Source: Agriterribacter humi
Lineage (GTDB): Bacteria > Bacteroidota > Bacteroidia > Chitinophagales > Chitinophagaceae
Length of the DNA: 64,000 nucleotides
Direction: 5' to 3'
Assembly: GCF_009192765.1 (NCBI RefSeq)
Contig: NZ_VOHQ01000013.1
Span: 1-64,000 of the forward strand
Both the position numbers and the translations under genes were made by a program. Under the pieces are notes generated by a model. The model saw only the letters and a list, made by a program, of their open reading frames with translations, did not search any database and was not told where the DNA came from. Shown piece after piece: positions 1 through 64,000 of the stretch (positions are counted from its first letter, which is position 1; every line of letters starts with the position of its first letter).

Positions 1-1332
1 GATCATTTCCCCATCAGTAATTTTAGCAGTAGCATCGCCGCAACCGACAATTGCAGCTACACCCATTTCTCTGGCCACAATAGAAGCGTGGCTCGTCCTG
101 CCGCCCTTATTGGTAATAATGGCCGAGACTCTCTGCAGTATCGGATCCCAGTCGGGGCTGGTTGTATCGGTAATTATTATTTCACCGGTCTGCAATTTGC
201 TCTCTTCATCAGGCGATTTTAGAATTCTTGCCCGTCCGGTCGTTATTTTTGAACCAATTGCTTCACCCTGCACCAGCGCAATTCCTTTATCCAATAATTT
301 ATATTCTTTTACCAGTAGAGGATTTCTTTGTGAATGAACCGTTTCCGGCCTTGCCTGGATGATAAAGATTTCGTTGGTAATACCGTCTTTGGCCCATTCA
401 ATATCCATTGGTTTCTGGTAATGGTTTTCTATAATTAAAGCCCAGTTAGCCAGCCTCATAATTTCTTCATCGCTCAAAACAAAAAGCTCCTGTTTTTCTT
501 TAGGCGTGTCGCTATTAATGATAGATTCATTTTCGCCAATATCATAGATCATGGTTTTTGCTTTGGTACCTAACTTCTTTTGAATGATGGCGTTTTTACC
601 CTGAAGTAAAGTGGGTTTAAAAACCAAAAATTCATCGGGCGTAACGGTTCCCTGTACAATATTTTCTCCCAATCCCCATACGCCGCTGAGATGTACAATA
701 TCGCGAAAACCAGATTCAGGTTCCAGCGTAAAAATAACGCCGGATGAAGCTTTATCGGAACGCACCATTTGCTGAATACCCACCGACAGGGCTACTTTCT
801 GATGCGCAAAACCGTTTTCCGCCCTGTATTTAATCGCCCTGTCGGTGTAAAGCGAAGCGTAACATTTTTTTATGGCATTGAGCAAAGCCGCGCCGCCCCT
901 GATGTTCAGGTAGCTTTCATGTTGCCCGGCAAAACTGGCCTGCGGCAGATCTTCTGCAGTAGCGCTGCTTCTCACCGCCACTTCATCATCATTTTCGCCG
1001 CACAATTCTTTATACGCCTGCAAAACCGAAGACTGAAGGTTTTGAGAAAGTTCACCGGCAAGCATCAATTCCCTTGCTTTCGCACCGGTTTCATTAAGGT
1101 TCTCATAATTACTTCTATCCAATTGACTCATCAAATCATCCAGTTTTGAATGCAATGAGTTATGTGTAAGAAACTCTTCGAAGGCATAAGCAGTAGTTGC
1201 AAATCCATCCGGCACTGAAATTCCTTTTGAAGAAAGTTTTGAAAACATTTCGCCTAAAGAAGCATTTTTGCCGCCAACCAGTGCTATATCAGCTATACTG
1301 ATTTCATTGAACTGTTTTATGTATAAATTCAT
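1..1332 (-). CDS. ppsA: Phosphoenolpyruvate synthase, 3' part outside window
   Basis: The first 444 residues are visible; the gene runs off the left edge. PEP synthase converts pyruvate, ATP and water to PEP, AMP and phosphate in the cytoplasm (gluconeogenesis). The N-terminal PEP/pyruvate-binding (ATP-grasp) domain opens MNLYIKQFNEISIADIALVG and contains VAVRSSATAEDLPQASFAGQ, typical of the family. Near the visible end lies the swivelling phosphohistidine motif GGRTSHASIVAREMG, with the catalytic His in TSHAS. The C-terminal PEP-binding barrel is not in the window. The start lies 20 bp after the stop of the universal stress protein gene, so it is probably the last visible gene of the minus-strand stress operon. 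Family assignment is firm; the full length cannot be seen. Confidence 0.95.
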   Translation of the reverse strand, partial: MNLYIKQFNEISIADIALVGGKNASLGEMFSKLSSKGISVPDGFATTAYAFEEFLTHNSLHSKLDDLMSQLDRSNYENLNETGAKARELMLAGELSQNLQSSVLQAYKELCGENDDEVAVRSSATAEDLPQASFAGQHESYLNIRGGAALLNAIKKCYASLYTDRAIKYRAENGFAHQKVALSVGIQQMVRSDKASSGVIFTLEPESGFRDIVHLSGVWGLGENIVQGTVTPDEFLVFKPTLLQGKNAIIQKKLGTKAKTMIYDIGENESIINSDTPKEKQELFVLSDEEIMRLANWALIIENHYQKPMDIEWAKDGITNEIFIIQARPETVHSQRNPLLVKEYKLLDKGIALVQGEAIGSKITTGRARILKSPDEESKLQTGEIIITDTTSPDWDPILQRVSAIITNKGGRTSHASIVAREMGVAAIVGCGDATAKITDGEMI

Positions 1333-1352
1333 TAAATGGTAATTGAAATTGA

Positions 1353-2171
1353 CTATTTATGAAGCGCCATTACGGGAACATCACTATGTAACACGAAACG
1401 TTTTGTATGACTTTTATGAATCAGCTTATCCATCAAACCGTGCCGTTTTGGTAATACAATCAGTAAATCAATTTGATTCTTTTCGACAAAATCCATAATA
1501 CCTTCCGTTGCATTTTTATTTGAAATGAAATGGTACTCAGGTTTCACTGGGTCCAGTAGTCTCCGCAACGAACCCGATTCGACAACCACCTCAGGAATAA
1601 ATTCCTCTTTTCTTCCCGTGTTGAGAATATGTAATTCCGCTTTGAAATCGTTGATCAGCTTCTTAATCTCATTAACCGGTGTAGTATCAACAACATTGTC
1701 AAGGTCACAAGCCAGGCCGATCCTTTTAATGGATGAAAACGCAGCGCCGGCCGGGACTGTAATTAATGGCCACATTAGATGTGTCATTGCATACACTGCA
1801 TGGCCACCAAAGAATAAACGCTCCGCGGCTGTTGTGCCCTGACTGCCCATCAGCACGGCATATGGATGTAGTCTTTCACAGGCAGTTTTCAGTTCCAGAA
1901 AAAATTCACCCATTTTAACTTCTGTGGCTACTATTATTTTGCCCATTGTTTTTCGGTTTAATTGTGCTTTTAGCGCATTAATTTCTTTTTCCGCACTCTG
2001 CATCATTTCCTCCAGGTTCACGACTACCGGTACTTCGCTATAACTTATAGGCACCTCGAACACATGGATCAGATGTATAGCTGCATTAATTCTTAAGGCC
2101 ATGTCTACAGCGTAATTAGCTGCATTTAAGGCAGCCGGAGAAAAATCTGTTGCCACTAGTATTGTTTTCAT
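1353..2171 (-). CDS. Universal stress protein, tandem USP domains
   Basis: A 272-residue cytoplasmic protein with two USP folds: residues 1-140 (starting MKTILVATDFSPAALNAANY) and a more divergent half from about 145. The first half carries the ATP-binding pattern G-2x-G-9x-G in MGSQGTTAAERLFFGGHA, with Gly instead of Ser/Thr after the last Gly, so nucleotide binding is plausible but not certain. The second half lacks the pattern. USPs of this type help survival under energy limitation or oxygen loss; the substrate is unknown. It sits between the phosphoribosyltransferase and ppsA in a same-strand stress operon. A second tandem USP is encoded at 24177-25025. Confidence 0.93.
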   Translation of the reverse strand: MKTILVATDFSPAALNAANYAVDMALRINAAIHLIHVFEVPISYSEVPVVVNLEEMMQSAEKEINALKAQLNRKTMGKIIVATEVKMGEFFLELKTACERLHPYAVLMGSQGTTAAERLFFGGHAVYAMTHLMWPLITVPAGAAFSSIKRIGLACDLDNVVDTTPVNEIKKLINDFKAELHILNTGRKEEFIPEVVVESGSLRRLLDPVKPEYHFISNKNATEGIMDFVEKNQIDLLIVLPKRHGLMDKLIHKSHTKRFVLHSDVPVMALHK

Positions 2172-2188
2172 AAAAACTGTATTTTGAT

Positions 2189-2390
2189 TTAAGAATATTG
2201 TATTGCTAAGAAATAATTGAGCACATCTTTATCTGTAAATACCACATTTGCTCCGTTTCCCAGCACTTTTTTTACGTCATCGAACGGCATACCCGCTACT
2301 CCCTGCTGAAACCTACTCCAATTGATTCGGTAAACCTTTATGGTTTCTGTCTTTCTTTCAATTTGCAGGGTTTCATAGGGTCGGCAAAAA
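2189..2390 (-). pseudogene. Relic open frame between two stress genes
   Basis: The 222-bp gap between the phosphoribosyltransferase and USP genes holds an open minus-strand frame without a start near its upstream end. It can be read as ...YETLQIERKTETIKVYRI then NWSRFQQGVAGMPFDDVKKV and ends FLAIQYS at 2189. Only an internal ATG at 2290 could start it, giving 33 residues. The composition looks coding, so this may be the tail of a lost gene. I do not recognise the family. Confidence 0.3.
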
Positions 2391-2393
2391 GAA

Positions 2394-3026
2394 TTACCCT
2401 GCTTTTCGCAATTCGCTAAATTTATCCAGGTAAAACATTACTTCTTCATCGTTTACCTGCGAGAAATCTTCATAAAACGCACCCACGCCATGGAATTCTT
2501 CGGGGATCAATACTGCTACTACGTCATCCACTTCCCTGGATAATTTCCGGACGGCACTCCGGGATGCCACCGGAACGCCAATAATAATTTTGCCCGGCTT
2601 GCTTTTCTGCAACACATGTACAGTTCCCAGGATGGTATTGCCCGTTGCCATACCATCGTCAATTACGATCACAGTCTTTCCCTCCAGCTTTTGTGGCTCC
2701 TGATCGCCCATAAATCTTTTATACATTTCTTTTAACCTGATGCGGATGTCTTTTATTTCCTGCTGAATGTAGGTTTCGGAAACATTTTCGTGGGGCATAA
2801 TGAAATAATCTGTCAAACTTGCCGCACCGATAGCATATTCTTTGTTCATGGGATGACCAACCTTTTTAGTAAGAACGACTTCTATTGGAAATCCTAATTC
2901 TCTTGCTACGGCATAAGCAACCGGCACACCGCCTCGTGGTACGGCCAAGACTACCCCGGGATCATTCTTATATTTCCTTAACTTGTCTGCCAGCAACAAT
3001 CCTGCTTCTATTCTATCTTTGAACAT
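2394..3026 (-). CDS. Phosphoribosyltransferase family protein
   Basis: A 210-residue type I phosphoribosyltransferase. The PRPP-binding loop is VIVIDDGMATGNT (about residues 118-130), preceded by the PRTase core VLAVPRGGVPVAYAVARELG. Proteins of this subgroup are stand-alone and their acceptor base is usually unknown, so the substrate is not assigned. In Mycobacterium, related domains occur fused to an alpha/beta hydrolase (Rv0571c) or to an erythromycin-esterase domain (Rv2030c), both in the DosR dormancy regulon. Here both partner types are separate neighbours, the hydrolase 35 bp upstream in the same operon and the esterase divergent at 4408. That supports a shared stress role (inference). 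Confidence 0.9.
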   Translation of the reverse strand: MFKDRIEAGLLLADKLRKYKNDPGVVLAVPRGGVPVAYAVARELGFPIEVVLTKKVGHPMNKEYAIGAASLTDYFIMPHENVSETYIQQEIKDIRIRLKEMYKRFMGDQEPQKLEGKTVIVIDDGMATGNTILGTVHVLQKSKPGKIIIGVPVASRSAVRKLSREVDDVVAVLIPEEFHGVGAFYEDFSQVNDEEVMFYLDKFSELRKAG

Positions 3027-3061
3027 TTAATTTTCTTTTATTTCAATTGATATTTTACAAT

Positions 3062-3721
3062 CTATTTTATTACAGGAACCGGCTTTAGGTATTTTTTGAA
3101 CCACGCTGATGCCAGTACTGCCACTTCATCCAGCTTTCCCTGTTCTTCGAATAAATGTGAAGCTCCGTCTACAATCACCAATTCCTTATAGCACTGTAGT
3201 TTTTGAAATGCCTGCCTGTTTAATTGCAACACCTCTGTGTCAAGACTTCCGACAATCAATAAAACCGGTGCTTTTAAACTTTTTAAAGCGTCCATTGATG
3301 CCAAGTCAGGCCGCCCGCCCCTTGAAACAATTGCACCGACCTGCTTCAGCGCTGGAGCAGCCTGTAAGGCAGAAGCTGCACCGGTACTGGCGCCAAAATA
3401 GCCAATGCGACAATCCTTTGCGACGGGAAGTCTTTCTAGCCACTCAGTCGCACCGGCTAATCTTTTGGCGAGCAGTTCAATGTTAAAGCGGTTGTGATAC
3501 TGGTTATCCTCTGCGGGCGTAAGGAGGTCCAACAGCAACGTTCCAAAATTCATGTCCCGCAGGTATGTGGCTACTTGCTGGTTGCGCTTACTAAATCGAC
3601 TGCTACCGCTTCCATGGGAAAACACAACTATGGCGTGTGCCCCCGGCGGTATAATTAAATCGCCCTCCAGGATTGTTTTATCAACCTGTATTCTCACTTC
3701 TTCATGAAAGGTTCTATACAT
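3062..3721 (-). CDS. Alpha/beta hydrolase, dienelactone-hydrolase-like
   Basis: A 219-residue alpha/beta hydrolase. Candidate triad residues are the nucleophile Ser in GASTGAAS (about residue 110), Asp in VGSLDTEV and His in DGASHLFEE. The oxyanion region is HGSGSSRFSKRNQQ. There is no signal peptide, so it should act in the cytoplasm; the substrate cannot be inferred. It is 12 bp downstream of the DUF892 gene and 35 bp upstream of the phosphoribosyltransferase gene, with which homologues are fused in actinobacterial dormancy loci (recalled knowledge). The weak AAAGGA before the ATG is not enough to call a ribosome-binding site. Confidence 0.88.
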   Translation of the reverse strand: MYRTFHEEVRIQVDKTILEGDLIIPPGAHAIVVFSHGSGSSRFSKRNQQVATYLRDMNFGTLLLDLLTPAEDNQYHNRFNIELLAKRLAGATEWLERLPVAKDCRIGYFGASTGAASALQAAPALKQVGAIVSRGGRPDLASMDALKSLKAPVLLIVGSLDTEVLQLNRQAFQKLQCYKELVIVDGASHLFEEQGKLDEVAVLASAWFKKYLKPVPVIK

Positions 3722-3733
3722 AATCCTTTACTT

Positions 3734-4258
3734 TTATCCAGCTATTACAATGGGTGCCCTGGCTTTTCTGTTTATTTCGTATTCAGCCAATTGAGACAAA
3801 CGGTCGTCAATATGCTTTTCATTGATCTCCATTTCATGAAAAACTGTTGCGGACTTTTCCATATTCAGTTCTTTTGCAAAAGCTGCGGCAGTACCATATT
3901 CACTTATTTTAAAATGATTGATAGCCTGTATGCAAGCCAGCAGACAGGCATCTTTAACTTCATTATCTGCGCAATATTTCATCTTTTGATCTGCTTCTTC
4001 CACAAAAGCCTTCATTACTCTGTCGGAAATACTCAGCGAGCTGATCTTTTCTTCTTCCAGGAAGCTTTCCAGCTTTTGCACATGTTGCTGTACAAAACCG
4101 AGGTATTTCTGTAACACCGTTTTTAATTGCAGGGAACCAGCCTGGTTGATCCATTCACCCAGGCTGTGCTTCAACTGTATTTCAGATGCTGTGAATTTGC
4201 TGGCTTCATAATGAAGTAGTTCATGAAGGGTGGCAATAGTGTGGTACTTCTCTTCCAT
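3734..4258 (-). CDS. Ferritin-like DUF892 (YciF-type) protein
   Basis: A 174-residue all-helical protein of the DUF892/YciF ferritin-like family. The expected pattern of Glu and His residues on four helices is visible: LHELLHYEASKFTASEIQL near the N-terminus, AINHFKISEYGTAA in the middle, and FHEMEINEKHIDDRL near the C-terminus, so a di-metal site is plausible. Members are stress-induced in many bacteria; no enzymatic activity is established. It is the first gene of the minus-strand operon that continues through hydrolase, phosphoribosyltransferase, USP and ppsA, and its promoter region holds the paired palindromes at 4311-4349. Confidence 0.9.
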   Translation of the reverse strand: MEEKYHTIATLHELLHYEASKFTASEIQLKHSLGEWINQAGSLQLKTVLQKYLGFVQQHVQKLESFLEEEKISSLSISDRVMKAFVEEADQKMKYCADNEVKDACLLACIQAINHFKISEYGTAAAFAKELNMEKSATVFHEMEINEKHIDDRLSQLAEYEINRKARAPIVIAG

Positions 4259-4310
4259 ATTATTTTTCGCTTTTACAGTTGTAAATCTACCGGTGTACAG
4301 ACGGTTGAAA

Positions 4311-4349
4311 CAATGACCACTGTCAAAACAGGTCTGACAATAGTCATTG
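4311..4349. promoter_or_regulatory. Paired TGAC-N4-GTCA palindromes, probable Crp/Fnr-type operators
   Basis: Between divergent genes there are two copies of TGAC-N4-GTCA, at 4314-4325 (spacer CACT) and 4335-4346 (spacer AATA). Their centres are 21 bp apart, two helical turns. Together they form a larger inverted repeat with 15-bp arms (CAATGACCACTGTCA against CAATGACTATTGTCA read from the other strand; 13 of 15 match). The geometry resembles Crp/Fnr-superfamily sites such as HcpR-type TTGAC-N4-GTCAA. The first centre lies about 61 bp before the DUF892 start and the second about 67 bp before the erythromycin-esterase start. The regulator is not in the window. Confidence 0.6.
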
Positions 4350-4407
4350 TTTTGTGACGTTGAATGATTTTCTTTTGAAGAATTGTTAATTAAAAATTAA
4401 TTGGTTC

Positions 4408-5745
4408 ATGGGCAGGTATTTCACAAAACATCCCCCTGTAAATGAAAATGAGGTGGTGAGTGCTATTAAGCAACGGAAATATCCGTTAAAAAGTAAGGCT
4501 GATCTGAAACCACTTTTTGATTGCATAGGTGATTCACGGATAGTGATGCTTGGGGAAGCAACCCATGGTACACATGAATATTACCAGTGGCGAACATATA
4601 TTACCCGCAAGCTGATCGAAGAAAAAGGATTCAACTTTATTGCCGTTGAAGGCGATTGGCCCGATTGTTACCGGCTCAACCGTTTTGTGAAGGGCTATGA
4701 TGTGGATAACAAAAGCGCTTTTCACGTATTGCATGCCTTTAACCGCTGGCCTACCTGGATGTGGGCCAATTGGGAAATAATCGCACTCTCCGACTGGCTG
4801 CAGCAACACAACAAGCGATTGCCTGCAAACAGGAAAGCCGGGTTTTACGGGCTGGATGTTTACAGTCTTTGGGAAAGTATGGATAGCATCATGCAATACT
4901 TGAAAAAGACCGATCCTGCTGCTTTGAAAATAGCCGAAGAAGCATTCCGCTGCTTTGAGCCGTACAGGAAGGATGAGGGGCGTTCATACGCACAATCCAC
5001 CCTGTTCGTTCCCGAGGCGTGTCAGCAGGAAGTGATTGAGTTGCTCAAAGAAATCCAACGTAAGCTACCTCAATATAATACCGACCATGAGAATGTTTTT
5101 AACGCCGAACAAAATGCATTGGTCGCGGTGAACGCAGAAAAATATTACCGTGCTATGGTCAAAGGGGGTTCGCATAGCTGGAACGTCCGTGACCGGCATA
5201 TGGGCGATACGCTTGAGCGCCTGCTGGCTTTTCATGGTGAAAACTCAAAGGCAATCGTGTGGGCGCATAATACCCACGTAGGGGATGCCAGGGCAACGGA
5301 CATGACAGACGAAGGCATGTTCAACATAGGCGAACTGGCCCGTTTGCAGCATCACGATAAAGGAGTGGTATTGGTTGGTTTTGGTTCATATAAAGGTACA
5401 GTAACTGCAGGTCGGAACTGGGGCGCTCCAATGCAAACCATGATCATGCCTGAAGCAAGGGAAGGCAGTTGGGAATACCTGTTGCACGAAGCCGGTAAAG
5501 AAAACAAGTTATTACTGATGAAAGATTTTGCAGCTAACGATACGATGATGGAGAATCGCATCGGTCACCGGGCAATCGGGGTAGTATACAATCCGCAATA
5601 TGAGCAATATGGCAATTATGTTCCTACTGTTTTACCGCTTCGCTATGATGCATTTATCTATATAAACGAAACCAGTGCATTGCATCCGCTTCATATAGCG
5701 CCTGATGGGCACCAAATGCCGGAAACTTATCCGTTTGGGATATAA
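4408..5745 (+). CDS. Erythromycin esterase family protein
   Basis: A 445-residue member of the erythromycin-esterase superfamily (EreA/EreB/TIKI-like fold). Visible hallmarks are the early GEATHGTHEYYQWR, VEGDWPDCYRLNRFV, and the later His motif WAHNTHVGDA. The His and Glu residues in these stretches correspond to the proposed catalytic set. Most members outside resistance plasmids do not hydrolyse macrolides and many lie in stress regulons, so a resistance role is not assumed. It is transcribed divergently from the DUF892 operon and shares the paired palindromes upstream. Length and domain order are complete. The actual substrate is unknown. Confidence 0.9.
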   Translation: MGRYFTKHPPVNENEVVSAIKQRKYPLKSKADLKPLFDCIGDSRIVMLGEATHGTHEYYQWRTYITRKLIEEKGFNFIAVEGDWPDCYRLNRFVKGYDVDNKSAFHVLHAFNRWPTWMWANWEIIALSDWLQQHNKRLPANRKAGFYGLDVYSLWESMDSIMQYLKKTDPAALKIAEEAFRCFEPYRKDEGRSYAQSTLFVPEACQQEVIELLKEIQRKLPQYNTDHENVFNAEQNALVAVNAEKYYRAMVKGGSHSWNVRDRHMGDTLERLLAFHGENSKAIVWAHNTHVGDARATDMTDEGMFNIGELARLQHHDKGVVLVGFGSYKGTVTAGRNWGAPMQTMIMPEAREGSWEYLLHEAGKENKLLLMKDFAANDTMMENRIGHRAIGVVYNPQYEQYGNYVPTVLPLRYDAFIYINETSALHPLHIAPDGHQMPETYPFGI

Positions 5746-5776
5746 AATAAATTAAAACTAAAACTAAAATAATAAC

Positions 5777-5971
5777 ATGGCAAAGATAAAAAAAACCCAT
5801 AAGCAGGTCGAAATTCGACCGGCAAAGAAAAAACCGGAGCCTAAGGTGCTGGTTGATGAAACAGGTGAGCCTGCTATTTCTGATGATGATCCTGACACGA
5901 TACCATCACCTGATGAAGAACTGGAAACGAGACCTCCTTATGAACCGCCTCCTCCTGCAGAAGGGCCTTAA
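5777..5971 (+). CDS. Small disordered Pro/acid-rich protein
   Basis: A 64-residue protein 31 bp after the erythromycin-esterase gene, probably co-transcribed with it. The first third is Lys-rich (MAKIKKTHKQVEIRPAKKK); the rest is acidic and proline-rich (ISDDDPDTIPSPDEELETRP, then PPYEPPPPAEGP). There is no hydrophobic core, so it should be intrinsically disordered. Base composition and clean ATG and stop suggest a real gene. I do not recognise a family. Confidence 0.6.
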   Translation: MAKIKKTHKQVEIRPAKKKPEPKVLVDETGEPAISDDDPDTIPSPDEELETRPPYEPPPPAEGP

Positions 5972-6619
5972 TCAAAAAAAAGACTCATTATGCACGGCCT
6001 GTTGAATCTGAAAAGGCAATCAGTTGTAAACTACTAAAGGTTCCTCAGTAAAGCATCGGATATCATTTAATAAATTGATTCATTTTAGAAATAAATCGTG
6101 CTACAATTTTCTTCGGATATATGGTGAGGTTGTAGTTCCATTTGCAAATCTTTACGGGGTATTCGGCCACCGCCGGCAAATGCTCTGCTGCCTGCTGATG
6201 ATCAGTGCTTTCATGAAGAATAATCCGTTTGCTGAATTGGTTAGGTGTCGTTGGTATAAAAAGTACATCATTTAAAAAGATTGAAGTGCCATTTTAGAAT
6301 CGCTCTGAATAATTTTTCCAATATATTTACCGGTTGGGCCATGCGCCGTTAACCTGCCTGCACACTACTCTTTAAAGGGAAAGTTTCGTCGGAGTTGGAT
6401 CAATATTAGCAAGAACGATCCTGATGGGATTAAATCTCAAGTGGATTAAGCGGCAGGGCGACTTCTTTATGGAACCGCCTATCAATGTGTTAACGATCAA
6501 TGTCTGGTACTTACGCAAGCTATAGTTGTTTTGCTGATCACTATCAAAAAAACGGATGATAAAAGTCAATGCTGGTGATCGGCAACAGAGGTTATTTTGT
6601 GCCTGTAAGAGATAGTTGA
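5972..6619 (+). other. 648-bp stretch without a convincing gene
   Basis: No frame in this stretch carries a recognisable domain. On the plus strand, 6428-6524 can be read as LNLKWIKRQGDFFMEPPINV followed by LTINVWYLRKL and a stop. This has protein-like composition but no start and no family I recognise; it may be the tail of a lost gene. A longer minus-strand frame across 6372-6740 overlaps the desaturase start and is probably chance. The desaturase promoter must lie near the right end. Confidence 0.4.
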
Positions 6620-7738
6620 ATGAAAGACATAAAATTGAATATTGTACGCTTTGCACCCAAAGGTCAAAATAGTTTTTATGATGCTGTCGTAGGAAAGGCA
6701 AAAGCTTATTTTGAAACTCATGGTATTTCGCCTTACGCAAATACAGAAATGTGGATAAAAACGATCGTCATCCTGTTACTGTATTTGGTGCCCTATTTAA
6801 TAATGATCAGTGGACTGGGAGCTGCTAATCCTTGGATATTTTTCGCGTTATGGTTCCTGATGGGGATGGGTATGAGCGGGATTGGAACGGCTATAATGCA
6901 TGACGCTAACCACGGTACATATTCACCCAACAAAAAGGTAAACAATTTTATCAGCCACATCCTTGAGATAATAGGAGGTTATTCAGTCAATTGGAGAATT
7001 CAGCATAATGTTCTGCATCATACATACACCAACGTGGAGGGGCTGGACGAAGATATTGACACCATGGGTTTATTGAGGCTTTCACCCCGGCAGCCATGGC
7101 GCCCCTTATATCGTTACCAGCAAATTTATGCATGGTTTCTGTATATGATAATGACGCTTTTCTGGATGACGGCCAAAGATTATGTACAAATAGTCCGCTA
7201 TAAACGACATGGCTTATTGATTAAGCAAAACATTTCCCTGCCAAAAGCGCTTCGGCGGATCACTGTATCCAAGCTATTTTATTATGCCTACATAATGGCA
7301 ATGCCAATTTTATTCTCGGGTATGCCCTGGTATTTTGTCGTGGCTGGTTTTTTACTGATGCATTTTGCTTCTGGTCTTTTCCTTTCCTGTGTTTTTCAGC
7401 CATCTCATATTATGGAAACTTCAGCTTTTTCCCTGCCGGTGATAACAGATGGAAAGAGCCGGATGGAAGATACCTGGGCCGTGCATGAAGTGGAAAATAC
7501 AACTGATTTTGCTCCCAATAGTCGAATCCTGTCGTGGTTTATAGGCGGATTAAATTACCAGATCGAACATCATTTATTTACCGGCGTTTGCCATGTCCAT
7601 TATAAAAAATTGGCCCCCATCGTCCAATCTACAACAGCAGCCTTTGGATTGCCATATCATGTTCAACCAACTTTCCTGAAAGCAATTTGGGAACATGCAA
7701 GGATGCTGAAAAAGCTTGGATGCAAGCCGGTAAATTGA
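6620..7738 (+). CDS. Membrane fatty acid desaturase
   Basis: A 372-residue integral membrane di-iron desaturase. Three histidine clusters are present: HDANHGTY (HDxxH), HNVLHHTY (HxxHH) and QIEHHLFTGVCHVHY (QIEHHLF type). Hydrophobic segments before the first box and between the second and third boxes (around ILFSGMPWYFVVAGFLLMHF) fit the usual four transmembrane helices. The third box resembles front-end/linoleoyl-CoA-type desaturases. The product introduces a double bond into membrane acyl chains using oxygen and an external electron donor. Its place among stress genes suggests membrane adaptation (inference). Regiospecificity cannot be read from sequence. Confidence 0.92.
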   Translation: MKDIKLNIVRFAPKGQNSFYDAVVGKAKAYFETHGISPYANTEMWIKTIVILLLYLVPYLIMISGLGAANPWIFFALWFLMGMGMSGIGTAIMHDANHGTYSPNKKVNNFISHILEIIGGYSVNWRIQHNVLHHTYTNVEGLDEDIDTMGLLRLSPRQPWRPLYRYQQIYAWFLYMIMTLFWMTAKDYVQIVRYKRHGLLIKQNISLPKALRRITVSKLFYYAYIMAMPILFSGMPWYFVVAGFLLMHFASGLFLSCVFQPSHIMETSAFSLPVITDGKSRMEDTWAVHEVENTTDFAPNSRILSWFIGGLNYQIEHHLFTGVCHVHYKKLAPIVQSTTAAFGLPYHVQPTFLKAIWEHARMLKKLGCKPVN

Positions 7739-8181
7739 TCTTATCTTTTCCTCAAAAATATTTTTTGTATAAATATTCCTCCAAAAGAGAATTTCGAATG
7801 AAACTATTGTATTTGATCAGCAAAGCCATTGCAGTACACTTCGCAATAGTCTGCTTAAATTTCTCCCTTAGCATCTGACGAAAGGTTCTCATGTTCCTTG
7901 TAAAATCCTCTATGTAACTGATGGCGATGGATCGGTGAACAGATTTCCTTCAGGCTTATCCAAGGTTAAGTTTAGCAACCTTGTTTTAAACCCTTTGATA
8001 ATGGGGTTATTTATGGCAAGGAGCCCGATGATCTTCAATCAGGAATAAAATAAACCTCACCCGGGCAACATATCTTTAATAATAGATTATTAAAATGAAA
8101 GCAATAACAAAGAATATGAAAAATAGTAACCATGACCTGGGTTTTATCCTTTCATTTCGAACAGAAGTTGTATCGTTTTCA
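7739..8181. other. 443-bp stretch without an intact gene
   Basis: No complete gene is visible. Plus-strand 7798-7878 encodes a short leader-like peptide, MKLLYLISKAIAVHFAIVCL followed by NFSLSI and a stop, with nothing recognisable after it. Another short plus-strand frame at 8116-8202 reads MKNSNHDLGFILSFRTEVVS and runs into the antisense of the ABC-ATPase relic. Both could be remnants. Confidence 0.35.
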
Positions 8182-8340
8182 TTATTTATCATTTCTTTTT
8201 AGCAGGGTTGTTTTGCCTGCGCCGTTAGGTCCCGGTAATCCAAAAATATCTCCTTTGTCTATAGAAAGATTTACTCGATTTACAGCCTGCACTTGTTTGT
8301 ACGTTTTCTCTAAATTTTCTATCTTAATTACAATCGGCAT
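8182..8340 (-). pseudogene. Truncated ABC transporter ATP-binding protein
   Basis: A 52-codon frame reads [20 protein letters not shown], then [20 protein letters not shown] and [12 protein letters not shown] before a stop. This is the first quarter of an ABC ATPase: N-terminal strand, the NLxKxY A-loop Tyr, and an intact Walker A (GPNGAGKTT). It is cut off a few residues after Walker A; the Q-loop, signature and Walker B are missing. The rest of the gene is not found nearby. It begins 6 bp past the stop of the ZIP transporter gene on the same strand, so it may still be transcribed, but it cannot be functional. Confidence 0.8.
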
Positions 8341-8346
8341 ACAATA

Positions 8347-9057
8347 TCAGGTTAAAAAATTAATGGCGACATACATGGTCACTACTCCGAGAATTGTCAT
8401 TAGCGTTGTCCAGAACGATGAATACTCATGCTGGCTTTCAGGCAGTAAATCGCTTGCACCTATATACAGAAAAAAACCTGTAGATAAAGCAATAACAAGA
8501 GCAAAAGATTGTTCAGAAAGATTAAAAAAACAAGTTGATACAACTCCCAATACAGGTGCGATGGAATCAACCAGCAGCCATTTGAATGATCTCGCAGGAT
8601 GATTATCGGTTTTTAATACAACGCTCACCGTATTCACGCCATCAGAAAAATCATGAACAATCACTGCCAATGCAACGAATAACCCGACAGCATCCGAAAT
8701 CCGGAATGCAAGCCCGATGGCAACGCCATCAAAAAAGCTATGTATGCTTAAACTTCCGGCAGCGAGGTTTGCGCGGTGATTGTTTGAAACTCCTCTATGG
8801 TGAAAATGGAGTAAAGTCAACCGGTCAAGAATCATATAAATGATAAACCCCAAGGCAACTATCGTAAGAATAAAATCAATGCTGTAATGATCCCGACCAA
8901 GTGATAAAGCTTCAGGCAGCAGATCAAGAAAACTTACACCAATAACAGCCCCGGCACTGAATCCAAGTATCAGGTGCAGTTTATCTTTAAACTTTAAAGC
9001 AAACAACCCTCCGGCAAGGGTAGAAAGAAAGGCCAGAACTGTTATTATAATGAGCAT
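8347..9057 (-). CDS. ZIP family divalent metal transporter
   Basis: A 236-residue polytopic inner-membrane protein with about eight hydrophobic helices. The paired metal-binding motifs expected in ZIP helices IV and V are present as SIHSFFDGVAIGLAF and VIVHDFSDGVNTVSVV; Asp replaces the usual Glu after the His-containing turns. The first helix (MLIIITVLAFLSTLAGGLFA) and SAGAVIGVSFLDLLPEAL are also family-typical. ZIP proteins move zinc or other divalent metals into the cytoplasm. The gene is followed within 6 bp by the ABC-ATPase relic. Metal specificity cannot be assigned from sequence. Confidence 0.9.
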   Translation of the reverse strand: MLIIITVLAFLSTLAGGLFALKFKDKLHLILGFSAGAVIGVSFLDLLPEALSLGRDHYSIDFILTIVALGFIIYMILDRLTLLHFHHRGVSNNHRANLAAGSLSIHSFFDGVAIGLAFRISDAVGLFVALAVIVHDFSDGVNTVSVVLKTDNHPARSFKWLLVDSIAPVLGVVSTCFFNLSEQSFALVIALSTGFFLYIGASDLLPESQHEYSSFWTTLMTILGVVTMYVAINFLT

Positions 9058-9351
9058 GCGGAATTGACTTTATTTATACTTCCTGATACCTGTTGTTTTT
9101 TAGTGGTTTTATTTTTTGCCTTTTTCCTGAAAAAGTCACTGAACAGAAAATTATGCTGAATAGCTTCAAGGTACTCACCTAATTTCTTACTGCTTGTTTT
9201 CAGACGTTTATGATCTCTTTCAGGTCATTTGCTATTTCTTCATAATGAAGGATCATGCCCACCGGCTTATTTTTGTCGTTCAGTTTACCGCTTGCAATCT
9301 GTATGTTTTCAATTAATGAAGAGGCGGAAGAAGTTGTTGGTTTAAGCTGTG
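9058..9351 (-). other. Intergenic stretch with a startless coding-like frame
   Basis: Between the ZIP gene and the relic at 9352 lies a minus-strand frame (9200-9353) reading LIENIQIASGKLNDKNKPVG, then MILHYEEIANDLKEIINV and a stop. It is in a different frame from the preceding relic and has no start of its own. It looks like decayed coding sequence, possibly the frameshifted end of the same gene. The family is not recognised. Confidence 0.35.
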
Positions 9352-9540
9352 CTATTTTGCAGCAATATCAGGTACAGTGCTTTTGCGAATTGCTTCCGCA
9401 AGCTTAGATTCGGGGTAATTTATTTCCCATTTATAGAATATAATGCTACGGGTCCACTCAATCAATTCATCGGTGTAATATTTCGCTTTAATGGCTGTCT
9501 GCTGTTTTCGGTTATAGTAAAACCTTAATACCTCGTACAA
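9352..9540 (-). pseudogene. Truncated paralogue of the coiled-coil gene at 11525
   Basis: The 62-codon frame contains KYYTDELIEWTRSIIFYKWE and YPESKLAEAIRKSTVPDIAAK, which aligns without gaps to the first 50 residues of the protein at 11525-11923 (EHYTGELVDWSRLIAFYDQE, TKLAEVIQRNSIPNIAAK). A stop follows exactly at IAAK, whereas the intact copy continues for about 80 more residues. The first codon would be TTG. A duplicated and then truncated gene is the simplest reading. Confidence 0.65.
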
Positions 9541-9692
9541 GTAATTAAAGGCTTTTAACCCTCGTATACCTGCGATGACTAAATTCCTTAATGCTTAAGC
9601 GCAAATAGCAAAGAAAACATAAAAGTAAAGTTCCCTGCCATTGTCCAATATAAGAATGATAATTATAAAAACCGAAGAGATCGTTTACGGCT

Positions 9693-10201
9693 TCATTCCA
9701 TAAATTCACCTTTCTCATTTGCATTTACTCTTAATCTCTTATCTCCATTTTTCAATAAGAGCTTCCAAACTTTTGTTGCTCCTTTTTCATCCTCATAAGT
9801 TACCAGATATACATCTTTTGGAATACTCCACTGGGGAAATCTTTTTGCCACAGCCTTAGACACAGTCAGGGGCAGAGCAATATTTTTAAATCTTTCGGCC
9901 GTACGCAAAAGCTTCCCGTCGTTATTATATGTAGCAAGGATATATCTGTCAGGAATATAAAAGGTAATAGAATATTCATCATACTCATCATCGTAATATT
10001 CTGAATTTTTAATATCAAATTCCGCAGCCTTCCGTTCAAGAAGCTTTACTGGCTGGGCAAGCTCTTTGTTGTTAACCGCTGAAAGATATTTATACTTTAC
10101 GGCAGTTACAGTTACTTCGGGCAATACTTCCTGTGCAAAAGAAGATAAACGAATACGGCTAGTAAGGCGCCAAAGAACAACATCATGTTAGCGTGTTTCA
10201 T
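9693..10201 (-). pseudogene. Secreted PepSY-like protein, frameshifted in the signal peptide
   Basis: The main frame (9693-10124 and upstream) encodes a mature protein SSFAQEVLPEVTVTAVKYKY... with TFYIPDRYILATYNNDGKLL and FPQWSIPKDVYLVTYEDEKG, typical of the PepSY-like/DUF2874 secreted proteins of Bacteroidota. The ATG and the hydrophobic leader (MKHANMMLFFGALLAVF, from 10201) are in another frame, so a one-base loss appears to separate leader from mature part around 10150. In the mature frame no start exists before a stop. If real, the product is not exported. A sequencing error is possible. It lies downstream of hsp20 on the same strand. Confidence 0.6.
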
Positions 10202-10255
10202 AATTTTTAATTTAAAAGTTGATGATCCTATTGGTTCAAACACCCGTATTATTTT

Positions 10256-10286
10256 GCCCCGCCAGCCTCTGAGCTTTTGGCGGGGC
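10256..10286 (-). terminator. Strong GC hairpin downstream of hsp20
   Basis: GCCCCGCCA (10256-10264) pairs perfectly with TGGCGGGGC (10278-10286) around a 13-nt loop. It lies 23 bp after the hsp20 stop and before the leader of the PepSY-like gene. On the minus strand it is followed by AAAATAATA rather than a T-run, so it is a probable but not classical terminator. Confidence 0.6.
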
Positions 10287-10308
10287 ATTTAAGGTATTCC
10301 TGTTTTTT

Positions 10309-10755
10309 TTACTTTACAGCAATATGTTTGCTGATGGCTGCTTTTTTTGCCTCTTCTTTTTTGGGTAAAACAAGTTTAAGAATACCATCCTCATATTTTG
10401 CATCAATTTTATCTTTGTTCACTTCATCGGGCAAAGTAAAACTGCGTTCAAAAGAAGAATAACTATATTCTCGGCGGTTGTACCTTATATCTTTCTCTTC
10501 TTTGTTTTCTTCCTTTTCGCAGCTGATGGTGAGCATGTTGCCATCCACATCAATGTGGAAATCATCTTTTTTCAATCCGGGTGCTGCCAGTGAAACCAGG
10601 TAATCATCTTTTTGTTCGGTGATGTTTACTGGCGGGATGTTCATTTCCCTTCCCGCTAAACCGGCGCCATCAAACCAATCGGTGAATGGTGTAAAAAAAT
10701 CATTGAATAATGATGGAAATCGTGTGCCTGTTTTGGCCAATGTTTGTGTTGACAT
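10309..10755 (-). CDS. hsp20: Small heat shock protein Hsp20/alpha-crystallin
   Basis: A 148-residue small heat shock protein: N-terminal arm (FPSLFNDFFTPFTDWFDG), alpha-crystallin domain from about residue 43 to 135 (PPVNITEQKDDYLVSLAAPG through YEDGILKLVLPKK), and a short C-terminal tail with an I-x-V type anchor (HIAV). It is an ATP-independent holdase for unfolding proteins in the cytoplasm. The start is supported by an unusually good Shine-Dalgarno sequence, AAGGAGG, 5 nt before the ATG (10761-10767), rare in this phylum and not seen at the neighbouring starts. A GC hairpin follows the stop. It is the counterpart of the Acr/HspX protein of dormancy regulons. Confidence 0.95.
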   Translation of the reverse strand: MSTQTLAKTGTRFPSLFNDFFTPFTDWFDGAGLAGREMNIPPVNITEQKDDYLVSLAAPGLKKDDFHIDVDGNMLTISCEKEENKEEKDIRYNRREYSYSSFERSFTLPDEVNKDKIDAKYEDGILKLVLPKKEEAKKAAISKHIAVK

Positions 10756-10760
10756 ATTAA

Positions 10761-10767
10761 CCTCCTT
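10761..10767 (-). promoter_or_regulatory. Canonical Shine-Dalgarno before hsp20
   Basis: On the minus strand the sequence AAGGAGG precedes TTAATATG, spacing 5 nt. Bacteroidota ribosomes usually sequester the anti-Shine-Dalgarno sequence and most genes lack such sites; other starts checked here (USP, phosphoribosyltransferase, lepA, gapA, Balon-like gene) show none. Confidence 0.75.
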
Positions 10768-11199
10768 GTTTCTTAAATTTTTAATTTTTGTTTACGTTAC
10801 AAAACTATTTCCGGCGGCAGCCGTCACCAAAGATGATGGTCAGTAAAATCCATGAGATTGGTCAGTATGTAAGCTTACAAGGAATCTTCAGATATACTTT
10901 TGGAGGGCAAATTCCTGGTTGGATAGATCGTAATACACTTCAATATCCGAAAGGTAATAATACCTTACTCCTGCACAATATGGCGGCGCCCACGCAGGTT
11001 TGTGTAATGAATATCCACGTTTATATGAGAAGCGGTATCACAACCGCTTAACAAACCGCCAATAACACAACAATGTCCTGATTTTTAACGCTCCATGTTA
11101 TTATTTTTCAGTTACTGCAAATGAAGTTTCCGATATCGCTGGATAAACAATGATTGTCAAAAGGTTTTATGACGGGCCTTATGGCTTTTCTTTAAGAAT

Positions 11200-11292
11200 A
11201 TATTTTGACCATCATCATACTTACCGCTAATGACTGTCATTGTTACACGTGAATGGAATGAATACCTTCGAAGAGACTTTACAGCAGCAGAT
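11200..11292 (+). repeat. 90-bp dispersed sequence, copy A
   Basis: Starting at TTTTGACCATCATCATACTT, about 92 bases match the stretch at 24046-24138 at roughly four positions in five, in the same orientation. Copy A contains the palindrome AATGACTGTCATT. In both copies a plus-strand ATG follows about 15-20 bases after the repeat, so it may be a shared promoter/5' region rather than a mobile element. Confidence 0.65.
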
Positions 11293-11303
11293 AAACAATC
11301 AAT

Positions 11304-11441
11304 ATGCACATAGAAATCAAGGATAAGACAACTCAGGAAGTTTTCTCCGATTTTTATCGTTATCTGAAAATTGAGTTTTACAGTAGCATCAAAAAAGCCC
11401 GGAAGCAAGCAGTAGGTATAGTCGTTTTTTACATAAGGTGA
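11304..11441 (+). pseudogene. Short N-terminal gene fragment after repeat copy A
   Basis: A 45-codon frame reads MHIEIKDKTTQEVFSDFYRY, then LKIEFYSSIKKARKQAVGIV and a stop after VFYIR. The DFYRYLKIEFY segment resembles the N-terminus of uncharacterised Bacteroidota proteins of about 140 residues that begin similarly (from memory, low certainty). The remainder is missing, so it is probably truncated. Confidence 0.35.
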
Positions 11442-11524
11442 GGGAAAGCCCGGAAAAATTATACTGAGCTAATAAAACTGAATTCTTTGGCAGACGCACT
11501 AGGTATTAATTAAAATGCATAAGT

Positions 11525-11923
11525 ATGGCAACAACTATTGCGGAGCATTATACAGGCGAACTGGTTGACTGGAGCCGTCTGATTGCCTTCTATGATCAGG
11601 AGGCAACTGAATTTGAAACCAAACTGGCTGAGGTGATTCAGCGAAATTCCATTCCCAATATTGCAGCGAAAGTGGAAGAACAGCAGGATAAGTTGAATGT
11701 GATGATGAAAAAGTTTAACCGGATCCGGATACAAATACGGAAACAGGGAGCCGCACTTAAAACCGACAGCGCATTTATTGATGATAAATTAATACATGCC
11801 GAAACAGAAAAGAAGCAGAACGGGTTGCGGTGGGATATGCAACAAACGGAAAAGGAATACATTGATACAAGGTACGCCTGTTCTGAGTTTTTATCTGAAA
11901 GATTAAAGAAAAAGAACGACTAA
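11525..11923 (+). CDS. Uncharacterised coiled-coil protein heading the acsA-pdh operon
   Basis: A 132-residue cytoplasmic protein with no signal or membrane segment. Residues 15-50 form a conserved helical segment (HYTGELVDWSRLIAFYDQEA); residues 50-130 are a long charged helical stretch rich in Gln, Lys and Arg (VEEQQDKLNVMMKKFNRIRI) likely to form a coiled coil. No catalytic motif is seen. Its stop overlaps the acsA start by one base (TAATG), so translation is coupled. A truncated paralogue lies at 9352-9540. Function unknown; a scaffold or stress partner role would be pure inference. Confidence 0.75.
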   Translation: MATTIAEHYTGELVDWSRLIAFYDQEATEFETKLAEVIQRNSIPNIAAKVEEQQDKLNVMMKKFNRIRIQIRKQGAALKTDSAFIDDKLIHAETEKKQNGLRWDMQQTEKEYIDTRYACSEFLSERLKKKND

Positions 11924-13668
11924 TGGTGAACCCAACAGCAACTCTTTTGACGCCGCTTATCACTCCTAATTTAAATGATTATGAGTTTCTCTGCCATTCT
12001 TTCAACTGGAAGAATGAGCAAAACTTTCTAACCGGATTGCCTGGACATAAGGGATTGAATATTGCTTACGAAGCAACAGAAAGATATGCTGCAGGAAAAT
12101 TAAAGGACACCATTGCCCTTCGTTGGATAAAAAAGGACAGAACAACAAAAGATTTTACTTACCAGGAGTTACATAGACTCAGTTCCCGTTTTGCCAATGT
12201 ATTGACAACCTTAGGTGTTAAAAAAGGGGAGAGCGTATTTGCATTAATGGGTAGAATCCCTGAATTATATATTGCCATGTTAGGCGCCTTAAAGGCAACA
12301 GCCGTATTCTGCCCTTTATATGCTGTATTTGGCCCTGAACCGGTGTACCAGCGGTTGAGTAAGGGCGATGCAAAAGTTCTGGTTACAACAAAGGCATTGT
12401 TTGAAAAAAAAGTCAATCAACTGCTGAATAGATTACCGTTTCTTCAATACATTTTACTGGCTGATGAAGAATCTCACACCAATCAAAAAATTTTATCACT
12501 TCCAAGATTAATGGAAGAAGCTTATGACGGTTTTTTTATCCCTCCAACTGATCCTGAAGATCCGGCATTATTGCATTTCACCAGTGGCACTACCGGTATG
12601 CCAAAAGGCGCCTTGCATGTGCATGGCGCTGTGTTGATGCATTATACTACAGGTAAATATGTTCTGGATTTTCATGAAGGAGATGTTTTCTGGTGTACAG
12701 CAGACCCTGGCTGGGTTACAGGAACGTCCTATGGCGTTATTGCACCATTGGTTAATGGCGTAACCAATATTGTGGATGAAGAAGAATTTGATGCAGCCAG
12801 GTGGTATTCCATTTTGGAAGAACAAAAAGTAGATGTGTGGTACACGGCTCCAACTGCTATTCGCAGGTTAATGCGGATGGATATTTTACCCAAAGAAAGA
12901 TATAAACTGGACCACCTGCGATTGATCTGCAGTGTTGGAGAGCCCTTGCATGCAGAAGCAGTACTATGGGGCGAGAAAATGTTCGGCATGCCCATATTAG
13001 ATAACTGGTGGCAAACAGAAACCGGTGGCATTATGATTGCTAATTACCCAACGATGAAAGTAAAACCCGGCAGCATGGGCAAACCGCTGCCTGGTGTAGA
13101 AGCAGCAATAGCAGAAGTAACGGATGCGGAATTAAAACTGATAACTGAACCCAAACAAGGTCATTTGGTGCTGAAAAAGGGATGGCCTTCCATGTTCCGT
13201 GGCTACCTGCATGATGAGGAACGTTATAAGAAATGTTTTCGAGGTGATTGGTATCTCACTGGTGACCTGGCAAAAAAGGATGAAGACGGTTATTACTGGT
13301 TTGTTGGAAGAGCAGATGATATTATCAAAACCTCCGGTCATATGGTAGGACCTTTTGAAGTTGAAAGCGCAGTGATGGAACATGCTGCAGTAGCTGAAGC
13401 GGCCGTGATCGGTAAGCCGGATCCCATGATCGGCGAATTGGTCAAAGCATTTGTGGTATTAAAAACGGGGTTTACAGCCAGTGAAGAATTGCAATTGGAA
13501 ATTATCGGCCATGCGAGAAAAAAATTAGGCCCTGCAGTTGCGCCAAAGGAAATCACTTTCGTGGAAGGTCTTCCTAAAACAAAAAGCGGAAAAATATTAA
13601 GACGGCTACTGAAGGCAAGAGAGCTGGGATTGCCCGAGGGCGATATTTCAACATTAGAGCAGTCATAG
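11923..13668 (+). CDS. acsA: Acetate--CoA ligase (AMP-forming)
   Basis: A 581-residue ANL-superfamily acyl-CoA synthetase of the AcsA type. Visible motifs are the P-loop LHFTSGTTGMPKGALHVH, the A5 motif DNWWQTETGG, the hinge region YLTGDLAKKDEDGYYWFVGR followed by ADDIIKTSGHMVGPFEVESA, and the C-terminal catalytic lysine context LPKTKSGKILRRLL. It should make acetyl-CoA from acetate, CoA and ATP via acetyl-AMP. It is one base overlapped by the coiled-coil gene and five bases from pdhA, clearly one operon. The pairing with pyruvate dehydrogenase subunits means two independent routes to acetyl-CoA are co-expressed. Confidence 0.93.
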   Translation: MVNPTATLLTPLITPNLNDYEFLCHSFNWKNEQNFLTGLPGHKGLNIAYEATERYAAGKLKDTIALRWIKKDRTTKDFTYQELHRLSSRFANVLTTLGVKKGESVFALMGRIPELYIAMLGALKATAVFCPLYAVFGPEPVYQRLSKGDAKVLVTTKALFEKKVNQLLNRLPFLQYILLADEESHTNQKILSLPRLMEEAYDGFFIPPTDPEDPALLHFTSGTTGMPKGALHVHGAVLMHYTTGKYVLDFHEGDVFWCTADPGWVTGTSYGVIAPLVNGVTNIVDEEEFDAARWYSILEEQKVDVWYTAPTAIRRLMRMDILPKERYKLDHLRLICSVGEPLHAEAVLWGEKMFGMPILDNWWQTETGGIMIANYPTMKVKPGSMGKPLPGVEAAIAEVTDAELKLITEPKQGHLVLKKGWPSMFRGYLHDEERYKKCFRGDWYLTGDLAKKDEDGYYWFVGRADDIIKTSGHMVGPFEVESAVMEHAAVAEAAVIGKPDPMIGELVKAFVVLKTGFTASEELQLEIIGHARKKLGPAVAPKEITFVEGLPKTKSGKILRRLLKARELGLPEGDISTLEQS

Positions 13669-13673
13669 TAACT

Positions 13674-14675
13674 ATGGAGCAGAAATTAACTATACCAAAA
13701 GCCTCGGTGATAGCAAGAGATCACGGCATTGAACTTCTTTATCAAATGATGCTGATCCGGCGGTTTGAAGAGAAAAGCGCAGAACTATATACAAAAGAAA
13801 AGATCCGTGGCTTTCTTCATTTATATGTGGGAGAAGAAGCAGTAGCTACAGGTGTGATGCAGGCATTGACCTTAGAAGACAATGTGCTCAGCACTTATCG
13901 TGAACATGGACACGCATTGTTAAGAGGTATTGATGCGGGAGCCATCATGGCAGAAATGTATGGCAAACAGGAAGGTTGCAGCCGGGGTCGTGGTGGTTCC
14001 ATGCATTTATTTGATGCAACGAAGAAATTTTATGGGGGCAATGCAATTGTGGCAGGGCACTTATGTGTTGCTGTAGGTATGGCCCTGGCCACCAAAAAAC
14101 AAAAGAAAAATACTATTACCTGCTGTTTCTTTGGCGAAGGAGCGGCCGCCGAAGGTGAATTTCATGAAGCCATGAACCTGGCCGCATTATGGAGCGTACC
14201 GGTATGGTTTGTATGTGAGAATAATCTGTATGCGATGGGTACGGCCATTCGATATTCACATTCCATTGTAGAGATAGAAAAGAAGGGTCCGGCCTATGGA
14301 ATAGAAACAAAAGTTGTGGACGGTATGGATGTTTTAGCTGTGGAACAGGCAGCAAAGGAAGCCGCTGACAAGATAAGAGCATCAGGAAAACCATTCTTTT
14401 TAGTATGCAATACCTATCGCTTCCGGGCGCATAGCATGTTTGATGCTGAACTTTACCGTGAAAAAGCCGAAGTAGAGGAATGGAAGAAACGTGATCCCAT
14501 TGCCAGATTGCAGCAATTACTGCTCAAGGAAAAAGCGATAACACAAAATGAAATTGATACTGTAAACAAACAGATAGAAGAAGAAGTGCAAAAAGCAGTT
14601 GAATTTGCAGAAGCAGGAACATGGGAGCCGGTAGAAGAACTTAAGAAATTCGTTTACAGTGAAAACCAATCTTGA
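13674..14675 (+). CDS. pdhA: Pyruvate dehydrogenase E1 alpha subunit
   Basis: A 333-residue thiamine-diphosphate-dependent E1 alpha. The ThDP motif GEGAAAEGEFHEAMNLAALW ... FVCENN (about residues 155-185) is intact, as are the early active-site segment YREHGHALLRGIDAG and GRGGSMHLFDATKKFYGGNA. E1 decarboxylates pyruvate and reductively acetylates the lipoyl group of E2. It follows acsA by five bases, but its partner E1 beta is 1.9 kb away, separated by three unrelated genes (14659-16420). E1 of branched-chain or acetoin type is possible; the sequence and context favour pyruvate. Confidence 0.92.
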   Translation: MEQKLTIPKASVIARDHGIELLYQMMLIRRFEEKSAELYTKEKIRGFLHLYVGEEAVATGVMQALTLEDNVLSTYREHGHALLRGIDAGAIMAEMYGKQEGCSRGRGGSMHLFDATKKFYGGNAIVAGHLCVAVGMALATKKQKKNTITCCFFGEGAAAEGEFHEAMNLAALWSVPVWFVCENNLYAMGTAIRYSHSIVEIEKKGPAYGIETKVVDGMDVLAVEQAAKEAADKIRASGKPFFLVCNTYRFRAHSMFDAELYREKAEVEEWKKRDPIARLQQLLLKEKAITQNEIDTVNKQIEEEVQKAVEFAEAGTWEPVEELKKFVYSENQS

Positions 14676-14949
14676 AATAAAAAGATCATGGACTTGTCCA
14701 AAATGCCGAAGGCAGTTTGTAAGCACTTTCACATTTGCAGCCGTTAAAATATTCAAAGACAAAATACGGGCTGATTTTAGTCTAAGTCGCAAGATAAAGA
14801 GCAGGCGGATTAATCGGTGGGTTCAAATGTCGGCTCATCGTTACCTGCATGTGATTGATATAATGAAGGACGATAACATAGATGAAGAATTGATTGAGTG
14901 GATACGGGAAGCTCACGATAAAGAAAGAAAGCAACTTAAAACAGTATAA
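14659..14949 (+). pseudogene. Internally deleted DUF5655-like protein
   Basis: The 96-codon frame starts with GTG inside the last codons of pdhA. It has a half zinc ribbon (RSWTCPKCRRQF, lacking the usual second pair that follows in this family) joined to a C-terminal segment RYLHVIDIMKDDNIDEELIE and WIREAHDKERKQL that matches the end of DUF5655 proteins. The middle of the domain, normally over 50 residues, is missing. It is probably a deletion derivative; whether the shortened product is made is unknown. It is the first of three genes inserted between pdhA and pdhB. Confidence 0.5.
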
Positions 14950-14981
14950 TTGTTTACATCTAAAAAATAAAAACTTAAATT

Positions 14982-15254
14982 ATGGAAAACAAAGTTTTTT
15001 GTCAAAGTTGCAGCATGCCGCTCGACAAACCCGAAATGATGGGCACTGAAAAAGATGGCAGCAAAAGTAAAGAGTATTGTACTTACTGCTACCAAAATGG
15101 AGCATTCATTAATCCAACTATGACTTTGAATGAAATGAAAACATTAGTGAAAGAACAAATGGAAAAAAGAAAGATAGACGCTGGGATAATTAACATGGCA
15201 GTTAGCAGTTTGCCCAACCTGAAAAGATGGAGAGCTAAAACAGTTTCATTGTGA
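14982..15254 (+). CDS. Putative zinc-ribbon domain protein (zf-ribbon_2 type)
   Basis: A 90-residue protein with two Cys pairs, FCQSCSMPL and EYCTYCYQNG, arranged as in the putative zinc-ribbon family PF12674, followed by the family-typical NPTMTLNEMKTLVKEQMEKR. The last 25 residues (SSLPNLKRWRAKTVSL) fit too. Function of the family is not established. It lies in the block inserted between pdhA and pdhB, with its own ATG 32 bases after the DUF5655-like frame. Confidence 0.8.
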   Translation: MENKVFCQSCSMPLDKPEMMGTEKDGSKSKEYCTYCYQNGAFINPTMTLNEMKTLVKEQMEKRKIDAGIINMAVSSLPNLKRWRAKTVSL

Positions 15255-15355
15255 TCACATAAATCATCTGAGGACAGCATTAGCATACGGACATTTTGCC
15301 GTGCAGAAATACAAACGCACAATCCTTCAAAGTTGATACAACGATAGAAATTGAC

Positions 15356-16420
15356 ATGACACTAGAAGATTTAGGATACAATCATAAATTTGAAAAATTC
15401 AGAAATGAACAGGGCCTGGTCAATTTTGAGATAGGAAGAGTTATTGCAGAAAATAAAGAACGCTATATTGTTAAGACAGAAAAAGGCGAGTATGCGGCTG
15501 AGATTACCGGTAACATACGGTTCACAGCTAAAGTCAGGGAAGATTATCCTGCTGTCGGTGATTGGGTCGCTTTTACGACACATGGTGCCTGGTCTGCATT
15601 AATTCATAAGATTTTTCCAAGAAATTCAATAATTAAAAGGCAGGCAGTTGGACAACTTGGAGCGATTCAGATAATAGCGGCAAATGTTGATTATGCTCTT
15701 TTAGTTCAGGCGGTTGACAGAGATTTTAACATCAATAGATTAGAAAGGTATTTGACCATTTGTAATACTTCAAACGTAAAACCAGTTATTGTACTTAGCA
15801 AAACTGATTTAATTAATGATTTGCGGCTCAAAATAATTTTGGACAGCATAAATGAACGTATTAAAGATGTCCCGGTAGTCGCTATTAGTAATGAAACAAA
15901 TACGGGTTATGAAAAATTAAACACGTATATCCGGAAAGGGAAAACAAGTTGTTTACTCGGCTCATCAGGTGTAGGTAAATCAACCTTATTGAATAAGATA
16001 TCAGGAAAAGCAAGAATGAAAACAGATGCAATAAGTATAAGTACAAATAAAGGGAAGCATGTTACCAGCCACCGGGAGTTATTTGTTCTTGAAAACGGAG
16101 GAATTATAATTGACAACCCGGGCATGAGAGAAGTTGGCATTGCAGATGCAAATAGTGGGCTGGAAATAACCTTTGATAAGATTGTTAACCTGTCAGACAA
16201 TTGCAGATTTAAAAATTGTACTCATACTAATGAACCTGGCTGCGCTGTTATTGAAGCCGTTGAAAATGGAGAAATAGATAAAGCTTCCTATGAAAACTAC
16301 CTAAAAATGAAAAAAGAGAAAAAGCATTTTGAATGTACAATTCAGGAGAAGCGTAGAAAAGACAAGGAATTTGGAAAAATGGTAAAGAATTTTAAAAAGG
16401 TAATGAAACAGAATAAGTGA
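15356..16420 (+). CDS. rsgA: Ribosome small subunit-dependent GTPase A (RsgA/YjeQ)
   Basis: A circularly permuted GTPase of 354 residues from the chosen ATG. The order of motifs is diagnostic: N-terminal OB-fold, then G4 (VLSKTDL), G1 (GSSGVGKSTL), G3 (DNPGMREVG), and a C-terminal zinc finger (CRFKNCTHTNEPGC). An upstream in-frame start at 15296 exists, but the preceding residues are not family-like. RsgA acts in late 30S maturation and is a target of (p)ppGpp. Its position inside a pyruvate dehydrogenase operon is unusual, and the region looks more AT-rich than pdhA/pdhB by eye. It may be a second, stress-linked copy. Confidence 0.92.
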   Translation: MTLEDLGYNHKFEKFRNEQGLVNFEIGRVIAENKERYIVKTEKGEYAAEITGNIRFTAKVREDYPAVGDWVAFTTHGAWSALIHKIFPRNSIIKRQAVGQLGAIQIIAANVDYALLVQAVDRDFNINRLERYLTICNTSNVKPVIVLSKTDLINDLRLKIILDSINERIKDVPVVAISNETNTGYEKLNTYIRKGKTSCLLGSSGVGKSTLLNKISGKARMKTDAISISTNKGKHVTSHRELFVLENGGIIIDNPGMREVGIADANSGLEITFDKIVNLSDNCRFKNCTHTNEPGCAVIEAVENGEIDKASYENYLKMKKEKKHFECTIQEKRRKDKEFGKMVKNFKKVMKQNK

Positions 16421-16590
16421 TATGCAAAACGCTCCATAAACAATATTGTAAATCACACATTTTGGCGAAGGCCTTACACAACTTTATTTCAGAATTGCTT
16501 TCAAGTAATCAATTTAACGAAATAAGAAAAGACAATCGACCTGCTAATAGTGCATTAAAATGAGGGCAGATAGTTAAACAAAAAAAATAA

Positions 16591-17586
16591 ATGGATAATA
16601 ACGGCACTTTAAAGATCACCTATCGCGAAGCCATTAAACAGGCCATCCGTGAAGCGATGAAAAAAGATGAAAAAGTTTTTTTAATGGGTGAGGATGTGGG
16701 CCGCTATGGCGGCGCATTCGCTGTGAGCAAAGGATTGTTGCAGGAGTTTGGACCAGAACGCATCATGGATGTGCCTTTGTCTGAATCGGGATTTGTGGGA
16801 GCCGGTATCGGCGCCGCGTTGAATGGCATGCGGCCCATTGTAGAAGTGATGACGGTAAATTTTAGTTTACTGGCAATGGACCAGATAGTAAACAATGCTG
16901 CTACACTATTGCACATGTCGGGCGGGCAATTGAATGTACCGGTGGTTATACGAATGGGTTGTGGTATCGGAAGGCAATTGGCTGCACAGCATTCGCACAG
17001 TTGGGAACCATTGTATGCACATATTCCCGGGTTGAAAGTTTTATCAGCCGGAACACATGAAGATGCCAGAGGAATGTTGTTAACGGCTTTGCAGGATCCT
17101 GACCCGGTGATCATTTTTGAATACACCTTTTTATTAAACAAAGAAGCAGAATTACCTGCCAATGCAGGTGCTGTCGATATTACAAAAGCAAAAGTATTGC
17201 GTAAAGGCAAAGACATTTCGATCATTACGTATGGAGCCGGAGTATATAAAGCATTGGATGCAGCAGCTGACTTAAACAGTATAGGGATTGATGCAGAAGT
17301 AATTGATCTGCGGGTATTGCGGCCGCTGGATGAAACCACCATTTTTAATTCAGTAAAGAAAACACATAGGGCATTGCTGGTAGAAGAAGCATGGAGCTCT
17401 GTTAATGTGTCATCAGAAGCAAGTGCAAGAATTATGGAGAACATTTTTTATGAACTGGATGCACCGGTGCAGCGGTTGGGAGGTGTAGAAGTGCCTATTC
17501 CTTATCCAAAACACCTCGAAAATGCATCTATTCCGCAGCCTGCAGATATTATTACTAAGGTAAAGAAAATGTTACAGCATGATTGA
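16591..17586 (+). CDS. pdhB: Pyruvate dehydrogenase E1 beta subunit
   Basis: A 331-residue E1 beta of the alpha-ketoacid dehydrogenase family. Typical segments are [60 protein letters not shown] and the C-terminal [20 protein letters not shown]. With E1 alpha it forms the heterotetramer that decarboxylates pyruvate. It overlaps the E2 gene by 8 bases, so E1 beta and E2 are translationally coupled; the separated E1 alpha is 1.9 kb upstream. The 170 bases before it hold no gene and may contain an internal promoter. Confidence 0.93.
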
Positions 17587-18730
17587 ATTTCAGATGCCCA
17601 GTTTAGGTGCCGATATGGAAGCCGGTACCCTGGCAGAATGGCTGGTAAAACCCGGCGACCTGGTAAAGAGGGGCGATGTTATTGCCGTAGTAGATACACA
17701 AAAGGGACTGATTGATATTGAAGTATTCGATGAAGGGATTATTCATGAATTGCTGATCAAAGAAAAGGAAAAGGTGCCGGTAGGTACAGTGATGGCATTG
17801 ATAGCATCCGATAAAGAACCGGTTGTAAAGCAAGAAGAAAAAATGCCTGCAAAGATAACTGAAGAAAAAAAGCCTGTTGAAAAATTACCAGTAACTGAAA
17901 TGCGGCACGGCATTAAAGTCTCTCCACTGGCGAAAAGAATAGCGGTGGAAAAAGGAATAGATTTAAATTTAATAAAAGGAACAGGTGAAGGTGACGCCAT
18001 TACAAAAGAAGATGTAGAAAGAGCAATAGTAGAAAATATAGCACCTAAAGAAGAGAGGAAAATTGATTCTACGGAGAGTATACGGATGGCGGTTGCAGCG
18101 GCTATGAGTAAATCAAACCGTGAAATACCTCATTATTATTTAGAAACAAAAGTGGATATGAGCAAGGCATTGGTTTGGCTGAGTGAAGCAAACAAGCAGC
18201 GAAGTGTAAAGCAACGACTACTGCCTGTGGTTTTATTGTTGAAAGCAGTTGCTAAAGCATTAACCGAAGTACCTGAGTTGAATGGTTACTGGGAAAACGG
18301 TTTGCAGCAAAAGGATGATATCAATATTGGGTTTGTTGTTTCGTTACGTTCCGGCGGCGTCATGATACCGGCTATTCATCATGCTGATAAAAAATCAATT
18401 GATGAACTGATGGCATCACTGAATGATATTATTCCACGAACAAGGGCCATGAAGTTGCGGAGTTCTGAATTAAGTGAATCAACTATTACCGTTACCAATT
18501 TGGGTGAAGGCAACGTAGAAACAGTGTATGGTATAATTTATCCGCCACAGGTGGCCATTATTGGTTTTGGAAGTATTGTCGAACAACCCTGGGCAGAAAC
18601 GGGAATGCTGGATGTCCGGCCTGTACTAAACATTACTCTGTCAGCCGACCACCGGGCAACAGACGGAGCAACAGGCAGTCGTTTTTTGATGACAGTAAAA
18701 AATTATTTAGATAAACCAGCAGAGCTATGA
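17579..18730 (+). CDS. pdhC: Dihydrolipoamide acetyltransferase, E2
   Basis: A 383-residue E2 with one N-terminal lipoyl domain (residues 1-76; lipoyl Lys42 in [10 protein letters not shown]), a Glu/Lys-rich linker, a peripheral subunit-binding domain (about 110-148, [20 protein letters not shown]) and a C-terminal catalytic acyltransferase domain with the active-site motif [16 protein letters not shown]. The lipoyl turn reads TQKG rather than the more common TDKA. It transfers acetyl from the lipoyl arm to CoA. No E3 (dihydrolipoamide dehydrogenase) is in the operon, so it must use one encoded elsewhere. It overlaps the acyl carrier protein gene by four bases. Confidence 0.93.
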
Positions 18731-18972
18731 CCGAACAGGATATAAAACAAACGATTTTTCAATTGCTGAAGAAAATTGCACCGGACACTGAACCGGAAAA
18801 ATTAAAGCCTGACGATGATATCCGGCGCACACTGGAAATAGATTCTTTTGATGCATTGCAATTTGTTGTGGCGCTGGATGCGCATTTTGGCATCGAAACA
18901 CCGGAAGCGGATTATGGAAAGATTGCTACGTTACGGCAATTGATTAGTTACATAATGAAGCAAAAGAAATAA
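18727..18972 (+). CDS. Acyl carrier protein-like phosphopantetheine protein
   Basis: An 81-residue four-helix acyl-carrier fold. The attachment site is EIDSFDALQF with Ser40, DSF replacing the usual DSL. It is acidic as expected. ATGA overlap with the E2 gene shows tight translational coupling to pyruvate dehydrogenase, which is unusual: the ordinary fatty-acid ACP sits beside fab genes. It could receive an acetyl or other acyl group made by this operon (AcsA or E2), or serve lipoate assembly, where octanoyl-ACP is the donor (both inference). A phosphopantetheinyl transferase is not in the window. Confidence 0.85.
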   Translation: MTEQDIKQTIFQLLKKIAPDTEPEKLKPDDDIRRTLEIDSFDALQFVVALDAHFGIETPEADYGKIATLRQLISYIMKQKK

Positions 18973-19097
18973 ACCAGGTTACATTGATTGAGCATTCCAA
19001 TATCATTTCCCAGGCTGATGAAGATCATTCCTGCTGAATATACAATCATTTATTTTCACTGTTGTTAAGCCGCGACAACTGGTTAAAACACTTTTTT

Positions 19098-19430
19098 ATG
19101 ACAATAGAATTTCACACACCTAATTGTAAAGTCTCAGAAAAGCTGATAAATAATACCAGGAATAAAATGCTAAAACTTTCACATATCAATAAGGAGGTCT
19201 CAAGAGCTGAAATTATATTAAAAGAGGATGAAACTTTTATTCCGGCTGAAAATAAGGTTTGCGAAATAAGGCTGACTGTTTATGGCAACGACCTTCTTGC
19301 CCGTGCCAGAACAGATGATTTTGAAACATCAGCAAAAGAAGTAGTCAGGAAATTGAACAAGATGGTGAAACAACAGGTTAAAAACCAAAATGAACCTCCT
19401 GATGAACTGACCAGTACGGTAAAAGTGTAA
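19098..19430 (+). CDS. hpf: Short ribosome hibernation promoting factor (HPF/RaiA family)
   Basis: A 110-residue HPF/YfiA-like protein from the ATG at 19098. The family pattern is seen in MTIEFHTPNCKVSEKLINNT, SRAEIILKEDETF, CEIRLTVYGNDLLARARTDD and FETSAKEVVRKLNKMVKQQV, the beta-alpha-beta-beta-beta-alpha fold that occupies the 30S decoding channel. It lacks the C-terminal dimerisation domain of long HPF. It is downstream of the acsA-pdh-ACP genes with a 125-bp gap and just before an SDR gene. Together with the eRF1-like factor at 22605 it points to ribosome shutdown as a function of this island. An upstream start at 19062 is unlikely. Confidence 0.85.
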   Translation: MTIEFHTPNCKVSEKLINNTRNKMLKLSHINKEVSRAEIILKEDETFIPAENKVCEIRLTVYGNDLLARARTDDFETSAKEVVRKLNKMVKQQVKNQNEPPDELTSTVKV

Positions 19431-19469
19431 TAAATGGTGTCAGAAAATATATTTTATAAAAAAAATAAT

Positions 19470-20231
19470 ATGGAAAAAATATTCAATGGCAAAGTGGCTA
19501 TCGTTACAGGAGGAAGTTTTGGCATTGGCCGTGCCACAGCAGTCGCTTTTGCTTCCCGGGGAGCTAAAGTAGTTGTTGCAGACTGGGTGGAGGATAAAGA
19601 CCAGCAAACAATGAAAATGATCAAGGCAAGTGGTGGTGAAGCAATATTTATCAAGTGCGATGTATCTGATAGCAGCGATGTGAAATCCATGACAGAGAAA
19701 ACTATTTCCACATATGGCCGGATAGATTTTGCTTTTAATAATGCCGGTATTGAAGGAGCCACCGCTAATACTCATGAATGCACAGAAGAGAACTGGGACA
19801 AAACAATTGGCATCAACCTGAAAGGTGTATGGTTGTGCATGAAATATGAAATCTCCTACATGCTAAAACAGGGAAAAGGGTCCATCGTTAATTGTGCATC
19901 TGTTGCCGGGCTTATTGGACTTGTTGGTCTTCCGGTCTACGTGGCAAGTAAACATGGAGTAATAGGACTGACCAAAACAGCTGCATTGGAAAATGCAAAA
20001 CAAGGCATTCGGATCAATGGGGTATGTCCCGGGGTAATTAAAACATCCATGGTTGATCGTATTACAGGCAAAGACAAAGAAGCTGAAAAAAAATTCATCG
20101 GCATGGAACCGGTGGGACGGATGGGGCACCCGGAAGAAGTTGCTGAAGCCGTGGTGTGGTTATGTTCTGATGCTGCGTCCTTTGTTACAGGCCATGCGCT
20201 GTCTGTTGACGGAGGATGGATTGCGGGCTGA
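19470..20231 (+). CDS. SDR family oxidoreductase
   Basis: A 253-residue classical short-chain dehydrogenase/reductase. Motifs: nucleotide-binding TGGSFGIGRA, NNAGIEG, catalytic Ser in VNCASVAGLIG, and YVASKHGVIGLTK with the Tyr and Lys; the C-terminus WLCSDAASFVTGHALSVDGG is family-typical. The Asp in VVVADWVEDKD favours NAD(H). The start at 19470 places the Rossmann motif near residue 12; an upstream in-frame codon at 19434 adds an unlikely hydrophobic extension. It follows hpf by 39 bases and is likely the last gene of the operon. The substrate is unknown. Confidence 0.9.
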   Translation: MEKIFNGKVAIVTGGSFGIGRATAVAFASRGAKVVVADWVEDKDQQTMKMIKASGGEAIFIKCDVSDSSDVKSMTEKTISTYGRIDFAFNNAGIEGATANTHECTEENWDKTIGINLKGVWLCMKYEISYMLKQGKGSIVNCASVAGLIGLVGLPVYVASKHGVIGLTKTAALENAKQGIRINGVCPGVIKTSMVDRITGKDKEAEKKFIGMEPVGRMGHPEEVAEAVVWLCSDAASFVTGHALSVDGGWIAG

Positions 20232-20271
20232 TGGATTTATTGCTTTAATACAGTAGACTTGGATTTGAAAT

Positions 20272-20640
20272 AGCTATCCATTCAAAGAAAGATATTTATC
20301 AACGGCAAAAAGGGCTTTTATACTTTCAGTGCTGTCTTCCGTACTCTTTGCCCGGAGGTTATTGACTTTTGTACGTATGTTGGCACAGTAGCTTTTATAA
20401 TAAATAGAATACTGCCATACAAAGAAATACAAAGAAATGCTACTTCATTCAACACATTGGTTTACCGGAAATTATCATTAAATTCTATCCAGTCGAATGG
20501 TCTTGGAGCAGGCAATAAGAAAACATTCCTGGAATGTAAATCTTCTTGACAACCCCTGAAGAATCCTGCGCCAAGGTTGGCCGCCAGGAGTTCTTTATAA
20601 TCGTCGTGAGTGCCTCCCGTGGATGACCCAATACAAACCC
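20272..20640 (-). pseudogene. Remnant of a COG2187 aminoglycoside-phosphotransferase-like kinase
   Basis: A startless minus-strand frame reads GSSTGGTHDDYKELLAANLG, then FFRGCQEDLHSRNVFLLPAP and RPFDWIEFNDNFR, a TAA stop, and continues in the same frame as TNVLNEVAFLCISL. This matches the catalytic-loop region of COG2187 kinases (HGDLHSRN, PFDCIEFND, NEVAFL); the catalytic His-Gly-Asp is degraded to Gln-Glu-Asp and the next Gln codon is a stop. A further frame near 20276-20360 (NNLRAKSTEDSTESIKALFA) looks like the end. It is clearly non-functional. Confidence 0.6.
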
Positions 20641-20902
20641 TTTACGTCTGTTTTCCAATGGGGCAGTATCAATACAAGAATAATTTCTTCTATGAGATCA
20701 TCAGCAATGGAATCAAGTTTTGCCCCAACACGCTAACTACTTTATATCGGCGTGCAAGGCAACCATCAACAGCATCTGTCAAAAATATTTCAGGCTGGTG
20801 GTTTACAATCAATAAAATCAGCAAGAAGGCAGCTATCTTGCGGTAGAGTGTTATGCCATTCACTATATAATAAGTTCGATTGAGTAAATTAGCAGAAAGC
20901 AT
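20595..20902 (-). pseudogene. Frameshifted CDP-alcohol phosphatidyltransferase fragment
   Basis: From ATG at 20902 the frame reads MLSANLLNRTYYIVNGITLY and RKIAAFLLILLIVNHQPEIF, then TDAVDGCLARRYKVVSVLGQ NL. The signature DG-xx-AR-x8-G-xxx-D-xxx-D is completed only after a one-base frame change, giving DSIADDLIEEIILVLILPHW. A few residues before TDAVDG also seem deleted. The gene would make an inner-membrane enzyme of phospholipid synthesis (PgsA-like) but is cut after about 100 residues and merges into the kinase remnant. Confidence 0.65.
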
Positions 20903-21058
20903 TTTATCTTATTAGTGATAATTATTTTCATTCTGTAAAAAGCTAAAGCAATAGAAACTGATTGCCTGTATTAAAAAGCTATCTATAAAACACGTTGTCG
21001 CCGCTGATAGGTGTGATCGGGATGCCACCACTGCCGGATGCTAACTCAGCTAATCTTT

Positions 21059-21685
21059 TCAATCAATAAAAGTTGCATTTTTAGTAACTCTTTTATGAGC
21101 TTCAGGGGTTTCATCTCCGTATCCAAAGATGATGGAAAGATGTATTTCTTCTGATGATGGGATATGCAATTGAGGGTAGAGTTCTGTATATTTAATGTAT
21201 TTTCCAAATCCAACCGGACAACTGTCCAATCCCATTGATTTTGCAGCAAGCATCATATTTTGTGCACACATGCCGATATCTAAAGCAGCCCACTCATTAT
21301 CTTTTGGCGCAGTAATAAAAATTACTGCCGGAGCCTCATAAAATACATGATCTGTGATTTTGGGGAAATGTAAACCGTGAGAGAAGCGAAACAGGTTTAT
21401 AATACTTTTTATAATTTTTTTTGGCCCCGCTTTAATAAATTCTTTGGCAGCTATTTTGGTTATTGCTTTTGAAAATAAATGGATGGTTTTTTTGTTGGTG
21501 ACAATATAAAATTTCCAGGATTGCTCATTAAGGGCGGAGGGAGCCATTCTTCCTGCATCCAGTATCTTTTCAATAACTTTTTTATCAGCAGGCAGATCTT
21601 TGTATTTTCTTACTGCCCTTCTTTCATAGATGGTTTTTAATGTTTCGGATTTTATTTGCATTTCATTGATTACTTCTGTTTCCAT
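21059..21685 (-). CDS. Nitroreductase family protein
   Basis: A 208-residue flavin-dependent nitroreductase-fold protein. FMN-contact segments are ERRAVRKYKDLPADKK at the N-terminus, GRMAPSALNEQSWKFYIVTN, and GLDSCPVGFGKYIKY near the C-terminus, followed by LSIIFGYGDETPEAHKRVTK. It should bind FMN as a cytoplasmic homodimer and use NAD(P)H; the physiological acceptor is unknown. Nitroreductases are recurrent members of oxygen-limitation regulons with USPs and Hsp20. It stands alone; the 50 bases upstream precede a decayed response-regulator gene on the same strand. Confidence 0.92.
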   Translation of the reverse strand: METEVINEMQIKSETLKTIYERRAVRKYKDLPADKKVIEKILDAGRMAPSALNEQSWKFYIVTNKKTIHLFSKAITKIAAKEFIKAGPKKIIKSIINLFRFSHGLHFPKITDHVFYEAPAVIFITAPKDNEWAALDIGMCAQNMMLAAKSMGLDSCPVGFGKYIKYTELYPQLHIPSSEEIHLSIIFGYGDETPEAHKRVTKNATFID

Positions 21686-21733
21686 TGTATAGTGTTTTAA
21701 AAAATATCACTCAGGCTTCCAGACAGGAATTGA

Positions 21734-22057
21734 TTAAACTTCTAAATACTTTGCAACCATATCCAATAGCTCATCTCCCCGAAAGGGCTTGGTAAGGTAA
21801 TCATCTGCTCCGGATGTAATTCCGTTTTTTACTTCAGATTTTTCAGCCCTGGCGGTCAAAAATATAAATGGCATTTTTTGGGTAAAGGTTTCCGTTTTCA
21901 ATTTTTTGAGCACTTCAAATACATTCATATCCGGCATTTCTATATCACATATAATCAGGTCAGGCTTATTCTTAACAGCAACTGCTAACCCTGCTTTTCC
22001 AGTTTTCATGGGTTTATAAAAAAATGAACAGGTGTGCGGCATGTTGATCTTTTTCAT
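21734..22057 (-). pseudogene. Response regulator receiver domain, N-terminal part deleted
   Basis: The 107-codon frame contains the phospho-acceptor LIICDIEMPDMN, the switch Thr in FLTARAEKSE and the Lys in DDYLTKPFRGDE, so it is a CheY-like domain. The start MKKIN is followed directly by unrelated MPHTCSFFYKPMKTGKAGLA; the Asp/Glu pocket that normally follows MKKIL (ILVVEDE type) and helix 1 are missing. About 35 residues appear replaced or deleted. Mg-dependent phosphorylation would be impossible. It follows the histidine kinase remnant by 6 bases. Confidence 0.7.
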
Positions 22058-22063
22058 GCCGTA

Positions 22064-22560
22064 TCATAATCTTAACAAAATTCGCAAATAAGTAGCAAAG
22101 GCCAAATAACCACAATCAGGAAATATAGAAATTGTCATCACTTTTTTGATAGTGTCAGCGCATAAAGAACAATTAGTTTGCACCTGCCGGTTCCGGTGAA
22201 GGGAACTGAATAGTAATATACTTCCTTTATTCAGTTTGCTTGTAAATTGAATTAGCCCACCCATTATATCAAGGTACCTTTTTATGATATACAAACCCAT
22301 CCCGGTACCTTGTATGCCCGGGGAATTATTTGCTCTGAAGAATGTTTGAAAAAGATGAGACTGATCTTCGTCCGGTATGCCCAAACCTTCATCTTTTACA
22401 AAATTCAACAACGTCAAGCTCGTCAATATTATTCCTTATTTTGCCATCCTCAATTTTGCCGAGGGGCAGGAAGTCATTGAGTATATCAGTAAGCGAATGT
22501 ACAGATGCAATTATGCGGTCAACATGTTTCTGTATTTTTTCATTGTTTTAGTAAGTCTTT
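22064..22560 (-). pseudogene. Histidine kinase with internal deletion
   Basis: Upstream frame (about 22389-22545) encodes the second half of a DHp domain: EKIQKHVDRIIASVHSLTDI, LNDFLPLGKIEDGKI, ending DVVEFCKR and a stop. The downstream frame (22064-22426) starts at the same spot with FVKDEGLGIPDEDQSHLFQT (G1 and F boxes) and GTGMGLYIIKRYLDIMGG (G2 box). The N box and the rest of the ATPase N-terminus, roughly 80 residues, are missing and the two halves are out of frame. The phospho-acceptor His region is also absent upstream. It is the decayed partner of the response regulator at 21734. Confidence 0.75.
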
Positions 22561-22604
22561 TGCCGATTTTTTTTTTCATATTCTCTTGTTACGGAATATT
22601 TTTT

Positions 22605-23738
22605 TTAGTATCGTGTGATTAAGACGATTCTGTGATAATTTTTGAGTGCTCCGTTGTCAACAAAAAAAACATGACCATTTTTATTTAAAACTGTTTCGAT
22701 AATATCATCTATGGCATCAGGTAAAATTTTATGTGGTTTTTGCGGAGGACGCAGGTAAAGGTGATCGTCATTGTCTGCCAAAAATCCAGGGATCCTGTAA
22801 TTCTTTTCTACCACTAATTTGAATCCCCTGCCTTCCTGTGCTGCCCTCCAGATGTCCTGAATATCGGTAAGACCGAGGCCTTCGCCAATTTTCTCTTCAA
22901 ATTCCTTTACAACTTTTTTCGATTCGTTTTCAAGGTGAGTACGCATAGCCGGCCAGGCCAGATCAGCCAGTTGTTTTGTGTTATCATAATTATGGCTGCC
23001 GGCAATTGTATCAATAATGTGCTTGTTGTGACTGCTAACCCCCGAAAACAAAGAGAGTTCTTTTTCAACCCCCATTACGATGAGGGGCACATCCTCAGCC
23101 AGGTATGTGCCAATTAGTTTATCCATCTTTCTAAAAAAATCGCTGAACCGGATGGCTTCCAGTTGCGATTTGTCCTTTGCAAAATCTTTTAGATGAGCGT
23201 ACCCGGCAAGGGATGAACTGTGGACGGGTTTTTTGTGCTCATAATCATCTTCATACTTCATCGGGAAATTATTATCCTTTATTTCCAGCAGGTTATCCCA
23301 TTTGCCTTGAAAAAGACGGGCGCCCTGTTCACTTAACACTAAAACAAAATAAGGATTTGTATAATTTACTTTATATAGCAGGTCACGCATTTCAAAACTA
23401 TCCGCCACTATCACTTTTTCATCTACAGCGAAGGGGAATTTCACGGAAAGCTTAAGGTCTGAAGATATATATAAACCGATTCCTTCCTCGTTGTGCATGA
23501 AATCAATGCCCTGGAATAATTCATCCATTGAAGATAGCAATGGCTTTATTTTTTCCTGCCCCGGGTATTTATAGTTCAGTAATTGTTTTGCCTTATCAAC
23601 AGCTTTTTCTATTACTAATATATCTGCTCTTCGCTCAGGTGATCTGCGATGTGCCGGCACAATAATGGAAATACAAATATTTCCTTTAGCATTTTGTAAC
23701 ATGTGCAAATCATCATCTATCAATTTTTCTTTTGACAT
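22605..23738 (-). CDS. Balon-like eRF1-family ribosome hibernation factor (baeRF)
   Basis: A 377-residue protein of the bacterial/archaeal eRF1-like (baeRF) group, the family NCBI names after AOC03_06830 (Balon of Psychrobacter urativorans). Seen are VIVADSFEMRDLLYKVNYTN followed by PYFVLVLSEQGARLFQGKWD (central domain), GYAHLKDFAKDKSQ, VPLIVMGVEKELSLFSGVSS, and a C-terminal eL30-like domain (NKNGHVFFVDNGAL). Balon enters the ribosomal A site with EF-Tu, even during translation, and lacks peptide release activity. A short HPF is encoded 3.2 kb away. Family placement is from memory of motifs; the ribosome role of this copy is inference. Confidence 0.8.
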   Translation of the reverse strand: MSKEKLIDDDLHMLQNAKGNICISIIVPAHRRSPERRADILVIEKAVDKAKQLLNYKYPGQEKIKPLLSSMDELFQGIDFMHNEEGIGLYISSDLKLSVKFPFAVDEKVIVADSFEMRDLLYKVNYTNPYFVLVLSEQGARLFQGKWDNLLEIKDNNFPMKYEDDYEHKKPVHSSSLAGYAHLKDFAKDKSQLEAIRFSDFFRKMDKLIGTYLAEDVPLIVMGVEKELSLFSGVSSHNKHIIDTIAGSHNYDNTKQLADLAWPAMRTHLENESKKVVKEFEEKIGEGLGLTDIQDIWRAAQEGRGFKLVVEKNYRIPGFLADNDDHLYLRPPQKPHKILPDAIDDIIETVLNKNGHVFFVDNGALKNYHRIVLITRY

Positions 23739-23753
23739 ATATTTTTTTAAGTA

Positions 23754-24176
23754 TTAATGGATCGCTTTTGCTTTTCTTTTTTGTTTCCCGGATTTATTTC
23801 TTTTAAATGCTTCAACTGCCTCCCATAATTTTGTATTAAGAATACTATTCTCTGTACACCAGCCACGTCTTGCAACGGAAACACCCAGTTCCATAAACTC
23901 AAACTGGTTCAGCATGTGAGCATCCGTACTGATCGTAATAATCACACCCATTCCAATAGCTTCCTTTACCAAATCATCTTTAAGGTCGAGCCGGTCTGGC
24001 TGCGCATTGATCTCAATAGCTGTTTTGGTTTCCTTAAACCATATTTGACCATCATCATACTTACAGCCAATGACTCTCATTGCTACACATGAATGGAATG
24101 CACATCTTTGAAAAGACTTTCCGGGAGCAGATTCCTGTACGGATAAATAACGGGATGAAAAAAAGAATTTAGTCAA
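23754..24176 (-). pseudogene. polX: C-terminal remnant of DNA polymerase X (PHP domain)
   Basis: Residues from about 48 onward read KETKTAIEINAQPDRLDLKD, IGMGVIITISTDAHMLNQFE, and FMELGVSVARRGWCTENSIL NT, the last third of the PHP phosphoesterase domain found at the C-terminus of bacterial PolX (INxxPxRLDL, SDAH, GxxxARRGW). The polymerase beta-like part and most of PHP are absent. The first 47 codons are simply an antisense reading of repeat copy B, so the fusion start is accidental. A deletion ending in the repeat is the likely cause. Confidence 0.8.
24046..24138 (+). repeat. 90-bp dispersed sequence, copy B
   Basis: ATTTGACCATCATCATACTT onward matches copy A (11200) closely, including ACTTAC, AATGACT, TCATTG, TACAC, TGAATGGAATG and AAGACTTT. 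It is followed on the plus strand by an ATG with a six-codon remnant frame (24156-24173). It abuts the PolX remnant directly. Confidence 0.65.
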
Positions 24177-25025
24177 TTATTTTTCTGCAGGAATAACCAG
24201 TAGCGGGATCTTTATATGATAAGACATTTTCTTTGTCATACTTGGATAAACCAGCCTCTCAAAAAAGCTTCGCTTGTAACTTATCATTGCCAGTAGTTTT
24301 ATGTCATTATTGCTGATGTATTGCTCTATGGTCTTTTCAAATTCATTGCCCGACAAATATTCCGTTACAAGACTTTGATCATGGTAACTATTTTGCAGCT
24401 TCTGCCCATATTCCACCAATTTCTTTAACCTGTCTTTGATTCCGACGGTGTACTCTGCATTTTCGGTAATGAAAAGCAGCACAAACACCTGTGCCATATT
24501 AATGGCAGCCAGTTCAAACAGGGTATCCAGTATCCCGGGCGATCCTTCAAAATGGTTCGTGGTAAACAGGATTTTATCAGGAAGATGTCCATCATATTCC
24601 AAAGGAATGGTCACTACAGGGATTTTACTCGCGCCTATTACTGCAGCTGTGCTGCTTCCCCATAATCTTTCCTTTATACCACCATTCCCTAATGTTCCCA
24701 TTACAATAATATATGCTTTGCTCTGTTCTGATGATTTTATGATATTCTCTTTTACAGACCCTTCATATTGTACGACCGACACTGTGATGCGCTCTGTTTC
24801 TTCAATATTTTTTTTCAACTGGTTTAATTTTTGCAATCTTTCAGTCATCATTGCTGCTTTGAACTCTTTGTTGAGTCCCACGTAATCTGTGTATGTTGAA
24901 CCGGGATGTTCATATACATTCAGAAGCACAATCTCCGCCGCCAGAACTTTAGCCATCTTTACAGAAAAATCAATTGCGTTGCCTGCATAAGGGGAAAAAT
25001 CAATGGGAACCAGTATTCGCTTCAT
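24177..25025 (-). CDS. Universal stress protein, tandem USP domains
   Basis: A 282-residue protein with two USP domains. The first (MKRILVPIDFSPYAGNAIDF) has a complete ATP motif G-2x-G-9x-G-S in MGTLGNGGIKERLWGSSTAA, so it should bind ATP, unlike the copy at 1353 whose last residue is altered. The second domain begins near DKILFTTNHFEGSPGILDTL and ends HIKIPLLVIPAEK, without the ATP motif. Tandem USPs of this architecture are common in Bacteroidota, often several per genome. Genes on both sides are relics, so it is probably its own transcription unit; upstream 25296-25317 contains CCGTCA-N10-TGACGG. Confidence 0.93.
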   Translation of the reverse strand: MKRILVPIDFSPYAGNAIDFSVKMAKVLAAEIVLLNVYEHPGSTYTDYVGLNKEFKAAMMTERLQKLNQLKKNIEETERITVSVVQYEGSVKENIIKSSEQSKAYIIVMGTLGNGGIKERLWGSSTAAVIGASKIPVVTIPLEYDGHLPDKILFTTNHFEGSPGILDTLFELAAINMAQVFVLLFITENAEYTVGIKDRLKKLVEYGQKLQNSYHDQSLVTEYLSGNEFEKTIEQYISNNDIKLLAMISYKRSFFERLVYPSMTKKMSYHIKIPLLVIPAEK

Positions 25026-25339
25026 CGAAATGAATTTTATGAAAATTTAGTTTACCAATTTTAAACGGGGTATTGAAATCGTCTTAAATGCTCCTTCCGT
25101 TTCTGTTATGACATCCCGCTTGCAAATCCCGGCAATAGCTGTCTCCGGCTGCTTTTGGTGAGTCGCTGTTTTAAGGTCTCCTTTCTCTAATACTCCTGCC
25201 AATTGCGAAGACTGCTAATAACGATGTTACCGGCTTCCATAAATTTGGGTTAGACATACAAATTTATTTTGAAGTTATTGATATAAAAATGATAGCCGTC
25301 AATATGAATCGTGACGGTACTCACCAATGGCTGGCATAA
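25026..25339 (-). other. 314-bp stretch between USP and symporter relic
   Basis: There is no intact gene. A minus-strand frame near 25060-25210 reads LEKGDLKTATHQKQPETAIA, then GICKRDVITETEGAFKTISI and PRLKLVN, without a usable start, and may be coding debris of unrecognised origin. An inverted repeat CCGTCA (25296-25301) / TGACGG (25312-25317) lies toward the right end and could be an operator. Confidence 0.35.
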
Positions 25340-25821
25340 TCAACAGATACTCGGTGGTGCAGCTGGAACGGTTAGGCCTTTGGTGCCTCCTGCCAAAAAG
25401 GAAAAAGCGATATGTATGATGATCGCTGATATAATGGAAATCAAAGCCAACCAGTCGCGGCAGGATTTATTGTAACGTCTTTCCGGGAATTCCGGAAGGG
25501 TGGAAACCCCCGAACGGATATAGAAAGGAATAAATAACAAAGCCAATAAAATAAGTACAAAAGCAGTCATCCATTCAAAATTGCCATTCAGCAAACCTGT
25601 ATCAAATCCGCTTTGGGCAAGACTTACAAGATGGATGCATGAAATATTAGTCGCAAACAATGCCAGTCCTATCATCGGCCAGCGCAACGTTTTGCCGGCT
25701 AAAAAATAATTTTCAGCAGACGTGGTTTTCTTCTTTTTTTACCTGCGCCTGCCCAAAGTCCGATCGTTACAATAAACAGGATATAAGCAATCGTGATAAT
25801 GATGTCGGGAGTGCTGACCAT
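25340..25821 (-). pseudogene. Sodium:solute symporter (SSS family), frameshifted and truncated
   Basis: From ATG at 25821 the frame reads MVSTPDIIITIAYILFIVTI GLWAGAGKK and then, after a frame change at an A-run near 25735, SAENYFLAGKTLRWPMIGLA, LFATNISCIHLVSLAQSGFD and FIPFYIRSGVSTLPEFPERR. This is the start of an SGLT-like sodium/sugar symporter (GR-x-ENYFLAGR, NIS, STLPEFxExRY). It ends after about 150 of some 530 residues. It lies 133 bp downstream of the fuconate dehydratase gene on the same strand, so it may have been that operon's transporter. Confidence 0.8.
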
Positions 25822-25954
25822 TCTTGTTTATTTATTTAGTCGTTAGAACCGTTTTGACACTCATTTTTTAGGCAAAGTGATCAGGCCTCTTATAAAACAA
25901 TTTGTGCAATCCTGGTGACAGATATGCGGCCTCCCGGCATCTTGCTGCTTATTC

Positions 25955-27175
25955 TTATATTAAATCACAACTGCTACCCGGCTCCTGGGGCGTTACATAT
26001 GCACCATGTTCAATTTTTACCGGGTAAACAAAATGTTCTTTTAAATGCGGAATGTGTTCCAGGAATAATGCTTCATGTCCCATGGCAATATGATTAAACA
26101 ATACAAGGTGCTGGTGCAATTGGCCCATGTCTCCTACATGTGGTACCACCGGTACGCCAAATTTCTTGCAAAGCAAACTGACCGTAATAAACTCGCTCAC
26201 ACCGCCTACACGTACGGCATCTACCTGAACGAATCCGGCACAGCCCGTTTGCAAATAGTTTTTAAATACAATACGGTTGGGAACGTGCTCACCAAGCGCC
26301 AGTTTTACTGGTGCTATGGCTTTAGCCAGTGTTTGATGTGCCAGCACATCGTCGGGGTGCGTTGGCTCTTCAACCCAGTAGGGGTTCATTTTTTTAAATT
26401 CGTTGCAGATAGCAATAGCCTGCGGCAGGGTCCATTGCTGATTGGCATCGAGCATTACCTTTGCATCTGCACCAGCAGCATCCCGCACAATATTTGCCCT
26501 GCGAATATCCCTTTGAGGGTTTGAAGAACCCACTTTTAATTTCATGGCCGTAAAGCCTTTGGCAATTGCATTTTTGCAGTTCTCTTTTACCTGGTTATCA
26601 TCATAATTAAACCAACCCACCGAAGTATCATAGCCAGGGTAGCCTTTTTGTAAAATGTTCATACGGTCGAACTTGCCACTTAATTGAACATTTAGTAAAT
26701 CAACCGCTTCTTCTTTTGTCAATACATCTTCCAAATAAGAAAGATCAAGGGTGTTTACTATTTGTTCGGGAGATAAATCAATGAGCAATTTCCAAAGTGG
26801 TACACCTCTTTTTTTTGCCCACAGATCATAGCATGCATTTGTAACCGAAGCCAATCCCAGGTGCACTATACCTTTGTGGGGTCCCAGCCACCTGAATTGC
26901 TGTTCATTTGACAGTTTATTAAATGTGTTACCAAAGCTGTGCATCAATTCTTCAATATCCCGGCCTTTCAGTTTCCCGGCATAAAACTGCGCAGCCCCGC
27001 ACACAAGGTCGTTTCCGTCACCAAGTGTAAATGCCAAACCGGCACCGGTTTCTCCACCATCATCGGTTAGGCGGGTAACAGCATAGGAGTATTGCGGGTT
27101 TTTATGAATGGCATCGCTGCCTGCATTGGACCGGAGTGTAAATCTTTTGTCGTGTATTTCCGCTTTCTTTATCAT
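25955..27175 (-). CDS. fucD: L-fuconate dehydratase (enolase superfamily)
   Basis: A 406-residue mandelate-racemase/enolase-superfamily protein. Catalytic and metal residues are visible: Lys in MKLKVGSSNP, Asp in VMLDANQQW, Glu in PYWVEEPTHPDD and in LALGEHVPNR, and His in VVPHVGDMGQLHQHLVLF. The signature is that of L-fuconate dehydratase (ENOSF1-like), which turns L-fuconate into 2-keto-3-deoxy-L-fuconate. It is 18 bp after an SDR gene that could encode the next enzyme. Related sugar-acid substrates such as rhamnonate are less likely but not excluded. An AraC regulator is divergent upstream of the pair. Confidence 0.88.
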   Translation of the reverse strand: MIKKAEIHDKRFTLRSNAGSDAIHKNPQYSYAVTRLTDDGGETGAGLAFTLGDGNDLVCGAAQFYAGKLKGRDIEELMHSFGNTFNKLSNEQQFRWLGPHKGIVHLGLASVTNACYDLWAKKRGVPLWKLLIDLSPEQIVNTLDLSYLEDVLTKEEAVDLLNVQLSGKFDRMNILQKGYPGYDTSVGWFNYDDNQVKENCKNAIAKGFTAMKLKVGSSNPQRDIRRANIVRDAAGADAKVMLDANQQWTLPQAIAICNEFKKMNPYWVEEPTHPDDVLAHQTLAKAIAPVKLALGEHVPNRIVFKNYLQTGCAGFVQVDAVRVGGVSEFITVSLLCKKFGVPVVPHVGDMGQLHQHLVLFNHIAMGHEALFLEHIPHLKEHFVYPVKIEHGAYVTPQEPGSSCDLI

Positions 27176-27193
27176 AAAATATTCAACAGCTAT

Positions 27194-27958
27194 TTATAAT
27201 AACTTTCGGTAACCCAGTTCGGCGCCTCCGCTTACCGGCAGTATACAACCCGTGATAAATCTTGCCGAATCGCTCAATAAAAAAATAGCAACATCAGCAA
27301 TTACATCGCCTCCTGGCATCCTGCCAAGGGGTTGGAGGTTGTCCAGGTATTTCACCATTTCATCCGGCTGGGGTTGCTCTTTAATCCATGCTTCCAGCAT
27401 AGGTGTTTTAACGGCGGCTGGAGCAATGGCATTTACCCTTACGCCCCAGTGCGCATAGTCAAGCGCCATAGCCTTGGTTAATGCATTCACAGCCCCTTTG
27501 GTGGCAACATATGCAGCATGGTTATCCTGGCCAATAGATGCCACCAGCGAACCGGTGTTGAGTATTGTTCCTTTGGACAATTTCAAAAGATCAATACCAT
27601 GTTTAGTGGTCAGTAAAATGCTTTTTACATTTACATTGAACAGGGTGTCCCATTGTTCGTCAGTAGTAGCATGCAAGGGTTGAGATGGATGAGCAATAGC
27701 AGCATTGTTGTGGATCGCGTCAAGCCTTTTGAATTTATCTGAAATGTTATCGAAAAGACTTTTCACTTCATTTTCGCTGGAAATATCGCATACCAGGTAT
27801 TGATGGCCATGTCCGTTTAATAAAGAAAGTTTATCCCGATTTTCGGGGCTTTTATCAGCAATACAAACAAGGGCGCCGGCTTTGGCATAGGCCTTCGCAC
27901 ACTCCCATCCGATACCATCGCCGCCACCTGTTAGAAGAATAACTTTGTTAGAAAGCAT
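27194..27958 (-). CDS. SDR oxidoreductase, probable 2-keto-3-deoxy-L-fuconate dehydrogenase
   Basis: A 254-residue classical SDR: VILLTGGGDGIGWECAKAYA (nucleotide binding), Asp in LVCIADKSPEN favouring NAD, NNAAIAHPS, catalytic Ser in NTGSLVASIG and YVATKGAVNALTKA. The C-terminus FITGCILPVSGGAELGY is typical. Functional assignment rests on context: it is the first gene of the unit followed by L-fuconate dehydratase, and the non-phosphorylative fucose route needs a 2-keto-3-deoxy-L-fuconate dehydrogenase. L-fucose dehydrogenase is the main alternative. The lactonase and the hydrolase of the pathway are not in the window. Confidence 0.85.
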   Translation of the reverse strand: MLSNKVILLTGGGDGIGWECAKAYAKAGALVCIADKSPENRDKLSLLNGHGHQYLVCDISSENEVKSLFDNISDKFKRLDAIHNNAAIAHPSQPLHATTDEQWDTLFNVNVKSILLTTKHGIDLLKLSKGTILNTGSLVASIGQDNHAAYVATKGAVNALTKAMALDYAHWGVRVNAIAPAAVKTPMLEAWIKEQPQPDEMVKYLDNLQPLGRMPGGDVIADVAIFLLSDSARFITGCILPVSGGAELGYRKLL

Positions 27959-28088
27959 TACGTTTGTTTTACTTCAATGTTCGAGATAGCAAAATTACCT
28001 GCCGGTTTTTAAAATGTATGATCCGTTATTGACAATTGCTTACTTTATATTAGCCAATTGATAAATAAATTTGAATATTGCAGCTAAT

Positions 28089-28958
28089 ATGAAACCTGTT
28101 TTTGCTAAAGTGCTGGAGGGATGGGATAATGAAGTGTATGCTACCCGGTATATTGACCGTCCTTATTTCACCACCGAATTTCATTTTCACAAGGAGTGCC
28201 AGTTGAGTTATATTTTAGAAGGTGAGGGTACAAGAATCATCGGGGATAGCGTTGAGAAATTTACGAGTGACGAATTGATCCTTTTGGGCAGCAACATTCC
28301 TCATGTATGGCACAATGAAGAAAAAAACTTAAATAAAAGAGCAAAACAAAAAAAGCATGTCAGATCTGTTGCGCTATTTTTTGATCCGGATAAATTAATT
28401 AAACTGTTATCCTGCTTTTATAATACAAAGAAACTGGAGCAAGTACTGCAAACCGCCAGAAGAGGAATAAGTTTTCACGGTTCTGCCAAAGAACAGTTGA
28501 AAGCGTTGTTATTGAAAATGGCAGATACAGAACGATCAGAAAAATTGATCTTGTTATTACAACTATTACAGATTCTATGTGTCACAAAAAAATATCAGTT
28601 GCTGGCAGGAGCAGGTTATATCAATACATACCATGCAAGGGATAATGAAAGAATTGACAAAGTGTTTAAATACCTGTTCAATAACTTTTCCACTGAAATA
28701 AAACTGGACGATGTGGCCAGCCTTGCTAATATGAATAAGCAGGCTTTTTGCCGGTTTTTTAAAGCCAGAACACAAAAAACAGTGGTGGAGTTTATCAACG
28801 AAATACGGATTGCACAGGCTATCAAACTGTTAACGGCAAAAGATGCAGCCATTAAAGCCATTGCGTATGAATGTGGATACAACAGCATTTCCAATTTCAA
28901 TAAATTTTTTAAGCTTATAACTGGAAAAACACCTTCTGAGTTTAAGAGACAGGTTTGA
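28089..28958 (+). CDS. AraC family transcriptional regulator
   Basis: A 289-residue regulator from the ATG at 28089 (an in-frame TTG at 28071 adds six residues). The N-terminal cupin sensor has FHFHKECQLSYILEGEGTRI and NIPHVWHNEEKN; the C-terminal 100 residues have two helix-turn-helix motifs, LDDVASLANMNKQAFCRFFK and IKAIAYECGYNSISNFNKFF followed by ITGKTPSEFKRQV. It is divergent from the SDR/fucD unit with a 130-bp shared intergenic region that contains an imperfect inverted repeat around two CAATTG cores, so it most likely controls that operon in response to a sugar (inference). Confidence 0.9.
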   Translation: MKPVFAKVLEGWDNEVYATRYIDRPYFTTEFHFHKECQLSYILEGEGTRIIGDSVEKFTSDELILLGSNIPHVWHNEEKNLNKRAKQKKHVRSVALFFDPDKLIKLLSCFYNTKKLEQVLQTARRGISFHGSAKEQLKALLLKMADTERSEKLILLLQLLQILCVTKKYQLLAGAGYINTYHARDNERIDKVFKYLFNNFSTEIKLDDVASLANMNKQAFCRFFKARTQKTVVEFINEIRIAQAIKLLTAKDAAIKAIAYECGYNSISNFNKFFKLITGKTPSEFKRQV

Positions 28959-29711
28959 CATGCAGCACTCGCAAAGCTTTTGTAGGAATTGATAAGTGAA
29001 TGAGGCAGACCTGTGAAATACCCTATGGCTGAGCAATGCCTGTGCGTTATTTAGTTTACAAAAACGTTAAGGAATTCGCATCATTAGTGTCCGGTAAAAA
29101 CTGGATTGAATATATGAAAAGGAGACGGGGAAGTCACCTTTTCGGTATTTTAAGTTGCCACACAAAAAAACCGCTGATGAATAAAGGTACTTTTTTTACC
29201 AGACAGCCAATCTCTCCATCAGGTGCTAAATGTCCTTTCCCATTCAATGGTTACGCTATTGCTAGTGTAGCAATCTCTTAATAAGTATACTAACTTGCAT
29301 TGTATGTCCAGTTAAAAGGTTTTGCCCTTTCCTTGTTATATGTTTTAATATATGCCATCAGTTGATCCACGAGTTATAATCCCTAAAGGCAATATCCACT
29401 AAAGGCAGAAACACAGTACAGCGGATACCGGATACTGAAGTTTGACGCGGTAATGATTGGTAAGCTATCGGAGGAAGGGAAAAGTTTTTTGACCCAGAAA
29501 AGGAAGCCGCTTTTGTAAATTGGGTTTATTTGGCTTTTTAAATAGCTTACGTTTTCATCTTTCAACCTTGAAACTTAATCACATCGAAAACAGTACAGTT
29601 TGCTTTATTGCAATACTTATTGCCATTGGGATCAATTTATTAATAAAACTGATAGTAATAGAAAGAGAAAAACCATGAAACATAATACTGTATTATATCT
29701 CATGGTTTAGG
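28959..29711. other. 753-bp stretch without a recognisable gene
   Basis: I see no family signature on either strand. Short frames exist, such as 29036-29281, but have no recognisable domain. Two loosely similar segments, GTGTCCGGTAAAAACT near 29088 and ATGTCCAGTTAAAAGG near 29306, might be eroded mobile-element ends, but no transposase is visible. This is the border between the accessory half and core genes. Confidence 0.4.
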
Positions 29712-29786
29712 TGGTAGCCCGTACGAGAATCGAACTCGTGATTCATCCGTGAAAGGGATGCGTCTTAACCCCTTGACCAACGGGCC
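29712..29786 (-). tRNA. tRNA-Glu (anticodon UUC), CCA encoded
   Basis: Read on the minus strand the sequence starts GGCCCGTTGGTCAAGGGGTT and ends ACGGGCTACCA. The acceptor stem GGCCCGT/ACGGGCT pairs fully with one G-U, the anticodon loop is CTTTCAC with TTC, and the T-arm has GTTCGATTC flanked by complementary CGAG/CTCG. The 3' CCA is encoded. The 3' end faces the accessory region to the left. Length is 75 nt including CCA. Confidence 0.96.
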
Positions 29787-29869
29787 TTATCAATTTTGGG
29801 AGTGCAAAGATAAAGTTACAGGCATATCCCTCCAAAACTTTTTCTTAAATAGTTTTAATTCCGCTTCCC

Positions 29870-29890
29870 GCCGCATTTAGCGGCTTTTTT
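29870..29890 (+). terminator. Short intrinsic-terminator-like hairpin in front of gapA
   Basis: GCCGC-ATTTA-GCGGC followed by TTTTTT on the plus strand. No plus-strand gene ends just upstream, so either it protects gapA from upstream readthrough or it lies in the gapA leader, about 98 bases before the ATG. Confidence 0.5.
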
Positions 29891-29987
29891 ACATGCATAA
29901 TATAACACAGTTTAATCATTTCTTCCCTGTTTATTGATTTCATGTCGTAAATTTGCATCTCATTTTAAAAAGCTAAACAATTGTACA

Positions 29988-31001
29988 ATGAGCACAGTAA
30001 AAGTTGCAATTAATGGTTTCGGACGAATAGGACGGTTAGTATACCGCCAGATATATAATATGGAAGGCATTGACATAGTAGCTGTCAATGATTTAACCAG
30101 CCCCAAAGTGCTGGCGCATTTATTAAAATACGATACGGCACAGGGACGCTTTGATGCGGATGTTAAAGCAACCGAAAATTCGATTACTGTAAACGGCGAT
30201 GAAATTAAGATATACGCGCAAAAAGATCCCGCACAAATTCCCTGGGGAACACACCAGGTAGATGTAGTGCTTGAATGTACCGGCTTCTTTGCCGATAAAG
30301 ACAAAGCTTCGGCACACCTTACGGCTGGCGCTAAAAAAGTGGTTATATCCGCACCTGCCACAGGCGATATCAAAACCATTGTATTTAATGTAAATCATGA
30401 TATTTTAGACGGTAGTGAAACGGTTATCAGTTGCGCTTCCTGTACCACCAACTGCCTGGCGCCCATGGCCGATACCTTAGACAAAAAGTTCGGTATCGTT
30501 TCGGCCTTAATGACTACCATTCACGCATACACGAACGATCAGAACACACAGGATGCCCCGCATCCCAAGGGTGATCTTCGCCGTGCAAGAGCCGCTGCGC
30601 AAAATATTGTTCCCAACAGTACCGGCGCTGCAAAAGCAATCGGTTTGGTATTACCACAACTGAAAGGAAAGTTAGACGGTACCGCACAGCGTGTGCCCGT
30701 TCTTACCGGCTCATTAACCGAATTAACCAGCATACTCGGTAAAAAAGTAACCGCCGATGAAATAAATGCCGCTATGAAAGCAGCTTCCAATGAGTCGTAC
30801 GGTTATAATGAAGATGAAATTGTAAGCAGTGATATTATTGGTATGAGCTATGGTTCTCTTTTTGACGCCACGCAAACCAAGGTGTTGTCTGTAGGCGATA
30901 CGCAGTTGGTGAAAACGGTGAGCTGGTACGATAATGAAATGAGCTATGTAAGCCAGTTGGTGCGCACGGTTCATTATTTTGCCAAACTGATCGGCAAATA
31001 A
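29988..31001 (+). CDS. gapA: Glyceraldehyde-3-phosphate dehydrogenase, type I
   Basis: A 337-residue GAPDH from the ATG at 29988; the upstream in-frame codons from 29934 do not look like family sequence. NAD-binding [14 protein letters not shown] opens the protein; the catalytic Cys is in [15 protein letters not shown]; the substrate-binding regions [20 protein letters not shown] and [20 protein letters not shown] and the C-terminal [16 protein letters not shown] are complete. It catalyses the NAD-linked oxidation of glyceraldehyde 3-phosphate. pgk follows 89 bp downstream in the same direction, so the two consecutive glycolytic steps are probably co-transcribed. Confidence 0.97.
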
Positions 31002-31090
31002 TGTGTTTGTTTCCGGGAAACCGGAAATCATGGCGGCTTTGTTACTGCTAACCGTCTCTTTTCGGTTGGTATCTTTAAATCGTTTGTACT

Positions 31091-32290
31091 ATGTCTAAAT
31101 TCTCTTCCTGTAATTTCAAGGGTCAGAAAGCATTGGTTAGGGTTGATTTTAATGTTCCGCTCAATGATAAATTTGAAATTACGGATGATAACCGTATGCG
31201 TGCAGCCGTGCCTACCATTAAAAAAATACTGGATGATGGCGGCATGGTTATATTAATGAGTCACCTGGGTCGGCCAAAAGGAGGTCCCGAAGAAAAATAT
31301 TCTTTAAAACCACTCATCAAACATTTAAGCGATCTTTTAGGCGGTATAACCGTTTTATTTGCCAACGACTGTATAGGAGAACAGGCTTACACAACGGCCG
31401 GTATGATGAAGCCGGGGGAAGTGCTGCTGCTGGAAAATCTTCGTTTTCATAAGCAGGAGGAAGAAGGAGATGAGGCCTTTGCGAAAAAACTGGCCGGACT
31501 TGCTGATATTTATGTGAATGATGCTTTTGGAACGGCGCATCGTGCACATGCTTCAACGGCAGTGATCGCTAAGTTTTTTCCGGTAGAAAAAAGAATGTTC
31601 GGACTGCTGATGGAAGGAGAGGTGAAAAGCGCTGAAAAAGTATTGCACAAGTCTGAAAAGCCGTTTACCGCTATTATTGGCGGTGCTAAAGTATCTGATA
31701 AAATACTGATCATAGAAAATTTATTAAAGAAGGCCAATGACGTCATTATTGGTGGCGGAATGGCCTATACCTTTATTAAAGCGCAGGGTGGTAAAATAGG
31801 CAATTCACTTTGTGAAGAAGACCGCCTGGATATGGCAAATGAATTATTAAAAAAGGCAGCAGATATGGGCGTAAATATTCATTTACCTTCCGATTCCATT
31901 ATTGCCGATAAGTTTGATGCCAATGCAAAAGTTTCTTCTGCCCCCAGCAATAATATCCCCGATGGCTGGTTAGGTTTAGATATTGGTGAACTGGGCAGAA
32001 GTGAATTTGCCAATGTGATCAAAAAATCAAAAACGATTTTGTGGAATGGGCCTATGGGCGTTTTTGAAATGGAAAAGTTTCAGTTGGGCACCAAAGCCAT
32101 AGCTGAGGCCGTAGCTGAAGCCACCGAAGACGGCGCTTATTCTTTAGTTGGTGGCGGTGATTCTGTAGCTGCCGTTAACCAGTTTGGATTTGCAGATAAA
32201 GTGAGCTATGTATCTACCGGCGGCGGCGCTATGCTCGAATATTTTGAAGGAAAAACATTACCGGGTATTGCAGCCGTTTCGGCCTTATGA
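31091..32290 (+). CDS. pgk: Phosphoglycerate kinase
   Basis: A 399-residue complete PGK. Substrate-site motifs are [21 protein letters not shown] and [24 protein letters not shown] and the nucleotide-site [15 protein letters not shown] with [20 protein letters not shown] follow. The C-terminus [11 protein letters not shown]-type helix is present ([10 protein letters not shown]). It transfers phosphate from 1,3-bisphosphoglycerate to ADP in the cytoplasm. It lies after gapA and converges on lepA; the intervening 109 bp hold an AT-rich repeat block. Confidence 0.97.
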
Positions 32291-32399
32291 TTTGTAATTT
32301 GATATTTAAGATTTGAAATGGAGGGATCCTCATCCCGCATTTGCATGACATTTCATAGGGAATACAATCTCAAATTTCAAATCATAAATTTCAAATCCG
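32291..32399. repeat. AT-rich inverted repeat block between pgk and lepA
   Basis: GATTTGTAATTTGATATTTA AGATTTGAAAT on the left and ATTTCAAATCATAAATTTCA AATC on the right form an imperfect long inverted repeat between convergent genes, suitable as a bidirectional terminator. The same AATTTCAAAT/CTTAAATTTC vocabulary returns at 47612, 58640 and 63700. Confidence 0.6.
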
Positions 32400-34193
<1,794 letters not shown>

Positions 34194-34521
34194 GTACCCT
34201 GTTCCCTTAAAGCGGAACTCCTTTTTTTATTTTTTTGAACGGGCAAAGGTAAGTGTTTTGGATATCAATTTAAAGCGGGAGTTTGGAGGCATTTTTCCGA
34301 TAAAGGCATAACCAAACAATGCCTGGGCTGCCTTAATCGAACCGCTTCTTTTTGAAAAAATGCATCAATTATTGAGGAGCCATTTGGAAAAGACGCAATG
34401 ACCTGCCCATGCAGAAAATGGCAGATAATATACAGAAAAAATGTACTGGATCTTTGTAATAAATCTCTGCTGCAATAATGTTGCTTATTGGATTATGCTT
34501 TTCCTTTTTGGTTAACAAATT
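34194..34521. other. 328-bp intergenic region upstream of lepA
   Basis: No frame of note. It should hold the lepA promoter at the left side and the 3' region of the lyase transcript on the right. A clear terminator was not found. Confidence 0.4.
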
Positions 34522-37500
34522 TCAGCGAATCACCGAAATGCCCATTGTTTCGCCGGTTGATAAACGTAAAAAATACATACCTGATGCAAGTCCCTGAACG
34601 GATATTCTTTCAGATGCGCTGGTGAGGCGTCCCTGTTTCACTGTTTTTCCGGAAGCGTCAGCCAGTAGCCAGTTCACTGAACCCTGCGGCTTTTGTTTTA
34701 AGCGAATGAAAAACTCATCTTTTGCCGGGTTAGGAGCAATGGTAATGGCATTTTGTTGCTTGTTTTTAAGCAGTACAATATTTGAGTATTGCCAAATTCC
34801 TGCGCTTTCCTGCCATTTTACACGATACAGATAAGCAGGTGCTTCAATATTTTTATCGTAGAAAGTATACTGCTGTTCACCGGTTGTTGCTGCAAAAGTG
34901 TAGCTGTCTATGGTAGTCCATGCGCCATTATCCGCGTTTTGACGTTCAAGATAATAGTCCATCGTTTCATTATCATTTTCAACTTTCAGTTCGAGCACAT
35001 TCCTGTTGCCGGAAAGATCAGAATGGCCCGCGAAAGACAATAATTCTATTGGCAGGATCACTTCATTGCTTTTAATGAGGGCAATCTCTGCAGGCAAACC
35101 ATCGGCAGGATTAAACTGAACAATAGTTTGGGTTGGTTCTGCTGATATTACGTTGGCATATTTTGAAGGTATACCGGGGAGCTTTGACCATTTGCCATAG
35201 AGTGTTAAGGTAATGGGAACTGCTGTGCTTACATTATTCACCAGGTTTAAATCAGGGTTCACCAGTGAAATACGAAGGGTGTCAATATTTACCTGCATCG
35301 TGGCAACACAGGGCACATCATTGCCTTTTAAAATATCATTGGAAACCAGGTTGTCATTGGGTAAAAAAAGACTGAAGCCGGTAACCCCGCTTGCGTTTTC
35401 GCGGATGATATGAGCGGCTGTATCCAGCTGCAGGATATCAAAAGCACGGGTAGATGAAGACTGCATATCAGCGGCAAAGGCAGTCATATCATTCTCAGTA
35501 GTATTGGGTGCAATAACATATGCATACTTAGCACTTGCCGGTGCATTGCCGTGATCGATAAACGCATTGGCAAAATTAGCCGTAGTAGTGGCGCCTGAAC
35601 CCGATTGGTCGGGACTGGTTTGCGATTGCCTTTCTACATGTATGGTATTGCCCGGTAAAACATAGTAACCTGTTTTATAGGCATCAATAAGCCAGTGAGG
35701 GCTGGCTTTGTCAAGATTCTCCGACTGGGAAACCCCTGTTTTTGAAGCGCCATCTACTACCGTTGGTGTTCCGGTAGAAGATAAAGCACCCTGGAACAGA
35801 GTGGTAATGGTTTTATTGGCGTCATCGTTGTTGTTGATATTGCTGCCGAGGCAAACGATCTTATCACCAAAGCAAAAGAAGGATTTGCGGAAAATAAAGC
35901 TTGGGTTATGGGTAGCTGTAGCGGCTGTTTGCTTAAAATTTAATCCAAACATGCCGTAATCACCATGCAGGTCAGCCAGGATGACATCAGATGGTGCATT
36001 GGGTGCAGGTATTCCAAACTTCACTCCGCCGGCAAAATTGTAGGCATTTTTTTCTGCGAGGTAAGATACCGAGGCCGGCGCCATCAGTTGGGAAAAGGGC
36101 AGGATAATAGTGGTTGCTCCCGGTACTTTATTCCAGTCCCAGCCGGTAGCCGTTAAGCCACTCGCGGCAAGCCCTCCGGGATACATAATTTCAAGGGCGC
36201 CGTAGCTCTGATATCTCCCATAGCGATTGGCGCCGGTAGAGATTTCTGTTCCCCAGAAATAATTGTTAATGCCTTTTATGGTGGCTGCCCAATTATCTTT
36301 TCTGTGCATCGCCAGGGGGCTGTAGTTCATTTGCCAGAAGCCTGAAGGAAAAGGCTCTGCCGGAACGCCTGAAGGCGGTCTGTCTATTCCATATATCCGG
36401 GTGCGCATGCCTGCAACGATAGGATCAATGGAGGTATTCAGGATTTCGCCCCCAATTTGTGCCATCCTGGTAAAGAACCCACCCGAAAAGGTAATAGGAG
36501 AGAAAAAAGTATGCCTGCCGGTAAGGCTATTGGCAAATTGAATGGTATTGCACATTAAATACTGTGCATATACTACTTTTCTTAAATTTTCATATGCTTC
36601 GGCATCTATCAGAAAGTCAGTACCCCTGAATGTATACAGTACCGGATCAATAATGGCCTGAAAAGAATACGCGTACGAATTGTAATGCCCATAATGATGA
36701 AAGGTGGTTCCATCGGGCTTCATGCCATCGGTGTTTCCCTTTTGATTTTTTAAAAACCTTTCGATGTACAATTTAAGGCGCTGAAGGTCCTGAACGGCAT
36801 GAGCATCATCCGGGCTAAATAAAATAACGCACAAAAAGGCGTCCTGCAATACATAAAGGTTGTCTTCATCAAAAAGCCCATCTGAATTTTCATTCCAGCC
36901 CATATTTATGCCCATGCTCCATTTCAACCAATCCCATATCTTATATCTTAAATCTTCATCAATAAAATCTTCGGCATTAATCAGAGCCTTGTAAAAAAGC
37001 ATGTCATCATAGCCCCACGAATTTCCGGCAAACCACCTGCCGCTGCCGGCCGCAATACCGTTATCCAGCATCAGCTTCAGAATATTAATTGCTTTATCCC
37101 TGCTATCGGTATTGTTGTTGTGTATATAGCTCCTGGTAAAAACGGCGAACATGGTATCAATCTCCGATAAATCGGAAATGTCTTTTCCTTTAATGAGGTT
37201 TCCGTCAGGCACTATGTTGTAAGTGGCGTACAGGGCATTGGCATCACTTAATTCCGAAGCAGAAGGTGCTGTTCCCCTGTCAATAACTTTAATGCGTCCA
37301 CGAATAAGGTTCAGATCATCTACCTCTTTTGCGGTAGGCTGGCTCAATGGGATCGTTGGCGTAAGTGTATCCAGTTGGTGAAAAAAATCGCTGGAATAAT
37401 ATGGCTCAGTGGCCAATGCAGATAAATCGGGCATTTGCCTGTCGGCATACTTCATCTCAGAAGTTCGCATGTACTGCATATTATCAATGAATATAGTGCC

Positions 37501-38085
37501 ACTACCCGATAGCGGTGCAAGGATATGAATCTGCACTACATTCCACCAGTATGGATCATACGTTACAAGCTCTTTTATCATATCGTGACGATAGCTGCGC
37601 TGCAGTTTCCTCCACCCTTCATAATTGATGTTAAACCGGAACCGGAATTGATAAATATCCCGTTTACTCAGGAATTTCACATCGAATGTATCGGGAGATG
37701 GGGTTTCATTGTGCGCCCACATCTCGAAATGATTCTGGCCCCAAACCAGCAAATTTGCATTAATGTATTGTTGTTCCCCGGCACTAAGCTCAATAACAAG
37801 CGTATCGCCTGCCGTCCAGTCCCATTGTAAAGATTGGGTTCCCAGGCGGTAATGCCGGTCACTTATGGAAAGTGTACCCTTTTTTGCCGTGTAATTTGAT
37901 GGTACGGCCCCTTCCAGGTCGGGCTGCGCATAACCAACTGTGCATGTTAATAATATTGCCAGTGCTGTAAGAATAATTTTATTTATTCGCAGGCTGGCAT
38001 AGCGGATTTTGTGTAATGGCAATATTTTTTCTGTTGCAGATCTTTTTAAAAAGCAGCAATAAGGTTTAAGGTTAATTTTTTGCAT
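34522..38085 (-). CDS. Secreted polysaccharide lyase family 8 (chondroitin ABC lyase-like) with T9SS sorting domain
   Basis: A 1187-residue secreted enzyme. After a signal peptide ending LTCTVGYAQ (the N-terminus is long; the real start may be internal) comes a lyase N-domain (NYTAKKGTLSISDRHYRLGT, QSLQWDWTAGDTL), a helical catalytic toroid with NSWGYDDMLFYKALINAEDF and the catalytic-type segment MKPDGTTFHHYGHYNSYAYS, a beta-sandwich part, and a type A T9SS C-terminal domain (APNPAKDEFFIRL ... GLASGMYFLRLSTG). Arrangement fits chondroitin sulfate ABC lyases, which eliminate uronic acid linkages in glycosaminoglycans. It stands alone, without SusC/SusD or sulfatase genes. Exact substrate is uncertain. 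Confidence 0.88.
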   Translation of the reverse strand: MQKINLKPYCCFLKRSATEKILPLHKIRYASLRINKIILTALAILLTCTVGYAQPDLEGAVPSNYTAKKGTLSISDRHYRLGTQSLQWDWTAGDTLVIELSAGEQQYINANLLVWGQNHFEMWAHNETPSPDTFDVKFLSKRDIYQFRFRFNINYEGWRKLQRSYRHDMIKELVTYDPYWWNVVQIHILAPLSGSGTIFIDNMQYMRTSEMKYADRQMPDLSALATEPYYSSDFFHQLDTLTPTIPLSQPTAKEVDDLNLIRGRIKVIDRGTAPSASELSDANALYATYNIVPDGNLIKGKDISDLSEIDTMFAVFTRSYIHNNNTDSRDKAINILKLMLDNGIAAGSGRWFAGNSWGYDDMLFYKALINAEDFIDEDLRYKIWDWLKWSMGINMGWNENSDGLFDEDNLYVLQDAFLCVILFSPDDAHAVQDLQRLKLYIERFLKNQKGNTDGMKPDGTTFHHYGHYNSYAYSFQAIIDPVLYTFRGTDFLIDAEAYENLRKVVYAQYLMCNTIQFANSLTGRHTFFSPITFSGGFFTRMAQIGGEILNTSIDPIVAGMRTRIYGIDRPPSGVPAEPFPSGFWQMNYSPLAMHRKDNWAATIKGINNYFWGTEISTGANRYGRYQSYGALEIMYPGGLAASGLTATGWDWNKVPGATTIILPFSQLMAPASVSYLAEKNAYNFAGGVKFGIPAPNAPSDVILADLHGDYGMFGLNFKQTAATATHNPSFIFRKSFFCFGDKIVCLGSNINNNDDANKTITTLFQGALSSTGTPTVVDGASKTGVSQSENLDKASPHWLIDAYKTGYYVLPGNTIHVERQSQTSPDQSGSGATTTANFANAFIDHGNAPASAKYAYVIAPNTTENDMTAFAADMQSSSTRAFDILQLDTAAHIIRENASGVTGFSLFLPNDNLVSNDILKGNDVPCVATMQVNIDTLRISLVNPDLNLVNNVSTAVPITLTLYGKWSKLPGIPSKYANVISAEPTQTIVQFNPADGLPAEIALIKSNEVILPIELLSFAGHSDLSGNRNVLELKVENDNETMDYYLERQNADNGAWTTIDSYTFAATTGEQQYTFYDKNIEAPAYLYRVKWQESAGIWQYSNIVLLKNKQQNAITIAPNPAKDEFFIRLKQKPQGSVNWLLADASGKTVKQGRLTSASERISVQGLASGMYFLRLSTGETMGISVIR

Positions 38086-38496
38086 GATTGGTATAATCTT
38101 CTTTCTGACCTTAGTAAATTATTGATCCTCTTAACAATATCTGAGAGGAAAGATTTAAATTTTTATCGGGAACATAAACGGTTGGTTTCAAACATTATGT
38201 ATCCCTTCCGGTTAATTAAAACTCAGTTAATTTCATACGATAAGAAACCGTTCTTTTGCGTTTAACAGAGAAATTCTTAAAATGGAAATGAGGTAATGTA
38301 ATTCAGGGATATGCTATGCGCCATTAAACCGTGCTTTACGTCTTTTCCGGTATTTTACCTTTTATAGAAAAAATCCCGTGCAATAATCATGCAACAATTA
38401 GTGTAAAGAGGGTTTGCCGGAATACTTACCTGGTTTAAAAGAGTCTTTATATTCAGGAGCTACCATTCAATAATTATGTTCTGAATGGTATAAACA
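38086..38496. other. 411-bp intergenic region
   Basis: No gene-like frame with support. It contains the promoter region of the lyase at the left end; the right part is downstream of the hydroxylase gene. I see no strong hairpin. Confidence 0.4.
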
Positions 38497-39495
38497 CTAA
38501 TCTTTCAACCGGTTATGCATTTCGAGATATTGCCGCTTAACCATTTTTGCCGTTTTATTTTCGCCGGTATGACTCCATCCAGGGGGCTTAATTAAATACA
38601 ATAATTTATTTTTGAAACCGGGTGCATGACGGATATCCTTCCACAAAACCCCAAACTCACCAAAGTTTACATCAATAAAACTGTTGGCGTTCATGGGGCG
38701 GGTAATGCCGTATTCTGGTGGCATATCTTTACGCTCATCTTCCAGTGTGCCAAAAGCCTTGTCCCATATATTCAGCAGGTTACAGAAATTGGTATCCATA
38801 TACAGCGGGTTCCTGGCATGATGTACCCGGTGGTGCGAGGGTGTAAGAATGATCTTGTTTAAAAAGCCCATGCGGCCATCTTTCATAATGTTTTCGCCTA
38901 CATGAATAAATGCACCCCATGTGCCGTCAATGAACATGATAAAGAAAAGCAGAGGCGGGTTTACGCCGGCAAGAATGCAGATCGTAGTCCGTATTACATC
39001 AGCATAAGGGGCTTCTAAGAAAAAATGGGTATAAGTAACCGAAAGATTCATGGTTTGAGGAGCGTGATGTGTGGAATGCAAACACCACAATATCCTTACT
39101 TTATGTGCGAGATAATGATAGATGAAATGCGAAAATTCCCATATCACATATCCGTAAATCAGCCAGTACCACGTAAACGAAGTTTTAAAGACGGCATATT
39201 TTTCAAACAATCCAATGCAAAAGGCAACAGCAGCTATGGATATGAACCGCGACACAAAGCGATTGAAAACATAAATGAGGAATGGGACTTTATAATCTTC
39301 TACTTTAAATTTTTTATACGCAGCACTCCGGATGATCTCAATAATAAGCAGTAATGGGATGAAGGGAGAGATGGCGCCGATAATTCCTTTCAGTGTTAGT
39401 AACTCTCTGTAATCGCCCGATTTGAACATATTAATAAGAGAGCCCATACCAAAAAAGCCAATAACCTCATTGTATAAAGTTTCCCAAAAGTTCAT
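38497..39495 (-). CDS. Sterol desaturase / fatty acid hydroxylase family protein
   Basis: A 332-residue membrane di-iron enzyme of the fatty-acid-hydroxylase superfamily. Histidine clusters: HFIYHYLAHKVR (HxxxH), LHSTHHAPQ (HxxHH) and SHHRVHHARN; a His late in VTYTHFF may complete the set. Several transmembrane segments occur before the first cluster (SPFIPLLLIIEII, FISIAAVAFCIGLF). Members hydroxylate or desaturate lipids using oxygen; the substrate is open. It is divergent from an acyl-CoA-binding protein gene with 88 bp between the start codons, suggesting joint control of acyl-chain chemistry (inference). Confidence 0.9.
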   Translation of the reverse strand: MNFWETLYNEVIGFFGMGSLINMFKSGDYRELLTLKGIIGAISPFIPLLLIIEIIRSAAYKKFKVEDYKVPFLIYVFNRFVSRFISIAAVAFCIGLFEKYAVFKTSFTWYWLIYGYVIWEFSHFIYHYLAHKVRILWCLHSTHHAPQTMNLSVTYTHFFLEAPYADVIRTTICILAGVNPPLLFFIMFIDGTWGAFIHVGENIMKDGRMGFLNKIILTPSHHRVHHARNPLYMDTNFCNLLNIWDKAFGTLEDERKDMPPEYGITRPMNANSFIDVNFGEFGVLWKDIRHAPGFKNKLLYLIKPPGWSHTGENKTAKMVKRQYLEMHNRLKD

Positions 39496-39583
39496 ATGGT
39501 AAAAAGTTCAGGGTAAATAAATATTTAAACCAGATCCTTTGTTATGAGCAAGACTTGTTATTTTCACACAAAATTACGAACAT

Positions 39584-39844
39584 ATGGAATTGAAGCAACA
39601 ATTTGAGCAGGCTGCAGCAGAAAGTAAAATGCTGCCGGAAAAACCAAGTAACGACACGTTGCTTCAACTCTATTCTTTGTATAAACAATCAACTGAAGGC
39701 GATAATACTACCGACCCTCCGTCTAATCCTTTCGATTTTGTTGCTAAAGCCAAGTACGAAGCATGGTTGGGCATAAAAGGAAAGACAAAAGAGGTGGCAA
39801 TGCAGGAATATATTAACCTCGTGAATAAATTAAAAGTAAACTGA
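39584..39844 (+). CDS. Acyl-CoA-binding protein
   Basis: An 86-residue ACBP, the four-helix protein best known from eukaryotes. Ligand-site residues are recognisable: LYSLYKQSTEGDN (YKQ-T core) and AKYEAWLGIKGKTKEVAMQE (K-x-x-AW helix), with Tyr near the C-terminus (EYINLVNKL). It binds long-chain acyl-CoA in the cytoplasm. ACBPs are scattered in bacteria and occur in some Bacteroidota. It is divergent from the fatty acid hydroxylase gene and its stop is 11 bp from the convergent sugar isomerase gene. Confidence 0.93.
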   Translation: MELKQQFEQAAAESKMLPEKPSNDTLLQLYSLYKQSTEGDNTTDPPSNPFDFVAKAKYEAWLGIKGKTKEVAMQEYINLVNKLKVN

Positions 39845-39855
39845 TCTGATCTTTA

Positions 39856-40692
39856 TCAGCTCATCACTCCTTTTAAATATCCTGCCGATTCAGCAATCCC
39901 GGGTAATGCGTCCTTCATATCTTTTTCAAACTCTATACTGCATACACTTTTGTATTGTATTTTACGCAATGCCTGTATTAATGCAACGAAATCTATAGCA
40001 CCCCGTCCCAATTCTATTGCTTTGCCGTCTGCTTTTGGGGCAGTAACATCTTTAATGTGCAGGTCAAAAATTCTTGCCGCATAATCTGTCACGGCCTTTT
40101 CAGGTTTCGCTCCTGCACGAAATGCATGTCCTATATCCAAACATAGTCCCATGCGTTTGTCCATTTTGCTGATGCGGTCATACACATCTTTAGGAGCAGG
40201 ATACAATTTATCTTCCGGTCCGTGATTATGAATAGCCATCCTGATATTATATTCCTTTACTTTTTTTTCTGTATACTGCAGTAAATCATAACCCGGAACG
40301 CCAATGATCAGATTTACACCGACCCGCTTTGCATAATCAAAGGCGCGATCAACTTCCGCTTCCGTTTTCATGTAAATAACCCCTACTGTATATACCTGTA
40401 TGCCGCCACTTTTAAATTTGGCCAATACTTCATCAATTGTTTCCTGCGAACTGTTTAGCGGGAGATGAAAATCTTTAACAGAAAGATTACTTATTCCCAC
40501 ACGGTTCATCATAGCAATGGTTTGATCAATATTGTAATTAACAAAAGAATAACCCGCCATTCCTGTTTGTAAAAATTCTTTTTTCATCATTAACTTATTC
40601 CGCATAGTATTTGCAGCACCTGCAAATGGCAGCAGGGAAGAGGCAGACAAAGCAATGGCAGATGTTTGAATGAAATTTCTTCTTGATGACAT
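39856..40692 (-). CDS. Sugar phosphate isomerase/epimerase-like TIM barrel, exported
   Basis: A 278-residue AP-endonuclease-2-type TIM barrel. The N-terminus MSSRRNFIQTSAIALSASSL is a Tat-like signal (double Arg followed by a hydrophobic stretch and AGAANT). Barrel residues include RMAIHNHGPEDKLYPAPKDV, MGLCLDIGHAFRAGAKPEKA, IFDLHIKDVTAPKADGKAIE and VCSIEFEKDMKDAL with conserved His, Asp, His and Glu likely binding a metal. The actual sugar substrate is unknown. It is divergent from a Gfo/Idh/MocA oxidoreductase gene, a frequent pairing in Bacteroidota sugar or inositol metabolism. Confidence 0.88.
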   Translation of the reverse strand: MSSRRNFIQTSAIALSASSLLPFAGAANTMRNKLMMKKEFLQTGMAGYSFVNYNIDQTIAMMNRVGISNLSVKDFHLPLNSSQETIDEVLAKFKSGGIQVYTVGVIYMKTEAEVDRAFDYAKRVGVNLIIGVPGYDLLQYTEKKVKEYNIRMAIHNHGPEDKLYPAPKDVYDRISKMDKRMGLCLDIGHAFRAGAKPEKAVTDYAARIFDLHIKDVTAPKADGKAIELGRGAIDFVALIQALRKIQYKSVCSIEFEKDMKDALPGIAESAGYLKGVMS

Positions 40693-40830
40693 GAATTTTA
40701 TTTTTATAAATTGAAATTAAGGTAAGCAATTTTTTCAGAATGCCAATATCATGCTTTGATTTGCCGTTTGGCATATGATCTTTAAATTTACAGGAGGATA
40801 TGTACAGTTGATGAATATAAAATTACATTC

Positions 40831-42213
40831 ATGCCTTTAAGAAATTTTTCATTCAGGAACATAGCGGTAGACACATTTAATCAGGCAACAGAATCCATTA
40901 TCCTTACCTGGAAAGAAATTGCGGCCTTATTAGGGTTGAACCAGGATATTTATAAAAATCCTCTACACCGTCCGCTCAGTAAACCTGTATCTGCTATTCT
41001 GATTGGGGCGGGCAACAGGGGAAACATATATGCAGATTATGCGCTCATTCATCCCAATGAATTAAACATAACCGGTGTTGCCGACCAAAATGCCGTGCGT
41101 AACGGAAGATTTGCACGTAAGCACAATATACCGGCAATGAACCGCTTTTACAACTGGGAAGCTGTTTTTGCAAGAGAAAAATTTGCAGACGCGGTAATTA
41201 TTGCAACCCCTGATGCTTTGCACGCCGGTCCCTGCCTGCGCGCCTTGGATGCAGGTTACGATGTGTTGCTGGAAAAACCCATCGCTCTTACAGAAGAAGA
41301 ATGCAGGCTGATACACGAAAAGGCCAAAGCAACAGGCAGAATCGTAGGCGTATGTCATGTATTAAGATATTCTCCTTATTTCAAACAGCTTAAAGAAATT
41401 ATTACTTCTAATACCATCGGAGATATTGTAAGTGTGCAGCATATAGAACCTATCGGCTTTGATCATATGGCGCACTCTTATGTACGTGGTAACTGGCACA
41501 ACAGCACTAAATCTTCACCCATTATACTGGCAAAATCCTGCCACGACACTGATATCTTACGATGGCTTATTAATGAGCCCATTGAAGATATACAATGTTT
41601 TGGAGGATTGCGGTTGTTTACGAAAGAAAATGCACCTGCCGGCAGCACCGAAAGATGCACAGATAATTGCGCCGTGGAAGATACCTGTCCTTTTTCTGCC
41701 CTGCAGATTTATTACCGCGACAGGAAGCGATTGTATGTTTTTGATTTGCCCGAACAGCGCCGCAACTGGGATTATATTATTCTAAAGAAATTAAAAACAA
41801 CCGATTACGGCCGTTGTGTATACCGGATGGATAACGACCAGCCCGATCATCTAACGGTTAATATGCGTTTCGGAAAAAACATTACCGCGGCTTTTTCTAT
41901 GGAAGGACTTACTTCCTATGAAGGCAGAAGCACCCGTATAATGGGTACCAAAGGCGATATTGTTGGAGATATGGAAGCCTATACCATTACAGATTTCAGA
42001 ACCGGGCAAAAAACCACATGGAGCTTAAAAACCGATTTCCATGGTGGCGGCGATCACCGCTTAGTGCAGGACTGGGTGCAGGCTGTAGGGCATCACGATG
42101 CGCAAATCCTTTCTTCCACTATTGATGTGTCTGTAGTGAGTCACCTGATGGCTTTTGCCGCCGAAAAAAGCAGGTTGAATCATACGATTGAGGAGGTGAA
42201 GCTGCATAAGTGA
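40831..42213 (+). CDS. Gfo/Idh/MocA family oxidoreductase
   Basis: A 460-residue oxidoreductase with an N-terminal Rossmann domain (AILIGAGNRGNIYADYA, beginning only at about residue 54) and a C-terminal substrate domain. Active-site Lys is in DVLLEKPIALTEEE, and SCHDTDILRWLINEP plus FSMEGLTSYEGR are typical. A Cys-rich segment RCTDNCAVEDTCPFSALQIY, recurrent in this subgroup, could bind a metal. The 50-residue N-terminal extension has no recognised function and no signal peptide. Substrate probably a sugar or cyclitol derivative. It is divergent from the TIM-barrel gene at 39856. Confidence 0.9.
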   Translation: MPLRNFSFRNIAVDTFNQATESIILTWKEIAALLGLNQDIYKNPLHRPLSKPVSAILIGAGNRGNIYADYALIHPNELNITGVADQNAVRNGRFARKHNIPAMNRFYNWEAVFAREKFADAVIIATPDALHAGPCLRALDAGYDVLLEKPIALTEEECRLIHEKAKATGRIVGVCHVLRYSPYFKQLKEIITSNTIGDIVSVQHIEPIGFDHMAHSYVRGNWHNSTKSSPIILAKSCHDTDILRWLINEPIEDIQCFGGLRLFTKENAPAGSTERCTDNCAVEDTCPFSALQIYYRDRKRLYVFDLPEQRRNWDYIILKKLKTTDYGRCVYRMDNDQPDHLTVNMRFGKNITAAFSMEGLTSYEGRSTRIMGTKGDIVGDMEAYTITDFRTGQKTTWSLKTDFHGGGDHRLVQDWVQAVGHHDAQILSSTIDVSVVSHLMAFAAEKSRLNHTIEEVKLHK

Positions 42214-42289
42214 GAGGTGAATAGTGAGTAGTTGTGTGTGCCTTGCACTCTGTGCCCGCTAACCTGAAACTTGCACCCTGCACCCTGCA
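42214..42289 (+). repeat. Low-complexity intergenic repeat block
   Basis: The sequence combines GTGAGAGGTGAATAGTGAGT AG with CTGAAACTTGCACCCTGCAC CCTGCAT, quasi-repeats found in related form at 45940, 47640 and 59440. It fills the space between a plus-strand stop and a minus-strand stop and has no coding features. Confidence 0.6.
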
Positions 42290-43048
42290 TTAACTTATCC
42301 GGCCCACTCCATAATGCAATAGCCGTTCTTCCATTTGTGCATATACTTTTTGTTTCAGTGTTTCTATATCTTTTAGCGTTAAGCCGGCTACTGCAATTTC
42401 TTCCATAAAAACAGCCCTGCTTTTGCCCGGCGTAAGCGTGAATAATTTTCCATAAGGCATTCTGTTGTATACATCTAAGAACAGTACGGGTTTAATGGGA
42501 GTTTGTGTTTCAATGGCGATGCGGAAAGCACCATCAAAAAAAGACTTGAGCGCATTGCCTGTTTCATTAAAAGTTCCTTCCGGAAATATTAAAATGGAAA
42601 TATGTCTTCTCAGCACTGCTTTTAATTTTCTTACGCTTTTTGAACGATCCGCTGCATTGTCGCGGTCTACCGTTACTATTGCATTTTTATAGATATAGCC
42701 AAACACCGGAACGCCGGCTGTTTCTTTTTTTCCTAAAGCACGTATGGGTTGCCGGTAGGTTTTTACAATTACAGCAGCATCAAGAAAGGAAATATGATTG
42801 GTGACGAAAATATATGCTCTCTTTTTATCATGAGGCGATTCATAAATATTTTTATGAATAATACCCACCAGCGGAAACCATATATCACCCCATAACATGC
42901 AGATACGGTATATGGCATTTCCTCCCTGTACAGGCCCCATAAAAGAAGCAATCAGCACAAAGGGGAATACAATAAGCATAAGCAATACGAACAGAAGCAT
43001 TGCATAAATATTGTAGAGCCACCGAACTGCTTTAACCAACAGATTCAT
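42290..43048 (-). CDS. 1-acyl-sn-glycerol-3-phosphate acyltransferase family protein
   Basis: A 252-residue PlsC-type acyltransferase. N-terminal transmembrane segment (YAMLLFVLLMLIVFPFVLIA), block I VTNHISFLDAAVIVK (the H-x4-D catalytic pair), block II region around IVTVDRDNAADRSKSV and block III FPEGTFNETG are intact. It acylates lysophosphatidate or a similar lysolipid at the inner membrane. Downstream genes are in the other direction; upstream, 26 bp away, is the DUF4258 gene on the same strand. A second acyltransferase of this family is encoded at 60455. Exact acyl acceptor is not deducible. Confidence 0.9.
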   Translation of the reverse strand: MNLLVKAVRWLYNIYAMLLFVLLMLIVFPFVLIASFMGPVQGGNAIYRICMLWGDIWFPLVGIIHKNIYESPHDKKRAYIFVTNHISFLDAAVIVKTYRQPIRALGKKETAGVPVFGYIYKNAIVTVDRDNAADRSKSVRKLKAVLRRHISILIFPEGTFNETGNALKSFFDGAFRIAIETQTPIKPVLFLDVYNRMPYGKLFTLTPGKSRAVFMEEIAVAGLTLKDIETLKQKVYAQMEERLLHYGVGRIS

Positions 43049-43074
43049 GAACAGTTATGTTCTTCGTGATGTAT

Positions 43075-43467
43075 TTAATTACAGTTGCACTCCCATTCTT
43101 CATTCATATCTATACAGGTAATAACTACCATGCCCCGTTTTGAAGGTGCAAAAACAATACGTACCTGCTGATCATCATGTGTTATGCCTTCCAAAGCATA
43201 TTTGGGATCTGGTTTCGAATGCAGATCACTCTTACTGTAATTGATCTTCCCTTTTTGCAGTATCTCTTTTATTTCGCTGTCGTCAATATGCCTGCAGCCC
43301 ATCCTGCACCGTGCATGACGGGTATAAATAAGCGGCGTAAGATCACGGTTAAAGCTGCCATCTGCTTCAGTATCCTGCTGCGGAGCATTGTTGCTGTAAT
43401 ACAACCAGAACAAGCCGCAGCATACCAGCAGTAAAATAAGATACCGCGTTAAACGTCCCTTCTTCAT
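43075..43467 (-). CDS. DUF4258 domain-containing protein, membrane-anchored
   Basis: A 130-residue protein with an N-terminal hydrophobic anchor (YLILLLVCCGLFWLYYS) and a C-terminal DUF4258 domain (YTRHARCRMGCRHIDDSEIK, VRIVFAPSKRGMVVITCIDM). The family is related to toxin-like or RelE-like small domains, but this protein is exported or anchored and has four Cys residues (CRMGC, CNCN), so it is probably not a toxin. Its start overlaps the stop of the transglutaminase-like gene by four bases, showing coupling. Function unknown. Confidence 0.8.
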   Translation of the reverse strand: MKKGRLTRYLILLLVCCGLFWLYYSNNAPQQDTEADGSFNRDLTPLIYTRHARCRMGCRHIDDSEIKEILQKGKINYSKSDLHSKPDPKYALEGITHDDQQVRIVFAPSKRGMVVITCIDMNEEWECNCN

Positions 43468-44351
43468 TTTAAGGTATTGTCATGCCCCATAACATCGGCA
43501 AGAATAAGCAATTCCGTTTGCTTGTACAGTTTATCGCTGGTGTCGAAACATTTGGCCAATTCTTCCAGCAGAAACTGCAAAATGAGCCTGTGGTCCATTG
43601 GCTTGAAATAGGATGTAGTGATGGGGACGCCTATTTTTTTGAAATAATTTTCCACATCTTTATGCGTGTATACATGACCGTTCATAGGGTCAACATAAAA
43701 ATGTATGTTATTGTCATTTTCTTTTTTGGGGTTAAAATAGTCGTATGATGTATCAAAATAAGCGAGCAGATACTGGCGCGGGATCTTAATTGCCTTTACC
43801 GGAATATCAAGCAGCCCGCACAGCAACTGGTATATTATGCCGTTCATTATCGAATTGCCGCGTTTGGTTTCCAGCACTTTATTGACCAGGAATTCTTCGG
43901 GGTGCTGATAAGAAACTTCAACACCTTTAAATTTATAATAAGTGAAGAAAATACGATTGATGATATTTACCTGCTCCAGTGCGGTAAGATAGCTGTTGAG
44001 CTCAAGCCAGATATTGCGCTTTATTTTTTCTATCTCCTGAAAAATAGGTGTATCTGCCAGGTCGGGATACTGGTACCTTGCTACCAGCAGTGCCCCCTCC
44101 AAAAGATCATGGCGCGTTGCTTTTGCATAGGCTGAAATATCAGCCTGTAATTCATGAAAATGGAGCCGGTGTATGAGTAATTCAATCTTTCCCTGGATTA
44201 TTTCATCAGGAGTGTTCTCCCACAACTGTTCCAGGTTGGGGATGATGGGTTTGCCATAGCTTACGATCCTGCTGCTCACGGTATCAAATACCTCGTTATC
44301 CGGATCATCTATAAGATGCAGCAACGCATTTATTTCACGGGTTTCTTCCAT
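43464..44351 (-). CDS. Transglutaminase-like (SirB1-type) domain protein
   Basis: A 295-residue cytoplasmic protein. After a helical, HEAT-like N-terminus (ALLHLIDDPDNEVFDTVSSR) the region NRIFFTYYKFKGVEVSYQHP, VLETKRGNSIMNGIIYQLLC and LDIPVKAIKIPRQYLLAYFD matches the transglut_core2/SirB1 family. In many members the catalytic Cys is replaced; here the NSIMNG position indicates loss of the canonical Cys, so protease or transglutaminase activity is doubtful. It overlaps the DUF4258 gene by four bases, suggesting the two act together. Function unknown. Confidence 0.8.
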   Translation of the reverse strand: MEETREINALLHLIDDPDNEVFDTVSSRIVSYGKPIIPNLEQLWENTPDEIIQGKIELLIHRLHFHELQADISAYAKATRHDLLEGALLVARYQYPDLADTPIFQEIEKIKRNIWLELNSYLTALEQVNIINRIFFTYYKFKGVEVSYQHPEEFLVNKVLETKRGNSIMNGIIYQLLCGLLDIPVKAIKIPRQYLLAYFDTSYDYFNPKKENDNNIHFYVDPMNGHVYTHKDVENYFKKIGVPITTSYFKPMDHRLILQFLLEELAKCFDTSDKLYKQTELLILADVMGHDNTLK

Positions 44352-44513
44352 GGGAACTATGAATAAGGTATAGACGCATGAATCCGCCTTTTATTGTAAG
44401 AGAATTTAGATAAATATCGGTTGCACAAATGGATATATACTATTCTTTTTTTCCACAGCAGGTGGACAAGTAGAGATATATGGTATTTAAAAGCTCAGTT
44501 CCGGGGTTCAGTG

Positions 44514-45896
44514 CTATTTCTTTTGTTCGGAACCGATATTGTAATAGACCAATTTAATAGTATCCGCCGGAGCAGGCTTGCTGTTCCAGTGGGGATGTAT
44601 GGCAAGCGCAGTACCCAGGGCAGTTGCCTGGGCTATAGATGCGGCGTATACTTCTATACCCGGGAAGGCCTCTGCCAGCAAATGCATATACAGCGGATTT
44701 TTACCAAATCCTCCGTCAACAAAAATCCTTTTCACATCCGTGCCTTCCAGCACCAGTCCGGTAGAACTGATTTGGCGGCTGATAATATCCAGTATAAGCT
44801 GATGATAGGCCTGTTCATAGCTCCCGAATGAGCTAATGTCCCTTTCGGGGAACACTGTTATGGAAGATGCGTTTTTTGCAGGGGCGGGCGGTTGCAATCG
44901 CAATGCCGCAACAATGCTTTTATCAAATTGTACAGTAGTATAATAATCTGTGCCCTTGTTAAAATGTTCAGCCAGCCTTTTTATCTGCTGTTCATGTTCG
45001 TATCCTGCAAATAAACGCGAAGCTTTTACCGGCGCGCCATGATAGGTCATATAACACAAACAATCCTGCTGCAGCTCTTCCACCGTGAGGGGCATATTGT
45101 TGAATGGGTTAAAGCTGATGGACCATGTGCCCGTGGAAATCAATATAAATGGTTCCCTGAAATTGGTGAGATAGGGGATAAGCGCTGCTGAACTATCGTG
45201 TAAGCCCATGCCGGCCATGATTTTTTTTCCTGAAAGTATTAGCTCTTTTACCTTATCTGAAGCAAAAATGGGCGGCAATTTACTTATCAGTCCTTCCCTG
45301 TATACCCATTCGTGATAATTGTTCTGCGGGAAATTCCACAGGTTGGTATGGCAGCCAATGCTGGTAATATCCGAGCAGGTTTTCCCGGTAAGCAAATAAC
45401 TTATGTATTGTGGAAGATGCAGGGAATAAGCGATCTGGTCAAATACCACTTTTTGCTCATATTTTAAACGGTACAGTTGCATGCCCGAATTTAAGCTGCC
45501 CAATACAGGGGAAGCCGTATGCATGGAGAGCATTATTTCTCCTCCGTACCGGCTATAGAATTTCTTTTTTAAATCTTCCGGGTAGGGTTTAAGGTAATTG
45601 TACAACGGCGTTAGAGGCTTACCATTCTCGTCAATATGCACAAAACTGGCGCCATAGGAAGTGAAATTGATAGCTGCGATATTAAATTCCTTTAATCCGG
45701 CTATTTCGGTAAACGATTCCCTGATCCATTGTGTTAGCAATTCCAGGTTTTCGCAGGGATATCCATCCTCATCTGTTGTTTCAGGAAGGGTGGCGCTTTT
45801 TTCATATACTACTTCGTATGCTTCGTTAAACAGAAATACTTTTTTGTTGGTTTTGCCAATATCATAAATGGCAATAACGGACAAACTATTACTCAT
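44514..45896 (-). CDS. FGGY carbohydrate kinase, probable rhamnulokinase
   Basis: A 460-residue FGGY kinase from the ATG at 45896 (a longer frame adds a hydrophobic, non-family extension). Phosphate loop IAIYDIGKTNKKVFLF at the N-terminus, mid-domain AAINFTSYGASFVHIDENG, LHDSSAALIPYL with the likely catalytic Asp, ILISTGTWSISFNPFN and C-terminal FVDGGFGKNPLYMHLLAEAF fit the family. Context (isomerase, mutarotase, aldolase/dehydrogenase, RhaT on the same strand) identifies the substrate as L-rhamnulose. It is the last gene of the rhamnose operon. Confidence 0.88.
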   Translation of the reverse strand: MSNSLSVIAIYDIGKTNKKVFLFNEAYEVVYEKSATLPETTDEDGYPCENLELLTQWIRESFTEIAGLKEFNIAAINFTSYGASFVHIDENGKPLTPLYNYLKPYPEDLKKKFYSRYGGEIMLSMHTASPVLGSLNSGMQLYRLKYEQKVVFDQIAYSLHLPQYISYLLTGKTCSDITSIGCHTNLWNFPQNNYHEWVYREGLISKLPPIFASDKVKELILSGKKIMAGMGLHDSSAALIPYLTNFREPFILISTGTWSISFNPFNNMPLTVEELQQDCLCYMTYHGAPVKASRLFAGYEHEQQIKRLAEHFNKGTDYYTTVQFDKSIVAALRLQPPAPAKNASSITVFPERDISSFGSYEQAYHQLILDIISRQISSTGLVLEGTDVKRIFVDGGFGKNPLYMHLLAEAFPGIEVYAASIAQATALGTALAIHPHWNSKPAPADTIKLVYYNIGSEQKK

Positions 45897-45939
45897 AATT
45901 GTAAAGGTAAGCGGTAGGGGTTTAAAGACAAAAATCAGC

Positions 45940-46006
45940 GTGTGAAAAAAGAATGCATACAAGAGAAGCATAAGGTGTTCTACTCACTTCTCGCCACTCA
46001 CCTCTT
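45940..46006 (+). repeat. Low-complexity intergenic repeat block
   Basis: ACTCACTTCTCGCCACTCAC CTCTTCTAC is the reverse-strand form of the GTGAGTAGTGAGAGGTG quasi-repeat seen at 42214 and 59440. It sits inside the rhamnose operon between the isomerase stop and the kinase start. Confidence 0.55.
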
Positions 46007-47281
46007 CTACAGCCCGGTAGCTACCGTTTTTGTTCCCCGGTTTTTGATGAGCTGTTCGCGTATCTTTTCGTTACGGAACAAGGCTATAGGATCCAATGCC
46101 GCCCCGGCGCGCAGCCTGGCTTCGGCTACTAACGGACGTACATCCGTACGGAAAGCATGCTGTAATATTTCCTGTGCCTTTACTACATCATTGTCCTGGC
46201 GGGCCTGCCGTAATGCTTTGCTATCGGTTAATAAAGCCTGGGCATAGGCAATGAGTATGGCTTCTACAGATTGTGCCAGGTCTTCCAGCGGATCTTTTAC
46301 ATTGTGCGATGCGTCAATCATCCAGCCCAGATCTGTGGCATGGTTCATTCCTTTGGCGTCCATTCCCTCTACCAGTTCATTAAATATGAGAAAAAGCTGG
46401 TAGGGTTTAATGCTTCCGGCAGTAAGATCATCATCTCCGTATTTGGAATCATTGAAATGAAAGCCACCCAATTTTCCTTCCATCAGTAAAAGCGAAACGA
46501 TTTGTTCAATATTGGCATTGGGCAGGTGATGCCCGAGGTCTACCAATGTATATGCTTTATTGCCCAGTTTGCTGGTATACAAATACGATTGCCCCCAGTC
46601 GCCAACTGTAGTGGAATAAAAATTGGGTTCAAATGCTTTGTATTCCACAAATATCTTCCAGTTGTCTGGTAAGGCCTTGTAAATTTCCTGCAACCCGCTT
46701 AATGTGTTTTGAAATGCTTCCCGGAAATTGAGTTGTCCCGGAAAACAGGAGCCGTCGGAAAGCCATACGGTTAAAGAGGTTGAACCCAGTTCTGCACCAT
46801 AACGGATCACTTCAATATTATGATCAATTGCCTGCCGGCGAACCGCCGCGTTTACATTTTGCAGCGACCCGAACTTGTAGCTCAGTTGCTGGTTGGGCTG
46901 ATCCTGGAAGGTATTGGAATTCATGGCGTCAAACTGTAAGCCGTTTTGTGCCGCCAGCGCTTTGATGTGCGAAGGATTTTCGGGAATATCCCATGGAATA
47001 TGAAGCGATATGGCGCCGCTTGATTTGTTGAGGGCATGCAGCAAACCAATGTCTTCAATTTTTTCCTCCAGGTTGCGGGGCTCGCCGCCACCCGAAAATC
47101 TTCCAAACCTTGTACCACCTGTTCCTAAAGCCCAGCTGGGAATGGCTACCTGGAAATCTGTAAGTTTTTTTACGATGCTTTCCGCTTTTTCAATAGTTGC
47201 ACTGCTATACTCAAATTTGCTGCGATGTGCTTTCAGCAAAGATTCATTATGGTTTTCAATTTTATATTTTTCTATCTGCAT
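46007..47281 (-). CDS. rhaI: L-rhamnose isomerase (RhaI type)
   Basis: A 424-residue TIM-barrel isomerase of the Pseudomonas stutzeri/Bacteroidota RhaI type rather than E. coli RhaA. Recognisable segments are IPSWALGTGGTRFGRFSGGG, ISLHIPWDIPE, WKIFVEYKAFEPNFYSTTVG DWGQ (metal Glu), LVDLGHHLPNANIEQIV (metal Asp, His) and GGFHFNDSKYGDDDLTAGS (His, Asp). It interconverts L-rhamnose and L-rhamnulose with two metal ions. It lies 10 bp after the mutarotase gene and before the kinase gene. Confidence 0.92.
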   Translation of the reverse strand: MQIEKYKIENHNESLLKAHRSKFEYSSATIEKAESIVKKLTDFQVAIPSWALGTGGTRFGRFSGGGEPRNLEEKIEDIGLLHALNKSSGAISLHIPWDIPENPSHIKALAAQNGLQFDAMNSNTFQDQPNQQLSYKFGSLQNVNAAVRRQAIDHNIEVIRYGAELGSTSLTVWLSDGSCFPGQLNFREAFQNTLSGLQEIYKALPDNWKIFVEYKAFEPNFYSTTVGDWGQSYLYTSKLGNKAYTLVDLGHHLPNANIEQIVSLLLMEGKLGGFHFNDSKYGDDDLTAGSIKPYQLFLIFNELVEGMDAKGMNHATDLGWMIDASHNVKDPLEDLAQSVEAILIAYAQALLTDSKALRQARQDNDVVKAQEILQHAFRTDVRPLVAEARLRAGAALDPIALFRNEKIREQLIKNRGTKTVATGL

Positions 47282-47291
47282 AAGTTTGTTT

Positions 47292-47606
47292 TTATGGCAT
47301 GTAAAACACTTCTTTAAGCGGAATGCTTACAGGAGATTCATCATCATTCACCTCCATAATATCTTTCATATAATGCCACCAGCGTTGCATAACGGGGTGC
47401 TGGGGTAATGCATTCATAGCCGATTGATCACCGACCTGTAAATAACCAAATAAGTTTCCTGTTGCTTCCTCCAGAAAAATTGAATATTCCTGTATGCCGC
47501 TTTCTTTTAATAATGCCTGCAGTTCCGGCCATATCGCGTTATGCCGCTTTTGGTATTCGGCTTCAAAGCCTTTATTCAGTTTCATTATAAACGCGAGACG
47601 GTGCAT
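47292..47606 (-). CDS. rhaM: L-rhamnose mutarotase
   Basis: A 104-residue ferredoxin-like dimer protein of the RhaM/RhaU family. Family residues are RLAFIMKLNKGFEAEYQKRH (catalytic His), NAIWPELQALLKESGIQEYS, LFGYLQVGD and MQRWWHYMKDIMEV. It speeds anomer exchange of L-rhamnose. It precedes the isomerase by 10 bp in the rhamnose operon. A 207-bp stretch of low-complexity repeats separates it from the aldolase/dehydrogenase gene upstream. Confidence 0.95.
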   Translation of the reverse strand: MHRLAFIMKLNKGFEAEYQKRHNAIWPELQALLKESGIQEYSIFLEEATGNLFGYLQVGDQSAMNALPQHPVMQRWWHYMKDIMEVNDDESPVSIPLKEVFYMP

Positions 47607-47813
47607 GTATGAATTTGAGATTTAAAATTTGATTCAGTTGCAAGTTACAGGTTACAGGTTTCAAGTTACAGGTTTCAACCGTCAGCTATCAGCTGAGTAA
47701 CTGCTAATGACAGGCTGAACATCTCTTCTTCTTGTATTGCTCGTTGCCCAAAGCTGATTGCTGACAGCCTTCTTCGAATTTCGGATTTAAGGCTTCGGAT
47801 TTAATGTTTACTC
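47607..47813. repeat. Low-complexity intergenic repeat block inside the rhamnose operon
   Basis: It combines TTTGAGATTTAAAATTTGAT, CAAGTTACAGGTTACAGGTT TCAAGTTACAGG, CCGTCAGCTATCAGCTGAGT (hairpin-capable), GCTGATTGCTGACAGCC and TTTCGGATTTAAGGCTTCGG ATT. The same micro-repeat types recur in other gaps of the right half of the window. It interrupts an operon, so it may reduce or tune transcription of the distal genes. Confidence 0.65.
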
Positions 47814-49934
47814 CTATCTTACAAAAGCCATGGCAACGCCGCCGTCAATGTTCAGCACATTGCCTGTGGCCTTGTTCAATAGCCCTCCTGTAAAAGCGAA
47901 ACATGCATTGGCTATATCTTCGGGCAGAATAATTTCATTCAGTAAGGTACGTTTGGCATAAAAAGCCGGCAGCTCTTCAACTGTTACACCATATGCTTTG
48001 GCACGTCCCTGTGCCCATGCGCCTGCCCATATTTTACTGTCGGAAATAACTGCATCCGGATTTACCACGTTAACGCGGATATGATCTTTCCCTAATTCAG
48101 CGGCATTCAAACGGCTTAAATGCAATTGTGCCGCTTTAGCAGAGCCATAGCCTGCATTGTTAGGACCGCTTACCAGTGCGTTTTTACTTACAATATTAAT
48201 AACATCACCGCCCATATCCTGTTTGCGCATCATGTTTGCGCCTTCCTGTGTAATGAGAAACTGACCTTTTACCAATACATCATACAATAAATCCCAGTCT
48301 TTTTCGGTATGCTCTTCCAATGGTTTGGAAATAGATAAACCGGCACAGTTTACTACAATATCAACGCCTCCAAAGGCCAATGCCGTAGCTTTAAAAGTTT
48401 TGCGAATGGTGTTGGCATCCGTAACATCTAATAGTTCTGCCGAAAAAACATCTTTACTATAATGAGCTGCAAAGTCTTTTTTTGCATTGGTTAATCTTTC
48501 CGCATCATTATCATTTACCATTACCACAGCGCCTTCGTCTGCAAACTTTTTAGCAATGGCTTTACCAATTCCTCCTGCGCTGCCTGTTACCAAAGCAATC
48601 CTTCCCGACAAAGCTTTTGGCTTTGGCATACGTTGCAATTTAGCTTCTTCCAGCAACCAGTATTCAATATTAAAAGCCTCCTGCCGGGGCAGGGAAGTAT
48701 ATTCAGAAATGGCCTCGGCACCCTTCATTACATTAATAGCATTAATATAGAATTCGGCGGCTACCCTCGCTGTTTGTTTGTCTTTAGCGAAAGTAAACAT
48801 GCCCACACCAGGGTATAGTATCACCACCGGGTTGGCATCGCGGATAGCAGGACTATTGGCATGTTTGCATTTTTCATAATACTCCGTATACATTTTCCGG
48901 TAGGCTTCAAACTGCGGCTTCAGTTTTTCTTTTATGGCCGCTACATCCGCCAGGTTTTCAGCGGGAGTAAGATTCAGTACCAGGGGACTGATCTTAGTCC
49001 TTAAAAAATGGTCGGGGCAACTGGTGCCCATAGGCGCTAATCTTTCCAGGTCATTGGAGTTGGTATATTCCAGAACCCTGTCATCGTCTGTAAAATGACC
49101 AATCATTTTTACATTGGAAGAACAAAATCCCCTGAGCACAGGTGCTAAAAGGGCTGCTTTATCCAGCCTTTCTTCTTTCGGTAAGGATTCTATTTTTGCG
49201 CCACCGAATACGGATTTATTTTTTATGTTTTCTTCGAGGTAGGCTGCACAGCGCTCAATCACTTCCAATGTGTTAATATAGCTTTCAAATGCCGTATCAC
49301 CCCATGTAAACAAACCGTGCGAGCCGAGCATAATGCCGCGTATTCCCGGATTTTCATCAAGGCATTGTTTTAATTTTAATCCAAGATCAAAGCCCGGCCG
49401 CTGCCATTCAACCCAGCCTATGGTGCCGTTAAAAAGCTCCTGTGTAATGCGTTTGCCGTCTTTGGCGGCTGCAATGGCAATTGCGGCATCCGGGTGCAGG
49501 TGGTCAATATGTTTAAAAGGCAGAAAACCATGCAAAGGCGTGTCAATAGAAGGAGCTTTGGAACTCAGATCAAAAATGCAATGATTAAACAGTTCCACCA
49601 TCTCATCTTCATGATCAATGCCACGGTATACATTGGTGAGACTTCTTAAACGGTCTACATACAAAGCGGCCAGCCCGCTTTTCTTCAATGTCCCTAAATC
49701 GCCTCCTGAACCTTTAACCCACATCACTTCTGTTTCCGTGCCGGTAAGCGGATCCTTCGACATTACTTTGCACGAAGTGTTACCGCCGCCATAATTCGTT
49801 AGCCGCAGATCGGCGCCTAATAAATTGGAACGATAAATCAGTAAGCCCACTTCATCTCCTGCAAGCGCTGCAGCTTTTGCATCATCCCATAAATAACTCA
49901 CATGCTTAAATTCATTTGTTGTAACAGAAGGCAT
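47814..49934 (-). CDS. Bifunctional rhamnulose-1-phosphate aldolase / lactaldehyde dehydrogenase
   Basis: A 706-residue fusion. The N-terminal 420 residues form a class II aldolase/adducin domain (NYGGGNTSCKVMSKDPLTGT, IDTPLHGFLPFKHIDHLHPD, IMLGSHGLFTWGDTAFESYI) with the metal His residues. The C-terminal 270 residues form an SDR domain (ALVTGSAGGIGKAIAKKFAD, VNCAGLSISKPLEEHTEKDW, GYGSAKAAQLHLSRLNAAEL). It splits L-rhamnulose 1-phosphate to dihydroxyacetone phosphate and L-lactaldehyde and handles the lactaldehyde by an NAD-linked step; whether it oxidises it to lactate is known for homologues, not shown here. Rhamnose-operon context is clear. Confidence 0.93.
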   Translation of the reverse strand: MPSVTTNEFKHVSYLWDDAKAAALAGDEVGLLIYRSNLLGADLRLTNYGGGNTSCKVMSKDPLTGTETEVMWVKGSGGDLGTLKKSGLAALYVDRLRSLTNVYRGIDHEDEMVELFNHCIFDLSSKAPSIDTPLHGFLPFKHIDHLHPDAAIAIAAAKDGKRITQELFNGTIGWVEWQRPGFDLGLKLKQCLDENPGIRGIMLGSHGLFTWGDTAFESYINTLEVIERCAAYLEENIKNKSVFGGAKIESLPKEERLDKAALLAPVLRGFCSSNVKMIGHFTDDDRVLEYTNSNDLERLAPMGTSCPDHFLRTKISPLVLNLTPAENLADVAAIKEKLKPQFEAYRKMYTEYYEKCKHANSPAIRDANPVVILYPGVGMFTFAKDKQTARVAAEFYINAINVMKGAEAISEYTSLPRQEAFNIEYWLLEEAKLQRMPKPKALSGRIALVTGSAGGIGKAIAKKFADEGAVVMVNDNDAERLTNAKKDFAAHYSKDVFSAELLDVTDANTIRKTFKATALAFGGVDIVVNCAGLSISKPLEEHTEKDWDLLYDVLVKGQFLITQEGANMMRKQDMGGDVINIVSKNALVSGPNNAGYGSAKAAQLHLSRLNAAELGKDHIRVNVVNPDAVISDSKIWAGAWAQGRAKAYGVTVEELPAFYAKRTLLNEIILPEDIANACFAFTGGLLNKATGNVLNIDGGVAMAFVR

Positions 49935-49961
49935 ATTTTTTATTTTAGTGTTTCAATAAAT

Positions 49962-51050
49962 TTATTTTAACGAATTACCATATCCAACCAGTAAAACAGC
50001 TACTATTATGGTAACAATTCCCAGCGTGATCATGGTCCTTGTTTTAGCGGTTACCCCTTTCCATTCTTTGAGCACAATACCCCAAAAGTTAGCTATTAAA
50101 ATAATAAATGCCATATGCAATATCCAGGAACTGGCGCCATTGCCCATCTTGCTTTCGCCCATGCCGTAAAAGAAAAACTGGAGAAACCAGGTAATGCCGG
50201 CCAAAGCGGAGAAAATATAATTGGACAGTAGTGGTGTTTTTGCATTCGTATAATCTCCAAACGTTTTATTGCGTGCATTTAAGATCATACACCAAATAAA
50301 ATTAGTAGTAAGCCCTCCCCAGAGTATTACAACGAAAATTACATTATTCTGGAACAAAAATTCGCCTTGCCCGGGATGTGCTGTTTTCCATATTTCATTG
50401 GCGGTATGCGCCATTGATTTTCCCGATTCTATACCAAAATTAAAACAGGCGCTTAAGATTCCCGACACAATGGATACCAGTAAACCCAGCCCAAACTTGT
50501 ATTCAATCTTCATTTGCATGCCATGCGGATCGGTTCCGGAGCTGTTTAACGCTCTTTCCTTCATCATCCCTGCTTTACCACAGAAAATGATTCCCAATAC
50601 ACATACTGCCAGTCCTGCAAGTACATACAGTCCCCATGTTGAATGGATGAGCATACTAAAAGTATCCTTACCCTCTTTTGGAAAAAAATTGTAGTATATG
50701 GAAGGTATAAGTGAACCAAATACCATGCACAAGCCTAATATAATACTGGTGCCCAGCGAAATGCCTAAGTAACGTACGCCCAAACCATAGGTTAATCCTC
50801 CTATGCCCCAAAGCACACCAAACAAATAAGTAATGCCTAAAATGCTGCCATCGGTGCTTTTAATGATTTCCGCAAAACCGGGAATGGTTAAATAAGCAGC
50901 CAATGGGGGAACAATTAACCATGAAAAAATGCCGCCCGCTATCCAGTAACTTTCCCATGCCCAGCCCTTTACTTTTTTAAAGGGAGTATAAAAACTGCCC
51001 GATGCAAAACCTCCGATAAAATGATAAACAATTCCTAAAATTACCTGCAT
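49962..51050 (-). CDS. rhaT: L-rhamnose/proton symporter
   Basis: A 362-residue membrane protein with ten hydrophobic helices in the RhaT fold. Characteristic segments are GIVYHFIGGFASGSFYTPFK KVKGW at the N-terminus, ESYWIAGGIFSWLIVPPLAA, GITYLFGVLWGIGGLTYGLG VRYLG and VLWGGLTTNFIWCMILNARN. It imports L-rhamnose with protons across the inner membrane. First gene of the rhamnose operon; the promoter region upstream holds a -7-like box and three 10-bp repeats. Confidence 0.94.
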   Translation of the reverse strand: MQVILGIVYHFIGGFASGSFYTPFKKVKGWAWESYWIAGGIFSWLIVPPLAAYLTIPGFAEIIKSTDGSILGITYLFGVLWGIGGLTYGLGVRYLGISLGTSIILGLCMVFGSLIPSIYYNFFPKEGKDTFSMLIHSTWGLYVLAGLAVCVLGIIFCGKAGMMKERALNSSGTDPHGMQMKIEYKFGLGLLVSIVSGILSACFNFGIESGKSMAHTANEIWKTAHPGQGEFLFQNNVIFVVILWGGLTTNFIWCMILNARNKTFGDYTNAKTPLLSNYIFSALAGITWFLQFFFYGMGESKMGNGASSWILHMAFIILIANFWGIVLKEWKGVTAKTRTMITLGIVTIIVAVLLVGYGNSLK

Positions 51051-51087
51051 TCATTTGTCTTTTCAAGTGGTGGAAACAATCTATGTT

Positions 51088-51095
51088 CAAAAGTA
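51088..51095 (-). promoter_or_regulatory. Bacteroidota-type -7 box of the rhamnose operon
   Basis: On the minus strand TACTTTTG matches the Bacteroidota -7 consensus TAnnTTTG, 37 bases before the rhaT ATG. The -33 position has only a poor match (CTTTAAC), as expected for an activator-dependent promoter. Confidence 0.6.
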
Positions 51096-51113
51096 TACTA
51101 TACCCTTGTTAAA

Positions 51114-51143
51114 GCTGTCATGTGCTGTCATGTGCTGTCGTGT
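51114..51143. promoter_or_regulatory. Three tandem 10-bp repeats upstream of rhaT
   Basis: GCTGTCATGT occurs twice and GCTGTCGTGT once, directly adjoining, so the sites are in helical phase. They lie immediately upstream of the expected -33 region of the rhaT promoter. A likely binding array for the rhamnose regulator, which is not in the window. Confidence 0.55.
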
Positions 51144-51595
51144 AATTGCAATGCAGGAAACAATGCCTGACTTAATATTGCATTAACGGATTTTAACCCG
51201 ATAGCTTTTTTAAAGATCAATTTTTTGCCATGTGGAATGCCGGTCCGCCTGGCCTTAATCATATGTATACATATTGGTATTGTTAATTACAGGTAAGGAT
51301 ATGGAAGTGCCGGTAAGGGCTTAATGAATGCCGGATGGAAATAATCCGGATTGCAAAACTGCATTTCTATGGGCCGTGTAATTTGAATACGATGATGAAA
51401 AAATAATAACTATCCTGTAATTATCGGATTTTTTAATAAAAAAAACAAACAAATCATGTCAAAAAGTAAATCTGATTTTTATACTCTAATGAAGCCGGAT
51501 ATCATTTGAATAAAATGTTATTGATGAGGCATATTGATGATGTGGGTTAAGGGCTATCCATTTTGAGCGTATATTTAGGCTGCAATTTTTTGAAT
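51144..51595. other. 452-bp divergent intergenic region
   Basis: It separates the rhamnose operon from the metallopeptidase gene. No frame of note. Apart from the rhaT repeats at its left border I see no clear operator. Confidence 0.4.
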
Positions 51596-54403
51596 ATGCG
51601 TTCATATTCCCTGTTGTTTTTTTTATTACTCATTACATCGGTTTCCGTTTTCGCACAGGAATTTGGCGGCAATCCGCCTTCGGTTAAATGGCAGCAGGTA
51701 AATACACCGGCAGTTCGTGTGATATATCCCTATGGTACCGATTCAATAGCGCGGCGTATTGCGGGTATTGTTCAGTACCTCAATGAACATACCAATGCCA
51801 CTGCGGGTACGGCTCAGCGTAAGATCAATATGGTGCTGCAAAACCAAACCACCCAATCCAATGCCTATGTTGGATTGGCGCCATGGCGCAGCGAATTTTT
51901 TCTCACTCCGCAACTCAACAGTTTTCAACTGGGCAGTTTACCCTGGGCCGATAATTTAGCCATTCATGAATACAGGCATGTACAACAGTATATGAATTAC
52001 AGGAAGGGATTATCAAAACTGGCATATATCATCCTGGGGGAAGAGGGAGAGGCCATTGCCAACGGTGCGGCCATCCCCAACTGGTTTTTTGAGGGTGATG
52101 CTGTTTTTCAGGAAACGGCAGTAAGTGAGCAGGGGAGGGGAAGACTGCCTTATTTTTTTAACGCTTACCGTTCATTGTGGCAGGCCGATAAAAAATACAG
52201 CTATATGAAACTCCGGAACGGGTCATTGCGGCATTATATTCCGGATCATTATGCTCTGGGCTATTTATTGACAGGCTATGGCAGGGAAAAATATGGAGAC
52301 AGGTTCTGGACCAGGGTAACAGATGATGCGGCAAGATTTAAAGGTTTATTTTATCCCTTTCAGCATGCTGTAAAAAAGTATGCAGGATTGCCATATAATG
52401 GTTTTGTAAAAAATGCGATGCAGTTTTATAAAGAAAAATCTGACCTTTCTTCCGGCACTTCTTTTATCACAAAAGGGAATGACAAATATGTATCGGATTA
52501 TGTATTGCCTTATTTTGAAGGAGAAGACTCCATACTGGTGTTAAAAAAAACGTACCGGAACAATCCTGCATGGTACTGGGTTACAAAAAATGGAGAAGAA
52601 AAAATAAGGGTTAAAGATATTTCGCGTGATGACTACTATGCTTACCGGAACGGCAAAATTATTTATACCGCGTATGAGCCGGATGCACGCTGGGGCCAAA
52701 GAGATTATAGTGTAATAAAAGTGCTTGATGCAGCAACGAGGCAGGTAAAGCAATTAACGCACAGGAGCAAATACTTTCAGCCCGATCTTTCGCAGGACGG
52801 CAACACCATTATTGCAGTGCAATTTGCGCCCGATCAAAGATCAGAGTTGCATGTGCTGGATGCAACCACCGGATTGTTGCTGAAGGTTGTGCCCCAAAAG
52901 ACAGCGCAATTCGTTTATACCTATCCGAAATTTTACGACCGCAATCATGTTATATCCTGTATAAGAAATGAACAGGGCTTAATGACATTGGCTATGATCA
53001 GTTTGCAAACCGGTGAAACCGATAACCTGTTGCCATGGAGTTACGAAGTAAAAGGATTTCCGGTGCTGAAAGGCGACACGGTTTATTTTTCGGCTGGTAA
53101 AGGTTACCAGGATGATATTTTTACGGTGGATATAAAAACAGGAAATCTTTTTAAACTTACCAACGAACCGTTGGGCGCATACCAGCCGGCTATCAACGGC
53201 GCAGGAAGATTGGTATGGAGCAGTTTTACGGCGGCAGGCCTTCAACTCAAAGAAAAACAGCTACAAGCGGGTGACTGGCAACCCCTGATGAGTGCGGCCA
53301 CCATAAATACACCTGATCTTTATTTGCCCACGGCATTGCAGCAAACAGGCGGAAATATTTTAGACCATATTCCATACCAGCAATTGCCGGTTTCGAAATA
53401 TAGAAAATTATCGGCTCCGTTTAATTTTCATAGCTGGCGGCCTTATTACGAACAGCCGGAATGGAGTTTTACAGTATACGGACAAAATATTCTGAATACC
53501 ATTCAATCGCAATTGTATTATACCTATAATGAAAATGAAGGAAGTCATAAAACAGGGTTTAACGGAATGTTCGGCGCATGGTTCCCGTGGATAACGGGGG
53601 GACTGTCTTATACCTTCAACAGAAAAGTAAGCGACAGCATCAGAACCATACGTTGGAATGAATTGAATGCCAACATCGGGCTTTCCCTCCCGCTAAATTT
53701 TACAAAAGGAAACTGGTATAAAAACCTTACGCTGGCTTCTTCTTTTAACGTAGAACAATTAAATATCACGGGAAAGTATAAAGACAGCATCGCAGGTCCC
53801 GTGTTCAATTATCTCCAGTTTTCGGTGAACTGGGGTAGCCAAACCCAAAAAGCGGTACAGCACATCAATCCGCATTTCGCACAAAGTTTCTTGGTGAGAT
53901 ACCGCACGGTTGTTAATGATTATAGCGCCAGTCAGTTGCTGGCATCCGGATCATTGTATTTCCCGGGCATTGGCATCAATCACAGCCTTGTGCTTAGCGG
54001 TGCTTTCCAGGCACGTGATACAGCGGATCAATACCGTTTTTCAAATAATTTTCCTTTTGCCCGCGGATACAATAGTGTTGATGCACCAAGAATGTGGAAG
54101 GGAAGTGTCAATTACCATTTTCCATTGTTTTATCCCGATTGGGGTTTTGGACAACTCGTTTATTTCATGCGGATAAGAGCAAACCTTTTTTTCGATTATG
54201 CACAGGCCAAAAGTTTGCGTACAGGTGATGTTTTTTCATTCAGGAGTACGGGAGCGGAAGTTTTTTTTGATACCAAATGGTGGAACCAGCAGCCTGTTGC
54301 TTTTGGTGTGCGCTACAGCCGGTTATTGGATAATGATATAGCAGGAGCAGTGAATAAAGGTTTGTGGGAATTTATTTTACCGGTAGATTTGCTGAGCCGT
54401 TGA
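51596..54403 (+). CDS. Predicted gluzincin metallopeptidase with beta-propeller and outer-membrane barrel
   Basis: A 935-residue protein from the ATG at 51596 with a signal peptide (MRSYSLLFFLLLITSVSVFA). Residues 20-300 form a peptidase-MA-like domain: HEYRHVQQYMNY is the zinc HExxH and PNWFFEGDAVFQET carries the downstream Glu. The middle has TolB-like propeller repeats (LTHRSKYFQPDLSQDGNTII, LGAYQPAINGAGRLVWSSFT). The last 300 residues are rich in alternating aromatic strands (NWGSQTQKAVQHINPHFAQS, RGYNSVDAPRMWKGSVNYHF) and end LPVDLLSR, suggesting an outer-membrane barrel. The catalytic residues look intact. Substrate unknown. Confidence 0.78.
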   Translation: MRSYSLLFFLLLITSVSVFAQEFGGNPPSVKWQQVNTPAVRVIYPYGTDSIARRIAGIVQYLNEHTNATAGTAQRKINMVLQNQTTQSNAYVGLAPWRSEFFLTPQLNSFQLGSLPWADNLAIHEYRHVQQYMNYRKGLSKLAYIILGEEGEAIANGAAIPNWFFEGDAVFQETAVSEQGRGRLPYFFNAYRSLWQADKKYSYMKLRNGSLRHYIPDHYALGYLLTGYGREKYGDRFWTRVTDDAARFKGLFYPFQHAVKKYAGLPYNGFVKNAMQFYKEKSDLSSGTSFITKGNDKYVSDYVLPYFEGEDSILVLKKTYRNNPAWYWVTKNGEEKIRVKDISRDDYYAYRNGKIIYTAYEPDARWGQRDYSVIKVLDAATRQVKQLTHRSKYFQPDLSQDGNTIIAVQFAPDQRSELHVLDATTGLLLKVVPQKTAQFVYTYPKFYDRNHVISCIRNEQGLMTLAMISLQTGETDNLLPWSYEVKGFPVLKGDTVYFSAGKGYQDDIFTVDIKTGNLFKLTNEPLGAYQPAINGAGRLVWSSFTAAGLQLKEKQLQAGDWQPLMSAATINTPDLYLPTALQQTGGNILDHIPYQQLPVSKYRKLSAPFNFHSWRPYYEQPEWSFTVYGQNILNTIQSQLYYTYNENEGSHKTGFNGMFGAWFPWITGGLSYTFNRKVSDSIRTIRWNELNANIGLSLPLNFTKGNWYKNLTLASSFNVEQLNITGKYKDSIAGPVFNYLQFSVNWGSQTQKAVQHINPHFAQSFLVRYRTVVNDYSASQLLASGSLYFPGIGINHSLVLSGAFQARDTADQYRFSNNFPFARGYNSVDAPRMWKGSVNYHFPLFYPDWGFGQLVYFMRIRANLFFDYAQAKSLRTGDVFSFRSTGAEVFFDTKWWNQQPVAFGVRYSRLLDNDIAGAVNKGLWEFILPVDLLSR

Positions 54404-54450
54404 TAAAAATCATTTATTTGTTAGCCGCAGATGCGCAGATTTTAAGTGCT

Positions 54451-54909
54451 TTATTGGATTACTTTAAATGTAATGGCCGGCGCCATTATTTTGGTTCCGT
54501 TTTTCAATTGCACGATCACATTGTCAAGGATCATCTGGTCACCTTTGATAATATTATCTTTAATACTTTGCCGCCACAGTTCAGACATTATATTCGTATC
54601 GCTGAAATCATTTACCCGCATGTCATCGGTTGTTTTGCGTTCTCCTGTATCCGGATCTTCGTAGCTGCTTTTAAATTTGTATATAGAACGGAAACGGGCA
54701 ATAGGATACTTATTTCCATTTTGGTCGCGGGCCACCAGCGATGAATCAATTATACGGGATAGTATATCCGAAGTAATATCGCCGCCTTTAAAGCCACCAA
54801 TGGTGATGGCTATTTTAGGCAATGCTGTGGATGCTGCAGGTTTTTTATTATTTTGTGCCAGCACGGCCGTAGCGGAAAAGAACACGAATAAGTAGATAAG
54901 TTTTTTCAT
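54451..54909 (-). CDS. Secreted protein with a GldM C-terminal-like domain
   Basis: A 152-residue secreted protein with a signal peptide (MKKLIYLFVFFSATAVLAQN). The mature part, PKIAITIGGFKGGDITSDIL, ARFRSIYKFKSSYED, SDTNIMSELWRQSIKDNIIK and GDQMILDNVIVQLKNGTKIM followed by APAITFKVIQ, resembles the repeated domain at the end of GldM, the periplasmic T9SS/gliding motor shaft. It is far too short to be GldM and its neighbours are unrelated. The assignment is by pattern only; other Bacteroidota-specific secreted domains are possible. Confidence 0.55.
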   Translation of the reverse strand: MKKLIYLFVFFSATAVLAQNNKKPAASTALPKIAITIGGFKGGDITSDILSRIIDSSLVARDQNGNKYPIARFRSIYKFKSSYEDPDTGERKTTDDMRVNDFSDTNIMSELWRQSIKDNIIKGDQMILDNVIVQLKNGTKIMAPAITFKVIQ

Positions 54910-55001
54910 GGGAGCTAATTTGCAGAATATGGCTTTTTAACCTACAAAACGCCTGCAAATTAGAATTTATTATACAGCAGTTTTGTTAAAGCTGTATGGA
55001 G

Positions 55002-55427
55002 TCACTTTTCAACAAATGTTTTCAGAGATTCACCAATGATCTGTTTCCATCCTTCGGCAAAATTTTCTTTGGCCAGATCGGGATTCGTTGACGGGAATGA
55101 TTCCAGTCCTTCGTGAGTAAGTTTTAGCCGGGTAGTATTCCCTTCGGCGAATAATTCAAAAGTTACAAAGGAAATGCCCTCATATCCTTCGTACCGCCAG
55201 CTATAGGTAAGTTTTTTTTCAATTACTACTTCTGTTATCCTGCATTTATGCAGGTATTGTTTTTCTTCAGTTCCACCATAAAATTGAAATTCAAATCCAA
55301 TCGCTGGTTTAAATTCCGGCAGATCAAAATACCATTGTTTCATCTCATCCTTATCGGTTATGGCCTTCCATACTTTTTTAACGGGAGCAGCAAAACTGCG
55401 TTCTATTATAAAAGGTTCATTTTTCAT
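55002..55427 (-). CDS. SRPBCC (AHSA1-like) domain protein
   Basis: A 141-residue START-like protein of the Hsp90 ATPase activator (AHSA1/CalC) family. The typical opening IERSFAAPVKKVWKAITDKD EMKQWYF and the strands YLHKCRITEVVIEKKLTYSW, FVTFELFAEGNTTRLKLTHE with the terminal helix GWKQIIGESLKTFVEK are present. Members bind hydrophobic ligands in a helix-grip pocket; function of this one is unknown. It is divergent from the TetR gene with a 154-bp intergenic region. Confidence 0.92.
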   Translation of the reverse strand: MKNEPFIIERSFAAPVKKVWKAITDKDEMKQWYFDLPEFKPAIGFEFQFYGGTEEKQYLHKCRITEVVIEKKLTYSWRYEGYEGISFVTFELFAEGNTTRLKLTHEGLESFPSTNPDLAKENFAEGWKQIIGESLKTFVEK

Positions 55428-55553
55428 TGCGCTTCATTTTTAGTCTCCACAAATATATATGAAACCGATTGGTTACGCAATAATGTCGTCATTTTTATTT
55501 CATGAAACTTGGGAGATAAACAGACGAATGTGGAAATCTTTTATTATAAAATG

Positions 55554-55567
55554 AACGAATATTCGTT
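55554..55567. promoter_or_regulatory. Perfect 14-bp palindrome, likely TetR operator
   Basis: AACGAATATTCGTT is a perfect palindrome ending 14 bases before the TetR ATG at 55582. A half-site ACGAAT is also present at 55524. The position suggests autoregulation of the TetR-MFS unit. Confidence 0.7.
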
Positions 55568-55581
55568 TATTTTGTTTCATC

Positions 55582-56172
55582 ATGCGTAAGAAAGATGAAA
55601 ATAAAGAAATAGCCATCCGTGAAAAAGCAATGGAAATGATTGTGATGGATGGCTTTGACGGGCTGAGCATGCAAAAATTAGCTAAGGCTGCCAATATCTC
55701 CGCCTCTACTATTTACATCTATTTTAAAAACCGCGAAGACCTGCTGAACCAGTTGTTTATACAGGTACAACAAACTTTTTCGGATGTAGCGCTGGCGGGT
55801 TTCAGTCCCGAGCTGTCTTTTGAAGAAGGCTTATGGTTGCAATGGAAAAACAGGCTGCGCTTCATTCTGAAATACCCGGTGCATTACCAGTTTTACGAGC
55901 AATTCAGGAACTCACCTTTAATTAATCACAGCGATATTAACCTGTCTGTTTTTAAGAATAACATGAAACATTTTGTGCTGAATGCCATAAGGCGCGGTGA
56001 ACTTGCCAGGATGGAACCCGAAATTTTCTGGTCGCTTGCCTATGGTAGTTTTTATGCTCTTGTGCGGTTTCACCTTAATGAAAAGTCTATGATGAATGAA
56101 AACTTTAAGCTTACCGATACTATTATGAAACAAACATTTAAACTGGTTATAAAAGCATTACAACCCGAATAA
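55582..56172 (+). CDS. TetR/AcrR family transcriptional regulator
   Basis: A 196-residue TetR-type repressor. The N-terminal helix-turn-helix is AMEMIVMDGFDGLSMQKLAK and AANISASTIYIYFKNREDLL; the remaining helices (YGSFYALVRFHLNEKS and others) form the ligand/dimer domain, with no recognisable ligand signature. The palindrome at 55554-55567 lies just before the start. The MFS transporter gene follows after 27 bases, so TetR probably controls its own operon and an efflux function. Confidence 0.93.
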   Translation: MRKKDENKEIAIREKAMEMIVMDGFDGLSMQKLAKAANISASTIYIYFKNREDLLNQLFIQVQQTFSDVALAGFSPELSFEEGLWLQWKNRLRFILKYPVHYQFYEQFRNSPLINHSDINLSVFKNNMKHFVLNAIRRGELARMEPEIFWSLAYGSFYALVRFHLNEKSMMNENFKLTDTIMKQTFKLVIKALQPE

Positions 56173-56199
56173 ATCGTATTCACTTTTATCTGAACATAC

Positions 56200-57450
56200 A
56201 TGAATCATCAGGGAAGCATTGTTAAACATACATTTACCAGGTATCAAAAATTTGTAATTGCCATATTGGCCATATTGCAGTTTACAATTGTTTTAGATTT
56301 CATGGTATTGTCTCCACTTGGAGCCATATTGCTGCCGGAATTAAATATCAGGCCCTCTCAGTTTGGATTAGTGGTATCGGCTTATGCTTTCAGCGCCGGC
56401 GTTTCCGGATTACTGGCTGCAGGCTTCGCCGATAAATTCGACAGGAAAAAAATGCTGTTGTTCTTTTATGCAGGGTTTATTACCGGTACTGTATTGTGTG
56501 CCGTTGCACCCAATTACCATTTTTTACTGATAGCACGCATAGTAACCGGTTTATTTGGAGGCGTTATAGGGTCTGTAAGTTTTGCCATTATTACGGATTT
56601 ATTTACGCTGGAAACAAGAGGAAGCGTAATGGGGTTTGTACAAATGGCTTTTGCGGCAAGCCAGGTATTAGGCATTCCTGTTGGACTGCTGCTGGCCAAT
56701 TATTTCGGCTGGCATTCGCCGTTTTGGATGATAGCCGGATTTACTGTTATTGTGGGATGCATTATTTGGATATATATGCAACCGGTAACCGAACATCTTC
56801 TCTTAAAACACAACAGGAGTGCATTTCAGCATTTATGGAAAACGGTTTCCAAGCCTGATTATGTGAAAGGGTTTACGGCCACCATTTTACTCGCTACAGG
56901 CGGGTTTATGCTAATGCCGTTTGGCAGCGCTTTTATGACCAATAATATGAACATCCCGTTAAAGAGCCTGCCTTTATTATATGGTGTAATGGGAATTTTT
57001 TCCATCCTTTTCGGGCCATTGATAGGGAGGGTAAGCGATAAAGTTGGAAAATATAAAATCTTTGCGTTCGGATCTGTGCTCAGCATGTGCATGGTCCTTA
57101 TATACACAAACTTAGGCGCTACCCCGCTATGGATAGCCATAGCGCTGAATGTAATATTGTTTGTAGGAATTTCATCACGGATGATCTCAGCATCGGCATT
57201 ATTAACCGCGGTTCCACAGCCACAGGACAGGGGCGCTTTTATGAGTATCAATGCTGCTGTGCAGCAAATATCGGGTGGCGTAGCTTCAGCTATAGCGGGA
57301 ATGATTGTGGTGCAAAACAGCAGCGGCGCTTTGGTGCATTACAACACACTCGGTTATGTAGTAGTGCTGTCTATGATGGTAGCCATATTGCTCATGTATT
57401 TTTTAAACAACCATATTCAAAAAAAGCAACAGGTTAAATTAGCTCTATGA
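56200..57450 (+). CDS. MFS transporter (DHA1-like)
   Basis: A 416-residue major facilitator with 12 hydrophobic segments. The loop 2-3 motif is GLLAAGFADKFDRKKMLLFF (G-x3-D-x2-D-R-K-K), and motif C-like GFVQMAFAASQVLGIPVGLL in helix 5 suggests an antiporter. The opening IAILAILQFTIVLDFMVLSP LG resembles DHA1 drug/arabinose exporters. It follows a TetR regulator and overlaps the next small gene by four bases. Probable export of a drug or metabolite; the substrate is unknown. Confidence 0.92.
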   Translation: MNHQGSIVKHTFTRYQKFVIAILAILQFTIVLDFMVLSPLGAILLPELNIRPSQFGLVVSAYAFSAGVSGLLAAGFADKFDRKKMLLFFYAGFITGTVLCAVAPNYHFLLIARIVTGLFGGVIGSVSFAIITDLFTLETRGSVMGFVQMAFAASQVLGIPVGLLLANYFGWHSPFWMIAGFTVIVGCIIWIYMQPVTEHLLLKHNRSAFQHLWKTVSKPDYVKGFTATILLATGGFMLMPFGSAFMTNNMNIPLKSLPLLYGVMGIFSILFGPLIGRVSDKVGKYKIFAFGSVLSMCMVLIYTNLGATPLWIAIALNVILFVGISSRMISASALLTAVPQPQDRGAFMSINAAVQQISGGVASAIAGMIVVQNSSGALVHYNTLGYVVVLSMMVAILLMYFLNNHIQKKQQVKLAL

Positions 57451-57662
57451 TTTGGGTATTCAAAACATCGGTACAAAATAAAACGCAGGCCCGGCAGGTT
57501 GCGTACCTGCTCGATAAGCTGGTTACGACCCGCGGCAAATGGAATTTTGATTTAGATGATTGCGACAGGATATTGAGAATAGAATATGAAGACCTGCCTG
57601 TTGAGGAGTTGATGTCGGCAATGCGTACCGCAGGATTTATTTGCGAAGAATTAGCTGGTTGA
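57447..57662 (+). CDS. Small protein, HMA-like fold, coupled to the MFS gene
   Basis: A 71-residue protein overlapping the MFS stop by ATGA. The pattern WVFKTSVQNKTQARQVAYLL then KWNFDLDDCDRILRIEYEDL and MSAMRTAGFICEEL suggests a beta-alpha-beta-beta-alpha-beta domain like heavy-metal-associated domains, but it has no CxxC metal motif. Homologous small proteins occur in Bacteroidota; function unknown. The coupled start argues for a role linked to the transporter or its operon. Confidence 0.7.
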   Translation: MIWVFKTSVQNKTQARQVAYLLDKLVTTRGKWNFDLDDCDRILRIEYEDLPVEELMSAMRTAGFICEELAG

Positions 57663-57675
57663 GCAGGAAAATATG

Positions 57676-58251
57676 CTATGCTTTTTTCTCAGGCGGTTTT
57701 TCACCACCGGGAAGTTTTTTTTCAAACATATGGGCCAGGTTCGACATGGGTCCTTCCATTTTATGAGTGCGGTCGTCCATGCTGCCATCATCAAGCAATT
57801 CGCCCAATTGTAAGGAAGCCGGCAAATATTGCAAAATGGTTTGCCGATGATCATCCATGTTGTTTTTAATTTTATCCATGGAAACTCCTTTATCCTTTTC
57901 ATTTTGAACAATACGCATGGCTTCCTGTGCAACGCTGCTCATTACTTCTTTGGCTTTATCTGCTGTTGCGCCCGAATACTGCGCTATTTTTTCTGCCATT
58001 TCCTGCTGTTTTCCCCCGAAAATATCCGGGTGCTGCTCTTTCAGAACAGAGTTCATAATCTTTTCATAGCCTTTGCCTGTTACAGCAAATAACGAAAAGG
58101 CAGTTAACGTAGCCGGTACTGCGGCCTGGTAAAGTTTTTCATCAGCCGAAAGGCTATCAAATAGTTTAACCTCCTGTTCGTTAGGATCTACCTTATGCAG
58201 GGCTTTATAACCAAGATTTTTGATAACAGTTTCTAAAAGATTTACTGACAT
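57676..58251 (-). CDS. Uncharacterised helical protein (DUF937-like)
   Basis: A 191-residue protein from the ATG at 58251; a longer frame to 58293 adds a poor N-terminus. Segments MSVNLLETVIKNLGYKALHK, GYEKIMNSVLKEQHPDIFGG, YSGATADKAKEVMSSVAQEA and ILQYLPASLQLGELLDDGSM suggest all-alpha repeats with a low-complexity Pro/Lys-rich tail (LPGGEKPPEKKA). The last part with LPASLQLGELLDD resembles the bacterial DUF937 family. Convergent with the TetR-MFS unit. Function unknown. Confidence 0.7.
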   Translation of the reverse strand: MSVNLLETVIKNLGYKALHKVDPNEQEVKLFDSLSADEKLYQAAVPATLTAFSLFAVTGKGYEKIMNSVLKEQHPDIFGGKQQEMAEKIAQYSGATADKAKEVMSSVAQEAMRIVQNEKDKGVSMDKIKNNMDDHRQTILQYLPASLQLGELLDDGSMDDRTHKMEGPMSNLAHMFEKKLPGGEKPPEKKA

Positions 58252-58751
58252 AAATAAGCGTTTATGCATTATAATCAGAAAATGATGCCACAAAACATTG
58301 CTTTAACTATTCATAAATGGAAATCTTTAAAATAGGGAAAGCATAGTATTTGCAACAAAAGCTATTTGTGATTGGATATGCCTGTTACAAAGGCGTGATG
58401 CCGCAACTACTGAAAAAATGATAGCAGTTTTAGGATGGATAAAAATTTTAGCATGGGATGAAAATAATTCTATAATTTATTTTACCATCACCGAAGCATT
58501 TCCCCGGGTGTCCAATTTTTTCCCCAATAGTTTCCTTTTAATTGGACTTGCCTGCTTTCAATAAATGCTTTTAAACTGCTGCTCATTTCCAATAGCCCCG
58601 CATATTTTATTGAAGAATTGAGGCTGTTATTTAGCTTCGAATTTAATATTTGAATTTTTATTTGGTTCTTGTTTTTTGTTATTTGGTCCTTTGTATCTTT
58701 TAGGATTTCGAAATTCTGGATTCGGATTTAATTTTATCTGTCATTGGCAGG
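58252..58751 (-). repeat. 500-bp intergenic region with low-complexity repeats
   Basis: The right part (58615-58745) contains TTCGAATTTAATATTTGAAT, TTTATTTGGTTCTTGTTTTT TGTTATTTGGTCC and GGATTTCGAAATTCTGGATT CGGATTTAA, the AT-rich class of the intergenic repeat vocabulary. A short minus-strand frame at about 58495-58590 (MSSSLKAFIESRQVQLKGNY, then WGKNWTPGEMLR) has no support. No gene is called. Confidence 0.5.
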
Positions 58752-59411
58752 TTAATGGAACAGCTTTAACTCGTTCTCTCCAAAATTCAGCAAACTTTCT
58801 AATTGTAAATCGGCAGCATTCCATCTGGGTTGATGGCGCATTTGCTGATCGGGTACAACCACGCATTTCATCCGCGCAGCTTTGGCAGCGATCATACCGT
58901 TAAATGAATCTTCAAAACAAATACATTTAATGGGAGAAGACTGTAATTCTGCAGCGCAGGCGAGGTAAACTTCCGGATGGGGTTTACCAAATTTTAAAAA
59001 TTGAGCGGAGGTCATAGCCTGCAGGTAATGCCCGATGTTTAATTTGCCGGCTACCACATGTACTACTGCCATTGGAGAAGAAGTAGCCAGGCCAATTTTA
59101 TAATGATGCTGTTTCAAAAGAGCGAATATTTCCTGCACTCCCGGCATTCCTGTGCCATGACTGTCAATTTTTTCAGTCGCTTTTTTAATGATCATCTCCA
59201 TTGCATCATTCACAAAACGCAGGTCTTTTTTAAAATGATGGAGCCAGTGTGCAATCCATTCTTCCGTGCGTAAACCCCTGGTATTATGAAATTGTTCTGT
59301 TGTTAGCTGAATATTGAACTCCTGTAAGACTTCTGCTGCCGCCTCTTCCCACAAGGGCTCAGAATCAATGAGTAATCCATCCATATCAAAAATTACGGTA
59401 TCTGTTTGCAT
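58752..59411 (-). CDS. HAD-superfamily hydrolase (hexitol/2-deoxyglucose-6-phosphatase type)
   Basis: A 219-residue HAD phosphatase from the ATG at 59411; the upstream in-frame codons read intergenic repeat. Motif I is VIFDMDGLLIDSEP (nucleophile DxD), motif II LATSSPMAV (Ser), motif III Lys in KFGKPHPEVY, motif IV CFEDSFNGMIAAK (Asp). A helical cap domain lies between motifs I and II. It resembles HxpA/HxpB (YniC) sugar phosphatases. Substrate class is inferred by family only. Confidence 0.9.
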   Translation of the reverse strand: MQTDTVIFDMDGLLIDSEPLWEEAAAEVLQEFNIQLTTEQFHNTRGLRTEEWIAHWLHHFKKDLRFVNDAMEMIIKKATEKIDSHGTGMPGVQEIFALLKQHHYKIGLATSSPMAVVHVVAGKLNIGHYLQAMTSAQFLKFGKPHPEVYLACAAELQSSPIKCICFEDSFNGMIAAKAARMKCVVVPDQQMRHQPRWNAADLQLESLLNFGENELKLFH

Positions 59412-59560
59412 CCTGCAAATATAAAGGAATCGGGATAGTGAGTGGTGAGGGGTGAATAGTGAAAAGTGAGAAGTTAGCTGATGGCTGATCGCTGAAAGCA
59501 GACAGCCCAAGAGGGGAGGTGAGATGTAAAAGGTGAGAGGGTGGGAAGTGCCGCCAGTCA
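59412..59560 (-). repeat. Low-complexity intergenic repeat block
   Basis: GTGAGTGGTGAGGGGTGAAT AGTGAAAAGTGAGAAG, GCTGATGGCTGATCGCTGAA AG and GGTGAGATGTAAAAGGTGAG AG alternate. On the minus strand it would read as Ser/His/Leu-rich junk (SHFSLFTPHHSLS), which creates false N-terminal extensions of the HAD gene. Confidence 0.65.
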
Positions 59561-59591
59561 TTATTTATTTCTGGCGGCTATCCGGCTGAGC

Positions 59592-60323
59592 TTATTGCAA
59601 TGCGAAAACAGCCTGCACTTCAAACTTCAGTTTTATTTTTTTGAAATCAATATCAGCATATTCCGCGTTGTCTGCATATTGATCATTTTCACGAAGCTTT
59701 ACATTGGCAGCAGCATTTCTATATACGGGCATTACGGAATAATCTACCGGTTCCTGGATAGAAACAGCTACTCCCGCTTTTTCACCAATAGCTTCCGAAA
59801 GATAAATGGCTTTATCTTTTGCTGCTTTTACAGCCTGTATTTTTAATTGCATGCGAAATGCATCCATATTGCTGTGCGAGGTTTTCACGATAAAAAATCC
59901 CTGGGTTGCTTCATCATCTAATTTTTCAACAATTGCGTCAATCTTTTGTATGCTGTTGAATTTGATGATATAACTGATGGTTGCCATCATGTCCGGGGTC
60001 TTTTTCTTTTTATTCAGCCAGTATAAGCGATCTGCCCCCTGGTAGGCTGCAATGCTTATGAGAGAATCCGGAATGCCCGCATTTTTACACAATTGCAGGA
60101 ACTGTTTTTTGATGGTTTCCATATTTATTTTGCCCGAACCTTTTTTTTCATATTCCCTTAAGTTCACCTGCACATATATCTCATCGGGAACAATTTCCAT
60201 TTCTGCGCTTCCTGTTACATTAATCGTTTTAGGATAGGGATTGTTATATGCCGGATTATTTACCTGCGCGGTGGTGGCGCTTACAACAATGGCTAATACG
60301 GATGCGAATACAAATTTTTTCAT
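59592..60323 (-). CDS. SIMPL domain (DUF541) secreted protein
   Basis: A 243-residue exported protein with a signal peptide (MKKFVFASVLAIVVSATTAQ). The mature sequence has NVTGSAEMEIVPDEIYVQVN, GFFIVKTSHSNMDAFRMQLK and AVKAAKDKAIYLSEAIGEKA (the conserved AKxKAxxLAxxxG helix), GVAVSIQEPVDY, all typical of the SIMPL/DUF541 family. Function in bacteria is mostly unknown (linked in some cases to oxidative stress). It is divergent from the acyltransferase at 60455. Confidence 0.9.
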   Translation of the reverse strand: MKKFVFASVLAIVVSATTAQVNNPAYNNPYPKTINVTGSAEMEIVPDEIYVQVNLREYEKKGSGKINMETIKKQFLQLCKNAGIPDSLISIAAYQGADRLYWLNKKKKTPDMMATISYIIKFNSIQKIDAIVEKLDDEATQGFFIVKTSHSNMDAFRMQLKIQAVKAAKDKAIYLSEAIGEKAGVAVSIQEPVDYSVMPVYRNAAANVKLRENDQYADNAEYADIDFKKIKLKFEVQAVFALQ

Positions 60324-60454
60324 GATTATAATTTTATACAGGATGTGATCTTTTTGTTGATTACATATTTATACAGGAGCGTTGCATGAGGGTTAACAAA
60401 GTTTTTACAAATAGCCTATATTGCAAAGCAAATCATGGGTATAAACATTTACTA

Positions 60455-61189
60455 ATGGGTTCATTTTTTGAAAGATTGCGCTATGTAAAACTGGTACGAA
60501 AGGTCGTATATGTTATCATTGGTTGCCTGTCGTACCCCGGGTTGGCGATTATGAACCGTATTAAAATTACAGGTACAGAACATCTCAGAAATTTGCCCCG
60601 TAATAATGTATTATTCGTGAGCAATCACCAAACCTATTTTATGGATGTGATTGCTTTCCTGCATATTTTTTGCGCGGTAAAGTGGAGAAAAGAAAACAAA
60701 CTGGGTGTTCCTTATTACCTGCTTAATCCTTTTACAAACGTGTATTTTGTTTCGGCGGAAGACACCATGAAAAAAACTTTCATGAGCAGGCTAATGGCTT
60801 TGGCGGGTTCCCTAACGGTTAAACGTACCTGGGTGGAAGAGGATAAGACAGTAAGAAAAGGGTTAAATCTTTCCGACACCAAAAAAATTTTGAATGCGCT
60901 AAACCGGGGCTGGGTAATTACTTTTCCGCAGGGAACTACCACGCCCTTTGCGCCCGGGAGAAAAGGCACAGCTTTCCTGGTGAAGCAAAGCCATTGCGTG
61001 GTGATACCTATCGTGATTGATGGTTTTAATAAGGCTTTTCATAAAAAAAACCTGAAGCTTATGCAGAAGGGAGTGCTTTTAACAGTGAGTTTTAAGCCGC
61101 CGCTTACCATTAATTATGACGACAGTCTGGATGACATGCTCGGTCAACTGATGGATGCCATAGAACAAAGTGCTGAGTATAAAAACTAA
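60455..61189 (+). CDS. Lysophospholipid acyltransferase family protein
   Basis: A 244-residue PlsC-type acyltransferase from the ATG at 60455; an in-frame ATG at 60386 would add 23 residues of unclear quality. Catalytic block FVSNHQTYFMDVIAFLH (H-x4-D in altered spacing context NHQTYFMD) and FPQGTTTPFAPGRKGTAFLV, then VIPIVIDGFNKAFHKKNLK are seen. Compared with the copy at 42290 the EGT motif reads QGT. Substrate is probably a lysolipid; specificity unknown. Confidence 0.85.
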   Translation: MGSFFERLRYVKLVRKVVYVIIGCLSYPGLAIMNRIKITGTEHLRNLPRNNVLFVSNHQTYFMDVIAFLHIFCAVKWRKENKLGVPYYLLNPFTNVYFVSAEDTMKKTFMSRLMALAGSLTVKRTWVEEDKTVRKGLNLSDTKKILNALNRGWVITFPQGTTTPFAPGRKGTAFLVKQSHCVVIPIVIDGFNKAFHKKNLKLMQKGVLLTVSFKPPLTINYDDSLDDMLGQLMDAIEQSAEYKN

Positions 61190-61198
61190 ATTGTGAAA

Positions 61199-61720
61199 CT
61201 ATTCTTCGGCAAAAAGCGCCTTAAGTTCAAATGCATCATTGGGTTTCATTTTACCACCTAATATTAATCTCAACTGCCTTCTTCGCATGGCTCCTTCATA
61301 TAATTTCTGCTCGTATTCGGACTGGGGCGTAAGTTGAGGAACGGGCGACGGTTTTCCATCTGCATTGAGTGACACAAAAGTATAATAGGCTTCATTGCTT
61401 TTGTATTTGTGCTGCCGTTTCAGATCTTCGCCCCATACGCGAATATGTACCTCCATAGAAGTGGTAAACGCCCGGCTTACTTTAGCTTCGATATAAACAA
61501 CATTCCCAAGCAGAATAGGCGCCTCAAAAGAAATATTATCAACAGAAGCGGTCACTACCGGCGCGTTGGCATGTTTTTGGGCAGACAGGGCTGAAGCTAT
61601 ATCCATCCAGTACATGAGCCTGCCGCCCATAAGGTTTCCAAATACATTCGTATCATTAGGCAGTACCAGCTCCGTCATCATTACCAATGATTCACTGGCC
61701 TTTTTTAAGATTATTTCCAT
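61199..61720 (-). CDS. Acyl-CoA thioesterase, hotdog fold
   Basis: A 173-residue hotdog thioesterase of the YciA/ACOT7 type. The signature NVFGNLMGGRLMYWMDIASA LSAQKHAN includes the Asn-Gly-Gly and catalytic Asp; PVVTASVDNISFEAPILLGN and HIRVWGEDLKRQ follow, with a C-terminal helix. It hydrolyses acyl-CoA esters in the cytoplasm. Convergent with the acyltransferase, only 9 bp between stops, and 103 bp downstream of a terminator. Confidence 0.93.
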   Translation of the reverse strand: MEIILKKASESLVMMTELVLPNDTNVFGNLMGGRLMYWMDIASALSAQKHANAPVVTASVDNISFEAPILLGNVVYIEAKVSRAFTTSMEVHIRVWGEDLKRQHKYKSNEAYYTFVSLNADGKPSPVPQLTPQSEYEQKLYEGAMRRRQLRLILGGKMKPNDAFELKALFAEE

Positions 61721-61823
61721 TAATGAATTTTACGCAAAGATAAGGGTTGGTACCAAGTGCTGATTATCCGGGAAAGAGCGCTTAAGCTGCATGTATGTAA
61801 ATGGCGGGCTTTTCGTAAAAAAT

Positions 61824-61854
61824 AAAAGGTGAGGGATGTTGTCCCTTACCTTTT
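61824..61854 (-). terminator. Intrinsic terminator after the 29-residue peptide gene
   Basis: AAAAGGTGAGGGA and TCCCTTACCTTTT form a 13-bp stem with one G-U pair and a 5-nt loop; on the minus strand the stem is followed by ATTTTTTACG, a T-run. It ends the transcript coming from the small peptide gene at 61899 and possibly the outer-membrane protein gene. Confidence 0.75.
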
Positions 61855-61898
61855 ACGTCTCAAATGCTTCATGTATAAATAATGTAAATGCGATCTCT

Positions 61899-61988
61899 TT
61901 ATGCGTTAGCAATAAAGGTATAAATGATCAGTATGGCTATAAGCATAACCCTTATAGCAACAATATTGGTTGAAATCGTTTTCTTCAT
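61899..61988 (-). CDS. 29-residue single-span membrane peptide
   Basis: The frame starts with ATG at 61988 and reads MKKTISTNIVAIRVMLIAIL then IIYTFIANA. It has a basic N-terminus and one hydrophobic helix, so it looks like a small membrane protein. A terminator with a T-run lies 45 bases downstream and an outer-membrane protein gene ends 43 bases upstream, in the same direction. No homology was recognised. The hairpin supports an expressed unit, not necessarily the peptide. Confidence 0.45.
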   Translation of the reverse strand: MKKTISTNIVAIRVMLIAILIIYTFIANA

Positions 61989-62031
61989 GGCTTTAGTTTT
62001 TTAGTTTCAGGATATGGATTGTCAATTGATT

Positions 62032-63015
62032 TTAAAAAATCATAGGGCAGCGTAAAATACCTGATGAGCCCCCGTTGCCACCCAAACGAATACCCACTTT
62101 AATGCTTGCGGAATAATAAGAATCGTTCCTGGTAGGCGTGCCACGTTTATCTCCTGCATTATAATAGGGAATTCTGGTGCCTGGGCTTACCTGCTGCGCC
62201 TTATTGTGCATTTGTTTGGCAATGGTTGCCGTTCTTGATCCCGCACCAAAATAGCTGTCGAAATCGCTGTCGGCAATAAACTCCGTTCCTATATCATCAA
62301 TATAATCGGTAAAGGTTTTTCTGTTTACAATTTCAAATGCGGCGTTTACTTTATCGGAAAAATAATAGCGTATACCCACGCCGTAAGGAATATTAATCTG
62401 TGTAAGGCTGTATTCTTTTTTGTCGGGATATTGAGGCATGCCCTGACCTTCAGTGCGCAAAGGTTTCAGGTCAACCCATGTTTTTGTGCCATTGGATGCG
62501 GTATATTGGCCCTGCGGGTTAAAATGAAAAACGCCTATACCGATCACGCCATAAGGCCGGAATTTGTGATATAAATCCTTGTCATCATCTTCCAGAAACA
62601 CCGTGGGATATATTTCACCGGTTAAGGTAACTTCCTGTACAGGTATCCTGGCTGAAAGATTTCTGTTCTTACGGGCAAGTTCAGGACCGCCCTTATCCAC
62701 GATGATACTGTCGGCTCCCTCAAGTGTAGTAAAATTTGCGGCAAGCGTTATACCAAAAAGCTCACTCGGACGAATGGTGAGATAAGCACCTTTCATCAGC
62801 TTGGTCATTTGGATGTTGTTGTCTTTCAGAAATGTTTTGCCCGTGCCATAGCGCCCGCCCAGGTCGCCAAGAAGATTGGAAGGTCCTATATTGAGGCCTA
62901 TCTCGTATACCGGCTTATCAAAAAAGATGTACTGGCTATACGATTTTACTGAAAATAAACTAATGGCCGTAATGATACAGGCACGAAAAATTTTGTTGGG
63001 TAATTTTTGCGTCAT
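62032..63015 (-). CDS. Outer-membrane beta-barrel protein (DUF6089-like)
   Basis: A 327-residue secreted protein with a signal peptide (FRACIITAISLFSVKSYSQY). Alternating strand segments such as YEIGLNIGPSNLLGDLGGRY, AYLTIRPSELFGITLAANFT, FRPYGVIGIGVFHFNPQGQY and INIPYGVGIRYYFSDKVNAA FEIVNRKTF with a C-terminal SASIKVGIRLGG suggest an 8- to 12-strand barrel. The GPSNLLGDLGG and GIGVFHFNP phrases are typical of Bacteroidota DUF6089 family. Function unknown, probably structural or gliding-linked. It lies upstream of the small peptide gene. Confidence 0.75.
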   Translation of the reverse strand: MTQKLPNKIFRACIITAISLFSVKSYSQYIFFDKPVYEIGLNIGPSNLLGDLGGRYGTGKTFLKDNNIQMTKLMKGAYLTIRPSELFGITLAANFTTLEGADSIIVDKGGPELARKNRNLSARIPVQEVTLTGEIYPTVFLEDDDKDLYHKFRPYGVIGIGVFHFNPQGQYTASNGTKTWVDLKPLRTEGQGMPQYPDKKEYSLTQINIPYGVGIRYYFSDKVNAAFEIVNRKTFTDYIDDIGTEFIADSDFDSYFGAGSRTATIAKQMHNKAQQVSPGTRIPYYNAGDKRGTPTRNDSYYSASIKVGIRLGGNGGSSGILRCPMIF

Positions 63016-63149
63016 GAGAGCGGATTTAAGCTTTCAAAAAGTATTGGACTGACCTAATTAACGGAGTAAGCTGTAAAATAGTATGGCAGAAAAAGGCGCA
63101 GATCCGGGGGTAATGAATGAGATAAAGCAGATGTGTAAGAGAAATTACT

Positions 63150-63596
63150 TTAAGGCAGGATCATTTTAATATGTTCAATATTGTCTTCCAGGTAGATATC
63201 GCTGTCCTGGACAAATCCCATGCTTTCATAAAATTTTTTAAGATATAACTGGGCGCCGATTTTGATGGGAATGCGCCCAAACAATTGATATACAGCAAGA
63301 ACAGAACGTTCCATTAATGCCTTGCCAACCCCGGTTCCGCGTACCGGTGGAGCATTAACCACCCGTCCGATCGCCGCTTCCTTATACATTATTCCGGGTG
63401 CGAATATGCGGGTATAAGCCACTAATTTGTTTTCTTTCCATGCGCATAAGTGCCACGCTTTCTGATCATTATCATCGGCATCTAAGAAAGCGCATTGTTG
63501 TTCCACTATAAATACTTCCATGCGCAACCGCATAATTTTGTACAACTCATGAACAGTGAGTTCGTCAAATGTTTTAAGTGTCCATTGCAGCACCAT
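63150..63596 (-). CDS. GNAT family N-acetyltransferase, ElaA type
   Basis: A 148-residue acetyltransferase from the ATG at 63596; the longer frame to 63686 reads repeat-like sequence. ElaA hallmarks are LYKIMRLRMEVFIVEQQCAF, WHLCAWKENKLVAYTRIF, IGRVVNAPPVRGTGVGKALM (acetyl-CoA binding) and AQLYLKKFYESMGF. Cytoplasmic; the acceptor substrate of ElaA proteins is unknown. It lies alone on the minus strand between the barrel gene and rarA. Confidence 0.92.
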   Translation of the reverse strand: MVLQWTLKTFDELTVHELYKIMRLRMEVFIVEQQCAFLDADDNDQKAWHLCAWKENKLVAYTRIFAPGIMYKEAAIGRVVNAPPVRGTGVGKALMERSVLAVYQLFGRIPIKIGAQLYLKKFYESMGFVQDSDIYLEDNIEHIKMILP

Positions 63597-63733
63597 AGGA
63601 ATTTGATATATGATAACGAAATACAAAGTTCGAAATCCGAAGTAAAGAACCAAATAACAAGAACCAAACCTGCCTGCGGCAGGCAAGCCTGTCCGCCGGG
63701 GTGGATAAATCTCAAATCTTAAATTTCAAATCT
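63597..63733 (-). repeat. Intergenic repeat block with GC hairpin
   Basis: It contains AGTTCGAAATCCGAAGTAAA, CAAATAACAAGAACCAAACC, the hairpin-forming CCTGCCTGCGGCAGGCAAGC and CTCAAATCTTAAATTTCAAA TCTT. This is another instance of the intergenic repeat vocabulary. It could terminate the rarA transcript. Confidence 0.6.
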
Positions 63734-64000
63734 TCAATACCCATATTTATCTTTCCAAAGTTCTTTCAGCCATTTTCTTAATTCTTCTTCCCTGGCATTT
63801 TTGCCCGGATTATAAAAAGCGGTGCCTTTGACCTCGGTGGGCAAATATTCCTGTGGCGAAAAATTTTTCTGATAATCATGCGCATACTGGTAGCCTTTTC
63901 CATAATCTAAGTTTTTCATCAATTTGGTGGGCGCATTGCGTATATGCATGGGCACGGGTAAATCGCCAAATTGTTTAACCGCAGTCAATGCTGCATCTAT
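63734..64000 (-). CDS. rarA: Replication-associated recombination protein A, 5' part outside window
   Basis: The last 88 codons are visible; the frame is open to the right edge. The sequence IDAALTAVKQFGDLPVPMHI, RNAPTKLMKNLDYGKGYQYA HDYQKNF, QEYLPTEVKGTAFYNPG and the terminal KNAREEELRKWLKELWKDKY matches the tetramerisation/C-terminal domain of RarA (MgsA), a AAA ATPase acting at stalled forks. The ATPase domain is outside the window. Family assignment by the conserved HIRNAPTKLMKNLDYGKGYQ pattern. Confidence 0.9.
   Translation of the reverse strand: MDAALTAVKQFGDLPVPMHIRNAPTKLMKNLDYGKGYQYAHDYQKNFSPQEYLPTEVKGTAFYNPGKNAREEELRKWLKELWKDKYGY

Follow-up and report, generated by a model that had tools for sequence, protein, structure and literature searches.

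Whether a Balon-like factor and an HPF encoded a few kilobases apart in a member of the Bacteroidota belong to one hibernation module, and whether they are then held together by position or by regulation, is the question raised by this locus. Balon has been described in Psychrobacter and mycobacteria, and its trigger elsewhere is little known. The DNA that we analysed (hereafter the window) comprises 64,000 nucleotides of Agriterribacter humi. Its first-pass annotation had proposed a 377-residue protein of the Balon (AOC03_06830) family with a short HPF 3.2 kb away, and had taken this genomic link as support for a dual hibernation module. The features on which our reading depends are collected in Table 1.

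Table 1. Genes, gene remnants and palindromic boxes of the window that bear on the Balon-HPF question.
Feature	Position	Strand	Remarks
Two exact palindromes 21 bp apart	4314-4346	.	Between DUF892 (3734-4258, -) and erythromycin-esterase-like (4408-5745, +) genes
Tandem box, 0 mismatches	6535-6568	.	Upstream of fatty-acid desaturase gene (6620-7738, Pfam)
Tandem box, 1 mismatch	11206-11239	.	Between Hsp20 (10309-10755, -) and acetate-CoA ligase/dehydrogenase gene run (11525 on, +)
Single exact palindrome TGATGAAGATCA	19016-19027	.	Upstream of HPF; degenerate tandem partner, pair with 3 mismatches
Short accessory HPF, 110 aa	19098-19430	+	PF02482; without long C-terminal domain
Response regulator remnant (receiver piece)	21734-22057	-	Without CRP part; intact REC-CRP neighbours 348-367 aa
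Sensor histidine kinase remnant (HATPase_c piece)	22064-22426	-	Relatives beside orthologues 404-543 aa
Balon-like hibernation factor (baeRF family 3), 377 aa	22605-23738	-	Profile, PDB sequence and fold matches
Remnant ORF between Usp and Balon	23754-24176	-	Resembles end of 485-579 aa protein in relatives; no Pfam family
Universal stress protein (Usp)	24177-25025	-	PF00582, 112.7 bits; upstream of Balon gene, same strand
Tandem box, 1 mismatch	25290-25323	.	Upstream of Usp, then Balon
SSF transporter piece	25340-25687		Gene remnant

The first step concerns the identity of the protein. Its reading frame is intact over all 377 codons, and the product passes the Pfam model PF18845 (baeRF_family3) with 131.8 bits against a cut-off of 31.5 as well as, with weaker scores, the models of baeRF families 7, 6, 8 and 11. 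The NCBIfam model NF052287 (AOC03_06830_fam_RHF) is matched from end to end (model positions 1-361 of 361) with 278 bits, a score under the curated cut-off of 330, and we therefore call the protein Balon-like without assigning it to NCBI's Balon equivalog. Among PDB sequences, phmmer returned a single match at E<=10, namely Balon itself (8rd8_B, E 5e-23, query residues 11-377). A structure model built from 6 sequences (pLDDT 80.4, pTM 0.70) was best matched in VIA-align by the same Balon chain (Z 32.6, 344 residues, 3.5 A), followed by Msmeg1130 (Z 28.5 and 26.7) and Rv2629 (22.6), with archaeal aRF1 ranking lower (Z 17.3); in Foldseek, Balon and Msmeg1130 occupied the first five places. At the level of the predicted structure, this confirms the gene product as a three-domain eRF1-like protein. 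The family assignment made in the first pass thus holds, save for the equivalog cut-off, and so does the eRF1/Pelota-like architecture, with no other family giving the best profile matches.

The gene is not the only one of its kind in the genome, which holds three Balon-family matches (278, 205 and 148 bits) and three HPF matches; only the Balon and HPF genes of the window share one contig. Among 294 sampled genomes of the same family, an orthologue at E<1e-50 was found in 18 others (29-61% identity), so the gene is patchily distributed. Balon genes often occur in 2-4 copies, most often adjoining RaiA (Helena-Bueno 2024, PMC10901736).

As for the HPF, the proposed short gene is indeed present, at a distance of about 3.2 kb from Balon; its product passes PF02482 (36.3 bits, cut-off 23.7) and falls short of the NCBIfam equivalog TIGR00741 (26.9 bits, cut-off 40.9). 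The two genes are read from opposite strands and are separated by genes for a short-chain dehydrogenase and a nitroreductase and by two regulator remnants, which rules out an HPF-Balon operon. In 4/19 genomes (G000, which is the window's own, G252, G255 and G295), the orthologue has an HPF no more than 5 kb away, as compared with 0.08 expected under uniform placement, an expectation that ignores contig breaks and includes the window's genome although it was picked for its HPF link; with that genome left out, the count is 3/18. In an earlier sample of 58 genomes, 21 of them with a Balon match and many of them fragmented assemblies, an HPF was near a Balon-family gene in none of the 20 other genomes with a match. 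Close linkage as a general rule was consequently rejected. The idea of a genomically linked dual hibernation module survives in part, then: proximity exceeds chance within the orthologue clade and was found in none of the 20 other genomes of the earlier sample. Since Balon/baeRF-HPF neighbourhoods were published in 2019 and 2024, first by Burroughs and Aravind (PMC6514570), who report them as conserved, and then in PMC10901736, the link itself is real but not new.

It could be asked whether the tendency of stress genes to collect in islands is all that brings HPF and Balon together, with no joint function. Gene clustering with Pfam scans over 19 orthologue loci and the window gave as recurring neighbours a response regulator (9/20), a histidine kinase (8/20), Hsp20 (6/20) and a BON protein (5/20), together with Usp, GroEL-like, phosphoribosyltransferase and nitroreductase clusters at 4/20 loci each. 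The low frequency of close HPF genes in the two samples above fits such a purely spatial association. Against it stands a regulatory box, described below, that also precedes accessory HPF genes far from Balon (for instance on contig C23 of the window's own genome and in G195 and G162), and we consider a shared address without shared function unlikely. The connection between Balon and HPF is better supported by this common box than by proximity.

The box consists of two copies of the palindrome TGAY-N4-RTCA spaced 22 bp start to start, that is, two helical turns. The palindrome was first noticed by eye in the upstream regions of the orthologues, which were also the set first counted; the sets independent of that observation are 33 other Balon-family genes, whole-genome scans, HPF upstream regions and REC-CRP neighbourhoods. 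In the 300 bp upstream of the orthologues, 22 exact palindromes occur in 14/19 regions at spacer 4 and 0 or 1 at other spacers, with Markov shuffles of the 19 regions averaging 0.5 and none of 2000 exceeding 4. Upstream of the 33 other Balon-family genes, which had played no part in seeing the motif, spacer 4 yields 16 palindromes, the other spacers giving 0-3. Tandem pairs at 22 bp with <=1 mismatch were found in 25/52 Balon upstream regions (24/52 before one region was re-cut), while each other pair spacing from 12 to 44 was found in 0-2 of the 52 (counted before the re-cut). With <=2 mismatches allowed, the number rises to 31/52 (30 before the re-cut), for which shuffles gave a mean of 0.06 and a maximum of 2 in 200. 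One pair with 1 mismatch precedes the gene at L021, and none was found within the 99 bp of sequence upstream of the gene at L022. The 21/52 regions with no pair at <=2 mismatches include that of L010, whose Balon has the top score within the same genus.

A comparison among HPF genes is informative as to which copies carry the box. We took all 33 HPF matches from 18 genomes with an orthologue, with 500 bp upstream of each, and defined the main HPF as the best-scoring one per genome. None of the 18 main genes has a pair at <=2 mismatches, whereas 8/15 accessory genes do (4/15 at <=1 mismatch; 0-2 at other spacings; Fisher 4.6e-4 for the contrast). The window's own genome is a case in point, with an HPF on contig C12 without a pair, one on C23 with a pair at 1 mismatch, and the window HPF with its one exact palindrome. 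The C12 gene (L103:3409-3801), the genome's best-scoring HPF match, lies directly upstream of another gene (L103:4939-6126), which we take to encode EF-Tu. In G295 the HPF and Balon genes diverge, with two pairs in the space that separates them. In G255 (L071:6602-10395), exact tandem boxes precede both an HPF gene and a second HPF-like gene, the two lying within 3 kb of the Balon orthologue; the second is known only by its similarity to the window HPF and has no Pfam match.

Within the window there are 11 palindromes against 3.9 expected, a number that none of 100 shuffles reaches. The palindrome at 24046, which falls within the coding sequence of a remnant, was treated as chance, and those at 39847, 54401 and 63463 lie outside the island. 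No box was found within 300 bp of the start of the window's Balon gene, which would consequently be read from the Usp promoter. Such cotranscription, which has to be assumed, would span about 440 bp including a gene remnant. In a promoter/terminator scan, to which we give no weight, the counts were near those of its shuffles and the stretch from Usp to Balon held no terminator-like site. The same order of Usp then Balon, with a pair before Usp, recurs at L071 of G255. Across the whole genome of the window, 14 places carry a pair at <=1 mismatch, as compared with 1 in the reversed control. Pairs with 1 mismatch stand before the Balon copies on C1 and C7, the Usp-Balon unit and the C23 HPF; further pairs at <=1 mismatch are found at another Usp, next to nosZ and upstream of a gene for glutamyl-tRNA reductase. 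The nosZ gene (G000:C32:83689-85683, or L101:689-2683) encodes a Sec-dependent nitrous-oxide reductase (TIGR04246, 953 bits, cut-off 625) and is accompanied by a cytochrome c gene, with the box alongside.

What might bind the box? The candidate is a fusion protein, exemplified at L077, of a receiver, a cNMP-binding domain and a Crp-type helix-turn-helix (HTH_Crp_2), adjoining a PAS kinase. The window's own genome has an intact PAS kinase and REC-CRP pair at C1:10073-13118 (L098); the C1 Balon copy is 16 kb away, and the pair shares its island with genes for a P-type ATPase, PfkB, BON, Hsp20, OsmC, DUF302, an alcohol dehydrogenase, a pyridoxamine-oxidase-like protein and Usp. In 6/19 genomes (0.17 expected under the same uniform placement), the orthologue has an intact REC-CRP no more than 10 kb away, and the regulator is present in 19/19 orthologue genomes and in 23/28 other genomes with Balon-family genes. 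Sixteen genomes with REC-CRP contain 358 pairs at <=1 mismatch, or 4.65 per Mb, with 6 in the reversed control. Furthermore, 80 REC-CRP neighbourhoods, mostly from Chitinophagaceae and other Bacteroidota, contain 109 pairs in 60 loci and 0-8 at other spacings. These associations suggest that REC-CRP binds the tandem box.

A different protein of the CRP/FNR family, of FNR or DNR type, could also be imagined as the binder, with REC-CRP merely residing in the same islands. The palindrome does lie in the general CRP/FNR register, TGA-N6-TCA; the genes for nosZ and glutamyl-tRNA reductase, at which boxes were found, are classical targets of FNR/DNR-type regulators; and 8 boxes occur in G011, a fragmented assembly of 800 contigs in which no REC-CRP was matched. 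However, the boxes crowd at REC-CRP genes, both in the 80 neighbourhoods and in three genomes where 14/67 listed pairs lie within 10 kb of such a gene (0.57 expected; 29 of the 31 boxes of G303 were included), and four genomes without REC-CRP together hold only 4 pairs at <=1 mismatch in 13.1 Mb. A real box with another binder is accordingly an improbable reading to us. The box also differs from those of FNR, FixK and CRP, with which it shares its register (TTGAY-N4-RTCAA for FNR/FixK), by its strict 22-bp tandem arrangement and its link to a receiver-CRP protein.

The explanation that we favour, and hold to be probable, is that a two-component, FNR-like stress regulon deploys a catalytically unfit Balon-like factor together with an accessory HPF, Usp and Hsp20. 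The PAS histidine kinase would activate the receiver-CRP fusion, which would bind two TGAY-N4-RTCA palindromes 22 bp apart and jointly turn on Balon, accessory HPF, Usp, Hsp20 and metabolic genes. Under stress the Balon-like protein would enter and block the ribosomal A site, probably together with EF-Tu-GDP, and the 30S decoding channel would be blocked by HPF; a single ribosome can carry both Balon and RaiA in Psychrobacter (PMC10901736). In the window, Usp and then Balon would be governed by one box, and the nearby HPF by its own palindrome. The signal may be low oxygen or a related stress, judging by the nosZ, glutamyl-tRNA reductase and desaturase genes and the DosR-like gene content. This leads us to the points that speak against the regulon: the window's box precedes Usp and not Balon, so that cotranscription has to be assumed, and the window's sensor and regulator genes are remnants, the intact pair being on another contig. 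Further such points are the window HPF, with one exact palindrome only, the 21/52 Balon regions that lack a pair, and the boxes of G011. A tight physical link is likewise disfavoured by the 80 REC-CRP neighbourhoods, in which Balon occurs in 1 and HPF in none.

Does the protein itself fit the role of a hibernation factor? Compared with Balon (AOC03_06830 of Psychrobacter urativorans; 8rd8, 8rdv, 8rdw), it shows full-length homology at 23% identity with the same three-domain fold. In an alignment that included Balon and 22 relatives, its N-terminal loop reads HRRSP where that of Balon, whose HP motif is assigned to the decoding centre, reads HREHP, so that the proline is kept and the His-Pro pair is replaced by Ser-Pro; the C1 and C7 copies of the same genome have lost the loop and read PFKPV and PFEPV. 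The clade also shares a conserved middle-domain loop that has KDKS at its end, is longer than in Balon and was modelled with low confidence (residues 165-186); it may be placed where eRF1 carries GGQ. Neither GGQ nor NIKS is present in the translation, which agrees with Balon, where both motifs are likewise missing and HPF/RaiA is likewise the genomic companion (PMC10901736). By analogy with Balon, the protein may bind the A site with EF-Tu-GDP. The mycobacterial proteins Msmeg1130 and Rv2629 are alike in fold (Z 28.5-22.6) but share only 12-13% identity, and their family model NF052288 gives 23 bits against a cut-off of 480.

One could alternatively see in the protein a ribosome rescue or translation-termination-like factor that resides in stress islands for that reason. 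Its predicted eRF1/Pelota fold would suit such a function, and rescue roles for baeRF proteins are also proposed by Burroughs and Aravind (PMC6514570). On the other hand, the nearest solved folds are the ribosome complexes of Balon, Msmeg1130 and Rv2629, the GGQ motif is missing, and the same box stands at accessory HPF genes, so that we regard a rescue factor as distinctly less plausible than a hibernation factor, and improbable in itself.

The immediate surroundings of the gene deserve a separate comment. From 21734 to 25687, adjoining remnants (SSF transporter, kinase, receiver and the ORF at 23754-24176, whose longer relatives we take to be PolX/PHP proteins) lie around the intact Balon gene, pointing to a stretch that is eroding or has been rearranged. 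That the Balon copy is itself a relic that no longer works is very unlikely despite the remnants on both sides of it, as the frame is complete and in register with orthologues that share 34-61% identity over its full length. Elsewhere in the window, the gene at 34522-38085 encodes a 1187-aa member of polysaccharide lyase family 8 that carries a Por secretion tail.

The favoured regulon invites comparison with mycobacteria, in which Balon homologues are hypoxia-induced (PMC10901736) and, according to PMC10799931, RafH, one of two HPFs, is under DosR. Both systems would combine one two-component system with a regulon HPF beside a housekeeping HPF, Usp and Hsp20. P-type ATPase, PfkB and nitroreductase genes, found here too, recall DosR members. 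DosR is a LuxR/NarL-type regulator, whereas the candidate here joins a receiver to a CRP-type helix-turn-helix, and the DNA box is different. Because the candidate carries HTH_Crp_2, the regulon would work like the DosR regulon but is not one; we see the parallel as one of function and claim no homology of regulons.

Among the openly licensed papers listed for Bacteroidota FNR/REC-CRP regulons, hibernation, baeRF and Balon, we found none describing the tandem box or its regulon, and the regulatory box common to Balon and accessory HPF genes is what seems to be new. If the explanation is true, the box before Balon and accessory HPF offers a directly testable hibernation switch in environmental Bacteroidota, a dormancy programme resembling that of DosR has arisen under another regulator, and box searches could predict which HPF and Balon copies serve dormancy. 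Our results suggest that the whole ribosome-storage kit is switched on jointly in these bacteria, possibly by oxygen shortage. A bolder extension, which we offer tentatively and rate as somewhat more likely to fail than to hold, is that Chitinophagaceae-like Bacteroidota keep a second hibernation set, made of divergent Balons and accessory HPFs, under one REC-CRP system acting through the strict tandem box, with the housekeeping HPF outside it; the Balon copies, which have diverged in their decoding-centre loop (the window copy retains HRxxP, C1 and C7 have lost it), may then serve different ribosome states.

As to how far the box extends, exact pairs occur in 20 of 148 genomes of the phylum, 17/37 in the window's class and 3/111 in others, with none in the reversed control. 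G417, from another family of the same class, has 13 exact tandem boxes; a single contig holds six of these in a span of some 27 kb (C43:81424-108101), a cluster that looks like a large regulon island.
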